From Chthonomonadaceae bacterium (GTDB taxonomy: Bacteria; Armatimonadota; Chthonomonadetes; Chthonomonadales; Chthonomonadaceae), in assembly GCA_025352825.1 (NCBI GenBank), contig JANXSG010000153.1, positions 1 to 48,541 of the forward strand: a stretch of 48,541 nucleotides of DNA, written 5' to 3'. Positions 1-48,541 of this stretch are shown here, in pieces. The position numbers were made by a program, and so were the translations under genes. The notes below the pieces were generated by a model, which searched no databases, had not been told where the DNA came from, and saw only the letters and a list, made by a program, of their open reading frames with translations. The number at the start of each line of letters is the position of its first letter. Position 1 is the stretch's first letter.

Positions 1-329
1 TTCAGGAAGAATGGAAGGAACTTAGTGGGCAATCTTTCTGCGCCGCTGATTCTGGGATCCATCTCGAGAAGCATTACTGCCCCAATCAAGATATAGAAAC
101 CAACTCGGGGGTTATTCCACACCATCACAGGCGTAGATATAAGTGCAAAAATAACTATTCCAAGCGCAAACAAGGCTGCAGATGGCAACTGAGGCGCTAT
201 GTACGACACAACAGTGACCACGGTAAATATTATGAGTACTACCGAAATCATCAGAATAAATATTCTGTTTCGCCGATTGCGCTGAGCTGATAGCAGCTGT
301 TCGGTGGATGGATAGAGGGAATCGATCAT
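1..329 (-). CDS. O-antigen ligase/polymerase-like membrane protein (N-terminal fragment)
   Basis: The gene reads out of the window at its left edge, so only the first 109 codons are visible. The protein starts MIDSLYPSTEQLLSAQRNRR, a short basic cytoplasmic tail. Two hydrophobic segments follow at about residues 24-45 and 50-68, then a polar turn (VWNNPRVGF) and a third apolar stretch. A short tail followed by closely packed helices, at the end of an exopolysaccharide operon, is typical of O-antigen ligase or Wzy-type polymerases. The diagnostic periplasmic loop lies outside the window, so the family is an inference from context. It follows the 44-residue membrane peptide after 42 bp and should be co-transcribed with it. 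Confidence 0.6.
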   Translation of the reverse strand, partial: MIDSLYPSTEQLLSAQRNRRNRIFILMISVVLIIFTVVTVVSYIAPQLPSAALFALGIVIFALISTPVMVWNNPRVGFYILIGAVMLLEMDPRISGAERLPTKFLPFFL

Positions 330-371
330 ATTATAGCGCCTTTATTCGACGTAAAATTCTAAGTTAGTATC

Positions 372-506
372 TCAGGCTCTCAGCCAGCTGTACATCATCC
401 AAACTGCGATGACCATACTCAGGCTGTACCATCCCTTCCAGGATAGCTTTTTCGTGAACACTCCAATTCCGATCATTATAAAAAGGAGAACGATATCGTA
501 TTTCAT
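372..506 (-). CDS. Small membrane peptide, 44 aa
   Basis: An ATG-initiated ORF of 44 codons and a stop, in the 232-bp gap between the GH44 gene and the O-antigen-ligase-like gene. A GAGGTG Shine-Dalgarno sequence sits six bases before the ATG. The peptide has two hydrophobic blocks, KYDIVLLFIMIGIGVF at the N-terminus and SMVIAVWMMYSW near the C-terminus, separated by a basic, tryptophan-rich turn (TKKLSWKGWYS). This suggests a two-helix hairpin or one helix plus an amphipathic segment in the inner membrane. I recognise no family. Position and strand suggest an accessory part of the exopolysaccharide machinery. The ribosome site and sensible composition argue for a real gene, but no homologue can be cited. 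Confidence 0.55.
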   Translation of the reverse strand: MKYDIVLLFIMIGIGVFTKKLSWKGWYSLSMVIAVWMMYSWLRA

Positions 507-561
507 GAGTCACACCTCGACAGTCTGTATACACAACTGGGATCCTTCTCCAATAGCAATT

Positions 562-2727
562 CTATCTTCTGCGCATTCGCAGCAGAGTGATGGAGTATGG
601 CGGCAGCGAAAGTTCACAGCTCCTATTTACCAGTGTTGTCTCCCCGACCTTAGCAATACTGCTGATATTTTCTGCACTATATCTGTAGATGTCAGCCTTT
701 GTTGATGAATTTTGCCCATTCAGGCTTATTTCTGCCATCACGGAGTGCTTCTCCATCTTGTTTAGAACCATCACTACAGGCTGGCCTGTGCTGCTATCCA
801 CACTTCCAAAACAGGAGACATACTCACGAGATGAAGATGATGCCATCACTGCTGTATCACCAAATCCTCCGCCAGAATCGTCTGCGTTGCGGAACATTTT
901 ATAGGCAAAATAACCAGGGCTGTTTATTTTAGGAGCAGTCCAGTAGCAGGCCATATACACCTGCTTACTTCCCATTATACCCAAAACTTCCGCCACAGCG
1001 AGCGCTCCGTTCATGGTATTGTCCGCGCCCCAGTTCCATTCGTTGATGCCGATCTTAGTCCCAGGGTAGCTGGAATCGATCCAAGCACGCAGCCTGGGTA
1101 TCAACTGAACCTGCGTATCGATCCATGATTCGTCTTTGTATGTCGGGTCCCAGAGGCTGCGCGTACTTCGGAGCCGCAGCGCATTTGCTGAATTATCGGT
1201 TTTCCCGTCATAAACACCAGTACCTTGCGGATAAAAATGTACATCCAGCACATCCAGAGATCGCCTGCCAGTCTTTTTGTCATGCGCGGCGGTCTGTTTT
1301 AAAAACCAGGGGATGAACGGCACATCTCCATGCGCTTTGCGATCGGCATGAGTGGCATACTTATCGGCCCCTCTATCCCTGGGTGAAAAGAAATAGCCAG
1401 TCCAGCCCCAGGATACTGGCCCCGTGATAAGAGCGGACGAGTCCACATCCTTAACAGCATCTGCATAGGTGGTAAACCTGCTAAGCAGCTCTTCGTATTC
1501 AGGCTGTACCGGATGCATATCGGTGTGCGTACTGTCCCAGAGATCGGGTTCATTGTCCATTGCATAAAAACGAACACCGCCAGCATTCGCCTTGCCAAAT
1601 TTCCGAGTCAGATGGTAGACCCATTCATCCTGATATACCGCGTCCAACTTAGTATTTGGCGGATCTTCTAACGCGCTGGATTTCTTAGGGAGCGACCTAA
1701 TAGAAACTTTGCGTTGGTTCTCGGCAGGATCATAGCCCAAAATGGCCTCGGAACCATTTGAAATGGGAGGGCCGCCCTCTGATGGCACACCAATTGAGAT
1801 ATGATCCCAGTTGTTGTCTGCAGCCACCCATCCAATCGTTGGAATGGTTATGAAGGAGGATACCCCGGAAGCCTTTGAAAGCTGAATGGCTGCATCAGCG
1901 GCGCTCGATGGGCCACTTCCTTCCTTTGCATCACTTCCATAATTGTGCCAGTACCAGTCTCTGGCTTTATTCCAGGCGTTCCCTTTGCTCCAGTTGTAAC
2001 GTGTGTTCTCGTTTCCTCCCCATCTCCATAAAGGAAGTCGAAGTGGGCTGTAGAGCGCTGGATCGGGATGAGACATCCCATAGATAAAGGGGCTGATAGT
2101 GCCAATAGGCGCTGAAAGATTGACCTTAAGTGTGACTTTAGTGGGGAAATCAGATGGCCTTCCGCCTGTTAATTTTATATCGGCAAGATATACTGCTGAC
2201 TGCTCTTTACCACTGGCGTCCGAGAAGCATATCCCTGTTATCGTGGTATTGGTTTCTGCCAGCATCGAGATTGGTATTTCACAGTGTACATATTTTCCAG
2301 CCAGAATAGATTTTCCAGGAAGCAGGTTGGCGATATTTAACTTACGCCCAAAAGAACCGGCATTTCTAACTAAGCAGACCTGGATCTGCTGGCCGCCAGT
2401 ATCCCCGCCATGAATCATAAATGAAAGAGCGCGATAACTATCATTGGGAATCGCATCATGATGGAAATAGACACCTTTCCACATAGCCGGTACGAACTCA
2501 ATGCTAGGCATTGTATTGTACGCATGAGCTGTGCTATTAAGCTTTCTCTCGGCCCATGACCAGTCCTGCCAGCCACTTTTCAAATGAGAGGTGAAAATTT
2601 CCATATTTGATTCTGCTGGTTCGGCATGAGATGGAGCACCACTGTAAAAGGCGATATAAGCTATTCCGGCGAGCGCCACTGTCCATCCGGCACTCCGGGC
2701 AAGAACGTTTTTGTATGTGTACTTCAT
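562..2727 (-). CDS. Secreted glycoside hydrolase family 44 protein
   Basis: A 721-residue protein with an N-terminal signal peptide or anchor (residues 12-30 apolar, SHAEPAE as possible cleavage region). A beta-sandwich-like domain of about 160 residues follows, then a GH44 catalytic region from about residue 200. GH44 hallmarks are PLWRWGGNENTRYNW (residues 232-246), the acid/base motif MDNEPDLW with Glu393, and the nucleophile motif GINEWNWG with Glu563. GH44 enzymes are endo-acting beta-1,4-glucanases or xyloglucanases with a TIM barrel. The gene lies inside an exopolysaccharide operon 19 bp after the acyl carrier protein gene, so trimming or release of the exported polymer is more likely than plant cellulose breakdown; that role is inference. 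The ATG has a GGTGGAT ribosome site. Family assignment is firm, substrate is not. Confidence 0.85.
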   Translation of the reverse strand: MKYTYKNVLARSAGWTVALAGIAYIAFYSGAPSHAEPAESNMEIFTSHLKSGWQDWSWAERKLNSTAHAYNTMPSIEFVPAMWKGVYFHHDAIPNDSYRALSFMIHGGDTGGQQIQVCLVRNAGSFGRKLNIANLLPGKSILAGKYVHCEIPISMLAETNTTITGICFSDASGKEQSAVYLADIKLTGGRPSDFPTKVTLKVNLSAPIGTISPFIYGMSHPDPALYSPLRLPLWRWGGNENTRYNWSKGNAWNKARDWYWHNYGSDAKEGSGPSSAADAAIQLSKASGVSSFITIPTIGWVAADNNWDHISIGVPSEGGPPISNGSEAILGYDPAENQRKVSIRSLPKKSSALEDPPNTKLDAVYQDEWVYHLTRKFGKANAGGVRFYAMDNEPDLWDSTHTDMHPVQPEYEELLSRFTTYADAVKDVDSSALITGPVSWGWTGYFFSPRDRGADKYATHADRKAHGDVPFIPWFLKQTAAHDKKTGRRSLDVLDVHFYPQGTGVYDGKTDNSANALRLRSTRSLWDPTYKDESWIDTQVQLIPRLRAWIDSSYPGTKIGINEWNWGADNTMNGALAVAEVLGIMGSKQVYMACYWTAPKINSPGYFAYKMFRNADDSGGGFGDTAVMASSSSREYVSCFGSVDSSTGQPVVMVLNKMEKHSVMAEISLNGQNSSTKADIYRYSAENISSIAKVGETTLVNRSCELSLPPYSITLLRMRRR

Positions 2728-2746
2728 GGTCTATCCACCCACAACG

Positions 2747-2974
2747 TTATGTACCCAATACCTTGACAATGGTTCCAACGTCATACATTTCCTCCACAGA
2801 TTCCGGGGCAAACTGGGTGTCAAACTCCTGTTCGAGTTCCAATATGAGCATCAGATGACCCATAGAGTCCCAGTTTTCAATGGTCTTCGAAGAAGATTCT
2901 GAGTTTACTTCCTCCCTCGGAACATTGAAAATCGTCGATACTATCTCACAAACTCGCTCTGTTATATCTGCCAT
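2747..2974 (-). CDS. Acyl carrier protein
   Basis: A 75-residue acidic protein with the size and four-helix pattern of stand-alone acyl carrier proteins. The phosphopantetheine attachment motif is DSMGH, with Ser37 at the start of the second helix. A GGAG ribosome site lies seven bases before the ATG. It sits between an FkbH-like HAD protein upstream and the GH44 gene downstream. In known FkbH systems the HAD protein loads a three-carbon unit such as glyceryl onto a dedicated carrier protein, so this carrier probably serves that protein and the nearby acyltransferase rather than fatty acid synthesis. No other fatty-acid gene is near, which supports a dedicated role. The substrate is unknown. 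Confidence 0.88.
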   Translation of the reverse strand: MADITERVCEIVSTIFNVPREEVNSESSSKTIENWDSMGHLMLILELEQEFDTQFAPESVEEMYDVGTIVKVLGT

Positions 2975-3024
2975 TCATTAACTCCATTTGCGAATATACT
3001 CGGCACTAAAGTACCCAACTGCGC

Positions 3025-3106
3025 GGCCCGCGGCCAACCGCCCTTTGGGCGGGAATTGCGTCTGAAAGACGCCTGTTTTTTGTTGCCGGGAGTTTTCAAC
3101 TCCCGG
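3025..3106. repeat. Cluster of adjacent perfect stem-loops
   Basis: The 183-bp gap between the FkbH-like and ACP genes holds several perfect inverted repeats in a row. A GGCC stem lies at 3025-3035. CCGCCC/GGGCGG lies at 3038-3052 with a TTT loop. GCGTCT/AGACGC lies at 3058-3072 with a GAA loop, and a nine-pair CCGGGAGTT/AACTCCCGG stem lies at 3086-3106 with a TTC loop. On the plus strand the third stem is followed by CTGTTTTTTG, like an intrinsic terminator. The genes here run on the minus strand, where no T-run follows, so this may be an extragenic palindromic repeat or an mRNA-processing or stability element. Confidence 0.7.
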
Positions 3107-3157
3107 ATAGCAGGAATTGGGAGTGCTACTAGGTCCCCTCAACTTCCGGGTGCGTTT

Positions 3158-5020
3158 TTATGAGGGTTCAAGTTTAATCCACTCCGGAAAGGAGATACTG
3201 GAGTTCGATAAATCAAACTTCCATAGCTGGCCACTCTCTTCTTCCCGAACTTTCGTAAATTTATGGTCAGAGAAGAATTCTGCAGCAGGCACATTCTTTT
3301 TGGTGGGCAGAAACCAACCCCAGATAGAATTTGCACCTGAGCATTTCGCTTTATCGGCTAACAGAGAAATCATAGCAGTTTCCACTGTTCTTCCAATCAC
3401 TCGGCAGCTCATCAGCAGGGTATCAATTTCAAAAGTTTCATCTTCTTTACGAAGGAAGGCGACGCCTACTATTCCATTATCGCCAAATACATCACGAACG
3501 CTGAAGGAATATATCTGCCAATCGGGATTTCCCCCCAATTCTTCTACTTGCTGTTCGGAATATCGCTTTGTGGTAAGGTTAAATTGATTTGTTTTCTGAG
3601 TCAACTGGGCGATGCGGCCAAGAGTCATCGTAGTCGACGGTGCGATTTGAAGTTCCATTTTAAGCGATCGATAGTAGTCCTCTATACTCGTCGCGTTCTG
3701 ATGCAGCTCCAGACGCTGACGCTGTTCAGCATAGATCTTACCACGTTCATGATCTTCATTAGATAAAGTAAGCCGTGCGAAAACTGGACTGTCTCTCACA
3801 ATAGAAGCGTATTGAAGGGGATCCTCTGGCAGATCCAGCACGGTCACTTCTGGAAGTTCGGCTCGAACGCGTTCTCTCTCCACCGGGTTGTCATCAATAA
3901 AAGCAATGGAATCTATTCCAATATTGAGCTCATTCGCGATCTCTTTGATATTTTGTGCCTTATCTTGCCAGTTGATGCGAAAAGCTGCAAAATGGTGAGG
4001 CCGAAGCAGCATTCCAGGATGATTATCGATAGCTTCCATGGCATCTGCAAGGTTGTTCTTACTGTTCACTGCCAGAATGACACCTCGATTATACAGATCA
4101 AGAATGGCTCTTTGAAGGGCGAGGTGCGATGCTCCGGGGTACTCACTGCCCAGCCGAATTCCCTCCATACCGTCCTCCCCGATCACACCTCCCCAGAGTG
4201 TGTTATCAAGATCGCACACGAGCGCCTTACAGAGCTTACCTGTAACTGGAAGCAGAAAGTGCAGATACTCTTTTGCCAGGAGATGCAGGCAGTCGGCAGT
4301 AATCGGCATACGCATCGTCAGCCATTTTCGCTCATCATGCCAGTGATCTCTCCCATGTCTCGCGATAAGGCTATCGTAGTCGAGCAGATAGATTCCAGAA
4401 TATTCGCATGCTATACCTAGCAGCTCTCGATTGCAGCGCTTTATAGCCTCTAATTGGCTTGAAGCATTTTGGCTGTCCAGCACACCTGCCGATGCCACCG
4501 AAGGCATTTCAAGATTGTGAACGACCATGGAAGCTTGAGACCGCGATCTAAATATTTGAAATAGATTTTTGAGATTGCTGATCGCGTTGTCGATTTCTAA
4601 CTGAACGTCTTCTGGTGTCATCTCGGTATATTTGTTCCAGAGATTTGGCAGCAGGTCGCGTGTCTGAAAAGCCAAAACAGCCATTCCCGGTTTGGTTCGA
4701 TAGAGTGCGCTATTAGGATCTAAAATCTCTTGCGAGTAGGTATTAAATTCACCTATAGCTGTCTCAAGTGCTATTCCGTAGAGTGCCGAATAAGCTTTCA
4801 GAATTGGCAGAACAGGCTCGAGGGTAAAGGAACGCATAAAAAATAATTTGAACGGGAGCCGTTTTGTTTCATCGATTACTTTAGAAAGTTGCGTGAGGAC
4901 AAACTGTGCATTGGAAAGGGTAGGAGATTCAAGAAAAAGCTGCTGGAGCGCTGCTTTTGCAGTGCCCCATTCGTGATGGTCAATAGCTGCTATGATAGCT
5001 TCTCGGGAGTTATTTATCAT
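3158..5020 (-). CDS. FkbH-like HAD-IIIC family protein
   Basis: A 620-residue FkbH-like protein. The N-terminal 250 residues match the variable SGNH-like lead region of this family. The HAD phosphatase core starts at about 265 with the catalytic DxDxT motif DLDNTLWGG (Asp270 and Asp272). HAD motif III AFIDDNPVERERV lies near residue 375. The C-terminal part, about 460-605, looks like a GNAT acyltransferase domain. Family members make or transfer glyceryl or related acyl units on a carrier protein, and here the ACP gene is directly downstream. In a polysaccharide cluster the likely role is activating a small acid for sugar decoration; this is inference. No strong ribosome site is visible at the ATG. 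Confidence 0.85.
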   Translation of the reverse strand: MINNSREAIIAAIDHHEWGTAKAALQQLFLESPTLSNAQFVLTQLSKVIDETKRLPFKLFFMRSFTLEPVLPILKAYSALYGIALETAIGEFNTYSQEILDPNSALYRTKPGMAVLAFQTRDLLPNLWNKYTEMTPEDVQLEIDNAISNLKNLFQIFRSRSQASMVVHNLEMPSVASAGVLDSQNASSQLEAIKRCNRELLGIACEYSGIYLLDYDSLIARHGRDHWHDERKWLTMRMPITADCLHLLAKEYLHFLLPVTGKLCKALVCDLDNTLWGGVIGEDGMEGIRLGSEYPGASHLALQRAILDLYNRGVILAVNSKNNLADAMEAIDNHPGMLLRPHHFAAFRINWQDKAQNIKEIANELNIGIDSIAFIDDNPVERERVRAELPEVTVLDLPEDPLQYASIVRDSPVFARLTLSNEDHERGKIYAEQRQRLELHQNATSIEDYYRSLKMELQIAPSTTMTLGRIAQLTQKTNQFNLTTKRYSEQQVEELGGNPDWQIYSFSVRDVFGDNGIVGVAFLRKEDETFEIDTLLMSCRVIGRTVETAMISLLADKAKCSGANSIWGWFLPTKKNVPAAEFFSDHKFTKVREEESGQLWKFDLSNSSISFPEWIKLEPS

Positions 5021-5044
5021 TCTGTTTCATTTTCTCAGAGGTGA

Positions 5045-5701
5045 CTATTCTAACGATTTGATAGGACGGGCTGGAGACCCTCCCACGACTTTATTGGGCG
5101 CTACATTGGAAAAGACGACCGACCCGGCAGAGACAACACTGCTTGCACCGATTGTAACCCCGGGAAGAATAGTACTACCTGCCCCAATCCATGCCCCATT
5201 CTCTACCACGATGGGTGCTGACTTACCAGGCCCGCATCGATGGTGGCTCTGATGAATTTCATGGTCTGTGGTAATTAGTACAACGTGGTGGCCAATTCCA
5301 ACATGATCACCAATTGTGATACTGTCTTCTAGATCGAGATAGAGTGGAGAGTTTATCTGGCAGTCTGTCCCGATACTCAATTTTTCCCAGCATTTACCGC
5401 TACCGCATAGCTCAAGGCTGCCAAAAATGAGTGAACGCTCTCCAATTTTGATGCCGCAAATCTTGTACAGCACCGTTCGTATCCTGGAAAAAGTACCGCT
5501 GGGCATAAATATTAAAAGACAGCTTGCAAATCGAAAACGCAGCTTCAGCCTGATCAAATCCTGCCGAATTACTTTATATATTCTGCTCAAACCACGCTCC
5601 GATTTATAATTCTCTGACTCCTTTACGGAATCTATTGTTAGGTTAACAGGAGTAATTTCGACTTCTGATCCATTCGTATTTTTTATTGGTTCCGCGCTCA
5701 A
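5045..5701 (-). CDS. Hexapeptide-repeat (LbH) acyltransferase, WcaF/maltose-acetyltransferase type
   Basis: About 218 residues. The N-terminal 100 residues include a hydrophobic stretch (ASCLLIFMPSG) that may sit against the membrane. The rest is a left-handed beta-helix of hexapeptide repeats, with ITIGDHVGIGHH, APIVVENGAWIGAGS and TILPGVTIGASSVVSAGSVV. The TTDHEIHQ motif carries the likely catalytic histidine. It ends in GGSPARPIKSL, the usual end of WcaF/NodL-type sugar O-acetyltransferases. It probably transfers acetyl or the ACP-borne acyl group to a sugar of the exported glycan. Two TTG codons can start the ORF, at 5716 and 5701. I chose 5701 because GAGG lies nine bases before it, whereas AGGA is only two bases from the other. 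Confidence 0.8.
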   Translation of the reverse strand: MSAEPIKNTNGSEVEITPVNLTIDSVKESENYKSERGLSRIYKVIRQDLIRLKLRFRFASCLLIFMPSGTFSRIRTVLYKICGIKIGERSLIFGSLELCGSGKCWEKLSIGTDCQINSPLYLDLEDSITIGDHVGIGHHVVLITTDHEIHQSHHRCGPGKSAPIVVENGAWIGAGSTILPGVTIGASSVVSAGSVVFSNVAPNKVVGGSPARPIKSLE

Positions 5702-5876
5702 TCGTGTATTCCTCAATATCCTGGTGCGAATGTCATAAGTGATTCGTTATCAACTCTTGTCGCTGTCACAACTAAGTCCGGCATAAGTACCAGGTTAAAT
5801 TTTAAAATCACCCCTTTAATTTTCGGAAGATTTTTATATTCTCCCGAGTCAAATTCGCAAAGTAAATGGAGAAGGT

Positions 5877-7433
5877 CTAGATTCTTGGGGCAAAAGCGAT
5901 ATCGGAAGGGATGGAGAGTGATACATCCTGAGCCAAAATAGATATTCTATCCTGCCCTGAAACAGAGATTTCCGCAGCGTCTTCTGGCAGTTCCGGCAGC
6001 TCAATGAGTATGAACTTGGACATACATTTTTCCCGTATCAAGGACTCTTTAAGCGAACTACCAGCACATATTCGCACATTATGACAAGAATCGTTCTCAC
6101 TAATAATTTTCTCGGTGCCATAGTCTCTTGTGAGTTTAAATAGTGTAGAGATCAGATGTACATCGGTATAGATCACGTCTCTCAGATCAAAATCAAGCCG
6201 TTTACCTGATTCTAGAATACGCCGTGCCGCACGTTCGAGCATCTGCGTACTTCTCTCGTTGGAACGCCCAGAAGCTGTAATAACGGCTGAATTTGCACCT
6301 GCATGCACACATAGACTCATTCCGTCCATAATATCGGCTGTGAATGCTTCAGCAAGTGTTTCACAAAGAGTATACAGGCCGTCCTGCATTTGGTTTCGTC
6401 TGATTGCAGCCATCATTGCAGGTGGCATTGAGACCAGGCGTACATTTGTGCTATGAAAAGCAGCACGTTTGGGAAGATTTAACAGCATTCCTAGCGCCTG
6501 TGCATCGAAACCAGATACACGATTAAAATCTATGATCAGATGGGTTCGCTCTTTGAATGCCTCTTCAGCTATAAACTCAAATTGAGATAGGGAGACTTTG
6601 CAGAAATCACCAACAATCGATATCACAGTGCAGTTAGATACCTTTGCAGAATGGAGTTCTGTGGAACCCGTAAAGCGGGTCTGCCGGTGTTCCCACCACT
6701 GGTGTGCCATATAACTGGAAAACAGAGTAATATCTTTCACGTACCGACGCCAAAGTCGGCGAGGTTCATGCACGAGCCTGTGAATCCATTCGAGACCGCC
6801 TCGCTGCATCCAGCCTGGAGCGCGAGCATTCTCTCCGGCAAGAAAGTCAAATGTACCTCCAACTCCAATACACACCGGAACATTCTGCAGTCGGTTACGA
6901 TACTGTGCTATCCACTTTTCCTGTTTGGGATTTCCAAAGGCGACAAATAGTATATCTGGTTTTGATTTAGCAATGTCTTGTAGTATCGATTCACTATCCA
7001 TCTCAATGAGCGGAGCCAGAGGAGGAGAGAGGCATCCCACTATCTGAAGGGTCGGATAGCGCTCTAGTAGCTTCTGCTTAGCGAGCTGAGCCACTTCCGG
7101 GCGCGCACCGAGCATGTAAATTCGGTAGCCTTTTTCAGCCGATAGCTCAGCGAGCGCAGGCACAATATCCGCGCCTGTTACACGCTCTGGAAGAGGGCAT
7201 CCCAGCATACGTGAAGCCCAGACTACCGGCATCCCATCTGGCATGACAAGGTCGGCGTTGCGCAGGATATACCGCAGTTCCGGATCAATAAAACCGTTCA
7301 CCAGAAAATCGGTGTTCGCAGTCGCCACCTGGTGAAACCGGCCTTCATCGATGAACTGTTCCAGTCGCTTCAAAACTTCGGAAGTACTGAGTATGTCTAT
7401 TGGGGTGCCTAATATTGCTACTATCTCACGCAT
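5877..7433 (-). CDS. WecG/TagA/CpsF glycosyltransferase fused to two STAS-like domains
   Basis: A 518-residue fusion. Residues 1-250 are a complete WecG/TagA/CpsF (GT26) enzyme with TANTDFL (38-44), MPDGMPVVW (64-72), AFGNPKQEKWI (165-175), GVGGTFDFLAG (190-200) and a basic C-terminal end (EPRRLWRRYVKD). These enzymes add the second sugar to an undecaprenyl-diphosphate-linked primer. Residues 265-365 form a STAS-like domain (ISIVGDF...LIIDFNRVSGFDAQALGMLLNL). A second STAS-like segment follows from about 372, with FDLRDVIYTDVHLISTLFKL. The serine that anti-sigma antagonists phosphorylate, after the conserved Asp, is Ala in the first domain and Val in the second. Stand-alone WecG proteins end near residue 250, so the extra 260 residues are unusual. 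They may bind a partner or lipid; function unknown. Confidence 0.88.
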   Translation of the reverse strand: MREIVAILGTPIDILSTSEVLKRLEQFIDEGRFHQVATANTDFLVNGFIDPELRYILRNADLVMPDGMPVVWASRMLGCPLPERVTGADIVPALAELSAEKGYRIYMLGARPEVAQLAKQKLLERYPTLQIVGCLSPPLAPLIEMDSESILQDIAKSKPDILFVAFGNPKQEKWIAQYRNRLQNVPVCIGVGGTFDFLAGENARAPGWMQRGGLEWIHRLVHEPRRLWRRYVKDITLFSSYMAHQWWEHRQTRFTGSTELHSAKVSNCTVISIVGDFCKVSLSQFEFIAEEAFKERTHLIIDFNRVSGFDAQALGMLLNLPKRAAFHSTNVRLVSMPPAMMAAIRRNQMQDGLYTLCETLAEAFTADIMDGMSLCVHAGANSAVITASGRSNERSTQMLERAARRILESGKRLDFDLRDVIYTDVHLISTLFKLTRDYGTEKIISENDSCHNVRICAGSSLKESLIREKCMSKFILIELPELPEDAAEISVSGQDRISILAQDVSLSIPSDIAFAPRI

Positions 7434-7628
7434 AATCTCTTTCGCTATCTGGCGTTTTCAGCATCATATAATGCTTCACATATTCCACCAAAGCAACAAG
7501 CATAATTTTAATCTACTATTTAAAAGGCAATTCTCAAAATCATATCTCTGCTAATCAACTAGATCATCATTCCACATTCATTACAAAAACGATAATAAAT
7601 ACGTTGCAGCAACATTATCGAACCCTAC

Positions 7629-8960
7629 TTAAGTTTTATGTCGTTCGGTTCGATTCCATCCGCCAGCGGAGCGGCCGATTGCCATCATCGCATAAAGAGC
7701 AAACTTCCAAACTATATAGACGGGAGCGTAGAGTGCGGAAAGCGCTACTTCAGAAGGTACCTTCGCAATCCACATACCAAGAAATAGATATCCTGCCTGC
7801 ATTAGAAGTACTACCGACCAACACAGCGTAAAAATTAAGGCAGACTGCCAGCCAAAGTACCGTACCACAGAAAAACTAACTACAAGCATGAGAAACGGTA
7901 CCGCAAACAACTCGGCAAATGGCGGGATTATCAGTTCCACAGCTCTATCGAACAGTATACTGCTTCGCGTTTTTAACCCTTCGATAAGCAGTCTGGGAGC
8001 CGTATGAACCAAAAGCTGATACCGACCTCCTTCCCACCTGCTGCGCTGAGTGGCTGCCTGGGTTCCAGAAGTTGGCATCTGCGCCCACACTGCTGCATCC
8101 GGAAGAAAAGATATCCGAATTTTTGCTCTGCATAGCCGCAGTGTGTACTCAATATCTTCTGTGATGGAATCACCCGACCACGGAACCATCTCCACCACTG
8201 AACGTGTGAAGCACATTCCATTCCCTTTAAGGCCGTCGGATAGCTTCAGATACTCCCTCCCGAGAGGTTTTACGATGTGCGCCAGCGATAGCGCGCAAGA
8301 CATCAATTTGGTGCGCCAGCTTTCGGTGACATTCAGCACTTCGTAGCGTACCTGCATTACCTGATTCCCCATATTTATACTGCTGTTGAAGCTGCTTAAA
8401 ATATTTGAAGAGACACAGGTATCTGCATCGAGGACTACTACGGCGCTAAAATCCAATAGTTCTTCAGTAAGTAATCGATTAAGCGCCCACTCCAGGGCAT
8501 ATCCCTTTCCGATGAGCTCTTTATTGAATCGTTCCAAAACGAGCGCACCTTGCTCCTGGGCTATCTTTGCAGTACTATCCGAGCAGTTATCCGCGATCAC
8601 GACAATACGAAATAGATCTGTTGGATAATTGACTGAACTCAAGGATTTCAATGCATCAGCAAGCAGCAGTTCTTCATTGTGCGCAGGAATTAGGATAGCA
8701 AACCGAGCATGCGATCTATCAGGAAGATCAGTGGGTACATACTTATCAACGGCATCAAAAACAGATATCTGGGGGGTGTGCAGTGGTTTTAGATCTGCCA
8801 GACGCTTGCGCAGAAATGAGGCTGCAGCAAGAAGTCTCCATAAATAGAAGGTACAGCCCCCGAAAAAAAGGAGCGCCAACGCCTCAATTGCGACAAAGAG
8901 TAACTCTGCCGGGGATGCTGTACTGATACCCCATAGCGCGATCGTGTTTGCGAATGGCAT
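7629..8960 (-). CDS. Membrane-bound family 2 glycosyltransferase
   Basis: A 443-residue GT2 enzyme of the processive type. An N-terminal helix (residues 20-45) is followed by the GT-A domain with IPAHNEE (91-97), the DAD nucleotide/metal motif at 178-180, TED at 267-269 (catalytic base) and the QRSRW motif at 305-309. Two to three C-terminal helices follow (about 335-440). The QxxRW motif is typical of synthases such as cellulose, hyaluronan or poly-N-acetylglucosamine synthases, but this protein has fewer helices than BcsA. It probably extends the polymer on the cytoplasmic side of the membrane. It lies 25 bp after the CpsD-like gene in the same operon. The sugar donor cannot be read from the sequence. 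Confidence 0.85.
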   Translation of the reverse strand: MPFANTIALWGISTASPAELLFVAIEALALLFFGGCTFYLWRLLAAASFLRKRLADLKPLHTPQISVFDAVDKYVPTDLPDRSHARFAILIPAHNEELLLADALKSLSSVNYPTDLFRIVVIADNCSDSTAKIAQEQGALVLERFNKELIGKGYALEWALNRLLTEELLDFSAVVVLDADTCVSSNILSSFNSSINMGNQVMQVRYEVLNVTESWRTKLMSCALSLAHIVKPLGREYLKLSDGLKGNGMCFTRSVVEMVPWSGDSITEDIEYTLRLCRAKIRISFLPDAAVWAQMPTSGTQAATQRSRWEGGRYQLLVHTAPRLLIEGLKTRSSILFDRAVELIIPPFAELFAVPFLMLVVSFSVVRYFGWQSALIFTLCWSVVLLMQAGYLFLGMWIAKVPSEVALSALYAPVYIVWKFALYAMMAIGRSAGGWNRTERHKT

Positions 8961-8985
8961 GTTATTTTGCTTTTCCCGTGAACTT

Positions 8986-9708
8986 CTACGAGAAGTACTT
9001 CTGCCATCTCTTTGGCATGGCCGTCTCTGTGCCGTTCAGCACCACCCCAAGTACTTTGTCTGCGCCAATGGCATCAATCGCACGTGTAACTATCTCACGA
9101 GGAGTGACTCCAGCTCGGACTACTATCACTACACCATCCACTATTTTAGTAAGCACACGGGTATCAGCAACAGGGAGAACCGGAGCCATATCCATCACAA
9201 TAAATTCATTGGACATCCGCAGTGCGCTCATCACCTCCCCAAGCCTGCCAGATCGAGCCAGTCGTGAAGGATTGGCAGCCGCCCTGCCAGCGGGAACGAT
9301 GGTAAAATTCTCCAGCTCAGTCTTTTGGATGATGTTAGAAAGATCATCTTCGCCGCCCTCCAGAATGTCAACCAGTCCGGCGCAAGGAGGTAAGTTCAGA
9401 CGTGTCTGGAGATCCCAGTTCCGAAGATTGCAGTCGACAAGAGCCACGCGCTGTGTAGAGTTTTGCGCTATAGTGCCAGCCAGGTTCATCGCTACGGTTG
9501 TTTTGCCTTCACCGTAAACAGCGCTAGTGATGCCCACTACAAAACATCTAGATGGGCTGGACGCCCTCTCAATATCTGCATGAAGGCGTGCATACTCTTC
9601 TGGAATGACGATACGGCCACCCGTATTTCCATTCGAACTGTTGCCGCCAGTACCTTCACGAGAAGTTGAAAGTGGGCCGCCTATTTCTATAACCTTGTCG
9701 TTTGACAT
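8986..9708 (-). CDS. CpsD/CapB-type polysaccharide ATPase (BY-kinase-like)
   Basis: A 240-residue P-loop ATPase of the ParA/MinD fold used by capsule tyrosine kinases. Walker A is YGEGKTTVAMNLA (Lys69), Walker A-prime is VDCNLR (92-96) where DADLR is usual, and Walker B is FIVMDMAPV. The partner Wzz/GumC protein is encoded upstream, the usual split arrangement. Canonical BY-kinases end in a tyrosine cluster; this one ends in KRWQKYFS with one tyrosine, so cyclic autophosphorylation as in Wzc or CapB is doubtful. It may act as an ATPase partner or signalling switch for the chain-length protein. The glycine- and serine-rich N-terminus (20-31) is probably disordered. Confidence 0.85.
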   Translation of the reverse strand: MSNDKVIEIGGPLSTSREGTGGNSSNGNTGGRIVIPEEYARLHADIERASSPSRCFVVGITSAVYGEGKTTVAMNLAGTIAQNSTQRVALVDCNLRNWDLQTRLNLPPCAGLVDILEGGEDDLSNIIQKTELENFTIVPAGRAAANPSRLARSGRLGEVMSALRMSNEFIVMDMAPVLPVADTRVLTKIVDGVVIVVRAGVTPREIVTRAIDAIGADKVLGVVLNGTETAMPKRWQKYFS

Positions 9709-9803
9709 TCGCTATTCGATTCCTTTAACAGCGCCATTCTTATAAATAAGTTTAGGACGCAGACTTCATCTCACACCATACCGAACTGATACCACTTTAT
9801 GCA

Positions 9804-11318
9804 CTATGCAGAAGGTATCGTCGGCCTGGTGTCGCCTCCTCCAAGCGCGCGACGCGGGTTATCCCGTGAAGGATCCATTTTCGGCAGTACTGCCAGAACT
9901 GGCTTGCCAAGATATTTCTCGACTTCGATAGGAGTCCGCAGGGAATGATCGAGAGATTCTGAAAGCAGCGAGAAACCAAAAGCAATTATAAGTCCAAGAA
10001 GCGGCCCTACCGCAAAGAACAGCGCCCCTTTCACTCCCATAATTTCTGGCTCTGCCTTTGGCCGCACCATCATGGCCAGTTGTTTACGATGCAGGGTATC
10101 GTCCCTCTCTGCATCAATATTGGCATTTTCAAGCTTCGACATCAGGTTAGAGCGGAAAGCGCTGTAGATCTCTCTATTTCGGGTTAGCTCCTGATATTCG
10201 TACTGCTCTTTAGGTGTTTGGCCCGCCCGCAGCTGATAGGATTTCAGTAAGTCTTCCGCATTTCTAAGCTGGCTCGCTAATCCTTGCACATCGATCTGAG
10301 AGGTAGCAACCTGCTGATCCAGAGCCTGATACTGAGGGTTCGAGGATTCACGCTCTTTCGTTTTGCGTGTATCCGCCTTGGTAGGTTTGGCATTGCTGAC
10401 TTTATCGTAGGATGCAATTTGCTGATCTACCTCTTTAAGAAGTGAAAGCTGCTGTTTCACAGGAGGATAGCTGTCGAAATGGTTTAGCCTGAGATCTGCG
10501 AGCTTATTCTGTATATCTTCTCGCTTGCTGAGCAGCAGTGTATACTGTGGCGACTCTCTATTCGCAGTACGTTCTATGATATCAGTAATTGTCTTAGGGG
10601 TAACGACAAGTAAACTTTTGGTGCGGTCTAATTTAGCGCGTGCCACATCCAGTTGATTCTTAATATCATTGACTGCCATTTTCTGACGCTGGTACTCGAC
10701 ACTTGCTGTCTCGAAATTTGTAAGGGAAGATTCAACATGTCTTTTCTGATAATCGGCAACCTGTTTCTCGAGATCCTGTTGTTTTTTAGTGTAGACAGCA
10801 ACCAGCTTATTTAGAAGTGTGACTTCGGCAGCACCGGTTGTTCTCTCTAGATCGAGAACTTTGTTCGAATAACTTTCGTAGAATGCGTTAATGATCTTTT
10901 CCGCCGTGTCGCCGTTTTTCCATCGGATACTCAAAACCAAAGTATTTCTCTCAGCGGTAACAGTGAGCGCTTTTTTCGCTTCTTTCGAAAAATCATCGAA
11001 CTGCGCATCCGACATATTCTGATTTAATCCAGCATTTTTGAACGCTTCTTTGAAAAAATCAGGGTCTTTCATCACGATATTAAGGACATTTATTTTGAAA
11101 TCGATCGTACCGCGTTCATCTCTGTTGACTTCCTGCGGCCCTGTTTTTTCAGTACCAGAGAGAAGAACCAACGCAGTAGCATTGTACGATCCTGCACGAA
11201 GAGCCATTACCGTGCTGACAATAACTGTTGCAAGAACAATGGAAACAATAAACAGTTTTTTTGAACGAAACACTAGCTCCACGTAGTTGTATAGTGGAGA
11301 TGAACCATAAATCCGCAT
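9804..11318 (-). CDS. Wzz/GumC-type polysaccharide chain-length determinant
   Basis: A 504-residue polysaccharide co-polymerase. One transmembrane helix lies near residues 22-42 (LFIVSIVLATVIVSTVMAL). A long periplasmic region with extended coiled coil (about 150-400) follows, and a second helix near 440-460 (FFAVGPLLGLIIAFGFSLL) leads to a short cytoplasmic tail. This topology, with the cytoplasmic ATPase encoded next, is that of the GumC/Wzc family that sets polymer length and links to export. The ORF could be extended 36 bases upstream, but AGGGAGGG at 11326-11333 lies seven bases before the ATG at 11318, so I use that start. It is the first visible gene of the minus-strand exopolysaccharide operon. 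No outer-membrane export protein (Wza/GumB) gene is seen nearby. Confidence 0.88.
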   Translation of the reverse strand: MRIYGSSPLYNYVELVFRSKKLFIVSIVLATVIVSTVMALRAGSYNATALVLLSGTEKTGPQEVNRDERGTIDFKINVLNIVMKDPDFFKEAFKNAGLNQNMSDAQFDDFSKEAKKALTVTAERNTLVLSIRWKNGDTAEKIINAFYESYSNKVLDLERTTGAAEVTLLNKLVAVYTKKQQDLEKQVADYQKRHVESSLTNFETASVEYQRQKMAVNDIKNQLDVARAKLDRTKSLLVVTPKTITDIIERTANRESPQYTLLLSKREDIQNKLADLRLNHFDSYPPVKQQLSLLKEVDQQIASYDKVSNAKPTKADTRKTKERESSNPQYQALDQQVATSQIDVQGLASQLRNAEDLLKSYQLRAGQTPKEQYEYQELTRNREIYSAFRSNLMSKLENANIDAERDDTLHRKQLAMMVRPKAEPEIMGVKGALFFAVGPLLGLIIAFGFSLLSESLDHSLRTPIEVEKYLGKPVLAVLPKMDPSRDNPRRALGGGDTRPTIPSA

Positions 11319-11333
11319 ATCGTAACCCTCCCT

Positions 11334-11748
11334 GTTTTCGTGGGCGGAAATCAAGCTGGAAGCAAATTTGCACGGAGTGTGCTATCATTCCATTACATTA
11401 ATGCACAAATCGTGCCATATTCAAATGTACAAACGAAACCTCGGTGGTATTTTCGGTCAAATCTCAATTTCCCAATAGGGATAAGAGTGAGGAATAGTTT
11501 AAACTTTGTAACGGCATACTATTATTCGACGCAATGTAATGTAAAATCCTTCTTAGCCAGGTAAATTTTACAGAGTATTTTATTGTTCAAGGTGGTAATA
11601 GGGTAGAGGGAGATAGTTTTATAACTAGCAGTTATCACTATGGAGACTGGAATAATATACCGAAAATCGATAGGAATAGATTTCCTATTTCCTTAAACTC
11701 CTACACTTATACTCCTTTTTGAGCGAGAATGGAGCCCTGCTAACAGAT
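11334..11748. other. AT-rich divergent intergenic region
   Basis: About 415 bp without a convincing gene, separating the minus-strand exopolysaccharide operon from the plus-strand rhomboid gene. It should hold promoters for both directions. A TATACT -10-like hexamer lies at 11708-11713 for the plus strand but has no good -35. On the minus strand I found no pair that I would call. No tRNA or clear inverted repeat was seen. Confidence 0.5.
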
Positions 11749-13059
11749 ATGAGCCAACACATCGCGATACGACCTCTCATAAGTTCAAACAATAAAATAT
11801 TGCCAGGATATTTTTCTGCTAATTCCAGCTCAAGAAGCGTGGAACCAGATCAATACGCCCGCTTTACAACTGGGGACAATGACAAAGGACACCAACGAAA
11901 TTCAAGATCTCAGCACGATCGTTCCTTCTTGGCATCTCCTGTTACCTATACTCTGCTAGCTGTCAACATTCTTATATTCGTAGCAATGTATGTAGCAGGT
12001 CACGGTGATGTGTCCAGCGTCAGTACACTCTTTGGGGACAAGGATAACCAGTTAATTCATTCAGGGCAGTGGTGGAGGTTTATCACCCCGATATTTCTGC
12101 ATGGCAGCCTTTTGCATCTGGGATCGAACTCTCTATTTTTGTATATTCTGGGCTCACAAATGGAGCAGATATACGGTTCCAAAAGATACTTTTTAGTCTA
12201 CATGACAGCAGGCATTTTTAGCTTCATTGTGAGCTATATCTATTCCAGCGTGCCATCTCTGGGCGCATCTGGAGCTCTTTTCGGACTAGTGGGTGCAGGA
12301 ATGGTCTTTCCAGTCCGGTTCCGTGCTTTAGTACCGGAGCAGGCACGTTCACAAATTCTTTCTCAGCTGCTCTTCACTGCTGTTGTCAATCTAGCTCTTG
12401 GCGCATATCCTGGAAGCCATATCGATAACGGCGCGCACATGGGCGGACTTATCGGCGGCGCTTTCACAGCGCTCTTTTTGATGCCAGAAGTGCTGGAAGA
12501 CCGACCCAAAACGGTAGCAAATCAGTCAGTCGCTTCGCTATTTTGTGCTTTCCTGCTGTTGACATCTGCCATCGCTGGCGTCAATCAATGGAAATGGGCT
12601 CATCAACAAGAACCTTTGCCCGCAATGGTACAAGTTGGATTTGGCTTAAAAGGACAGGATCCCTGGTGGAGCCTATCCCTTCCTGCATCCTGGAAACAGT
12701 CGAAACCTGCAGTCTGGACGATTGGCAATGGCGCTGAGTTTGTAATTGAAGACAGCGCATCAAGCCCTGCGGCCATCACACAGGCTGCCCTGCTTATCCA
12801 AAAGAACCAAAAAGGGGTATCTCAGGTGAGCATGGATGGTCAGAAAGGGTATCATCTCATTCTGCAGGGTGAAGGGAAAGTTGTGGACTTCTATCTGGTG
12901 CGAGCCTACGATCGCTTCATCTTATTTCAGCTAGTGAGCCCGTCCGCTGTTTATACTGGTAGTCTGAGAGAGTATACTCTTGTGCTTAGCACAGTTCGCT
13001 TTGTCCATGCGCCTGAAAAAGTGGCTCCAATCCAATCTATTGCCCCGCCTAAACCTTGA
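11749..13059 (+). CDS. Rhomboid-family intramembrane serine protease with extra C-terminal domain
   Basis: The rhomboid core carries WWRFITPIFLHGSLLHLGSN (loop 1 and the TM2 His/Asn region). The catalytic serine is in LGASGALFGL, and AHMGGLIGG carries the catalytic histidine. At least six helices are visible. A polar N-terminal extension of about 60 residues precedes the core. The last 150 residues form a soluble domain starting near PWWSLSLPASW, which resembles PsbP/Mog1-like folds seen at the ends of bacterial membrane proteins; this resemblance is by eye. The ORF can start at a TTG at 11719 without ribosome site. I prefer the ATG at 11749, 30 bases later, though its GGAG lies about 14 bases upstream. 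It converges on the ECF/anti-sigma pair. Confidence 0.87.
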   Translation: MSQHIAIRPLISSNNKILPGYFSANSSSRSVEPDQYARFTTGDNDKGHQRNSRSQHDRSFLASPVTYTLLAVNILIFVAMYVAGHGDVSSVSTLFGDKDNQLIHSGQWWRFITPIFLHGSLLHLGSNSLFLYILGSQMEQIYGSKRYFLVYMTAGIFSFIVSYIYSSVPSLGASGALFGLVGAGMVFPVRFRALVPEQARSQILSQLLFTAVVNLALGAYPGSHIDNGAHMGGLIGGAFTALFLMPEVLEDRPKTVANQSVASLFCAFLLLTSAIAGVNQWKWAHQQEPLPAMVQVGFGLKGQDPWWSLSLPASWKQSKPAVWTIGNGAEFVIEDSASSPAAITQAALLIQKNQKGVSQVSMDGQKGYHLILQGEGKVVDFYLVRAYDRFILFQLVSPSAVYTGSLREYTLVLSTVRFVHAPEKVAPIQSIAPPKP

Positions 13060-13128
13060 TGTAGTCCTCCTCTCCTTTGTGAGCAGTGCGAACATGATGA
13101 TAGCAAGGGTGAGATTAAAAAGTACAAA

Positions 13129-13160
13129 AGCCGCATCATCATTAGTATGATAACGCGGCT
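13129..13160. terminator. Bidirectional stem-loop terminator candidate
   Basis: AGCCGC at 13129-13134 pairs with GCGGCT at 13155-13160, and an inner ATCAT/ATGAT pairing extends the stem. It is flanked by A-rich sequence on the left and by TATTATGTATTTT on the right. It lies between the convergent rhomboid and anti-sigma genes, so it can end both transcripts. Confidence 0.65.
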
Positions 13161-13185
13161 ATTATGTATTTTGCATTGCCTGAAA

Positions 13186-13947
13186 CTAAGGAGTGACTGG
13201 ATTTGTGTTACCTGAATTTGAGTTAAATGGTACTGAGATTACAGGGACCGTCTGTTTATGTTTTGTTTCATGACCCTCTGGATCCTTATAACTCAAGTTC
13301 GCTTCCAGCGTGAATGTCTTGTCTGATACATCGTATAGATGGACTGGCAGCATGATCTCGCTTTCAGAGGTTACCGACCCTTGCAGAAGAATTGTTGTAG
13401 AGCCCTTTATATTCAGCGAGTAGTGCAGCTCTACTGATTTATTGTTCGGCAGAGTGGCAGCCTGCATGTGAACTATTAGATTTGCCCCGCCCTTAGTGTC
13501 GAACATTATTTGTGCAGAAGAAGATTTTTTCAATTCGATATCGACAATTGAAGCACGATTATTCCACGGCCATAAACCAAATCCAGCGCGTGTGGTATTC
13601 ATAACTCCCGAACCACCCAGTACTATTACCAGTACCCCAGCCGCATACGCCAGAGAGCGAGGGCGGAAAAGCGATCTCCAGTCAAACGATTTTGATCGAA
13701 CATCAGCTTTGACTTCCGATTCCATGATCTGCTTATCGATACGCCTCATGATGTTTTCGTGAAAATACATGGGTGTATCTATCGCTGGAATCTGGTGTAG
13801 CTGCTCCCATACAGTTCTAATCCCGGATAGATCGTGTCGACAGTCTGCACATTCCGCGATGTGATTTTCGAAACTGACAGAGAGCGCAGCAGCCACATCT
13901 CCATCGATGTAGTCAGAAAGTAGTTCTTGAGCATGTTTACACGTCAT
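13186..13947 (-). CDS. Zinc-finger anti-sigma factor
   Basis: A 253-residue membrane anti-sigma factor. The N-terminus has the zf-HC2/ZAS pattern, with an early Cys3/His5 and the H-x3-C-x2-C signature at His29, Cys33 and Cys36 (HIAECADC). This domain binds and masks an ECF sigma factor in the cytoplasm. One transmembrane segment lies near 98-117 (LAYAAGVLVIVLGGSGVM). The remaining 130 residues are extracytoplasmic, beta-rich, and end in an Asn/Pro-rich tail. The ATG has AAGGG seven bases upstream. Its sigma factor is encoded 133 bp upstream on the same strand, the usual order. How it is released is unknown; the convergent rhomboid gene is a possible but unproven protease partner. Confidence 0.85.
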   Translation of the reverse strand: MTCKHAQELLSDYIDGDVAAALSVSFENHIAECADCRHDLSGIRTVWEQLHQIPAIDTPMYFHENIMRRIDKQIMESEVKADVRSKSFDWRSLFRPRSLAYAAGVLVIVLGGSGVMNTTRAGFGLWPWNNRASIVDIELKKSSSAQIMFDTKGGANLIVHMQAATLPNNKSVELHYSLNIKGSTTILLQGSVTSESEIMLPVHLYDVSDKTFTLEANLSYKDPEGHETKHKQTVPVISVPFNSNSGNTNPVTP

Positions 13948-14080
13948 TTTTAGTACCCTTTAGCAGCCTTCTTGGCCACCTTGAAAGGCGATTCACCCAT
14001 TAAAATAAATTGATTGCACTGATAAACTGCCCATTAATGACACTCTTAAAAAGATCATCTATTGTTGGACGACATATCTC

Positions 14081-14662
14081 TCAGAAGAGTTCCTTGTGCG
14101 GTTCAAGTTTTTCACGCATTACTAATCTTGCTCTATTTAACCTGGATTTTACTGTCCCGATTGGCAGAGAGAGCACCTCTGCAATCTCCTCATAAGAAAG
14201 CCCTTCGTTATGATAGAGCACAATCATAGCGCGTTGATAATCTGGCAGAGAAGCTATTGCTTCTTGCAGAACATCGTGGCGCTCTTTAGTTTCGGCAAGC
14301 ACACCTGGAGTTGGGGACGGGTCTTCAATCTGTCTTGCGACACTATTCTCCTCAAGTTCAATATATTCCTCTAATGACAGATGCTGTTTATTCTGCATCC
14401 TTTTTCGTCGGTCAAGATATACATTCGTGACAATTCTGAAGAGCCACGTTGAAAAGTTTGCTTCTCCCCGAAACAGTTTAATCGCCTGGAATACACGCAG
14501 GAAAGCATCGATGCTGATATCGTTAGCATCGTCGTAATTACCGGAAAGCCGGTACGCAAGATTATATACCCGTTTTTCGTATCCACGTATGAGAGTGTCA
14601 AACGCGGTACGTTCCCCTAGCTTACAACGGTCGATTAAAAGCCGTTCATCAGTATCTATCAT
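14081..14662 (-). CDS. ECF-family RNA polymerase sigma factor
   Basis: A 193-residue sigma factor with only regions 2 and 4. Region 2 runs from about residue 20 to 95, with YNLAYRLSGNYDDANDISID and FSTWLFRIVTNVYLDRRKR as the core-binding and -10-binding helices. Region 4 carries LPDYQRAMIVLYHNEGLSYEE and LPIGTVKSRLNRAR, the helix-turn-helix for the -35 element. The acidic linker between them (EYIELEENSVARQIEDPSPT) is variable. The downstream anti-sigma gene makes this a classic ECF pair. No autoregulatory ECF promoter was identified. No clear ribosome site precedes the ATG. Confidence 0.9.
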   Translation of the reverse strand: MIDTDERLLIDRCKLGERTAFDTLIRGYEKRVYNLAYRLSGNYDDANDISIDAFLRVFQAIKLFRGEANFSTWLFRIVTNVYLDRRKRMQNKQHLSLEEYIELEENSVARQIEDPSPTPGVLAETKERHDVLQEAIASLPDYQRAMIVLYHNEGLSYEEIAEVLSLPIGTVKSRLNRARLVMREKLEPHKELF

Positions 14663-14735
14663 GAGTTATTCAACTGGTGTAAGCCACTTTGGCTTGCGGA
14701 AGTCTTCTTTGTTAGATTTGTTAAATTCGAAGTGA

Positions 14736-15242
14736 TCATTTATTTGCTGTCTCGCGGAGAATACGTTCTTCTTCTTTCGATAGCGGATGACTTGCTTTGC
14801 CGTTGTGGATGGATTTGGCATATACACGCACATCCATTCTGCTATACACGCTGGTGAGTACTATTCCTTCACCTAGCTGATCTAGAAGAGCCAAAGAGAA
14901 ACTCTGCTCTCCTCCCACGTCATCGAAGGCATCGTACCGAATCATCTTTAATTTTTGCAGACATCCTGGCATCTGTGCCTGCAGCACACCAACCGCCTGT
15001 TCGATCAACTCCATGCGCTCTTTTGTGTCATCCAGCTGATCCATTTGAGAGTGAATCACATCTTCTAGGTTTTGGCCGCTTCCACCACGAGTCAACGTTG
15101 TAATTCGTTTTCGTGTTCCTGCCAGCATTCCTATCATAATCATGATAATTACTAACATCAATGCTGAGAAGATCGTCAGAGAGATAAGCAAGAGTGAACT
15201 ATTATCACCCTGATGCAGGGTGTTGCGTGCAGATTCGAACAA
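14736..15242 (-). CDS. DUF4446 family membrane protein
   Basis: A 168-residue protein with an N-terminal transmembrane helix (SLLLISLTIFSALMLVIIMIMIGML). A coiled-coil-like segment follows (LDDTKERMELIEQAVGVLQAQM), then a compact domain containing MIRYDAFDDVGGEQSFSLAL and DQLGEGIVLTSVYSR. The last two motifs are characteristic of DUF4446, a family without assigned function. The ORF can be extended upstream to 15464, but that would overlap the divergent signal peptidase gene. AAGGGAG lies five bases before a TTG at 15242, so I place the start there, giving a size usual for the family. The ECF sigma factor gene follows 73 bp downstream. Confidence 0.75.
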   Translation of the reverse strand: MFESARNTLHQGDNSSLLLISLTIFSALMLVIIMIMIGMLAGTRKRITTLTRGGSGQNLEDVIHSQMDQLDDTKERMELIEQAVGVLQAQMPGCLQKLKMIRYDAFDDVGGEQSFSLALLDQLGEGIVLTSVYSRMDVRVYAKSIHNGKASHPLSKEEERILRETANK

Positions 15243-15321
15243 AGATTCTCCCTTGACTACGCTTCTTGCCTGTCGCTGCAGGTATACTTCCTTAAGACAT
15301 TTATTTATGATAGGCTGCCGC

Positions 15322-15933
15322 ATGCGTATAACACCGCCGCCTAAACCGAGGAATCGATTGAACCAGGGAACTCGCCGCCAAACCGTTTTTGTATTAGTAT
15401 TTTTGCTGGTCGTGCTATTCTTCGTGACGACTTTTCGCATGGGAATAGTTCGAGGCGACTCCATGGAGCCAACCTACCAGAACGGACAAGTCGTGCTAGT
15501 CAGGCGATACAATCGACTATCCGCCCCGCTTCGCCACAACGATGTTATCCTGATTAAAAAGGACAAAGATGTTATTATTAAAAGAGTATTTCGGCTTCCA
15601 GGTGAGGAGCTCACCGATGAGTTTCCGAACTTACTTGCCTTCACAAAATATAATCATCTTACGGACTACTATGAACAGCAAGAGACTACTTCAAAAAACG
15701 GCAAGGTTACACACTACCGCCTGCCAGACGGATATATTGCTATTCTGGGAGATAATCTTAAAGTATCCGAAGATAGCAGAATTTTTGGGCCGGTTCCGCT
15801 TCGAGATATTCTTGGTAAAGTGGAGCGATCACCTGGGCCGCCATATTCTCCTGGCTCTCCTGGCAAGTCAATCGATCCCGCCTCTATACAGCATACTCCC
15901 AGAAGGGGAGCAGCCTCGGTAGTCCCTAGATAG
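15322..15933 (+). CDS. lepB: Signal peptidase I
   Basis: A 203-residue type I signal peptidase. The sequence shows a basic N-terminus (PPPKPRNRLNQGTRRQ), one transmembrane anchor (FVLVFLLVVLFFVTTF), the catalytic-serine motif GDSMEPT, and the general-base lysine in DVIIKRVFRLPGE. The box D/E region is GYIAILGDN...SEDSRIFGPV, although the usual S(R/K) follows NLKVSEDSR here. It cleaves signal peptides at the outer face of the inner membrane. The C-terminal 35 residues are Pro/Gly-rich and atypical. The ATG at 15322 is preferred, with AGG seven bases upstream. An in-frame ATG at 15307 lacks any ribosome site. Its 5' end is divergent from the DUF4446 gene with 79 bp between starts. Confidence 0.9.
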   Translation: MRITPPPKPRNRLNQGTRRQTVFVLVFLLVVLFFVTTFRMGIVRGDSMEPTYQNGQVVLVRRYNRLSAPLRHNDVILIKKDKDVIIKRVFRLPGEELTDEFPNLLAFTKYNHLTDYYEQQETTSKNGKVTHYRLPDGYIAILGDNLKVSEDSRIFGPVPLRDILGKVERSPGPPYSPGSPGKSIDPASIQHTPRRGAASVVPR

Positions 15934-15979
15934 AATTCATCTCTTCTATTGTAGCACGTGGAGTGGGAGTTGTATACAG

Positions 15980-16483
15980 ATGGGGAATGAAGAGCAAACA
16001 TATACTTATATTTCTTTCCCTGAAGTGTGGTGGGGAGAAACAAAAGCAACATTCTATGAAGCTTCTCAAATACCACCAGAAGATTTTGAAATCCGGGCTG
16101 CCCTTGTGTTTGCGGTGTCTCAAAACCTGTTTGTAGTCGCCAATATTATAGATAGAGGATGGTGCATACCTGGCGGTCATTTGCTGCCGGGAGAAACACC
16201 TGAGGAAGCGGTGCGTCGAGAAGCCTACGAAGAAGCAGGAATTACTTTAGGCGATCTTCGCCTGCTCGGGCATTTTATCATGAGGAATTCCAGTTCAGGC
16301 ATCAACCAAATCGTTCCGACATATATATCCAATGTGACTGAGTTTGGTGTAGTCCCCGAGGGAACAGAATCCAGAGGGATGCGATTGATTTCGCTTGAAG
16401 AATTGCCCGATCACTATTTTGTTTGGGATGAACTCATGCACTCCGTGTTCCACTATGCTATGAAGGAATTTATTAGTTTATAA
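15980..16483 (+). CDS. Nudix hydrolase
   Basis: A 167-residue protein with a full Nudix box, GGHLLPGETPEEAVRREAYE followed by EAGI, which fits G-x5-E-x7-REUxEExGU and binds the metal used to hydrolyse a nucleoside diphosphate linked to another moiety. The N-terminal WWGETKATFYEASQIPPEDF segment is not distinctive. The substrate cannot be predicted. The ATG lies 46 bp after the signal peptidase stop, on the same strand, with GGAGTGGGAG upstream at a rather long distance. Confidence 0.88.
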   Translation: MGNEEQTYTYISFPEVWWGETKATFYEASQIPPEDFEIRAALVFAVSQNLFVVANIIDRGWCIPGGHLLPGETPEEAVRREAYEEAGITLGDLRLLGHFIMRNSSSGINQIVPTYISNVTEFGVVPEGTESRGMRLISLEELPDHYFVWDELMHSVFHYAMKEFISL

Positions 16484-16520
16484 ATGTCTTTATATTACGA
16501 ACATATCACGAGTTATAAAT

Positions 16521-17195
16521 TCACACGCATCCTACCATTGCCATTGCAGCATATTCTCGCAATTCACGTGGCACTTTCTTAAAATATCTCCATCGATACC
16601 TGTTCAAGAATTTTGAAATTGCTGCATTATTGATTTCTTTATAATATCCGCACCATTCCCCTAATCCATGCATCCCGCTTTCCTGACAAGCAATCGAATC
16701 CATATTCATGACTTTTTGTATCACATCCAAAAATGCTTCATCAATTGGCACGCTATCTGACCTAAGTGGTTCATGGTAAGCCAGTCCATGAATTGGTATT
16801 ACATCCCACCACATATAGCAGATTGAATTTAGCGGATTCGTTCCGGGCAAATCTGAATGCGCTAGATGAGGAGAACAGCGTTTAGCAAAACACGATTCGA
16901 AAAGAGTCTCCATGCTTTGTATACATTTCAACTTAGACGTTAACGAAACTGGTTCATCGCGGAGCGAGAACATATAATCAGAACAGGAGTTGCTTGCCAA
17001 ATACCATAAGCTCTGATTGACCTGCGCATCCGAAAATGGCAGCAGGATATCTGCTGCGTGTTCGAATAACTGTGTCATGTATTCAACCATGGTGTCTGCA
17101 GTGCAATCCCAATACTCAACATCATCACCCCAATGCCAGGCTGGATCGGTAACGGAGTGGTCGAATATATGAGTAACCCATTTATCAAAAGACAT
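16521..17195 (-). CDS. Uncharacterised protein with CQESGMHGLGEW motif
   Basis: A 224-residue soluble protein that I do not recognise as a named family. It is rich in Trp, His and Cys. The segment SIACQESGMHGLGEW near residues 168-182, followed by a helical KFLNRYRWRYFKKVPRELRE tail, looks like a conserved signature, because invariant His/Gly/Trp residues cluster there. The rest is mostly helical and acidic, so an alpha-helical repeat or scaffold fold is possible. It has no signal peptide and no membrane segment. It is convergent with the Nudix gene (37 bp between stops) and upstream of ligA in reading order reversed, with no evident operon. Confidence 0.65.
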   Translation of the reverse strand: MSFDKWVTHIFDHSVTDPAWHWGDDVEYWDCTADTMVEYMTQLFEHAADILLPFSDAQVNQSLWYLASNSCSDYMFSLRDEPVSLTSKLKCIQSMETLFESCFAKRCSPHLAHSDLPGTNPLNSICYMWWDVIPIHGLAYHEPLRSDSVPIDEAFLDVIQKVMNMDSIACQESGMHGLGEWCGYYKEINNAAISKFLNRYRWRYFKKVPRELREYAAMAMVGCV

Positions 17196-17287
17196 GAATA
17201 AACTTTTCCATACTTACCCAGTTGAGCCGATTCATCAATTTGCAAACAGGAAATCCAAGAAATGTTTGTGATAGCATACGCATACTC

Positions 17288-19330
<2,043 letters not shown>

Positions 19331-19432
19331 TTATTGGGTTTGAAACCATACCAAATCGTCCTGATATTAATAAATTATTTTCAATTGAGCTACTTGCAAA
19401 AAGACACAAAGCAGTTGATACGCTCTCCAGAC

Positions 19433-19466
19433 CCTCACCCCTGACCCCATAGGCGTTAGGTTAAGG
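19433..19466 (+). repeat. IS left terminal inverted repeat
   Basis: Begins CCTCACCCC and contains CCCCATAGGCG and TAGGTTAAGG. It matches the reverse complement of 20783-20816 at 31 of 34 positions; the differences are two bases around 19442-19444 and one at 19456. Confidence 0.8.
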
Positions 19467-19635
19467 GGGTAATCATTCTGTTCTCACTCCCAGTACCGAA
19501 TTATTGCACAATCGAATCATCGCAGGCTGACGTTTTCGTGGGCTGTCCATCAGGCGCATCAGAAACTTCTTACATCGGACTGTTCTCATTGCAGCCTGGC
19601 CTACGACTGCGTTCTATAATGCAATCAACTTTACC

Positions 19636-20742
19636 TTAAACATCGACGGTACACAAATCGTATATCCCGGACGAGGACAATCGTCTTTTATCTTGCGAGA
19701 TTTGGTACCCATAGGGGGAAAGGACGCCGTCCTTATCGGCCAGTTTTTGCATCAATGCAGCCGCTACAAACTTACTTAATATCCACGGTATTGCGGAAGG
19801 ACCTTGCCTGGATTTGAGTTGGTCTAGATTTAATATCGACTTTAAATTCTTAAATTGTAGTTCAATCTGCCATCTGATGCGATATACTTCCGTAGCTTGT
19901 TCGGCGCTTAGCATCTCTTCCGGAGTTGTAGTTATTAACCAGATCACTTTATTTTCTATGGTTCTAGCCGCCATCACCCGAACAGGTATCCAATCGATAG
20001 CGTGCTCTAGTTTCCATGTTTTGTGTGTGGCAGTGATGCGCTTAGGGGGTATTGGTAACAGTAAATTATAAATTATTACCCCGACTTCGGGTATCTCACT
20101 CTCTCGTGAAAGAAGAGATATTACTCTCTTTTGATCATCACAAATGCGGATGGTGTGTGCATTGAGACGTGTAAGTACATAACCCCCAAGCCCTGAAACA
20201 TAGGCAATACCACTTGCCGTACTGTAGGCACGATCACCAACGAGAAGTTCGCTGGGATCTACGGGATGCCTGCTTAGTCCCTCCCCACCAGAGGCGTCAG
20301 TAACATCGACTGAAGTGATGGTTGCCGAGAAAGGATCGAAAACAACGTGGGCGCGATATTCAGTTCCCGTAGCGCCTAGACCAGTGATGACAGTCGCATC
20401 GACGATTCGCAGTCGCATCCCTATTGGAGCAGAGTGGATTGTACTCTGTAATAGTTGTGCTAAGATTAACTTCAGCCATTCGCCAGAAGCAATAAATCGT
20501 TCAAAAAAACTAGGCCCTGATAAAGTCGACAGCCCCGTGTTTGATATTAAGGCGGCCGCATCTTTAAAAGACAGATCATAGGTAACATATAGCAAAAACA
20601 TATGTAAAAGGTAGATGGCATTAGGTACATTTCTGCGTCTCACAAAAACCTTGTAGGCACGAGCGGTTTCATTGATATCCTCCGGAAGTAAGGTCTCAAT
20701 AAATCGCCAATCTTTTTCTTTGGTAAAATTTGTAGTTTTCAT
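19636..20742 (-). CDS. IS4-family transposase
   Basis: A 368-residue DDE transposase. Asp115 lies in VDATVITGLG, Asp170 in LLVGDRAYST and Glu294 in YRIRWQIELQFKNLKS. The last motif fits the IS4 signature Y-(2)-R-(3)-E-(6)-K exactly (Tyr287, Arg290, Glu294, Lys301). A long beta-strand insertion between the second Asp and the Glu is also usual. The ORF is intact from ATG to stop, so the element could still be active. No ribosome site precedes the ATG, and the promoter-like site at 20753-20781 would give an almost leaderless message, consistent with low expression. Confidence 0.92.
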   Translation of the reverse strand: MKTTNFTKEKDWRFIETLLPEDINETARAYKVFVRRRNVPNAIYLLHMFLLYVTYDLSFKDAAALISNTGLSTLSGPSFFERFIASGEWLKLILAQLLQSTIHSAPIGMRLRIVDATVITGLGATGTEYRAHVVFDPFSATITSVDVTDASGGEGLSRHPVDPSELLVGDRAYSTASGIAYVSGLGGYVLTRLNAHTIRICDDQKRVISLLSRESEIPEVGVIIYNLLLPIPPKRITATHKTWKLEHAIDWIPVRVMAARTIENKVIWLITTTPEEMLSAEQATEVYRIRWQIELQFKNLKSILNLDQLKSRQGPSAIPWILSKFVAAALMQKLADKDGVLSPYGYQISQDKRRLSSSGIYDLCTVDV

Positions 20743-20752
20743 ATATAATTAT

Positions 20753-20781
20753 AGAATACTACAAATAATATGATAGGTCAA
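20753..20781 (-). promoter_or_regulatory. Putative transposase promoter
   Basis: On the minus strand TTGACC (20781-20776) is followed after 17 bases by TATTCT (20758-20753), just inside the right inverted repeat. Start of transcription would fall only a few bases before the ATG. Confidence 0.4.
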
Positions 20782-20782
20782 T

Positions 20783-20816
20783 CCTTAACCTAGCGCCTAT
20801 GGGGACGGGGGTGAGG
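20783..20816 (-). repeat. IS right terminal inverted repeat
   Basis: Reads CCTCACCCC...CCCCATAGGCG...TAGGTTAAGG on the minus strand and pairs with 19433-19466 at 31 of 34 positions. Confidence 0.8.
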
Positions 20817-20909
20817 TTGAAAGATTCCCAAACATAGTATATCGTTTTATGAGTAAGCGTCGTTAGGTTCATAACTGGTATTCGCATCTAAAGATTTCAA
20901 GGTACACAT

Positions 20910-21248
20910 ATGAAAAAAGTTGAAGCGATTATCCGCCCCATTAAACTTGATGAAGTAAAAATTGCACTTGGAGAGATCGGTGTTCAGGGAATATCCGTAT
21001 CAGACGTGAGAGGATGCGGTCGATTTGGAAGTCATCGAGAAAGCGTTCGCGGCGTTAGTTATACTATGGAAATGCCCATGAAGGTTAAAATCGATATTGT
21101 AGCCCGCGATGAGGATGTAGATGAAATTGTGGACACCATCGAACTTCATGCACGAACGGGTGAGCCCGGAGATGGTAAGATATTTGTACTGCCCATGCGC
21201 GACGCCATTCGTATCCGCACGGAAGAACGCGGAGATGAGGTGCTATAG
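20910..21248 (+). CDS. glnB: Nitrogen regulatory protein P-II
   Basis: A 112-residue GlnB/GlnK-type protein, the standard length. The N-terminal MKKVEAIIRPIKLDEVKIAL, the T-loop (residues 37-55), the B-loop ARTGEPGDGKIF and the C-terminal IRIRTEERGDE all match the family. P-II trimers sense 2-oxoglutarate and ATP/ADP and control nitrogen uptake and assimilation. Tyr51, the uridylylation site of enterobacterial P-II, is kept, but residue 46 is Val instead of Tyr and the T-loop reads ESVRGVSYTMEMPMK, which is unusual. No amtB or glnA lies next to it. AAGG precedes the ATG by seven bases. The IS4 element ends 93 bp upstream. Confidence 0.93.
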   Translation: MKKVEAIIRPIKLDEVKIALGEIGVQGISVSDVRGCGRFGSHRESVRGVSYTMEMPMKVKIDIVARDEDVDEIVDTIELHARTGEPGDGKIFVLPMRDAIRIRTEERGDEVL

Positions 21249-21420
21249 AAATTAATTTATCTCGTTTCAGCCCTCACCCCCTGATCTGCTGATACTCCAA
21301 GCATAAAACAGTTTCGGCAAGAAAAATTGAAGTTACTTCTCTGCCTGACGATTCTCCATAATCGAATACAGTGTTACTTCACTTTCAAATCGCCGAATCT
21401 GTAGACTAATTGAACTTCAA

Positions 21421-21547
21421 GATAAATTATTAGCCGCAAAAAAGCACAAAAAAACTATCTTGAATTTCTAAGCACAATAAATTGTCCAACAAGTATGTAT
21501 CCAATAGTTATTTTGCGCATTATGTGCTTTTTTGCGGCTATTTTATC
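21421..21547. repeat. 127-bp imperfect palindrome (MITE-like or long hairpin)
   Basis: A perfect 18-bp inverted repeat, TAGCCGCAAAAAAGCACA at 21431-21448 and its complement at 21523-21540, is extended outside by GATAAA/TTTATC and inside by AACTAT/ATAGTT. It lies in the 473-bp AT-rich gap between the P-II and ROK kinase genes. The remainder of the gap holds no convincing gene; a TTG-initiated 64-codon ORF at 21482 runs through the palindrome and is probably spurious. Confidence 0.7.
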
Positions 21548-21647
21548 CTCATTGATATTGGTTATAAATACTTATTAGATTTGAATGCCCGCAAAAATGA
21601 CTTCGATTTGATTATGCTGAACAGTTACATATGGAAATTCTATTCCC

Positions 21648-21677
21648 TTGACTTACGTCATCCTGGCAAGCTATAAT
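21648..21677 (+). promoter_or_regulatory. Sigma-70 promoter of the ROK kinase operon
   Basis: TTGACT at 21648-21653, an 18-base spacer and a perfect TATAAT at 21672-21677. The start codon of the kinase lies 45 bases after the -10 box. Confidence 0.8.
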
Positions 21678-21721
21678 CAGCAAATTATGTGTTAGCAAAA
21701 TTTTTCTAATGGAGGGTATGC

Positions 21722-22750
21722 GTGAGCGAATCGCGAGCAAGAGCCAAGGCCGACGCGCCTTATGTGATAGGGGTAGATTTAGGCGGTACCAATGTGCGGG
21801 CGTCCGTTTTAGACAGTACGGAAAAAATTATTGGCCGTGCGGAAAATACATCCGATGCTAAAGGTGGCATTTCCAAAACGGTTGCTCGCATTGCGGAAGC
21901 GGTTCGTGGAGCGGCATCCGATGCGAAAGTCTCTATGGACGATATCGGCGCCATCGGAATAGCTGTACCCGGGCATATCGATGTTCCCAATGGAATGATT
22001 CGGTGGGCCCCTAATTTTGGTGACTACGCCGATGGTCAGTACACCCCATTTAAAAATGTTCCTCTGCGAGAACTGGTCGAAAAAGAGATCGGTATTGCCA
22101 TGGTGATGGATAATGATGCCAACGTTGCCGCCCTAGGCGAATTCCGTTATGGGGCCGGACGAGGTACACGCCACCTAGTGATGTTTACACTGGGAACTGG
22201 TGTTGGGGGCGGAATTATTATTGAAGGTGAAGTACTTCGCGGAGCAACTGGTGGCGCTGCAGAAGTAGGGCACATTATCATTGCCGATGGGCAGGGTGGG
22301 AGCTTAAACGGGCCGCACGGCCGGCTGGAATCTCTTGCCGGACGAGACCCAATCTGCGAACGCGCCGCGCTCAAACTAGAATCCGGCAGAGACAGCCTTC
22401 TGTGGCGATACGTAACCGGCCCCGACGCTCTCCAGCAGTATCTATCTCCCAAGGCGATTGACGATGCCGCAAATGAAGGGGATGCACTCGCCATAGAAGT
22501 ATTCCGTGAAACAGGCCACTATGTAGGGCTGGGAATTGCGAGCATGGTAAACGTCTTTAACCCGGAAATTGTAGTACTCGGCGGAAAGATTTCTAGATCT
22601 AACACGCTCTTCCAAACAGCCGTTCGTACAGCACGAGCAAGCGCTGTAGGCTCGATAATGGCGGAAGCCAAGATTGTGCCGGCAGAGCTTGGCGATAATG
22701 CTGGCATCATGGGAGCTGCAGAGTTGGCCTGGCGCGAAGCGAAGCGATAA
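21722..22750 (+). CDS. ROK-family glucokinase-like sugar kinase
   Basis: A 342-residue ROK kinase. GVDLGGTNVRASVLD is the ATP phosphate-1 motif. DNDANVAALGEFRYGAGRG holds the catalytic Asp, FTLGTGVGGGII is the phosphate-2 motif and EVGHIIIADG retains the zinc-ligand His. The cysteine cluster (CxCGxxGCxE) that normally follows is replaced by GGSLNGPHGRLES, so the structural zinc site is lost. It probably phosphorylates glucose or a related hexose. The start is GTG with GGAGGG six bases upstream; an ATG four bases earlier is out of frame. It is the first gene of a four-gene operon with a strong promoter. Confidence 0.88.
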   Translation: MSESRARAKADAPYVIGVDLGGTNVRASVLDSTEKIIGRAENTSDAKGGISKTVARIAEAVRGAASDAKVSMDDIGAIGIAVPGHIDVPNGMIRWAPNFGDYADGQYTPFKNVPLRELVEKEIGIAMVMDNDANVAALGEFRYGAGRGTRHLVMFTLGTGVGGGIIIEGEVLRGATGGAAEVGHIIIADGQGGSLNGPHGRLESLAGRDPICERAALKLESGRDSLLWRYVTGPDALQQYLSPKAIDDAANEGDALAIEVFRETGHYVGLGIASMVNVFNPEIVVLGGKISRSNTLFQTAVRTARASAVGSIMAEAKIVPAELGDNAGIMGAAELAWREAKR

Positions 22751-22776
22751 CTAAGGTAGAAAACCCGAGAGAGACT

Positions 22777-23229
22777 ATGCCAATTATTCAGCAGAGTGTA
22801 GTCATCGATGCTCCTATCGATGAAGTTTATAGAGTGGCAAGGGATGTCGAAAGATTTCCGGAGTTCATGGACGATCTTCAGTCTTTAGTAATTGTAGAGC
22901 GAAGCCCGGATAACTTCCGAACAATCACAGCCTGGGTTGGCCTTATCCGAGATTTCAAAATGACCATCAAATGGACTCAAGAAGATCTCTGGGATGATAA
23001 ACTGTATCAAGACGATTTCAAAATGATCCATGGTGATATGGATAAGATGGAAGGCCTCTGGCAGTTCACTTCAGAAACAGCAAACCAGACTCGATTCGAT
23101 TCTACGGTAGACTACGAGTATGATGTCCCACTGATTGGAGCCATGGTAAAAAACCTCATCAAGAAAAAGATGACCGACAATTTGCAGGCTACAATGGATG
23201 CTATAAAAGCAAAGGCGGAGGGTCGGTGA
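22777..23229 (+). CDS. SRPBCC (START-like) domain protein
   Basis: A 150-residue protein consisting of one SRPBCC/polyketide-cyclase fold: QQSVVIDAPIDEVYRVARDV and FPEFMDDLQSLVIVE at the start, alternating strands in the middle and a long C-terminal helix (LIKKKMTDNLQATMDAIKAK). Such proteins bind hydrophobic ligands in a deep cavity, as in COQ10 and bacterial RatA-like proteins. The ligand is unknown. It starts 26 bp after the ROK kinase and its stop overlaps the start of the next gene, so expression is coupled. Confidence 0.85.
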   Translation: MPIIQQSVVIDAPIDEVYRVARDVERFPEFMDDLQSLVIVERSPDNFRTITAWVGLIRDFKMTIKWTQEDLWDDKLYQDDFKMIHGDMDKMEGLWQFTSETANQTRFDSTVDYEYDVPLIGAMVKNLIKKKMTDNLQATMDAIKAKAEGR

Positions 23230-23786
23230 GCAAACCAGAAGTTACTCAAAAAAACGAAGCTGCTCTCTGTATTTTTTCACGATCAAAAGATATCCTTCCG
23301 CTGAAGTTTCTTCAAGAAGCATTAATGGAGATGGGCTATCCCGCAAGCCTCTCCATTAATGCTGCAGGGGACTGCACAGATGAGGAATTAGAATCGACGG
23401 ACTGGGATGCGGTTTTTCTGCGCTGGAAAGAACCAGAGTTGCACGACATCTGTCTCCTGGAATGGGATAATTTAGGCGATTTGGAGCCGGCAAACGATGC
23501 ACGAGCTGCTGCTGCCTTAGTTACTATTGAACATCCTGATGAGGCAGGAAGATGGATTGTGCAAGGGCACCTTGCCGACACGAAAGTGGTCTATTCCTGC
23601 AGCCTTATGCCGCCGTTAGTCGATGATGAAGATCATCCAGGTTGGGAAGCTCTCGATTGCATCCTGCGCGAAGTAGCTGCGAATACCGACGGCATTATCT
23701 ATGGTGGTGAAGACCTGTTTTTCGATGAGGAGGGAGACCCGCTTCTGCAAGACCCAAACGAGCCAGATGACGATAAACAAGCATAG
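23226..23786 (+). CDS. Uncharacterised acidic protein
   Basis: A 186-residue, strongly acidic soluble protein that I do not recognise. It starts with GTG overlapping the stop of the SRPBCC gene by four bases (GTGA), which implies translational coupling. The N-terminal half has an alternating helix-strand pattern (ALCIFSRSKDILPLKFLQEA, WDAVFLRWKE), and the C-terminus is a low-complexity acidic tail (EEGDPLL...NEPDDDKQA). No catalytic motif, signal peptide or membrane helix is seen. The tight coupling suggests it acts with the SRPBCC protein. Confidence 0.75.
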   Translation: MSKPEVTQKNEAALCIFSRSKDILPLKFLQEALMEMGYPASLSINAAGDCTDEELESTDWDAVFLRWKEPELHDICLLEWDNLGDLEPANDARAAAALVTIEHPDEAGRWIVQGHLADTKVVYSCSLMPPLVDDEDHPGWEALDCILREVAANTDGIIYGGEDLFFDEEGDPLLQDPNEPDDDKQA

Positions 23787-23808
23787 ATTTACGGAGCTAA
23801 ATATTTAA

Positions 23809-24693
23809 ATGAGTATTCTGATTGATGAAAACACGCGGGTAGTAGTGCAGGGTATCACTGGAAGAGACGGCGGTTTCCATACTCTGCAGATGATTGAGTA
23901 CGGCACGAAGGTTGTGGCTGGCACTACTCCGGGCAAAGGCGGACAGACTGCACAGGGAGTACCTGTGTATAACACTGTGCGCGAAGCAGTGAAAGAAACT
24001 GGGGCGAATGCGTCTGTCATCTTCGTACCTGCTAAGCTCAATGCGGGAGATGCCATTCTAGAGGCTGTAGATTCAGGAATTCCTCTGGTGATCTGTATCA
24101 CAGAAGGTGTCCCGAATGAAGATATGATAAAAGTGAATGCCATCATCCGTCAGCGGGGCGGAGTACGGCTTATCGGACCGAACTGCCCAGGGCTTATCTC
24201 ACCGGGTAAATCCAAGATAGGTATTATTCCAGGAAGTATTTTTACTCCCGGTCCGGTGGGTCTTGTTTCACGCAGCGGAACACTCACTTACGAAATCGCT
24301 GATGAGCTCACACGTGCTGGGCTGGGGCAGTCTTCCGGAGTGGGAATAGGCGGCGACCCTATGATCGGCACAAAGTTCGTGGATGTACTTCCGATGTTCG
24401 AAGCTGATCCTCAGACGCAGGTGGTGGTAATGGTAGGTGAAATCGGTGGCAGTGATGAAGAGGCTGGCGCAAAGTACATCAAAAGAATGAAGAAACCAGT
24501 AATTGGATTCATATCTGGTCGAACTGCTCCTCCAGGTAAACGTATGGGACATGCAGGTGCGATTATCTCCGGGTCAACCGGTACACCACAGGCCAAGGTA
24601 GCAGCTCTCGAAGCCGCTGGTGTCATCGTGGCAAACACAACACAAGAGATTCCTGAATTGGTGCGTCAGGCAATTAGTCGATCGGGCAGGTGA
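23809..24693 (+). CDS. sucD: Succinyl-CoA ligase, alpha subunit
   Basis: A 294-residue SucD. The CoA-binding Rossmann domain starts [35 protein letters not shown] follows, and the phosphohistidine is His248 in [11 protein letters not shown]. With the beta subunit SucC it converts succinyl-CoA to succinate with nucleotide synthesis in the citric acid cycle. SucC is normally encoded immediately upstream, but here the upstream gene is the acidic unknown protein and no sucC is in the window. The gene is the last of the ROK kinase operon, followed by a stem-loop. Confidence 0.95.
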
Positions 24694-24738
24694 GTTCTTC
24701 GAATATAATTTGAAGTTGAACCAAGCTATTATCTATTC

Positions 24739-24760
24739 GGGGTACGTATCATCGTACCCC
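24739..24760. terminator. Stem-loop between convergent sucD and cysK
   Basis: GGGGTACG at 24739-24746 pairs perfectly with CGTACCCC at 24753-24760 around a six-base loop. It has no T-run on the plus side, so it is a terminator candidate by position rather than by full structure. Confidence 0.5.
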
Positions 24761-24790
24761 CATACTGTGAATTATGTAGTTCTGACTGAC

Positions 24791-25759
24791 CTATACATCT
24801 TCGCGCAAATCTTGGAATAGTATGGTGGATAAGTAACGCTCAGCATTTGATGGTACGATAACGACAATGAGTTTACCCGCGTTCTCGGCTCGCTTGCCGA
24901 CTTGAATGGCGGCAAAAACTGCTCCGCCAGAAGAGATCCCAATGGCGATACCCTCCTCTTTCATTACTCGCCGTGCCATCGCTATAGATTCGTCATTAGT
25001 CACCTGGAACACCTCATCCACGTCAGAAATATCTAGTATGTCGGGAATGAACCCGGCTCCAATTCCCTGTATTTTATGGGGGCCAGATTGCAGCGGTTGT
25101 CCGGCTTTGAATAGGGTGATTACTGGGGAATGAGTCGGTTCTACTCCCACGGTACGGAAGGATGGTTTTCGAGCCTTAATTACATCTGCCACTCCGGTGA
25201 TGGTTCCCCCAGTACCAATTCCTGACACAAGAATATCTACTGTACCATCCGTATCATTCCAAATCTCCTCCGCGGTGGTCCTGCGATGAATCTCGGGATT
25301 GGCAGGGTTCTTGAATTGTTGTGGCATATAGGAGTTATCAGGATCGTTCGCGATAATCTCTTCTGCTGCTGCTATAGCTCCCTTCATTCCCTTAGCGCCC
25401 TCAGTCAGGACAAGTTCTGCTCCATATCCTTTAAGCAGCAGGCGGCGCTCCATGCTCATTGTCTCAGGCATACAGAGAATAAGTCGATATCCCTTTGCCG
25501 CGCACGTGAAGGCTAGCGCAATTCCTGTATTTCCAGAGGTTGGTTCCACGATTGTGGTTTTACCAGGAGTAATTAGTCCTGCTTTTTCAGCAGACTCGAT
25601 CATGTAAACACCGATTCGGTCTTTAACGGAGAGCCCCGGGTTCAAGTATTCCAGTTTAAGAACAATATTTGCCACAACTCCTTCTGCCCGGGCAATTCGG
25701 CCTAACCGAACGAGGGGAGTATTCCCAATTAATTCTGTTGGATTATTAAATATGCGCAA
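24791..25759 (-). CDS. cysK: Cysteine synthase A (O-acetylserine sulfhydrylase)
   Basis: A 322-residue fold-type II PLP enzyme. Pyridoxal phosphate binds Lys46 in [10 protein letters not shown]. The substrate loop is [13 protein letters not shown], the phosphate-binding loop is [11 protein letters not shown], and [10 protein letters not shown] is near the C-terminus. It replaces the acetate of O-acetylserine by sulfide. The ORF extends upstream to an ATG at 25792 without ribosome site. AGGAGA lies six bases before a TTG at 25759, which also gives the standard N-terminus ([18 protein letters not shown]). An out-of-frame ATG lies between them. No cysE is adjacent. Confidence 0.93.
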
Positions 25760-25885
25760 TTCATTTCTCCTATTTTTATTCAATACATTCACGAAGTGTT
25801 ACTCACAAATGTAGATGAGATATCATGTAATCATTCTGACCTTTAAGTATGTTCGGACGATGTTATACTATTACTGAGCAGCATG

Positions 25886-26215
25886 AAAGAATCCTGTACA
25901 TAGAATAAAAATCCAATCAACTATATGTCATGCACAGGACTATTCCCAATATGCTTACAAACGGCAGTGTGTCACCTGGAACTGATCTTTGGTCCACCAT
26001 GAAACGGAGTGATTACTGTTCAAGTGGAGTTTATGCGTGAGAGCCGCGGAGGTATCATTACTCTCGAAATGTTGAAAACGATTGACAGGAATGATCGCAG
26101 GCTATATTACAAATCTGGATTTATGTTTACAACGTCAGCTTTACCATCTGGCGTCTTACAACTTGTTATGGTACAATTATCATGATAAAGTACATGAATG
26201 CAGACGAGGTCGTGT
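25886..26215 (-). pseudogene. Decayed second tmRNA-like sequence
   Basis: The interval between cysK and the Rpn-type gene contains no protein gene but aligns to the real tmRNA gene at a constant offset of 1400 bp. From 25925 to about 26060, against 27325 to 27460, I count about 85 identities in 136 positions without a gap, including an exact 11-mer TGTCACCTGGA and GAGTGATT. Weaker similarity extends to AAACATAAA of the tag region and to CGACCT near the 5' end. The 3' acceptor, T-arm and CCA are missing, and the tag frame reads NINPDL then stop, so it should not function as tmRNA. The 5' limit overlaps the ribosome site of the Rpn-type gene. The ends given are approximate. Confidence 0.6.
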
Positions 26216-27172
26216 ATGCCTTTTGATCAGCTTTTCAAAGAACTGCTCCACGCCTTCTTTCGTGAGTTTGTGGAACTGTTCTATCCCGATATTGGTGCTC
26301 GGTTAGACTTTAATCGAGTAACATTTTTAGATAAGGAACTTTTTACCGATTTACCCGAAGGCAGCCAACGTGAACCAGACGTTGTCGCACAGGTCTATAC
26401 ATTGGAAGGCGAGCCAGAACTGATCCTATTGCACGTCGAAGTTCAGTCTAAACGAGAACGTGAATTCTCGTATCGAATGTTCGAGTATTACGCTCTACTC
26501 TGGCTGAGGTATAAGATACCAATTTTCCCGGTAGTTCTCTACCTGACTCCCGGAGCAGGCGGACTGACCGAAGAACAGTACACCACTCGACTGTTTGAGC
26601 GAGATATCCTGACATTCCAGTACGCTGTCATTGGACTCCCGGACTTATCCGCAGACGAATATCTGAATTCGGATAACCCGCTTGGAACAGGTTTGAGTGC
26701 AATGATGCAGCCGAGTAAATTGGGTAAGTTCGCTCAGAAATATCGTACACTACTTCAGTTGACTGCTAGTCCGATTGATTCATCGCGAAAATCTCTGCTG
26801 GCTTTTCTAGTTGAAACCAACTTGCATTTAAGCAAATTGGACGAAGAAGAATTTAATCTTTTGAGGTCACAAGCAGACGGTAAGGAGGCAAATACAATGG
26901 TAGATATCGAAGAACTTTTTCGTGAGCACTATAAAAGTATTTACGAAGCAAGGGGTGTTGAACAAGGCATTGAACAGGGTATTGAACAAGGCATACAGCA
27001 GGGACTCGTTCAGGGAGAGCGTCGAGTTTTACTGAAACAGATGAGCCAAAAGTTTGGAGAGCTTCCAGACCTCATTACAACCAAGGTAGATGCAATTAAC
27101 TCAGAAGTTGAACTCGATTTGCTTGCAAATCGCATCCTAATCGCGAAGACTTTAGAAGAGCTAGAATTGTGA
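26216..27172 (+). CDS. Rpn-family PD-(D/E)XK nuclease/transposase-like protein
   Basis: A 318-residue protein beginning MPFDQLFKELLHAFFREFVE. The nuclease-type core is QREPDVVAQVYTLEG followed by LILLHVEVQSKREREFSYRM, which supplies the D...ExQ/K residues of the PD-(D/E)XK fold. The pattern is that of the Rpn (recombination-promoting nuclease) and DUF4351-type proteins. Near residue 250 lies a short repeat GIEQGIEQGIQQG, typical of this group, followed by a helical C-terminus. Rpn proteins cleave DNA and are often mobile or multi-copy. The start is the ATG at 26216 with GAGGT six bases upstream; the ORF could begin 18 bases earlier. The gene lies between the tmRNA gene and its decayed copy. 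Confidence 0.82.
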   Translation: MPFDQLFKELLHAFFREFVELFYPDIGARLDFNRVTFLDKELFTDLPEGSQREPDVVAQVYTLEGEPELILLHVEVQSKREREFSYRMFEYYALLWLRYKIPIFPVVLYLTPGAGGLTEEQYTTRLFERDILTFQYAVIGLPDLSADEYLNSDNPLGTGLSAMMQPSKLGKFAQKYRTLLQLTASPIDSSRKSLLAFLVETNLHLSKLDEEEFNLLRSQADGKEANTMVDIEELFREHYKSIYEARGVEQGIEQGIEQGIQQGLVQGERRVLLKQMSQKFGELPDLITTKVDAINSEVELDLLANRILIAKTLEELEL

Positions 27173-27234
27173 TATTTCAAACAAAAATGTACCTAGCTCA
27201 TGGTAAATGGATATTTGCACGAGAAGAGATATGA

Positions 27235-27273
27235 AAAAGAGTTCGTATCACGATCTGTGACACGAACTCTTTT
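27235..27273. terminator. Intrinsic terminator shared by ssrA and the Rpn-type gene
   Basis: A 17-bp stem, AAAAGAGTTCGT... at 27235-27251 against 27257-27273, with one non-Watson-Crick pair and a five-base loop. On the minus strand the stem ends in CTCTTTTTC, six bases beyond the tmRNA 3' end; on the plus strand it ends in CTCTTTT, 62 bases after the Rpn-type stop. Confidence 0.8.
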
Positions 27274-27278
27274 GAATT

Positions 27279-27634
27279 TGGTGGAGGTGAGGAGACTCGA
27301 ACTCCTGTTCCCAGCAACGTGCTTATGGCATCTACGAGCGTAGTCCCAGTATGTTTATTCGCTGCCGTCTGTCACCTGGACCAGACTAACGGCTCACTAG
27401 GTCGCCGAGTGATTCCCGCTCAGGCGGCGATCAAGCCTGAGTGTCGGTAAGTTGGCATAAGTTACGCCCGAACTCTTCTCGGCCAACAGGAGAAGGGCAG
27501 ACGCGCAGCCCTTAGGCTGCGAGCGCGTACGATTGAGTGTTCGCGTTTATGTTTTTTGCCGCTTTTTACGAGGCCCACGGCGCCTCGGCCCGCATCCAGA
27601 AACATCATCCACCAGGTCGACACCAATCACCCCC
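27279..27634 (-). ncRNA. ssrA: Transfer-messenger RNA (tmRNA)
   Basis: A 356-nt tmRNA that rescues stalled ribosomes with SmpB. The 5' end GGGGGTG pairs with CACCTCC before A-CCA at the 3' end, with the G3-U70 wobble that makes it an alanyl-tRNA substrate. The T-arm reads GAGTTCGAGTCTC. The tag frame encodes A-AKNINANTQSYALAA and a stop, and ends in the usual ALAA degradation signal. It begins near GTAAAAAGCGGCAAAAAAC, with GCG or GCA as the resume codon. CCA is encoded. A consensus promoter lies upstream and a stem-loop terminator six bases downstream. A decayed copy of this gene lies 1400 bp away. Confidence 0.96.
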
Positions 27635-27646
27635 ATGAATATAACT

Positions 27647-27675
27647 ATTATACGACAGTTTGTCTGGAAATACAA
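27647..27675 (-). promoter_or_regulatory. Sigma-70 promoter of ssrA
   Basis: On the minus strand TTGTAT (27675-27670), a 17-base spacer and a perfect TATAAT (27652-27647), ending 12 bases before the tmRNA 5' end. Confidence 0.85.
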
Positions 27676-27720
27676 GGGTCGTTTTTAGAAAGTAACTAAC
27701 TGTATTTTAGGGCTTATCTT

Positions 27721-28893
27721 CTAGTTATTCTTTCTGCGCAAAAACGATGGAATGTCCAGATCATCATCTGCAGATTTTTTAGGAGGCACAGGAGCAGACA
27801 CCGCTATCGAAGCTGGCTCAAAGACTGCCGGCTTAACCTCAGCCGCGATAGGCTGCGCGACCACTGCGGTGGCAGGAGTCGAGTTATGACCATTCAAAAT
27901 AGAGGATGCAGTCAATTCGGGAGTTGAATTACTGAATCCGGTAGCTAGAACTGTAACTCGAACTTCACCTTCCAGATTAGAATCGGGCACCCACCCAAGA
28001 ATGATATTCGCATCTTTCTGATCGCAAAGCGCATGAATCTGCTGCGCTGCTTCATTGAATTCAGAGAGAGTAAGATCGTTTCCAGATGTTACGTTTACCA
28101 GTACCCTGGTTGCTCCTGCTATGCTTGTCTCCAAAAGTTGAGAAGAGATTGCGTTATTGGCGGCGTCAATTGCCCGATTTTCACCCGTGGCGGTTCCAAT
28201 TCCCATCAGCGCCGATCCTGCATGAGACATGATCGCTCGCACATCTGCGAAATCTACGTTGATCATGCCTGGAATGGTTATGATATCGGATATACCCTGC
28301 ACACCCTGGCGCAGAATATCGTCTGCCATTCGGAATGCTTCTACCAGCGTAATACGGCGATCACCTACAGAGAGAAGTTTCTCATTTGGGACAATAATGA
28401 TGGTGTCGACATATTTCTTTAACTGTGCGATACCTTCATCCGCAAGCCGCATTCGTCTTGGCCCTTCGAATGGGAAAGGCTTGGTGACTACGGCTACGGT
28501 TAGCGCTCCTAATTCTCCAGCAATTTCTGCGATGATTGGCGCTGAACCTGTGCCGGTTCCTCCGCCCATCCCAGCCGTTATAAAAACCATGTCGGCGCCT
28601 TCTAAAGCTCGTTTGATCTCACTTCTGCTCTCTTCAGCTGCACTTTTGCCAATGGAAGGATCGCCTCCGGCGCCTAGTCCGCGGGTCGAATTTTCTCCCA
28701 GCTGGAGTTTTCGATCCGCTTTTGATACATTAAGCACCTGGATATCCGTATTCATGGCGTAAAACTCAACACCAGCCAATCCCGCATCGATCATTCGGTT
28801 GACGGCATTGCTTCCTCCGCCACCGGTTCCGATTACTTTTATTCTTGCAGTGCCCAGAGCGGGCATATTTCTATTCATTTTGCTTTCATTCAT
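27721..28893 (-). CDS. ftsZ: Cell division GTPase FtsZ
   Basis: A 390-residue tubulin homologue that forms the Z ring. The GTP-binding signature [20 protein letters not shown] is present, as are the N-terminal [18 protein letters not shown] and the T7 loop [11 protein letters not shown] needed for GTP hydrolysis. A linker of about 60 residues rich in Ala/Pro/Val follows. The C-terminal peptide [14 protein letters not shown] is the contact for FtsA. It is the last gene of the dcw cluster, 46 bp after ftsA, with an AAAGGTG ribosome site. Three in-frame ATGs occur in the first ten codons; the first fits the ribosome site best. Confidence 0.97.
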
Positions 28894-28939
28894 GCGAGCA
28901 CCTTTCCCTCAGTTCCTAAATAGCAATATGTATCATCTA

Positions 28940-30175
28940 CTAAACACTAAAAAAATCTCGAATGCTGGAAAATACATGGGTAATACCACGCCATAGCGGG
29001 CTTATAGATCGAGAATTTCGTAATATATTTCTCCGGTATATTCCTATCTGTACTAGCCCAATAACTGTAGCATACCTAGTTTGATTCAAGCCTGCACCTA
29101 GCCCACTCAGACCTGCAGGAGTTCCAATTCTAACTGGAAGGTCGAAGACCTGCTCCGCGATCTGCTGGCATCCTTCTAAACGGCTCCCTCCGCCACTAAT
29201 GACCACCCCCGCAAGAATATTGTCGAGGCAGTGGGCATTTTGGATTTCATTTCTAACTAACTGGAATAGTTCTTGTATTCTCGAGTGAATTATACTCACC
29301 AACTCACGACGACTCACATCCTTAGGTTTACTTCTTCCTAGCTGCTTTACGCTAATTAACTCATTCTCACCAACAAGGTCGTTAAGCGCGCAGCCACGCT
29401 CGATTTTCAGCTGTTCAGCGTCCTCAGTATCCATCCTCAGACCATACGCGACATCATTGGTAACCTGCACGCCGCCAACAGGTATCACTGCAGAAAAAAA
29501 AATCTCACCATGGATAAACACCGCAATATCTGTCGTTCCTCCTCCTATATCAATCAGGCACACCCCTAATTCCTTCTCTGTGGGAAGAAGAACAGATGCA
29601 GCAGTGGCGATAGGTTCCAAAATCGCTTCGGCGACATCGAGACCGGCCCTTGTGACACACTTCTCAACATTTTGAATGAAGGTCGTCAGGCCATGAACGA
29701 TATGGGTCTCAACCTCTAGCCTGGTAGCGCTCATTCCGACAGGCTGTTTGATGCTGCCCTGGCCATCCACTATGAATGATCGAGGGATGGTGTGTACAAT
29801 CTGCCTGTCTGGCGGGAGTACAATTATTTTTGATGCCTCTATTACTCTTTGAACGTCCGCATCTGTTATATCATGATGGGGGTCGGCAATTGCAATCGCA
29901 GCAGTACTATTTACGGAATATATATGTTCTCCGGTGATGCCTACATAGACAGAATCCACCTCGCAGGATGCCTGATGAGAAGCTTTGCTGACTGCTATCT
30001 CAATCGCATGCGCGGTGGATTCTATATCGACAACCACACCTTTTTTTATTCCTTCGGAGGGACTCTCACCAAATCCTTTAACGACTAGTACCCCGGCTTC
30101 GCTGACCTCCGCAATAAGGGCACAGACTTTGGTCGTACCGATGTCGAGTCCGGTGATGAAGTCATTTTTCGCCAA
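28940..30175 (-). CDS. ftsA: Cell division protein FtsA
   Basis: A 411-residue actin-like ATPase that tethers FtsZ to the membrane. ITGLDIGTTKVCALIAEV is the phosphate-1 motif, SHQASCEVDSVYVGITGEHI starts the 1C domain, LIDIGGGTTDIAVF is phosphate-2 and VISGGGSRLEG is the adenosine motif. The C-terminus (PLWRGITHVFSSIRDFF) is amphipathic and suits the membrane-targeting helix. The only start that keeps MAKNDFITGLDIG is a TTG, with AGGT eight bases upstream. It follows sbp by 23 bp. Confidence 0.96.
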   Translation of the reverse strand: MAKNDFITGLDIGTTKVCALIAEVSEAGVLVVKGFGESPSEGIKKGVVVDIESTAHAIEIAVSKASHQASCEVDSVYVGITGEHIYSVNSTAAIAIADPHHDITDADVQRVIEASKIIVLPPDRQIVHTIPRSFIVDGQGSIKQPVGMSATRLEVETHIVHGLTTFIQNVEKCVTRAGLDVAEAILEPIATAASVLLPTEKELGVCLIDIGGGTTDIAVFIHGEIFFSAVIPVGGVQVTNDVAYGLRMDTEDAEQLKIERGCALNDLVGENELISVKQLGRSKPKDVSRRELVSIIHSRIQELFQLVRNEIQNAHCLDNILAGVVISGGGSRLEGCQQIAEQVFDLPVRIGTPAGLSGLGAGLNQTRYATVIGLVQIGIYRRNILRNSRSISPLWRGITHVFSSIRDFFSV

Positions 30176-30198
30176 TCTGATTACCTGTTTAGAAAAAT

Positions 30199-30642
30199 TT
30201 ATATGCCGCCGCCAACCTCTGGTTTTTGTCCTAACACCGAAGCTGGGAGAGATGCGGAAATACTCTCTTCCTGCTGCACACTTTTGGCCAGTGCACGCTT
30301 ATTGAGATAGTACCGACGTATAAGGGAAAGATTTAGAAAAACACGAGATCCCAAAACAATGACAGCTACCAAAGCCAGGTTAACACCTATTCGATCTCCC
30401 AGCCAGGCCAGACTAGCTGCGAGAAGTGTATTCAGGATAAAACCACTAGCAAAAATGTCATTCTGGAATCTGCCTTCTATCCCAGCTTTCACTCCTCCGA
30501 ATACCGTGTCCAGACCGGCAAGCGCCGCCACAGAAAGATAGGGGGCAAAATCGGCGGGTATTTCCCATTTAAAAGCTGTAAATGCAGCGAATCCCACAGC
30601 AAATCCCGATACCAGGCTGACCAGCGGCAACCACGATCTCAT
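30199..30642 (-). CDS. sbp: Small basic protein (DUF1290) of the dcw cluster
   Basis: A 147-residue membrane protein with four hydrophobic segments and a basic C-terminal end (LSLIRRYYLNKRALAKS). The FGGVKAGIEGRFQNDIF loop is the hallmark of the DUF1290/Sbp family. In Bacillus the homologue lies in the same place, between the DUF881 genes and ftsA. Its function is unknown, though its location suggests a role in division or envelope synthesis. The 147 residues are longer than the roughly 110-120 of typical family members because of a C-terminal polar tail. GAGGA precedes the ATG. Confidence 0.9.
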   Translation of the reverse strand: MRSWLPLVSLVSGFAVGFAAFTAFKWEIPADFAPYLSVAALAGLDTVFGGVKAGIEGRFQNDIFASGFILNTLLAASLAWLGDRIGVNLALVAVIVLGSRVFLNLSLIRRYYLNKRALAKSVQQEESISASLPASVLGQKPEVGGGI

Positions 30643-30661
30643 TACTTACATCCTCGCAATT

Positions 30662-31465
30662 CTATTTTTGAGCATCTTTTTCAGTTTCACTTTTACTGTT
30701 CTTTTCGGGCAAAGCAGATTTTGGCGGTTTTGCGAAATGCATCTGCGTGCTTCCGGAATAAGCTGGAAGCACTAGTTTTGATTTCTTATCCATGTGAACC
30801 ATAGCAGGATTCACTTTTCTGATTTCGTCAAGTACACCTTGAGGTAGATTCATGCCTCCGTACAGAGCATTTGTATTGCCGATTGCCTGGATAATGTAGG
30901 GTGGGGCAGCCGGTACAAAATTGATATGCACTACAGAGCCCACACATCGTATGGCAGTCTGCGTGCTGATTCTTTGGCCATTTACAGCAATTGCTTCTGC
31001 ACCAGATACCTTGAGCTCATTCACCACATTTGCTATGTCTACATCGTGAATGTAGTTGCCCAGATTGATAGGATCATTTGGGGCAAGGCCTTCTTTAATG
31101 TTATCCGTGAGGGTAATCTGGACTCCACTACCGGAAACCTCTGTAAGCCCGGCAATGACTTTTGTCTCCTGAAGCTCTTTATTTAAAGTGCTTGCTGCGT
31201 CTGTCCCTTTGCCAAGTTTATTCTCCAGCTCAGTATTTCGGTCTCGAAGTTTCTTTATCTCCCCTTCAGACTGCTGCGCTTTTTCAACTGCTACCTGAGT
31301 ACTGCTGCCGTAGCTGAGAGCAGGGTTGTTTGATCGAACCCCATTCCGGGCAATCTGAGTAGCGGTAAATGCAGACGCAGCAAGAACCATACCCAGCACA
31401 AAACAGACAGCGCTGATCTGCCAGAGAAAGGAACGATGATGCATACTTGCTGAAAAAACACTCAT
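30662..31465 (-). CDS. DUF881 family protein
   Basis: A 267-residue single-pass membrane protein. The anchor is FLWQISAVCFVLGMVLAASAF (about 13-33). A coiled coil spans about 62-100 (AQQSEGEIKKLRDRNTELEN), then the DUF881 domain with GLTEVSGSGVQITLTDN, NELKVSGAEAIAVNGQRI and the FVPAAPPYIIQAIGN segment. DUF881 proteins are found beside sbp and ftsA in Bacillus (YlxW/YlxX) and Actinobacteria, with no established activity. The C-terminal 45 residues are Lys/Ser/Pro-rich. There is a single copy here where Bacillus has two. Confidence 0.88.
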   Translation of the reverse strand: MSVFSASMHHRSFLWQISAVCFVLGMVLAASAFTATQIARNGVRSNNPALSYGSSTQVAVEKAQQSEGEIKKLRDRNTELENKLGKGTDAASTLNKELQETKVIAGLTEVSGSGVQITLTDNIKEGLAPNDPINLGNYIHDVDIANVVNELKVSGAEAIAVNGQRISTQTAIRCVGSVVHINFVPAAPPYIIQAIGNTNALYGGMNLPQGVLDEIRKVNPAMVHMDKKSKLVLPAYSGSTQMHFAKPPKSALPEKNSKSETEKDAQK

Positions 31466-31515
31466 GATTTTCTGTAATTTTCGAGATAAAAAATGATGCG
31501 AACTGGACTTAAAAC

Positions 31516-32430
31516 TTATAATTTAGTAGTATCTGATATGGATGGAGCAGCAGATACATGCTTTCTGTCTTTCAATATACATACCGGACTGGCAGGAACA
31601 CTGAGATTTACGGATAAAAATCTGTTCGATGCATTCGGCTCGACTCTGTATAGCCGCTGCGTGAGTGACATCTTCTGCTCCCAATCTGCCCATGATCCAA
31701 AGTTAATTCTCAGATCGTCCTTCATATTTAAGCATATATTATCGCTTTGGTCAACCTGAATTTTAGCAATTCTAGCAGCTGCGTCCAAATTATTGTGCGG
31801 CAGCTGTTCCAATATAGTTTCCAGAGCTAAACTGCGTACTGGTTCTCCAATGCTAGGCGATTTCCACCCTACTAACTCCACCTTCGGAAGTCTATACATA
31901 AATTCAGTGCGCGCAATCCGAATGGGTACCCCTAGAGCATCAATTTCGAATAACTCTGAAGCGGATTGCAGCAGCAATACTGGTACTCTTGCCTGTGTTC
32001 GAATGGTAATGTTGGTAGGGAGTGATCTATTCACGGACGCAGATCTAATCCATGGGAGCACCGTTACTGCCTGTAGAATTCTAGAGTTAGGAGCAGTTAT
32101 CCAGTTTGTGCCTGGAGTAATCTGTACTGACCTGCGAGTATTATTGGCTTCTACTTCAGTAAGTGCATTTAAACCTGAAATCTGTATTTTGCGAATAGCA
32201 AAAACGGGGGAAGTAAGCAGCGCCGTCGCAATTTCTACGATGAGAAGTGATCCCAGTATCCACAATATTCGATTCCGTGTATCTCTTACTTGCGCATGTT
32301 GATGCGTTTTTTTAACGTGGGATAGCTTGCTCGCATTGTCTGAAGATGAATCCGAAGTGAGCCTTTCTGGATATTGATATCTAGTTTTTTTTTGTTTCAT
32401 CGAAGCTGACGAATTATGTTCTTCACGCAT
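31516..32430 (-). CDS. ftsQ: Cell division protein FtsQ/DivIB
   Basis: A 304-residue bitopic protein. A long basic cytoplasmic tail of about 58 residues precedes a transmembrane helix (ILWILGSLLIVEIATALL). The POTRA domain follows, VFAIRKIQISGLNALTEVEANN, and then the FtsQ beta domain with WIRSASVNRSLPTNITIRTQAR and ALGVPI. It scaffolds the divisome in the extracytoplasmic space with FtsL and FtsB/DivIC. It is in the expected place after ddl, 24 bp downstream. No dedicated FtsB gene is in the window. Confidence 0.9.
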   Translation of the reverse strand: MREEHNSSASMKQKKTRYQYPERLTSDSSSDNASKLSHVKKTHQHAQVRDTRNRILWILGSLLIVEIATALLTSPVFAIRKIQISGLNALTEVEANNTRRSVQITPGTNWITAPNSRILQAVTVLPWIRSASVNRSLPTNITIRTQARVPVLLLQSASELFEIDALGVPIRIARTEFMYRLPKVELVGWKSPSIGEPVRSLALETILEQLPHNNLDAAARIAKIQVDQSDNICLNMKDDLRINFGSWADWEQKMSLTQRLYRVEPNASNRFLSVNLSVPASPVCILKDRKHVSAAPSISDTTKL

Positions 32431-32454
32431 TGATTATTTCCAAAGTAAAAGGTG

Positions 32455-33402
32455 TCAATTTTCAGATGCGAGTGTATAGCTGATTAGCAATTTAAGAAGT
32501 TCATGAAATGGAAGTCCATCATGCGCGGCGGCATGAGGGAGAAGGCTCGTAGGTGTCATACCTGGAATGGTATTCACTTCAAGCACAAAAATTTCATCAC
32601 CATGCAAAATCATATCCGTGCGGGACATTCCTCTGCATCCTAATTCGAGGTGGCATATTTCAGCATATTTCTGCGCCAAATTTGTTATGCTGTCGGTAAG
32701 GCGTGCTGGAATGATATGTGTGCTGCCACCCTCACTGTATTTACTCTGATAGTCATAAAATTTGGATTCTGGAACTATCTCAATAGCAGATAGGACTTTT
32801 AAATCTCCTCTGCAGTTCCCTAAAACACTTACTGTTATTTCGGTACCATGAATGTATTTTTCAACGAGAACTTCAGAGTCGAAATCAAGCGCTTTGCAGA
32901 TGGCAGGAATCAGTTCGGATTCTTGTTCTACAAGACTGCAGCCAAAAGTTGAGCCTTCAGAGTTTGGTTTAACAAACACCGGAAATCCTAGTTTTGCTGC
33001 GACTTCATTAGTAACACTTTGCTCAGATTGTACGATATCTACGGCATTGAAGGAGATATCGGGCACAAATGGCACACCCTTGGGAGAGAGCAGTTGTTTG
33101 GTTTTGGTTTTATTCATTGCTAAAGCGCTGGCCAGTACCTCTGAACCCGTATACGGAATCTGCATGAGATTGAGCATCCCTTGGACAGAACCGTCTTCGC
33201 CGCCTTTGCCATGAAGTGCAATGAATACAATGTCGGGCCGGGTTGAAAGTGTAAACAGATCGAGAATATCGATGGCATATGCTTCATAGCTCGTGGGATC
33301 CAGAGCGGCAAGAATCATGCTGCCCGTAGAGAGCGACACCTCTCTTTCGCTCGAGCTGCCTCCCATCAGTACGGCGACTTTAAGCCGATCACCACTGTTC
33401 AT
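32455..33402 (-). CDS. ddl: D-alanine--D-alanine ligase
   Basis: A 315-residue ATP-grasp ligase that forms the D-Ala-D-Ala end of the peptidoglycan precursor. VAVLMGGSSSEREVSLSTG binds the first D-Ala and KPNSEGSTFG lies in the ATP-grasp core. FVLEVNTIPGMTPTSLLP binds Mg. The Tyr in YQSKYSEGG sits where D-Ala (not D-Lac) ligases carry Tyr, so vancomycin resistance by this enzyme is not expected. Its ATG overlaps the murC stop in ATGA, with GAGGG upstream. It is located murC-ddl-ftsQ, without murB between. Confidence 0.95.
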   Translation of the reverse strand: MNSGDRLKVAVLMGGSSSEREVSLSTGSMILAALDPTSYEAYAIDILDLFTLSTRPDIVFIALHGKGGEDGSVQGMLNLMQIPYTGSEVLASALAMNKTKTKQLLSPKGVPFVPDISFNAVDIVQSEQSVTNEVAAKLGFPVFVKPNSEGSTFGCSLVEQESELIPAICKALDFDSEVLVEKYIHGTEITVSVLGNCRGDLKVLSAIEIVPESKFYDYQSKYSEGGSTHIIPARLTDSITNLAQKYAEICHLELGCRGMSRTDMILHGDEIFVLEVNTIPGMTPTSLLPHAAAHDGLPFHELLKLLISYTLASEN

Positions 33403-34856
33403 TGAGGTCCCTCAGTTTTGGCGATCAGGCTTGCAAGTTTTTCTCCCTGCTCCCGAATGTTTCCCGCACCCATGAATATCACCACATCATTTCCTTTGAG
33501 AATTGTATTTATTTTTTCAGGAATTTCCGTACGGTCTTGAATATAACTGGCGTCCAGTTCAGGGCGAATTTCCCGGGCAATCCGTACAATGTCTGCCGCA
33601 TTCACACTTGGAATCGGCACTTCACGCGCAGGATAGATATCCGTGACAATCAGTATATCTAGTTTGGCAAGCGACGCTGCAAAATTTGTCAGGAAATCGC
33701 GGGTACGACTATATAGATGTGGCTGAAATACGCCAATCAATCTTCTTTCAGGGAATGCATTTCGAAACGCGGATATAGTCGCTCGCAGCTCTGTTGGATG
33801 GTGCGAATAGTCATCATAGATTCTAACTTCGCCATCTATTCGATTCTCCAATGCAATCAGTTCCTGTCTTCGGACAACACCTCTAAACGCTTGCAATCCT
33901 GCTACAACCTGTGGTGCAGATAACCCTAGAATATGGCCTGTGGTGGCTGCAGCGAGTGCATTTAAAACGTTATGCTGTCCAGGAACCTGCAGTGTTATCA
34001 TGGAAAAAGGAATCTCACAGTGCCATTCAAACGATGCTTTTTGAGTAAGGCTTAGATTCTTGCCACGCCCACCGCTAAATCTCTTATTTCCAATTCCATA
34101 TTCCAGCGTTTTCACACTCGCGGGTAGCGAATTGGCGAGATTTGCACAGTTTTCATCATCTCCGCATAGAATAACAGTACCATCATTACGCACCCCTTGC
34201 AGGAACTTCTGAAAACTCTCTACCACCTTCTCGAATGTCCCATAATGATCGAGATGATCTGCTTCAACATTGGTGATTACTGCAATATCCGGTTTCAGAT
34301 ACAGAAACGAGTCGTACGCTTCGCAGGCTTCTGCGACGAGGGGACCATTCAGGCTGCCAATCCGGCAATTACCGCCTAATTGAGATACTTCCCCACCTAC
34401 AAAAACAGTAGGGTCTTCACCTGCTGTCTGCAGCATTAAACCGATCATTGCGGTGGTGGTTGTCTTCCCGTGTGTTCCGGAAACTGCTATGCGAACCCCC
34501 TGGTGGGCAGCCATCAGCTCACCTAAAAATTCTGCACGCGAGACAACTCTTATCCCTCTGCGATGTGCCTCAACGATCTCTGGATTCTCTTCCCACGAGA
34601 CGGCTGAGGTGGCGACAACTAAATCGACATCTCTACCAATATTTTCCGCACTGTGCCCTTGGTGGAGTGCCGCTCCATGCATTTTGAGTCGATCTAATGC
34701 TGGATTTCCAACTGTCGAGATCGTGAGGTCTGATCCGGATACACGAGTCCCTCTAGACTGTACATACTGAGCAAGACCGCTCATTCCGATTCCGGCTATT
34801 CCTACAAAATGTATATACTTTGGTAACTGATTCAATCTCAGCCTGGTCCTTAACAC
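33399..34856 (-). CDS. murC: UDP-N-acetylmuramate--L-alanine ligase
   Basis: A 485-residue Mur ligase that adds L-Ala to UDP-MurNAc. The N-terminal Rossmann motif is KYIHFVGIAGIGMSGLAQ, the P-loop is VSGTHGKTTTTAMI, and the central ENI/NVEADHLDHYGT and C-terminal RIYDDYSHHPTE motifs are present, the last being typical of MurC. The annotated start is GTG with a poor ribosome site. A TTG seven codons later, after AGG-rich sequence, is an alternative that keeps all motifs. It lies 20 bp after murG and overlaps ddl by 4 bp. Confidence 0.96.
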   Translation of the reverse strand: MLRTRLRLNQLPKYIHFVGIAGIGMSGLAQYVQSRGTRVSGSDLTISTVGNPALDRLKMHGAALHQGHSAENIGRDVDLVVATSAVSWEENPEIVEAHRRGIRVVSRAEFLGELMAAHQGVRIAVSGTHGKTTTTAMIGLMLQTAGEDPTVFVGGEVSQLGGNCRIGSLNGPLVAEACEAYDSFLYLKPDIAVITNVEADHLDHYGTFEKVVESFQKFLQGVRNDGTVILCGDDENCANLANSLPASVKTLEYGIGNKRFSGGRGKNLSLTQKASFEWHCEIPFSMITLQVPGQHNVLNALAAATTGHILGLSAPQVVAGLQAFRGVVRRQELIALENRIDGEVRIYDDYSHHPTELRATISAFRNAFPERRLIGVFQPHLYSRTRDFLTNFAASLAKLDILIVTDIYPAREVPIPSVNAADIVRIAREIRPELDASYIQDRTEIPEKINTILKGNDVVIFMGAGNIREQGEKLASLIAKTEGPQ

Positions 34857-34876
34857 CGCTATTTTGATACCATAGA

Positions 34877-36010
34877 TCAGGTCTTATAAAGATTCTTACG
34901 CCCTTGAGCAATCACAATGTTCGCTACTTCTTCCCCAGCATCCGGTTTGCCAAGATCCATGGCACATTCACTAATAAATGCAAGACGATTTGGTTCGTCC
35001 TGAAGTGTTTTTATAAGTGATATCAGTTTTTCTGAAGATAGTTCGTGTTCTGCCAGATGGACTGCTCCACCACCACGCTCTACTGCGCGAGCATTATACG
35101 TCTGATGATCAGCATACGCTGTAGGAAGCGGAACGACTATGGCCGGAAGTCCATTTACCATCGCTTCAGCAAGAGTTGAAATACCGCCTCTGCAGACCAT
35201 CAAGTCTGCTGCACGAAGCGCTAACGGTAGTTCATCTCCGTCCAGGAATGCCACGGGGAGATGTCCTTTGTTCATCGTAAACCCCGCCGCTTCGGCTAGA
35301 TTCAAAACATTCTCAATATTTTTTTGACCAGTTTGATGGATAACTTGAATACCCATACTAAAGAGGTAAGGAAGCGATTCTACTATTACTGTATTAATAG
35401 CCTTTGCTCCCTGACTTCCGCCTATCACCAAAAGCGTAAAACGATTGGGATCGAGTTCTTTGAAACTCGCCCTGGCAAGCTGTTTAGACATCTGTTCTGG
35501 AGCAACAATACTTTTCCGAATTGGCAGGCCAGTCCATACTCCTTTTCCATCAGGAAACTGATTTACAGTCTCAGGAAATGTAACACAAATTTTCCTGGCA
35601 AAACGAGCAACCAGCCTATTGGTTCGCCCTGCAAGGAAATTCCCTTCATGGAGTATTGTTGGGATATTGAGACTGGCTCCTGCTAGCGCCGTCGCGGCGG
35701 CAGCATAGCCACCAGTACCGACTACCGCATCGGCCTGAAAATCTTTAATAACTTTACGCGCTTCACGAAATCCCTGCAAGAGCGACCACAGTACTCCAAA
35801 TGTTGATACGGAGAGAAGCTTACGAAGCTTTCGAGACTGCACGGCACGAAATGGTATTCCCGATCTCGGAACAATCTCAGTTTCCATTCCGCTGCTGCCG
35901 CCAATGAAAAGTACTTCTGATGTTGGATCGATCTTTCGCAGCGCTTCCACGATTGCGATAGCAGGCATAATATGTCCGCCAGTTCCTCCGCCGCTCACAA
36001 CCACTTTCAT
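34877..36010 (-). CDS. murG: UDP-GlcNAc transferase MurG (lipid II synthesis)
   Basis: A 377-residue GT28 enzyme that adds GlcNAc to lipid I on the inner face of the membrane. VVSGGGTGGHIMPAIAIVEAL is the first glycine-rich loop, VVGTGGYAAAATALAG the second, and LVIGGSQGAKAINTVI starts the nucleotide domain. VCRGGISTLAEAMVNGLPAIV is the UDP-GlcNAc-binding region. The gene follows ftsW by three bases and precedes murC. All catalytic motifs appear intact. Confidence 0.96.
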   Translation of the reverse strand: MKVVVSGGGTGGHIMPAIAIVEALRKIDPTSEVLFIGGSSGMETEIVPRSGIPFRAVQSRKLRKLLSVSTFGVLWSLLQGFREARKVIKDFQADAVVGTGGYAAAATALAGASLNIPTILHEGNFLAGRTNRLVARFARKICVTFPETVNQFPDGKGVWTGLPIRKSIVAPEQMSKQLARASFKELDPNRFTLLVIGGSQGAKAINTVIVESLPYLFSMGIQVIHQTGQKNIENVLNLAEAAGFTMNKGHLPVAFLDGDELPLALRAADLMVCRGGISTLAEAMVNGLPAIVVPLPTAYADHQTYNARAVERGGGAVHLAEHELSSEKLISLIKTLQDEPNRLAFISECAMDLGKPDAGEEVANIVIAQGRKNLYKT

Positions 36011-36013
36011 TTA

Positions 36014-37192
36014 TTAGGATGCTCCAAGAGTGGACGTCTCCTGTTTGCCAGCCTTGACTCTGTTGCCTTTGGGATTCTCATTGGGCTGATGGGATATATT
36101 AATCAGAATTCCTACACTGCTTAGCAAAAGTGAGAGTGAAGTGGAACCAAAACTGATAAAGGGCAGCGGTACACCTGTGGCAGGAATAGTATTCGTTACA
36201 ACGGCAATATTAATGAATGACTGCCAGCTGATAAGTGCAGCTATTCCACCTGCCAATAGGGTGCCGAACTGATCCTTAGAATTTAGCGCGATCCAAAAAC
36301 CTATAGCCCCGACCAGAAAAAGCAGTGTCACTACAGGTACTACACGAGCAAATCCAAGCTCTTCCGCTAAAGTGGCAAAGATGAAATCACTCTCACCTTC
36401 GGGCATGGAGAATTTCTGTTTACCCTGGCCGATTCCCACCCCAAACCATTTTCCCGAACCTACTGCTTTGAGCGATTGATCCATCTGATAGGCTGCCCCT
36501 CGGACATTTTTTGAAGGGTCTTTCCAGGTTTCAAATCTCTGCGTTCGGTGAGTAAATGCGGAAGTCACCAGAACTCCTGCAAGAGCACAAAACCCGATTA
36601 CCATGCACAGATGGCGCTTTCGAACGCCCGCAAGAAAAAGTTGTGTTATCATCGTGAGGAACAGCACAACTGCAGTCCCTAAATCTGGCTCTCGTTCGAT
36701 TAGCAAGAGAACAAATAGGGAGATGCTAAGAGGCGGAAGGAGGCCTTTCATCAGTTCACGTGGATTACGATCTTTCCGAGACAAACGGGCAGCCAGGTAG
36801 AGTATGAGTGATATTTTTGCTAATTCTGACGGCTGGAATTTAAATGCGCCAACTCCAATCCAGCGTGCAGCAGCACCCACAGGCCTGAAATATGGAAGCC
36901 ATACAAGGCATAACATCAGTATCGAAACAAATAGCATCGGCTCGGCAAAAGATCGTAGTTTGCGATAATTTATGTGTGACAGTATGAATAGGCCTGCAAG
37001 CCCTAACGCCATTCCCACGGTCTGTTTTTTGAGATAAGAAAAGGCATCACTATTAGGTTTAGATGTCACAAATGCTTTGGCATAAGTCGACTCAAACACC
37101 ATCAGTAAACCTATGGTGACTAATATCAGAGTTATACCAAATAGTATGATACCAGCAGGGAACTTCTTATTAGATTCTGCATTTGTCAACAC
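36014..37192 (-). CDS. ftsW: Lipid II polymerase FtsW (SEDS family)
   Basis: A 392-residue SEDS protein with about ten transmembrane segments. KFQPSELAKISLILYLAARL is the diagnostic FtsW/RodA/SpoVE motif carrying the essential Glu/Lys region. GVGIGQGKQKFSMPEGESDF is the large extracytoplasmic loop, and the C-terminal GVPLPFISFGSTSL is the family signature. It polymerises glycan strands together with the class B PBP encoded by ftsI in this cluster. The start is GTG overlapping murD by seven bases. SEDS names overlap; dcw location favours FtsW over RodA. Confidence 0.95.
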   Translation of the reverse strand: MLTNAESNKKFPAGIILFGITLILVTIGLLMVFESTYAKAFVTSKPNSDAFSYLKKQTVGMALGLAGLFILSHINYRKLRSFAEPMLFVSILMLCLVWLPYFRPVGAAARWIGVGAFKFQPSELAKISLILYLAARLSRKDRNPRELMKGLLPPLSISLFVLLLIEREPDLGTAVVLFLTMITQLFLAGVRKRHLCMVIGFCALAGVLVTSAFTHRTQRFETWKDPSKNVRGAAYQMDQSLKAVGSGKWFGVGIGQGKQKFSMPEGESDFIFATLAEELGFARVVPVVTLLFLVGAIGFWIALNSKDQFGTLLAGGIAALISWQSFINIAVVTNTIPATGVPLPFISFGSTSLSLLLSSVGILINISHQPNENPKGNRVKAGKQETSTLGAS

Positions 37193-38646
37193 TCAGTCAC
37201 CAGGCTTTGCACGGCACATCGGAAAGCCCTTCCTCTATCTTCGAAATCATCAAACATATCGAAACTTGCGCATGCAGGGGCAAGTATCACAGTATCACCA
37301 GATACGGCAAGATGCGCTGCATTTTGTACTGCCTCTTCTAAACTATCAGACCGGCTTATCTTGGTATAGCTGCCTGCTCGGAATACAGTTTCCATCTTCT
37401 CTGCTGCAGAGCCTATCAATATAAGATGCTTTGCCTTCTTGTGCAGGGCGTCCGTAAGCGATGCAAATTCCAGCCCTTTATCTGCGCCTCCCGCGATCAC
37501 AATCGCAGGACTTCCCAGGGACATTATCGAACTCACTGCGGCCGCCACATTCGTACACATACTGTTATTAATATAGCGCACGCCTTCTATTTCACGAACC
37601 AGTTCCATACGATGCGCAACGCGTGGGAAACTTTCAACGGCATCTGCAATAGAGTCGGCATCTCCACCAATTGCTAGTGCCGCCGCCGCCGCCGCAAGCA
37701 CATTTTGAATACTGTGAATACCAGGAAGCGTGAATGGCATATCTTCACGATGCATAATCGCCACAGGTGACTGGCCATTCGTAAGCCTCACTGTCAAGAT
37801 ATCTTTTGGCAGCCAGGCACAGGGACCGTCGTCTGGAGGCTGTGAAGCAGTTGTAAACCAGCATCTCTTTTGACGATTCAAACTCAAACCGATCTCGCGT
37901 GTTACAGGATCATCATAGTTGACTACTGCCCAGTCATCCTGCTCCTGGGCATCAAATATTCGTGATTTGGCTGAGGCATACTCTTCGAAACTTGCATGAC
38001 GGTTCAGATGATCAGGAGTGATATTGGTGAGAACCGCCACTTTTGGCGCAAAATCCTGCACCCATTCCAGCTGAAAACTGCTGATTTCCGCTGCGATCAC
38101 GCGCTTTTTTTGACTTCCCTGCAATTCTGGTGAGGATTCTCGAACTGCCGCCTCTACCAGCGTGCATTTTATCTCGTCCGCGCTTACGTTTCCAGCAGCT
38201 ACACCATCAAATCCAGCACGATTAAGGATGGCAGCTATCAGTAAAGTGGTCGTCGTTTTCCCATTTGTTCCAGTGACTGCGATTATTGGGTCTTCGGTGA
38301 GCAGGAAAGCTAGTTCAATTTCGGACCATATCGGGATATTTCTTTGCTGTGCGGCATATAGAATTTCAGAACGTTTAGGTATACCCGGACTGACTATTAC
38401 ATTTTCAGTTCCTTCTGGGAGTGCCATATCCGCACTGCTTTCGCCTATCAAAGGAATTCCCATAGCGCTGAGTTCAATGACTACTGCAGAATCAAGTTTG
38501 CAAATCGGTTTACTGTCCGAAAGTGTTACTAGGGCTCCTAGCCGCGCGAGAGCTCTTACTGCTGCCACTCCACTACGGCCTGCTCCCAACACACTGATTC
38601 TTTTCCCCCGGAACTGCTCGTTTATCAAAACTAACCTCTTACCCAT
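37186..38646 (-). CDS. murD: UDP-MurNAc-L-Ala--D-glutamate ligase
   Basis: A 486-residue Mur ligase that adds D-Glu. SVLGAGRSGVAAVRALARLG opens the Rossmann domain, VTGTNGKTTTTLLI is the P-loop, VLTNITPDHLNRHASFEEYA is the central motif, and IAGGADKGLEF plus LSPACASFDMF-like ILAPACASFDMFDDFEDRG mark the C-terminal domain. At 486 residues it is longer than the usual 440-450, with extra sequence around 165-180 (ESSPELQGSQKKRV) and 275-300. It overlaps mraY by 16 bp and ftsW by seven. Confidence 0.95.
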   Translation of the reverse strand: MGKRLVLINEQFRGKRISVLGAGRSGVAAVRALARLGALVTLSDSKPICKLDSAVVIELSAMGIPLIGESSADMALPEGTENVIVSPGIPKRSEILYAAQQRNIPIWSEIELAFLLTEDPIIAVTGTNGKTTTTLLIAAILNRAGFDGVAAGNVSADEIKCTLVEAAVRESSPELQGSQKKRVIAAEISSFQLEWVQDFAPKVAVLTNITPDHLNRHASFEEYASAKSRIFDAQEQDDWAVVNYDDPVTREIGLSLNRQKRCWFTTASQPPDDGPCAWLPKDILTVRLTNGQSPVAIMHREDMPFTLPGIHSIQNVLAAAAAALAIGGDADSIADAVESFPRVAHRMELVREIEGVRYINNSMCTNVAAAVSSIMSLGSPAIVIAGGADKGLEFASLTDALHKKAKHLILIGSAAEKMETVFRAGSYTKISRSDSLEEAVQNAAHLAVSGDTVILAPACASFDMFDDFEDRGRAFRCAVQSLVTEC

Positions 38647-39683
38647 AAGAGCGCGATTGCTGCGAATAGCGCACCAGCCAGCCAGAATCTCTGCACTATA
38701 AGGGTTTCCGGCCAGCCAATTTCTTCAAAGTGATGATGAATGGGTGTGCGGCGAAAAACGCGGTGTTCCCTTGCATATTCGATTCCATACTTACGTTTAC
38801 GCCATTTAAATACCATTACCTGAATAATTACTGAAAATAGCTCACACCAACACACCAATGAAGCCACGATTAAGCCGACTTCCTGTTTACCTAGCAGAGC
38901 TAACCCAGCCAGCCCTGCTCCGAGTGCAAGGGATCCGGTATCTCCCATAAAGATGCGTGCGGGATGCGCATTCCACCATAAAAAACCTGCCAATGAGCCC
39001 GCAAGAGCTACCCCATAAAAGCCAAGAGAAGGGTAGAGGCTCTGCCCTAGAAGTGTTGACATTGCAAGGCATATGATGATGGTAACTCCACTGGATAGCC
39101 CATCCAGCCCATCGGTGATGTTGGTGGCATTCGAAAGTCCTACAACAAAAAGCACCGCCAAAAAGTAGTACCAAATACCAAAATCTATCACTCTGCTATC
39201 CGATAGGTATCCCGCGATGTTGATTGAAGGAATTACTTCGACACTGGTAGTCAGGCCAGCCTGTGCCGTCTTAGCTAGCCAGAGTACAAAGATTGCCGAT
39301 GCAAAAAACTGGGCAATGAGCTTTTCGCGTGCTCTGAATCCAAGATTTTTACCGCGCCTGGCACTGAGCAGATCATCAACAAACCCGATGATTCCAAATA
39401 TTAGGGTGAGTCCCAGCACAGGCAATAGAATATAATCCTGCGCGGGATGGCGATTCTCACCTAACTGTATACGAATAAAATAGACAGCGACTGTGACCGA
39501 CAAAGAAAACAGGATGAGCAGGCCACCCATTGTAGGAGTGCCCTGCTTGGATGCATGAGTCAGTGGAGCGTCCACACTTACATTCTGTCTGGCTCCCAGT
39601 CTTTGAAGCATTTTTATTGCTGCCCGTCCGGGAAGTGCAGCCAGCGCGAAAGCGACGATAAACCCTAACGACAGGCTATCCAT
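38631..39683 (-). CDS. mraY: Phospho-MurNAc-pentapeptide translocase MraY
   Basis: A 350-residue integral membrane enzyme that makes lipid I from UDP-MurNAc-pentapeptide and undecaprenyl phosphate. About ten helices are seen. Key motifs are KQGTPTMGGLLIL, GFVDDLLSARRGKNLG with the Asp pair, NATNITDGLDGLSSG and AHPARIFMGDTGSLALG. EHRVFRRTPIHHHFEEIGW is the loop with the catalytic/Mg-binding HHH. Its ATG overlaps the murF stop by eight bases. Confidence 0.96.
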   Translation of the reverse strand: MDSLSLGFIVAFALAALPGRAAIKMLQRLGARQNVSVDAPLTHASKQGTPTMGGLLILFSLSVTVAVYFIRIQLGENRHPAQDYILLPVLGLTLIFGIIGFVDDLLSARRGKNLGFRAREKLIAQFFASAIFVLWLAKTAQAGLTTSVEVIPSINIAGYLSDSRVIDFGIWYYFLAVLFVVGLSNATNITDGLDGLSSGVTIIICLAMSTLLGQSLYPSLGFYGVALAGSLAGFLWWNAHPARIFMGDTGSLALGAGLAGLALLGKQEVGLIVASLVCWCELFSVIIQVMVFKWRKRKYGIEYAREHRVFRRTPIHHHFEEIGWPETLIVQRFWLAGALFAAIALLWVRG

Positions 39684-41106
39684 TGTCAGGATGATTTCTT
39701 TGTGAAATTAGATTTTGTACGATACACTCCATCTCCATTGCATGAGAACCCTTGATAAGTACTACATCTCCAGGACATACTATTTTATTTACAATTTTGG
39801 ACAGCTCACCCGAATCGCAATAGTGCATAACTTCAGGCGTATAGCTAGTACTAACCAGTGCGCCACGCTCGATATCCTTTGCCATCTCACCCACAGTCAC
39901 CAGCAGCTCAATACGTTCCCGACTGACCTGCTCTCCAATTGTAAAATGAGCCGTTTTGCCCTTATCTCCCAGTTCCTTCATATCGCCTAGAATGGCAACC
40001 TTGCGTTTTCCCGGGATACTGGAAAGAGTGGATATTGCGGATGACATGCTTTCCGGGCCTGCATTATAGCAGTCGTCCAGGAGAGTGATATCATCTCCAA
40101 TTTTACGAATCTCCATGCGGCCATCTGCACCAGGCCAGGTCGAAAGAGCATCAGCGCACTCCTGAAGAGAGAAACCGCAACTCTCAGCAGCAGCTATGGC
40201 GGACAATGCATTGGAAACATGATGCATTCCAGGAACAGAAAGTTTGAAATCGACATTCTGCCCACTTGTAGTCGAATGCACGACGAACTCTACTCCACTT
40301 CCATCTTGTGTGATGGTCGATTTTCCAATCAACTCTATATCTGCCTTTATTGAGGGAACGATAGATGTTGTCTTTCGCCTGCAGGTTACAGGTATGGCAG
40401 CGGAAAGAATTTCTGAGTAGGGCGAATCAACTGGATAGATCGCAATTCCTTCACCGGGCAGTCCAGCAAAAAGTTCTGCCTTAGCATGTGCGATATTTTC
40501 CATGGATCCTAGCCGCTCGATATGCGCCATCCCAATATTAGTTATAATCCCGATATTTGGCTGAGCAATTTCCAGCAGGCGGGCGATCTCACCTGGGCCG
40601 CGCATCCCCATCTCAATCACAGCTATGTCATCTTCGAGCGCCAATCGAAAAACGGTCTGTGGGACTCCGATTTCATTGTTGAAATTCTTTTCACTCGAGA
40701 GTACTCGTTTCTGAGTTCGAAGAATGTGCGCGAGCATCTCCTTGGTCGAAGTTTTACCCGCACTGCCAGTAATTCCGATTACTGGGATTTTGAATAGATT
40801 ACGATAGCTCTGAGCCATGTCTCCCAGCGCTTTGAGAGTATCCACAACACGAAGCAAGGGGAAATATCTCTTAACTGCTGATTGGGATACAACCGCCGCC
40901 ACAGCGTCTTTCTGGTAAGCATCGTGCAAATATAGCAATGCTTGAACTGGACTTAGTTCCGGGTTCTCTCCCTTCAGAGCAACAAAGAGATCACCTGGCT
41001 GAAGAGTGCGCGTATCGGTGGACACCCCACTTACTAAACTATTGTCTGAATAGGAAAGTGGGAGCCCAAGAGCATCCGCGAATAGCTTGAGAGGTACGGG
41101 TTCCAT
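39676..41106 (-). CDS. murF: UDP-MurNAc-tripeptide--D-Ala-D-Ala ligase
   Basis: A 476-residue Mur ligase that completes the pentapeptide. VSTDTRTLQPGDLFVALKGE is the N-terminal substrate-binding motif, GITGSAGKTSTKEML is the P-loop (Ser-Ala where others have Thr-Asn), and ITNIGMAHIERLGSMENIAH and LLDDCYNAGPESMSSAI complete the set. These are MurF-specific variants. The start ATG shares one base with the murE stop (TGATG), indicating coupled translation. It leads directly into mraY. Confidence 0.96.
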   Translation of the reverse strand: MEPVPLKLFADALGLPLSYSDNSLVSGVSTDTRTLQPGDLFVALKGENPELSPVQALLYLHDAYQKDAVAAVVSQSAVKRYFPLLRVVDTLKALGDMAQSYRNLFKIPVIGITGSAGKTSTKEMLAHILRTQKRVLSSEKNFNNEIGVPQTVFRLALEDDIAVIEMGMRGPGEIARLLEIAQPNIGIITNIGMAHIERLGSMENIAHAKAELFAGLPGEGIAIYPVDSPYSEILSAAIPVTCRRKTTSIVPSIKADIELIGKSTITQDGSGVEFVVHSTTSGQNVDFKLSVPGMHHVSNALSAIAAAESCGFSLQECADALSTWPGADGRMEIRKIGDDITLLDDCYNAGPESMSSAISTLSSIPGKRKVAILGDMKELGDKGKTAHFTIGEQVSRERIELLVTVGEMAKDIERGALVSTSYTPEVMHYCDSGELSKIVNKIVCPGDVVLIKGSHAMEMECIVQNLISQRNHPDNG

Positions 41107-42650
41107 CAGTTTTTCTCATCTTCAAGCTGCTGAAGAATCTCGCCAGCCACCAGTCGATCATCGAAAGGAAGCACCTCATCGCCTACGATCTGGTAATCCT
41201 CGTGTCCTTTACCTGCGATCAGCACGATATCGCCAGGCATTGCGGATCTTATAGCGAACTCGATCGCCTCCCGTCGATTGGGATGCACAAGTACCTTAGC
41301 AACAATGTTATTATCAACCGCAGAATCCATTCCAGCCAGCACCTCAGCAATAATCTCTCCCGGATTCTCGTGTCTGGGATTATCCGAAGTCACGATGGTC
41401 ACATCCGATAGTGTTCCCGCCAACCGACCCATTTTCGGACGCTTGGTACGATCTCTGTTTCCCCCGCATCCGAATACAGTTATCAGGCGGCTGGGTTTCA
41501 AGCTTCTAGCTGACCTGAGCAGGTTATCCAGGCCATCAGGAGTGTGAGCGTAGTCCACGATAACGCTAAACCCCGGAGAACCCACTCGTATAGATTCGAA
41601 TCGGCCGGGCACAGCTTTCATGGAGGCAAGGCCAGCTGCAACTTTTTCAATCGGTATGCCTAAACGTACGCAGCACGCCGCTGCTCCGAGAGCATTTGAA
41701 ACTTGAAATGCGCCCCCGACGGCAAGTTCTATTGGATACTCATATCTCTTCGTCCCATCGTCGTAGATCAAAATGAATCGGGAACTCTCCGCTGTGAGAG
41801 CTACATCGCGCACAGTTAGTACACCAGGCGTATCAGTGGTCGAGAAAGTGACGATCTCTCCCCGTGCCAGGGTAACTAGTTCTCGCCCTTCCCACTGGAC
41901 GACGTTGATAACTGACAGGAACGTCTTACCATCCAGCCGGGGATATCTTATGGGATACTCCGCAAATAGCCTTGCCTTCGTATCGAAGTAGGCCTCCATT
42001 GTCTTATGATAGTCCAGATGATCTTGAGTAATATTTGTAAACACAGCAGCATTGAATGCGATTCCCGCGGTGCGATCTTGATCGATCGCATGGGAAGATA
42101 CTTCCATCACCGCGGCATCAGCGCCTTGATATTTCATTCGAGACAGCAGAGCTTGCAGTTGGTCAGCTTCAGGTGTGGTATGTTCGCTTTCAAGACGAAC
42201 ACCATCAATCTCGGCCCCTAGAGTTCCAATGACTCCCACGCTTCTTCCTGCCCCACGAAGTATGGCAGCAATCATCAGTGCGGTGGTAGTCTTCCCATTG
42301 GTTCCGGTAATCCCTATCATGGTAAGATGATGAGAGGGTTGATCAAAAAATGCACAAGCAATAATTGGTAGGGCTTTTCGTGTATCAGGGACTGTGATCA
42401 CACAAATATCATCCGGAATGGAGACGCCTAATGCATCAAGAGCGCCTTGATTGACCACCAAAGCAGCAGTCCCCAACTTGACTGCCTGCAGTGCGAAATC
42501 ATGCCCATCGAATTGGGCTCCTTTGAGACAAATAAAAAGAGATCCTTTTACAACTTTTCGGGAATCGTGAGTGATTCCCGATATTGATAGGGAACATAGA
42601 CCAGTGCAAACCGCGTCAGGCATTTCCGAGATAAGTTGTTGGATAGTCAA
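41106..42650 (-). CDS. murE: UDP-MurNAc-dipeptide--meso-diaminopimelate ligase
   Basis: A 514-residue Mur ligase that adds the third amino acid. ITHDSRKVVKGSLFICLKG is the N-terminal motif and GITGTNGKTTTALMIAAIL the P-loop. TSDNPRHENP carries the DNPR signature of meso-diaminopimelate enzymes (lysine enzymes have DDPN or similar), so the wall is probably of the meso-DAP type. The start is TTG with AGGAG about 12 bases upstream; an ATG at codon 10 is possible but would trim the N-terminal helix. A terminator and promoter-like sites separate it from ftsI, so it likely heads the second dcw transcript. Confidence 0.95.
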   Translation of the reverse strand: MTIQQLISEMPDAVCTGLCSLSISGITHDSRKVVKGSLFICLKGAQFDGHDFALQAVKLGTAALVVNQGALDALGVSIPDDICVITVPDTRKALPIIACAFFDQPSHHLTMIGITGTNGKTTTALMIAAILRGAGRSVGVIGTLGAEIDGVRLESEHTTPEADQLQALLSRMKYQGADAAVMEVSSHAIDQDRTAGIAFNAAVFTNITQDHLDYHKTMEAYFDTKARLFAEYPIRYPRLDGKTFLSVINVVQWEGRELVTLARGEIVTFSTTDTPGVLTVRDVALTAESSRFILIYDDGTKRYEYPIELAVGGAFQVSNALGAAACCVRLGIPIEKVAAGLASMKAVPGRFESIRVGSPGFSVIVDYAHTPDGLDNLLRSARSLKPSRLITVFGCGGNRDRTKRPKMGRLAGTLSDVTIVTSDNPRHENPGEIIAEVLAGMDSAVDNNIVAKVLVHPNRREAIEFAIRSAMPGDIVLIAGKGHEDYQIVGDEVLPFDDRLVAGEILQQLEDEKN

Positions 42651-42710
42651 TTAAGTACTGGTCTCCTGAGTTGGCCTCGTGTAGTATAATTATTTCATAT
42701 AGGAATGCAC

Positions 42711-42719
42711 ATTATAGCA
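42711..42719 (-). promoter_or_regulatory. Extended -10 promoter candidate upstream of murE
   Basis: TGCTATAAT on the minus strand, a full extended -10 element, about 60 bases before the murE start and just after the ftsI terminator. No good -35 is present. A second TATACT lies at 42688-42683. Confidence 0.5.
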
Positions 42720-42728
42720 GTAATGCAG

Positions 42729-42777
42729 AAAAAAAAGGCCGTACCACCACCGGGAAATCCCGTTCGCAAGCACGGCC
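42729..42777 (-). terminator. Intrinsic terminator after ftsI
   Basis: On the minus strand GGCCGT (42777-42772) pairs with ACGGCC (42742-42737), an inner CGGG/CCCG hairpin stabilises the loop, and eight T residues follow directly (42736-42729). It lies 90 bases after the ftsI stop, inside the dcw cluster. Confidence 0.8.
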
Positions 42778-42867
42778 CAAATCTATACGCATGACCGGAG
42801 CAAGGCTGCGTACAGTTGCGCGTGATCAAACAACTTAAATAACTGTCTTGGCAGAATGTCCACCGAA

Positions 42868-44994
42868 TTAGTGTCTTGCTATAATATGCATCGCGACTTG
42901 ATTATTCGATTTTGAATGTGCCTTCATAGTAGCGATTTTGTACTGAGATGACGCTGGATCGTCCTGCGGGACATGCCAAACCTGCATCATCCGCATGGCG
43001 ATATCATGAAACGCTGGAGCAGCTACCTCAGCTCCAAAGTGGCCATTTTTCGGCTCATCTACACCCACCAGGATAACTGCACGCGGAACGAATTTTGGAC
43101 TAGCCGGAAGAAACCCAACAAACGATGCATAGTATCCCTGCCCGTGGTCTTTTGTTGCCGTTCCTGTCTTTCCCGCAATTTGATACCCCGGAATCGCAGC
43201 GACCTTTCCTGTTCCTTCTGATACTACCCCGCAGAGCATCGCGCGTACCTTTTCAGCGGTATTTTCTTGAGTCGCTCTGCCAGCACGAATTGGCTCCCAG
43301 CTTTTAATTACAGTGCCATTCCCTGTGGTAAGGGATGAAATCAACCTTGGTTTCATCAGAATACCCTTGTTTGCGATCGCTCCATAGGCCAATGCAACGT
43401 GCATTGGGGTGGTTACAATTGATTGTCCAAAGGCGACACGCGCGGCGTTTGCCGCCGTAAAGATTTCCATGTGTCTATTGCGTTCGTTTAGTATTTTTTC
43501 TATTGGGCTATGTTTAGGATAGGCATAGCTTCCTGTTGCCGCATCAAAAATGGTAGAGTTAGATGAAATACGACTTACATGCTGATCGAAATATAGTCTG
43601 CCCGACTGTTCGTTTGGAATACTGATGTCCAGTTTTGAGAGTATTCCAAAATTGGCTTCCGTCTCATACAGCTTGCTCGGTCCCATCCTCATACCAATTT
43701 CTGCTGCGCCTACATTGCAGGACTGGCGCAGTATTCCTCTGGCAGTGAGCGTGCCATGTCCGGTATGGATGTCATTTCCATGCAGGACACATCGTATGGT
43801 CTTATTAGATACCCTTAATGAGCCAGGGCAGTAGAACGCCGAGTTATCATTAATATCTCCACTGTCGTAAGCACCACAGATCGTCACTGCTTTGAGCGTG
43901 CTGCCCGGATCAAAGAGCATTGTACTGCAGCGTTCCCACTGTGCTTCTACGGATATATCGGAATGCTGGCCAGGATTGGGGTCAAAGGTTGGAGCGCTTA
44001 CCATCGCTTTGACATCTCCGGTTGCTGGATCGATAATAACGATAGATACCCCTTTTGGGTTATATTTTTCTAGGAGCTTTTGAGCAGCATCCGTTGCAAT
44101 ACTCTGCGCGGTGGAATCGATGGTGGTATGAATATTAGAACCGTCTTCTACCTGAGTGACAATTTGAGATGTGTCAGGAATAACTCTGCCATGGTTATCC
44201 TTCTCGACTGTGATTTCCCCTGATTTGCCCTTAATTATACTATTTAGAGATTTTTCTAATCCCGAGACACCATTTCCTGTGCTGCTCATAAACCCTACGA
44301 GTTGTGCCGTATTCTTGCCTGTGGGGTACATTCTCTTAGACCCATTATTTATGCTAAAACCCAGAAGATGGGTCGGCGATAATCTTATTGCCTCACTGAT
44401 CTCCAAATCTATATCTTTTTTAATCAGCACGTATTGAAATGGAATCTCCCTGTTCGCCTCTATACAGGCTTTATACAAAGTTTTTGATGTATCTGTGCCA
44501 CGTAGAGTATCCATATTTTCTGGAGGGTAAACTGCATGAGCAGCTGGTTTTAATAATTCTGGGTGCTTTGCTATATTTTCCTGAAATTGATTGCAGCCTT
44601 TGAGAATCTTTGCAGCTATCTGTTCCTCAGGCATCTGCAGTATCGACGCAGCAGAGGACATACTTTTGTCTAACCATGTTAGAAGTTTTTCTTTTTTTTC
44701 GCCGGCAAGATTCTTTTGAGCTGCAATTGCAGACGGGTCGAAATGTATCTCCCCTGAATAGATGTTGTTAGCCAGAGGATTTCCAGCGTTATCTAATATC
44801 ACCCCGCGCGAAGGCATTGGGTTTTCAGTTTTTTTCCGGGCTTTTGCTGAAAGAACACTCAGTCGGTCTCCTTCTACACCTTGCAGATAGAGAAGCTTTG
44901 CAACGAGCTGCAGATAACACAGGAGAGTAATAGTGAAAGCTATTGATACTCTTTTTCTATGGAAAGTTGATGAACCCAAAGTTCGAACTGCCAT
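42868..44994 (-). CDS. ftsI: Class B penicillin-binding protein FtsI (PBP2/PBP3)
   Basis: A 708-residue septal transpeptidase. A short basic tail and one transmembrane helix (AFTITLLCYLQLVAKLLYLQ) precede the PBP dimerisation domain (PMPSRGVILDNAGNPLANNIY). The transpeptidase domain has SxxK at Ser365-Lys368 (DPGSTLKAVT), SxN as SCN at 425-427, and KTGT in AGKTGTATKDHG. Insertions of about 90 residues in the dimerisation domain make it longer than E. coli FtsI. No C-terminal PASTA domains. The ORF can start with GTG four codons earlier; I use the ATG at 44994. It is the last gene before the internal terminator and partners FtsW. Confidence 0.94.
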   Translation of the reverse strand: MAVRTLGSSTFHRKRVSIAFTITLLCYLQLVAKLLYLQGVEGDRLSVLSAKARKKTENPMPSRGVILDNAGNPLANNIYSGEIHFDPSAIAAQKNLAGEKKEKLLTWLDKSMSSAASILQMPEEQIAAKILKGCNQFQENIAKHPELLKPAAHAVYPPENMDTLRGTDTSKTLYKACIEANREIPFQYVLIKKDIDLEISEAIRLSPTHLLGFSINNGSKRMYPTGKNTAQLVGFMSSTGNGVSGLEKSLNSIIKGKSGEITVEKDNHGRVIPDTSQIVTQVEDGSNIHTTIDSTAQSIATDAAQKLLEKYNPKGVSIVIIDPATGDVKAMVSAPTFDPNPGQHSDISVEAQWERCSTMLFDPGSTLKAVTICGAYDSGDINDNSAFYCPGSLRVSNKTIRCVLHGNDIHTGHGTLTARGILRQSCNVGAAEIGMRMGPSKLYETEANFGILSKLDISIPNEQSGRLYFDQHVSRISSNSTIFDAATGSYAYPKHSPIEKILNERNRHMEIFTAANAARVAFGQSIVTTPMHVALAYGAIANKGILMKPRLISSLTTGNGTVIKSWEPIRAGRATQENTAEKVRAMLCGVVSEGTGKVAAIPGYQIAGKTGTATKDHGQGYYASFVGFLPASPKFVPRAVILVGVDEPKNGHFGAEVAAPAFHDIAMRMMQVWHVPQDDPASSQYKIATMKAHSKSNNQVAMHIIARH

Positions 44995-45017
44995 TGAAAC
45001 TCTCACTCTCTCGCTGT

Positions 45018-45497
45018 TTAGCGTATTGAAGAACTGGCGATAACCTGGCTATTCTGCCTGCGATCTTCTCCAGCAAACACAACCGCCTGTTCATCCAACG
45101 GAATCATGCCTTGTTTGACAGCGTTCTTTACCACACTCGATTCTAATTCAGCGATCACCGTTTGCTGCTGCAAAATGTGATTGCGTTCTCTGGTGCGATT
45201 TAAAGTATCCTTCAGTTGCTTTGTTCGAAAGGTCTCCACGGTTACTCTTGAGCAGCCTGCAAGATAGATTAAGCCGAAAGCTGCTGAAAAAATAAAAAGT
45301 GCGAGCATTATCCCCACGGTGCTGCTAAACATGCCAGGCGAAGAAGAAACCATTTCATGCTTAGCATCTGGGCTGAGCTTTGGTTCGATAATGGAGCCTG
45401 CTGCAGGTTGCCCCGACTGTGAACGGTGCTTGTATCTCTCTGAATGGGTACTGCGTGACCTATAATCACTCTGTTGAATTCGCTCTGCTGACCCCAT
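45018..45497 (-). CDS. ftsL: FtsL-like divisome protein
   Basis: A 159-residue bitopic protein between rsmH and ftsI, the position of ftsL. A polar, basic N-terminal tail of 55 residues is followed by a transmembrane helix (STVGIMLALFIFSAAFGLIYLAG) and a short coiled coil (VETFRTKQLKDTLNRTRERN...). The family is too divergent for motif proof; position and topology carry the call. AAGGAGAA lies five bases before the ATG at 45497, so the 12 codons upstream of it in the open frame are not used. It should form a complex with FtsQ and a FtsB-like partner not seen here. Confidence 0.8.
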   Translation of the reverse strand: MGSAERIQQSDYRSRSTHSERYKHRSQSGQPAAGSIIEPKLSPDAKHEMVSSSPGMFSSTVGIMLALFIFSAAFGLIYLAGCSRVTVETFRTKQLKDTLNRTRERNHILQQQTVIAELESSVVKNAVKQGMIPLDEQAVVFAGEDRRQNSQVIASSSIR

Positions 45498-45561
45498 CGC
45501 CTTCTCCTTTCGCTTATTGTGAATGACTGGCAAGCTTGGTAAATATCTGATATAGCGCTAT

Positions 45562-46536
45562 TTATAGTTTCTCTGCTGCGCGCAGGCGAGCACTTCGCGC
45601 TCTGGGATTCCTTGTAGTTTCTGTATCCGAGGAAACAATTGGTTTCCTCGTGATGAGCTTCAGGATGGGTTCCGGCCGGCTTTGTGCTGCGAATACACTT
45701 GCCATGGAAGATGCCTGAGGCAATGGTGTGAGGCCTGCCCATGCGGTGAACGCCTGTTTTACAATGCGGTCCTCAAGTGAATGGAAACTGATTACTACAA
45801 TCCGGCCACCTGGTTTAAGGCGGTGTACTGCTGATTTGAGCCCCGTTGTTAACTCATCCAGTTCACTGTTTATTGCAATTCGGATCGCCATCATAGTTTT
45901 TGTAGCCGGATGAATATCTCTTGGCCATGCAGATTTTGGGATCGATATTTCGACTGCACGAGCCAGTTGTGCTGTGGTTGTGATGGCATCTTTGCTCTGT
46001 CGCATCTGAACGATGGTACGGGCAATCCTTCGTGAGAATCGCTCCTCCCCAAACTCCCAAAGTATTCGTGCGATCTCTTCTTCTGTCTCTTCCGCCAAAA
46101 GATCTGCTGCAGTGCGTCCGGTTGATGTATCCATCCTCATATCTATTCGTTCATCTCTGCGAAAAGAAAAACCACGGTCTGTATCGAGTTGATGAGACGA
46201 CACTCCGAGATCGAAAAGAACTCCATCAAGACCGGCATTAGCAATATCCGCACGTTCTGCTAATGCCGACTCCATTCTGCTGAATAGGGAATGTATCAGA
46301 ACTACGGAGACGGTTCCTGCTGCCTCAAACAGCCAAGGCCCAGCTGTTTCAAGTGCATCTCTATCTCTATCCAGAGCAATGAGCATTCCATCCGGATTGA
46401 TGAGAGGTAAAATATGGCTGCTATGCCCTCCTCCACCAAGAGTACAGTCCAGGATGGTTTTCCCAGCTGAAAGGTTGAGCAGTTCCAGAGATTCCTGCAG
46501 CAGTACAGGTTCGTGATAACTACTTTTGCTGCTCAA
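45562..46536 (-). CDS. rsmH: 16S rRNA (cytosine-1402 N4) methyltransferase RsmH
   Basis: A 324-residue SAM-dependent methyltransferase, also called MraW. YHEPVLLQESLELL opens the protein, LDCTLGGGGHSSHIL is the SAM-binding glycine motif, LFDLGVSSHQLDTDRGFSF holds the DxGVSS family signature, and VVISFHSLEDRIVKQAF and ITRKPIVSS close it. It modifies the ribosomal P site. The open frame reaches back to 46602 and would overlap mraZ, but GGAGG lies eight bases before a TTG at 46536, giving the usual N-terminus. mraZ ends 22 bp upstream. Confidence 0.95.
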   Translation of the reverse strand: MSSKSSYHEPVLLQESLELLNLSAGKTILDCTLGGGGHSSHILPLINPDGMLIALDRDRDALETAGPWLFEAAGTVSVVLIHSLFSRMESALAERADIANAGLDGVLFDLGVSSHQLDTDRGFSFRRDERIDMRMDTSTGRTAADLLAEETEEEIARILWEFGEERFSRRIARTIVQMRQSKDAITTTAQLARAVEISIPKSAWPRDIHPATKTMMAIRIAINSELDELTTGLKSAVHRLKPGGRIVVISFHSLEDRIVKQAFTAWAGLTPLPQASSMASVFAAQSRPEPILKLITRKPIVSSDTETTRNPRARSARLRAAEKL

Positions 46537-46558
46537 TGAGGATTCCTCCCTGCAGCCA

Positions 46559-47095
46559 TCATTCCGTATCTTCGGCAGCAACGGATCCCACTGCAACACC
46601 AACTGCGCCTAACATGACTTCTGACGGTTGACTTGAAGCTTTTCTCGCCTTAGAAGCAGAAGCAACATTATCCTGAGTAAATTTTGCGCTATAGTCTTCC
46701 CAGTGAGTCCGATTCCATATTTCGACCCTGTTACCATTTCCCACAACGATGCAGGGGTCTTTTTCTCGAAGTTTCGCCCATTCGCGCATATAGAGAGGAA
46801 TCTGAAGCCTGTTTTGCTGATCATAACCTACAATTTCACTATTACCGAACATTCGCTGAAGAAAAATCAGATCAGGATTTTGTTCATCGTAAAAATCTTC
46901 GCTCAATAGCGGTTCTTCCAGGCGATTCCACACAGCCATCGGATATATTCGGATATGGTTATCTGGCCCGGTGGAGATTGCAAACTCCGCTCCGAGTATT
47001 TCTCTGAACTTTAAGGGGACAATTACCCGGCCTTTTTCATCCAGGCCATGTTCAAATCGTCCCCACATTCTTGGTTGATCTTTGCCGATTGCCAT
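46559..47095 (-). CDS. mraZ: Transcriptional regulator MraZ
   Basis: A 178-residue MraZ with two AbrB-like swapped-hairpin halves: MWGRFEHGLDEKGRVIVPLKF near residue 10 and DQQNRLQIPLYMREWA near residue 90, each with the R-(I/V)-P-(L/P) pattern. MraZ binds direct repeats in its own promoter and controls the dcw operon. The C-terminal 35 residues (Ala/Ser/Val/Glu-rich) extend beyond the usual 140-150. Upstream are a consensus promoter and four 11-bp repeats that are candidate binding sites. It is the first gene of the cluster; its ribosome site is weak. Confidence 0.95.
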   Translation of the reverse strand: MAIGKDQPRMWGRFEHGLDEKGRVIVPLKFREILGAEFAISTGPDNHIRIYPMAVWNRLEEPLLSEDFYDEQNPDLIFLQRMFGNSEIVGYDQQNRLQIPLYMREWAKLREKDPCIVVGNGNRVEIWNRTHWEDYSAKFTQDNVASASKARKASSQPSEVMLGAVGVAVGSVAAEDTE

Positions 47096-47153
47096 TTATG
47101 AATGCCTGCAACTATTTGATTCTATTATCTGAATATCTGATTGGGATCTGTAT

Positions 47154-47192
47154 ACTATTTAAATACTACTTATAAACTACTTAATTACCACT
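47154..47192 (-). promoter_or_regulatory. mraZ: Four 11-bp direct repeats, candidate MraZ operator
   Basis: On the minus strand AGTGGT, AGTAGT, AGTAGT and AATAGT start exactly 11 bases apart (47192, 47181, 47170, 47159), each followed by A/T-rich sequence, just downstream of the mraZ -10 box. Known MraZ sites are also arrays of short direct repeats one helical turn apart. Confidence 0.65.
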
Positions 47193-47202
47193 GTATTTTA
47201 CA

Positions 47203-47231
47203 ATTATACAGGTCTTTTACGACCCTGTCAA
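47203..47231 (-). promoter_or_regulatory. mraZ: Consensus sigma-70 promoter of mraZ/dcw cluster
   Basis: Perfect TTGACA (47231-47226), 17-base spacer and perfect TATAAT (47208-47203) on the minus strand, about 110 bases before the mraZ ATG. Confidence 0.92.
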
Positions 47232-47243
47232 GGGAATGACAGG
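47224..47243. promoter_or_regulatory. 7-bp inverted repeat over the mraZ -35 box
   Basis: CCTGTCA at 47224-47230 and TGACAGG at 47237-47243 are perfect inverted repeats with a six-base gap, covering the -35 element. This is the shape of an operator for a dimeric regulator. It could also be chance. Confidence 0.45.
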
Positions 47244-47414
47244 ATTATTTTTTATGATTTTATATCTAGCTGATAGGATCTGGAGGCAGCTATGGACAGA
47301 CAGCTTAACATAGGTAAGGATTGAAGTAGGAAAAGGTGGATATGAGTGGTATCTGGGTGTAAAATATCATGATAACAACTGCTATTCTTTCGTTGTTCAT
47401 GGAGAAATTGAACT

Positions 47415-47705
47415 TTGGCTGACCCTATTCGACAAATAAACGGATGGACATCCACGCGTTGCCAGCGAATGACCGCTAGTATTGAATTTGGCCAGCTGCT
47501 TCGCCGCGATCCTCTTGCCTTCGCGGTAGATCAGATCGCGCGGCATGAACATCGAACCTGGTTTGAACCTCATTGGGGGAGAGCTCGATATCTCGCAGGG
47601 CGATTTCCACACTGCACAGTATTTTCTATCCCAATAGAATCAGAAACGATCAACCTTCACAAAGTGCCTGCATGGAGGCCAAAAATGAAAGTAAGCGAAG
47701 TGTAA
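47415..47705 (+). CDS. Small hypothetical protein, doubtful
   Basis: A TTG-initiated ORF of 96 codons divergent from mraZ. GGAG lies about ten bases upstream of the TTG. The composition is protein-like (SIEFGQLLRRDPLAFAVDQI, WFEPHWGRARYLAGRFPHC), rich in Arg/His/Trp, with no membrane segment or known motif. An internal ATG at codon 19 is an alternative start. I recognise no family. The 159 bp before it hold only very short ORFs. Treat as possible gene only. Confidence 0.4.
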   Translation: MADPIRQINGWTSTRCQRMTASIEFGQLLRRDPLAFAVDQIARHEHRTWFEPHWGRARYLAGRFPHCTVFSIPIESETINLHKVPAWRPKMKVSEV

Positions 47706-47798
47706 AGGGTGAAGTGAACGTGAGTTGGGGTATTCTCAAGGAGTAGATTGAGATTTGTCTGTCTGCTAAACTTTACAAAGCAAGGAGCTAGAGGTGCG

Positions 47799-48541
47799 AT
47801 GGGTGTGGTACGACTAGGTATTGTAGGGCCGAGTTGGTGGGTGAACTATTGGCATCTTCCGGCAATTCATAAGCATCCAAATGCTGAAATTACAGCAGTC
47901 TGTGGAAATTCGAAGCGTGATTTAGGGAAAGTCCGAGAGAAATATGGCGAAAAAGCCCATTACTATACCGATCTGGAAAAGATGCTCGATGAAGCACATC
48001 TTGATGGCGTAGTCATCTGTACTCCTAACGATGTGCATCATCCCGCTGCGATGGCCGCGTTGAAACGTGGAATCCATGTAACTTGCGAAAAACCTGTCGC
48101 GATGGATGCTATCCAGGCTCGCGAAATGGCAGATACCGCAAAAACAAATGGGCTCATCGGAATGTCAAACTTTCCTTACCGCTCGAATCCCGCAGCCATT
48201 AGAATGCGGACATTGGTCAACGAGGGATATATAGGAACCCCACTGCACATAACTGGCTCCTATCATGGAGCATTTGGGTTAGGTAACCGGCCGGGCTGGC
48301 GCGGAGTGAGGGAGAAGAGTGGATCAGGAATTCTAGGCGATCTCGGTTCTCATCTTATCGATCTGGCAAGGTTCGTATCTGGCGACGAGTTCAAAGCCGT
48401 CTCCGGTCATACCATGACGGCACTATGGGAGGACGGCCTTAATAAGCCGCCCACATTGGTACGTACTGAAGACGAGCGTGTGCTTCCTAGAAACGACGAC
48501 TCCTGCGCGTTTCTTTCAGAATTTGAAACCGGGATGCAGGG
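47799..48541 (+). CDS. Gfo/Idh/MocA-family oxidoreductase (5' part)
   Basis: The gene runs off the right edge after 247 codons. The N-terminal Rossmann fold reads RLGIVGPSWWVNYWHLPAI, a variant of GxGxxG lacking the third Gly. ICTPNDVHHPAAMAALKRG and the EKP motif (residues 97-99, TCEKPVAMDA) are typical of this family of NAD(P)-dependent sugar dehydrogenases. GDLGSHLIDLARF near residue 185 carries the family GxHxxD catalytic His/Asp region. The ATG has AAGGAG and GAGGTG upstream. The substrate, probably a sugar or inositol derivative, cannot be fixed. No partner gene is visible in the window. Confidence 0.92.
   Translation, partial: MGVVRLGIVGPSWWVNYWHLPAIHKHPNAEITAVCGNSKRDLGKVREKYGEKAHYYTDLEKMLDEAHLDGVVICTPNDVHHPAAMAALKRGIHVTCEKPVAMDAIQAREMADTAKTNGLIGMSNFPYRSNPAAIRMRTLVNEGYIGTPLHITGSYHGAFGLGNRPGWRGVREKSGSGILGDLGSHLIDLARFVSGDEFKAVSGHTMTALWEDGLNKPPTLVRTEDERVLPRNDDSCAFLSEFETGMQ

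Follow-up and report, generated by a model that had tools for sequence, protein, structure and literature searches.

A decayed 3'-half copy of ssrA separated from the intact tmRNA gene by an rpn-type gene in a Chthonomonadaceae bacterium

Introduction

The locus described here raises the question of why a stretch of non-coding DNA next to a cysK-like gene resembles the tmRNA gene, ssrA, that lies beyond an intervening rpn-type gene, and by what route it came to be there. Bacterial genomes are known to contain tmRNA pseudogenes that lack an end, as well as fragments left by the integration of islands (PMC4131195). The signature of an island is a gene, its cargo and a fragment of the 3' half of the gene on the same strand, and Islander rejects candidates that lack an integrase, that have an interval of <2 kb or whose fragment falls short of the 3' end of the gene (PMC4383910). 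Our analysis of the whole 48,541-nt stretch (the window), which corresponds to the entire contig C135 of a 298-contig assembly, indicates that the sequence is a genuine, lineage-specific partial copy of ssrA and a scar of an already known kind.

Results

Organization of the ssrA locus

The dcw cell-division cluster, with ftsA-ftsZ at its end, is followed by ssrA, the rpn-type gene, a non-coding gap and the cysK-like gene (24791-25792, minus strand; TIGR01139, 442.8 bits). The functional ssrA gene (27279-27634, minus strand) encodes a one-piece tmRNA that is identified by ARAGORN and matches Rfam RF00023 over its full length (1-374, 139.6 bits); ARAGORN predicts the tag ANTQSYALAA and an encoded CCA. 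A comparison with the 3' ends of the relatives' genes (L041, L047 and L039) suggests that this CCA (27279-27281) is apparently absent in several members of the same family (G005, G013, G001 and others). Between the rpn stop codon and the 3' end of ssrA lies a near-perfect inverted repeat of 17 nt with T runs on both strands (27235-27273), which is probably a bidirectional terminator shared by these two convergent genes.

At the sampled loci of the family, ssrA adjoins neither ftsZ nor cysK. The cysK gene of the window is a divergent second copy with a long branch in the tree; the one that groups with the cysK of the family is found on another contig (G000:C284:8944-9861, L131). The genome also encodes two FtsZ proteins that are 69% identical (27721-28893 and G000:C150:6037-7104, L130), and the 16 kb around the second ftsZ gene contains no relative of any other window protein. 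The other members of the family have one FtsZ each at the threshold used, and among the named genomes of the collection the closest FtsZ relatives are those of Chthonomonas-like Armatimonadota.

The gap contains a partial copy of ssrA

Within the gap, positions 25925-26060 (minus strand) align without gaps with 27325-27460, i.e. with tmRNA nt 175-310, comprising PK3, PK4 and the start of the 3' strand. A first reading made from the sequence alone had noted an agreement of about 85 of 136 positions at an offset of 1400, and we reproduced this count exactly (85/136), with only 24-38 identities at the 20 neighbouring offsets. The pairwise comparison with shuffled sequence proposed in the same reading gave a gapped local score of 336 versus a maximum of 240 among 1000 dinucleotide shuffles, a score of 68.0 versus a maximum of 26.5 among 2000 such shuffles under a second scoring scheme, and 65 identities in the best ungapped 100-nt stretch versus at most 48 in 300 shuffles. 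Since the real values lie above those of every shuffle and the agreement is peculiar to offset 1400, the similarity is real, and chance similarity can be discarded as its source. The gap thus contains sequence with significant homology to the genome's own ssrA, as expected of an ssrA pseudogene or fragment.

The recognizable part of the gene is smaller than had been proposed. The sequence-only reading described a near full-length relic spanning 25886-26215, but only tmRNA nt 175-310, and perhaps 121-326, can be discerned. Binned identity is at chance level outside ~25921-26060, and anchored extensions do not rise above shuffled sequence on either the 3' side (32/100 shuffles equally good) or the 5' side (12/100). 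The largest plausible extent of the copy, 25912-26106 on the minus strand (tmRNA ~121-326), comes from a gapped alignment whose extensions are individually non-significant and which requires the acceptance of two 4-nt deletions and one 3-nt deletion. None of the offsets that we tried recovers the 5' part of ssrA. The 5' end, the tag region, the T arm, the acceptor and the CCA could not be detected in the copy, and its 3' side offers only a gapped T-arm-like match with a local p of 0.17. The match previously noted in the tag region (AAACATAAA) scores like shuffled sequence (p ~0.5), and the stretch around CGACCT, taken as a trace of the 5' end, yields no significant alignment. A full-length relic can therefore be set aside, since the 5' 174 nt and the 3' 46 nt show no homology at any offset tested. 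The fall of identity to chance beyond ~25921-26060, together with the non-significant extensions, defines the relic as a 3'-half fragment consisting mainly of PK3-PK4.

The copy has lost the structure of a tmRNA

The evidence bears out the proposal of a second, decayed copy of ssrA sequence, and structural and model tests both indicate that it is non-functional. The copy keeps 14 of the 27 base pairs that the tmRNA forms here, against 14.3 +/- 2.5 expected after 51 random substitutions and 19-23 kept by relatives even with a rough alignment. PK3 and PK4, whose helices a functional tmRNA maintains, have broken main stems. A search with the Rfam tmRNA models had been suggested as a means of finding at least a weak match around the copy, but cmscan over 25750-26300 gave no hit to RF00023 even at E<=10; a match to the covariance model that includes the tRNA-like domain, the tag ORF and the pseudoknots, as expected of a functional tmRNA, is thus lacking. 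Changes from the functional gene to the copy are biased towards AT (24 GC->AT versus 12 AT->GC), and its GC content has fallen from 55% to 46%, which brings it nearer to that of the flanking non-coding stretches (33-36%). With both gene ends and the structural constraint gone, 25925-26060 is a neutrally decaying pseudogene fragment.

One might object that the register is gap-free across 136 nt and that the inner stem of PK4 (CCAG/CUGG) survives with a single G-U pair, as would be expected of a second tmRNA-like or regulatory RNA in which PK3-PK4 is retained. Given the broken main stems, a pair retention equal to the neutral expectation and the lack of any tmRNA model match, we regard a functional RNA of this type as very improbable. 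At such an identity, a longest uninterrupted match of 11 nt is likewise unremarkable and is expected by chance (P 0.22). A core with 51 substitutions and zero indels is mildly unusual for a bacterial pseudogene, which is too weak an argument for constraint, and it would be surprising if function, for example as an attachment site or as a pseudoknot-derived small RNA serving the adjoining rpn-type gene, had kept the copy in register.

The copy derives from the genome's own ssrA

The best partner of the copy is the ssrA gene of the same genome (z 9.1), compared to a z of 2.8 for G005 and of -0.9 to 2.3 for 19 other genomes. At sites that distinguish the window gene from that of G005, the nearest relative, the copy shows the state of its own genome in 22 cases and that of G005 in 5; for G013 the corresponding numbers are 25 and 8. 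The two copies also have in common an extra base in the PK4 region relative to other genomes. These shared states make it most likely that the copy and the functional gene parted only once genus g6 had split off. They are derived relative to the closest relatives, and for this reason a foreign ssrA is disfavoured as the source, contrary to the suggestion that a mobile element had brought an ssrA gene of its own.

We scanned 37 ssrA loci, i.e. that of the window and 36 from relatives outside the source genus, with flanks of up to ~6 kb, and a convincing nearby copy was present only in the window (z 20.5); the intermediate copies in relatives that the sequence-only reading had hoped for were not found among these 36 loci. 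L017 appeared at first sight to carry a similar relic (z 5.4), but this value was equalled by 3/300 dinucleotide shuffles and was counted as noise. L010 has a 32-nt inverted match to the 5' end of ssrA (z 4.9). A search of the relatives' genomes with the copy returned no credible match (best E 2.7e-4 over 31 nt, in G017), nor did a search of a plasmid collection with the copy or of a phage collection with ssrA return any match.

The intervening gene resembles rpnL

The gene between the two copies (26198-27172, plus strand, with a likely start at 26198 or 26219) would encode an RpnL protein. Residues 1-92 match TIGR01784 (E 1e-7, 32.1 bits, under the curated cutoff of 52.1) and residues 260-316 give a weak DUF4351 match (E 9e-4, also under the cutoff); DUF4351 is the name of some separately encoded RpnS proteins (PMC10327210). 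A predicted in-frame internal start, with AAGGAGG 8 nt upstream of the ATG, would yield an RpnS-like product of 91 aa (26897-27172, plus strand), and the ATG at 26897 is followed by 12-nt repeats encoding four-residue units GIEQGIEQGIQQG. The gene thus resembles the nested RpnL/RpnS toxin-antitoxin genes with anti-phage activity (PMC10327210) in its Rpn-like N-terminus and weakly DUF4351-like C-terminus, and in its internal Shine-Dalgarno sequence and ATG and its four-residue repeats, a likeness that is one of sequence, with family matches below the curated cutoffs. These features suggest an RpnS antitoxin nested within the rpn-type gene, which is itself a probable anti-phage gene. Paralogues, some of them broken, occur elsewhere in the genome; those on contigs C297 and C230 share 72% and 59-80% aa identity with it, and the one on C230 has a similar internal GGAGG-ATG. 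Nucleotide similarity to the paralogues starts at the start of the ORF, and thus no common ends of a mobile element are seen.

Discussion

Our results argue that 25925-26060 is a non-functional 3'-half remnant of the genome's own ssrA, and we consider it likely that its presence is associated with an insertion downstream of that gene. This is the best explanation of the homology, extent, orientation, lineage-specificity and loss of structure observed here; that an insertion took place, and how, we infer from them. The 3'-half copy would have arisen once the nearest sampled relatives had branched off, with a DNA segment carrying the rpn-type gene entering at ssrA. Either an ssrA-targeting element would have restored the gene and displaced its former 3' portion, or two copies would have resulted from a partial duplication and rpn would then have been inserted between them; the machinery for integration, along with the outer portion of the fragment, may have been lost afterwards.

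The first of these routes supposes that a tyrosine-integrase island entered the 3' half of ssrA, that 25925-26060 is the displaced host fragment and that the intervening 1.2 kb is what remains of the island. The order and orientation are right, with an intact ssrA, cargo and a same-strand 3'-half fragment downstream; rpn genes are carried along as hitch-hikers on mobile elements and are concentrated in defence islands (PMC10327210), and no tRNA type is as enriched a target as ssrA (PMC4383910). The 1.4 kb tract nevertheless contains no integrase, only the rpn-type gene between the copies, and the interval is <2 kb. Moreover, the fragment appears to be internal: it does not reach the 3' end of the gene, the terminal 46 nt expected in an integration fragment being undetectable, and the 3' part of the functional gene bears no foreign signs (identity to G005 is 76% in the core versus 84% in the 5' part). 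We therefore view an integrative-element scar as a serious candidate that falls somewhat short of being probable. It is on account of the missing integrase, the short tract and the incomplete 3' end that partial duplication followed by rpn insertion is nearly as likely. Here, ~140-200 bp of ssrA would have been duplicated in tandem, rpn would have inserted independently between the copies and the distal copy would have drifted. This tentative scenario fits the shared recent descent of the two copies and the confinement of the offset-1400 homology to ssrA. Nothing but ssrA sequence is repeated at this offset and the window contains a single rpn, so the rpn tract lies outside the duplicated unit, and tandem duplication of a 1400-bp unit is ruled out. 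The scenario calls for two independent events, however, and there is no direct evidence for either junction.

Duplication of the whole gene, the main proposal of the earlier reading, would require that both ends have decayed past recognition. Between the core and the start of the rpn-type gene there is about enough room for the 5' part that is missing, but at a uniform identity of 62% the missing 174 + 46 nt should still show, whereas they are at chance ungapped identity at every offset tested and the 5' half behaves like shuffled sequence. We consider this origin unlikely.

Returning to the 3'-half remnant, its resemblance to island-made tmRNA fragments (PMC4131195, PMC4383910) lies in its being a partial copy in the same orientation downstream of the gene, with inserted DNA in between. 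It differs from them in that its tract has no integrase and a very short interval, and in that the copy is detectably internal (nt 175-310) and heavily decayed. Like the tmRNA pseudogenes missing an end (PMC4131195), it is a duplicate, without ends or function, that coexists with an intact ssrA in the same genome; unlike them, it lacks both ends and is too diverged for tmRNA finders. As an ordinary genomic scar, it leaves the general understanding of ssrA unaffected. It does show that ssrA scars can be recognised at ~62% identity, below the reporting level of standard tmRNA finders, and, in a phylum that branches deeply and has been little studied, it adds a further case of DNA entering at ssrA and leaving a partial copy of the gene behind.
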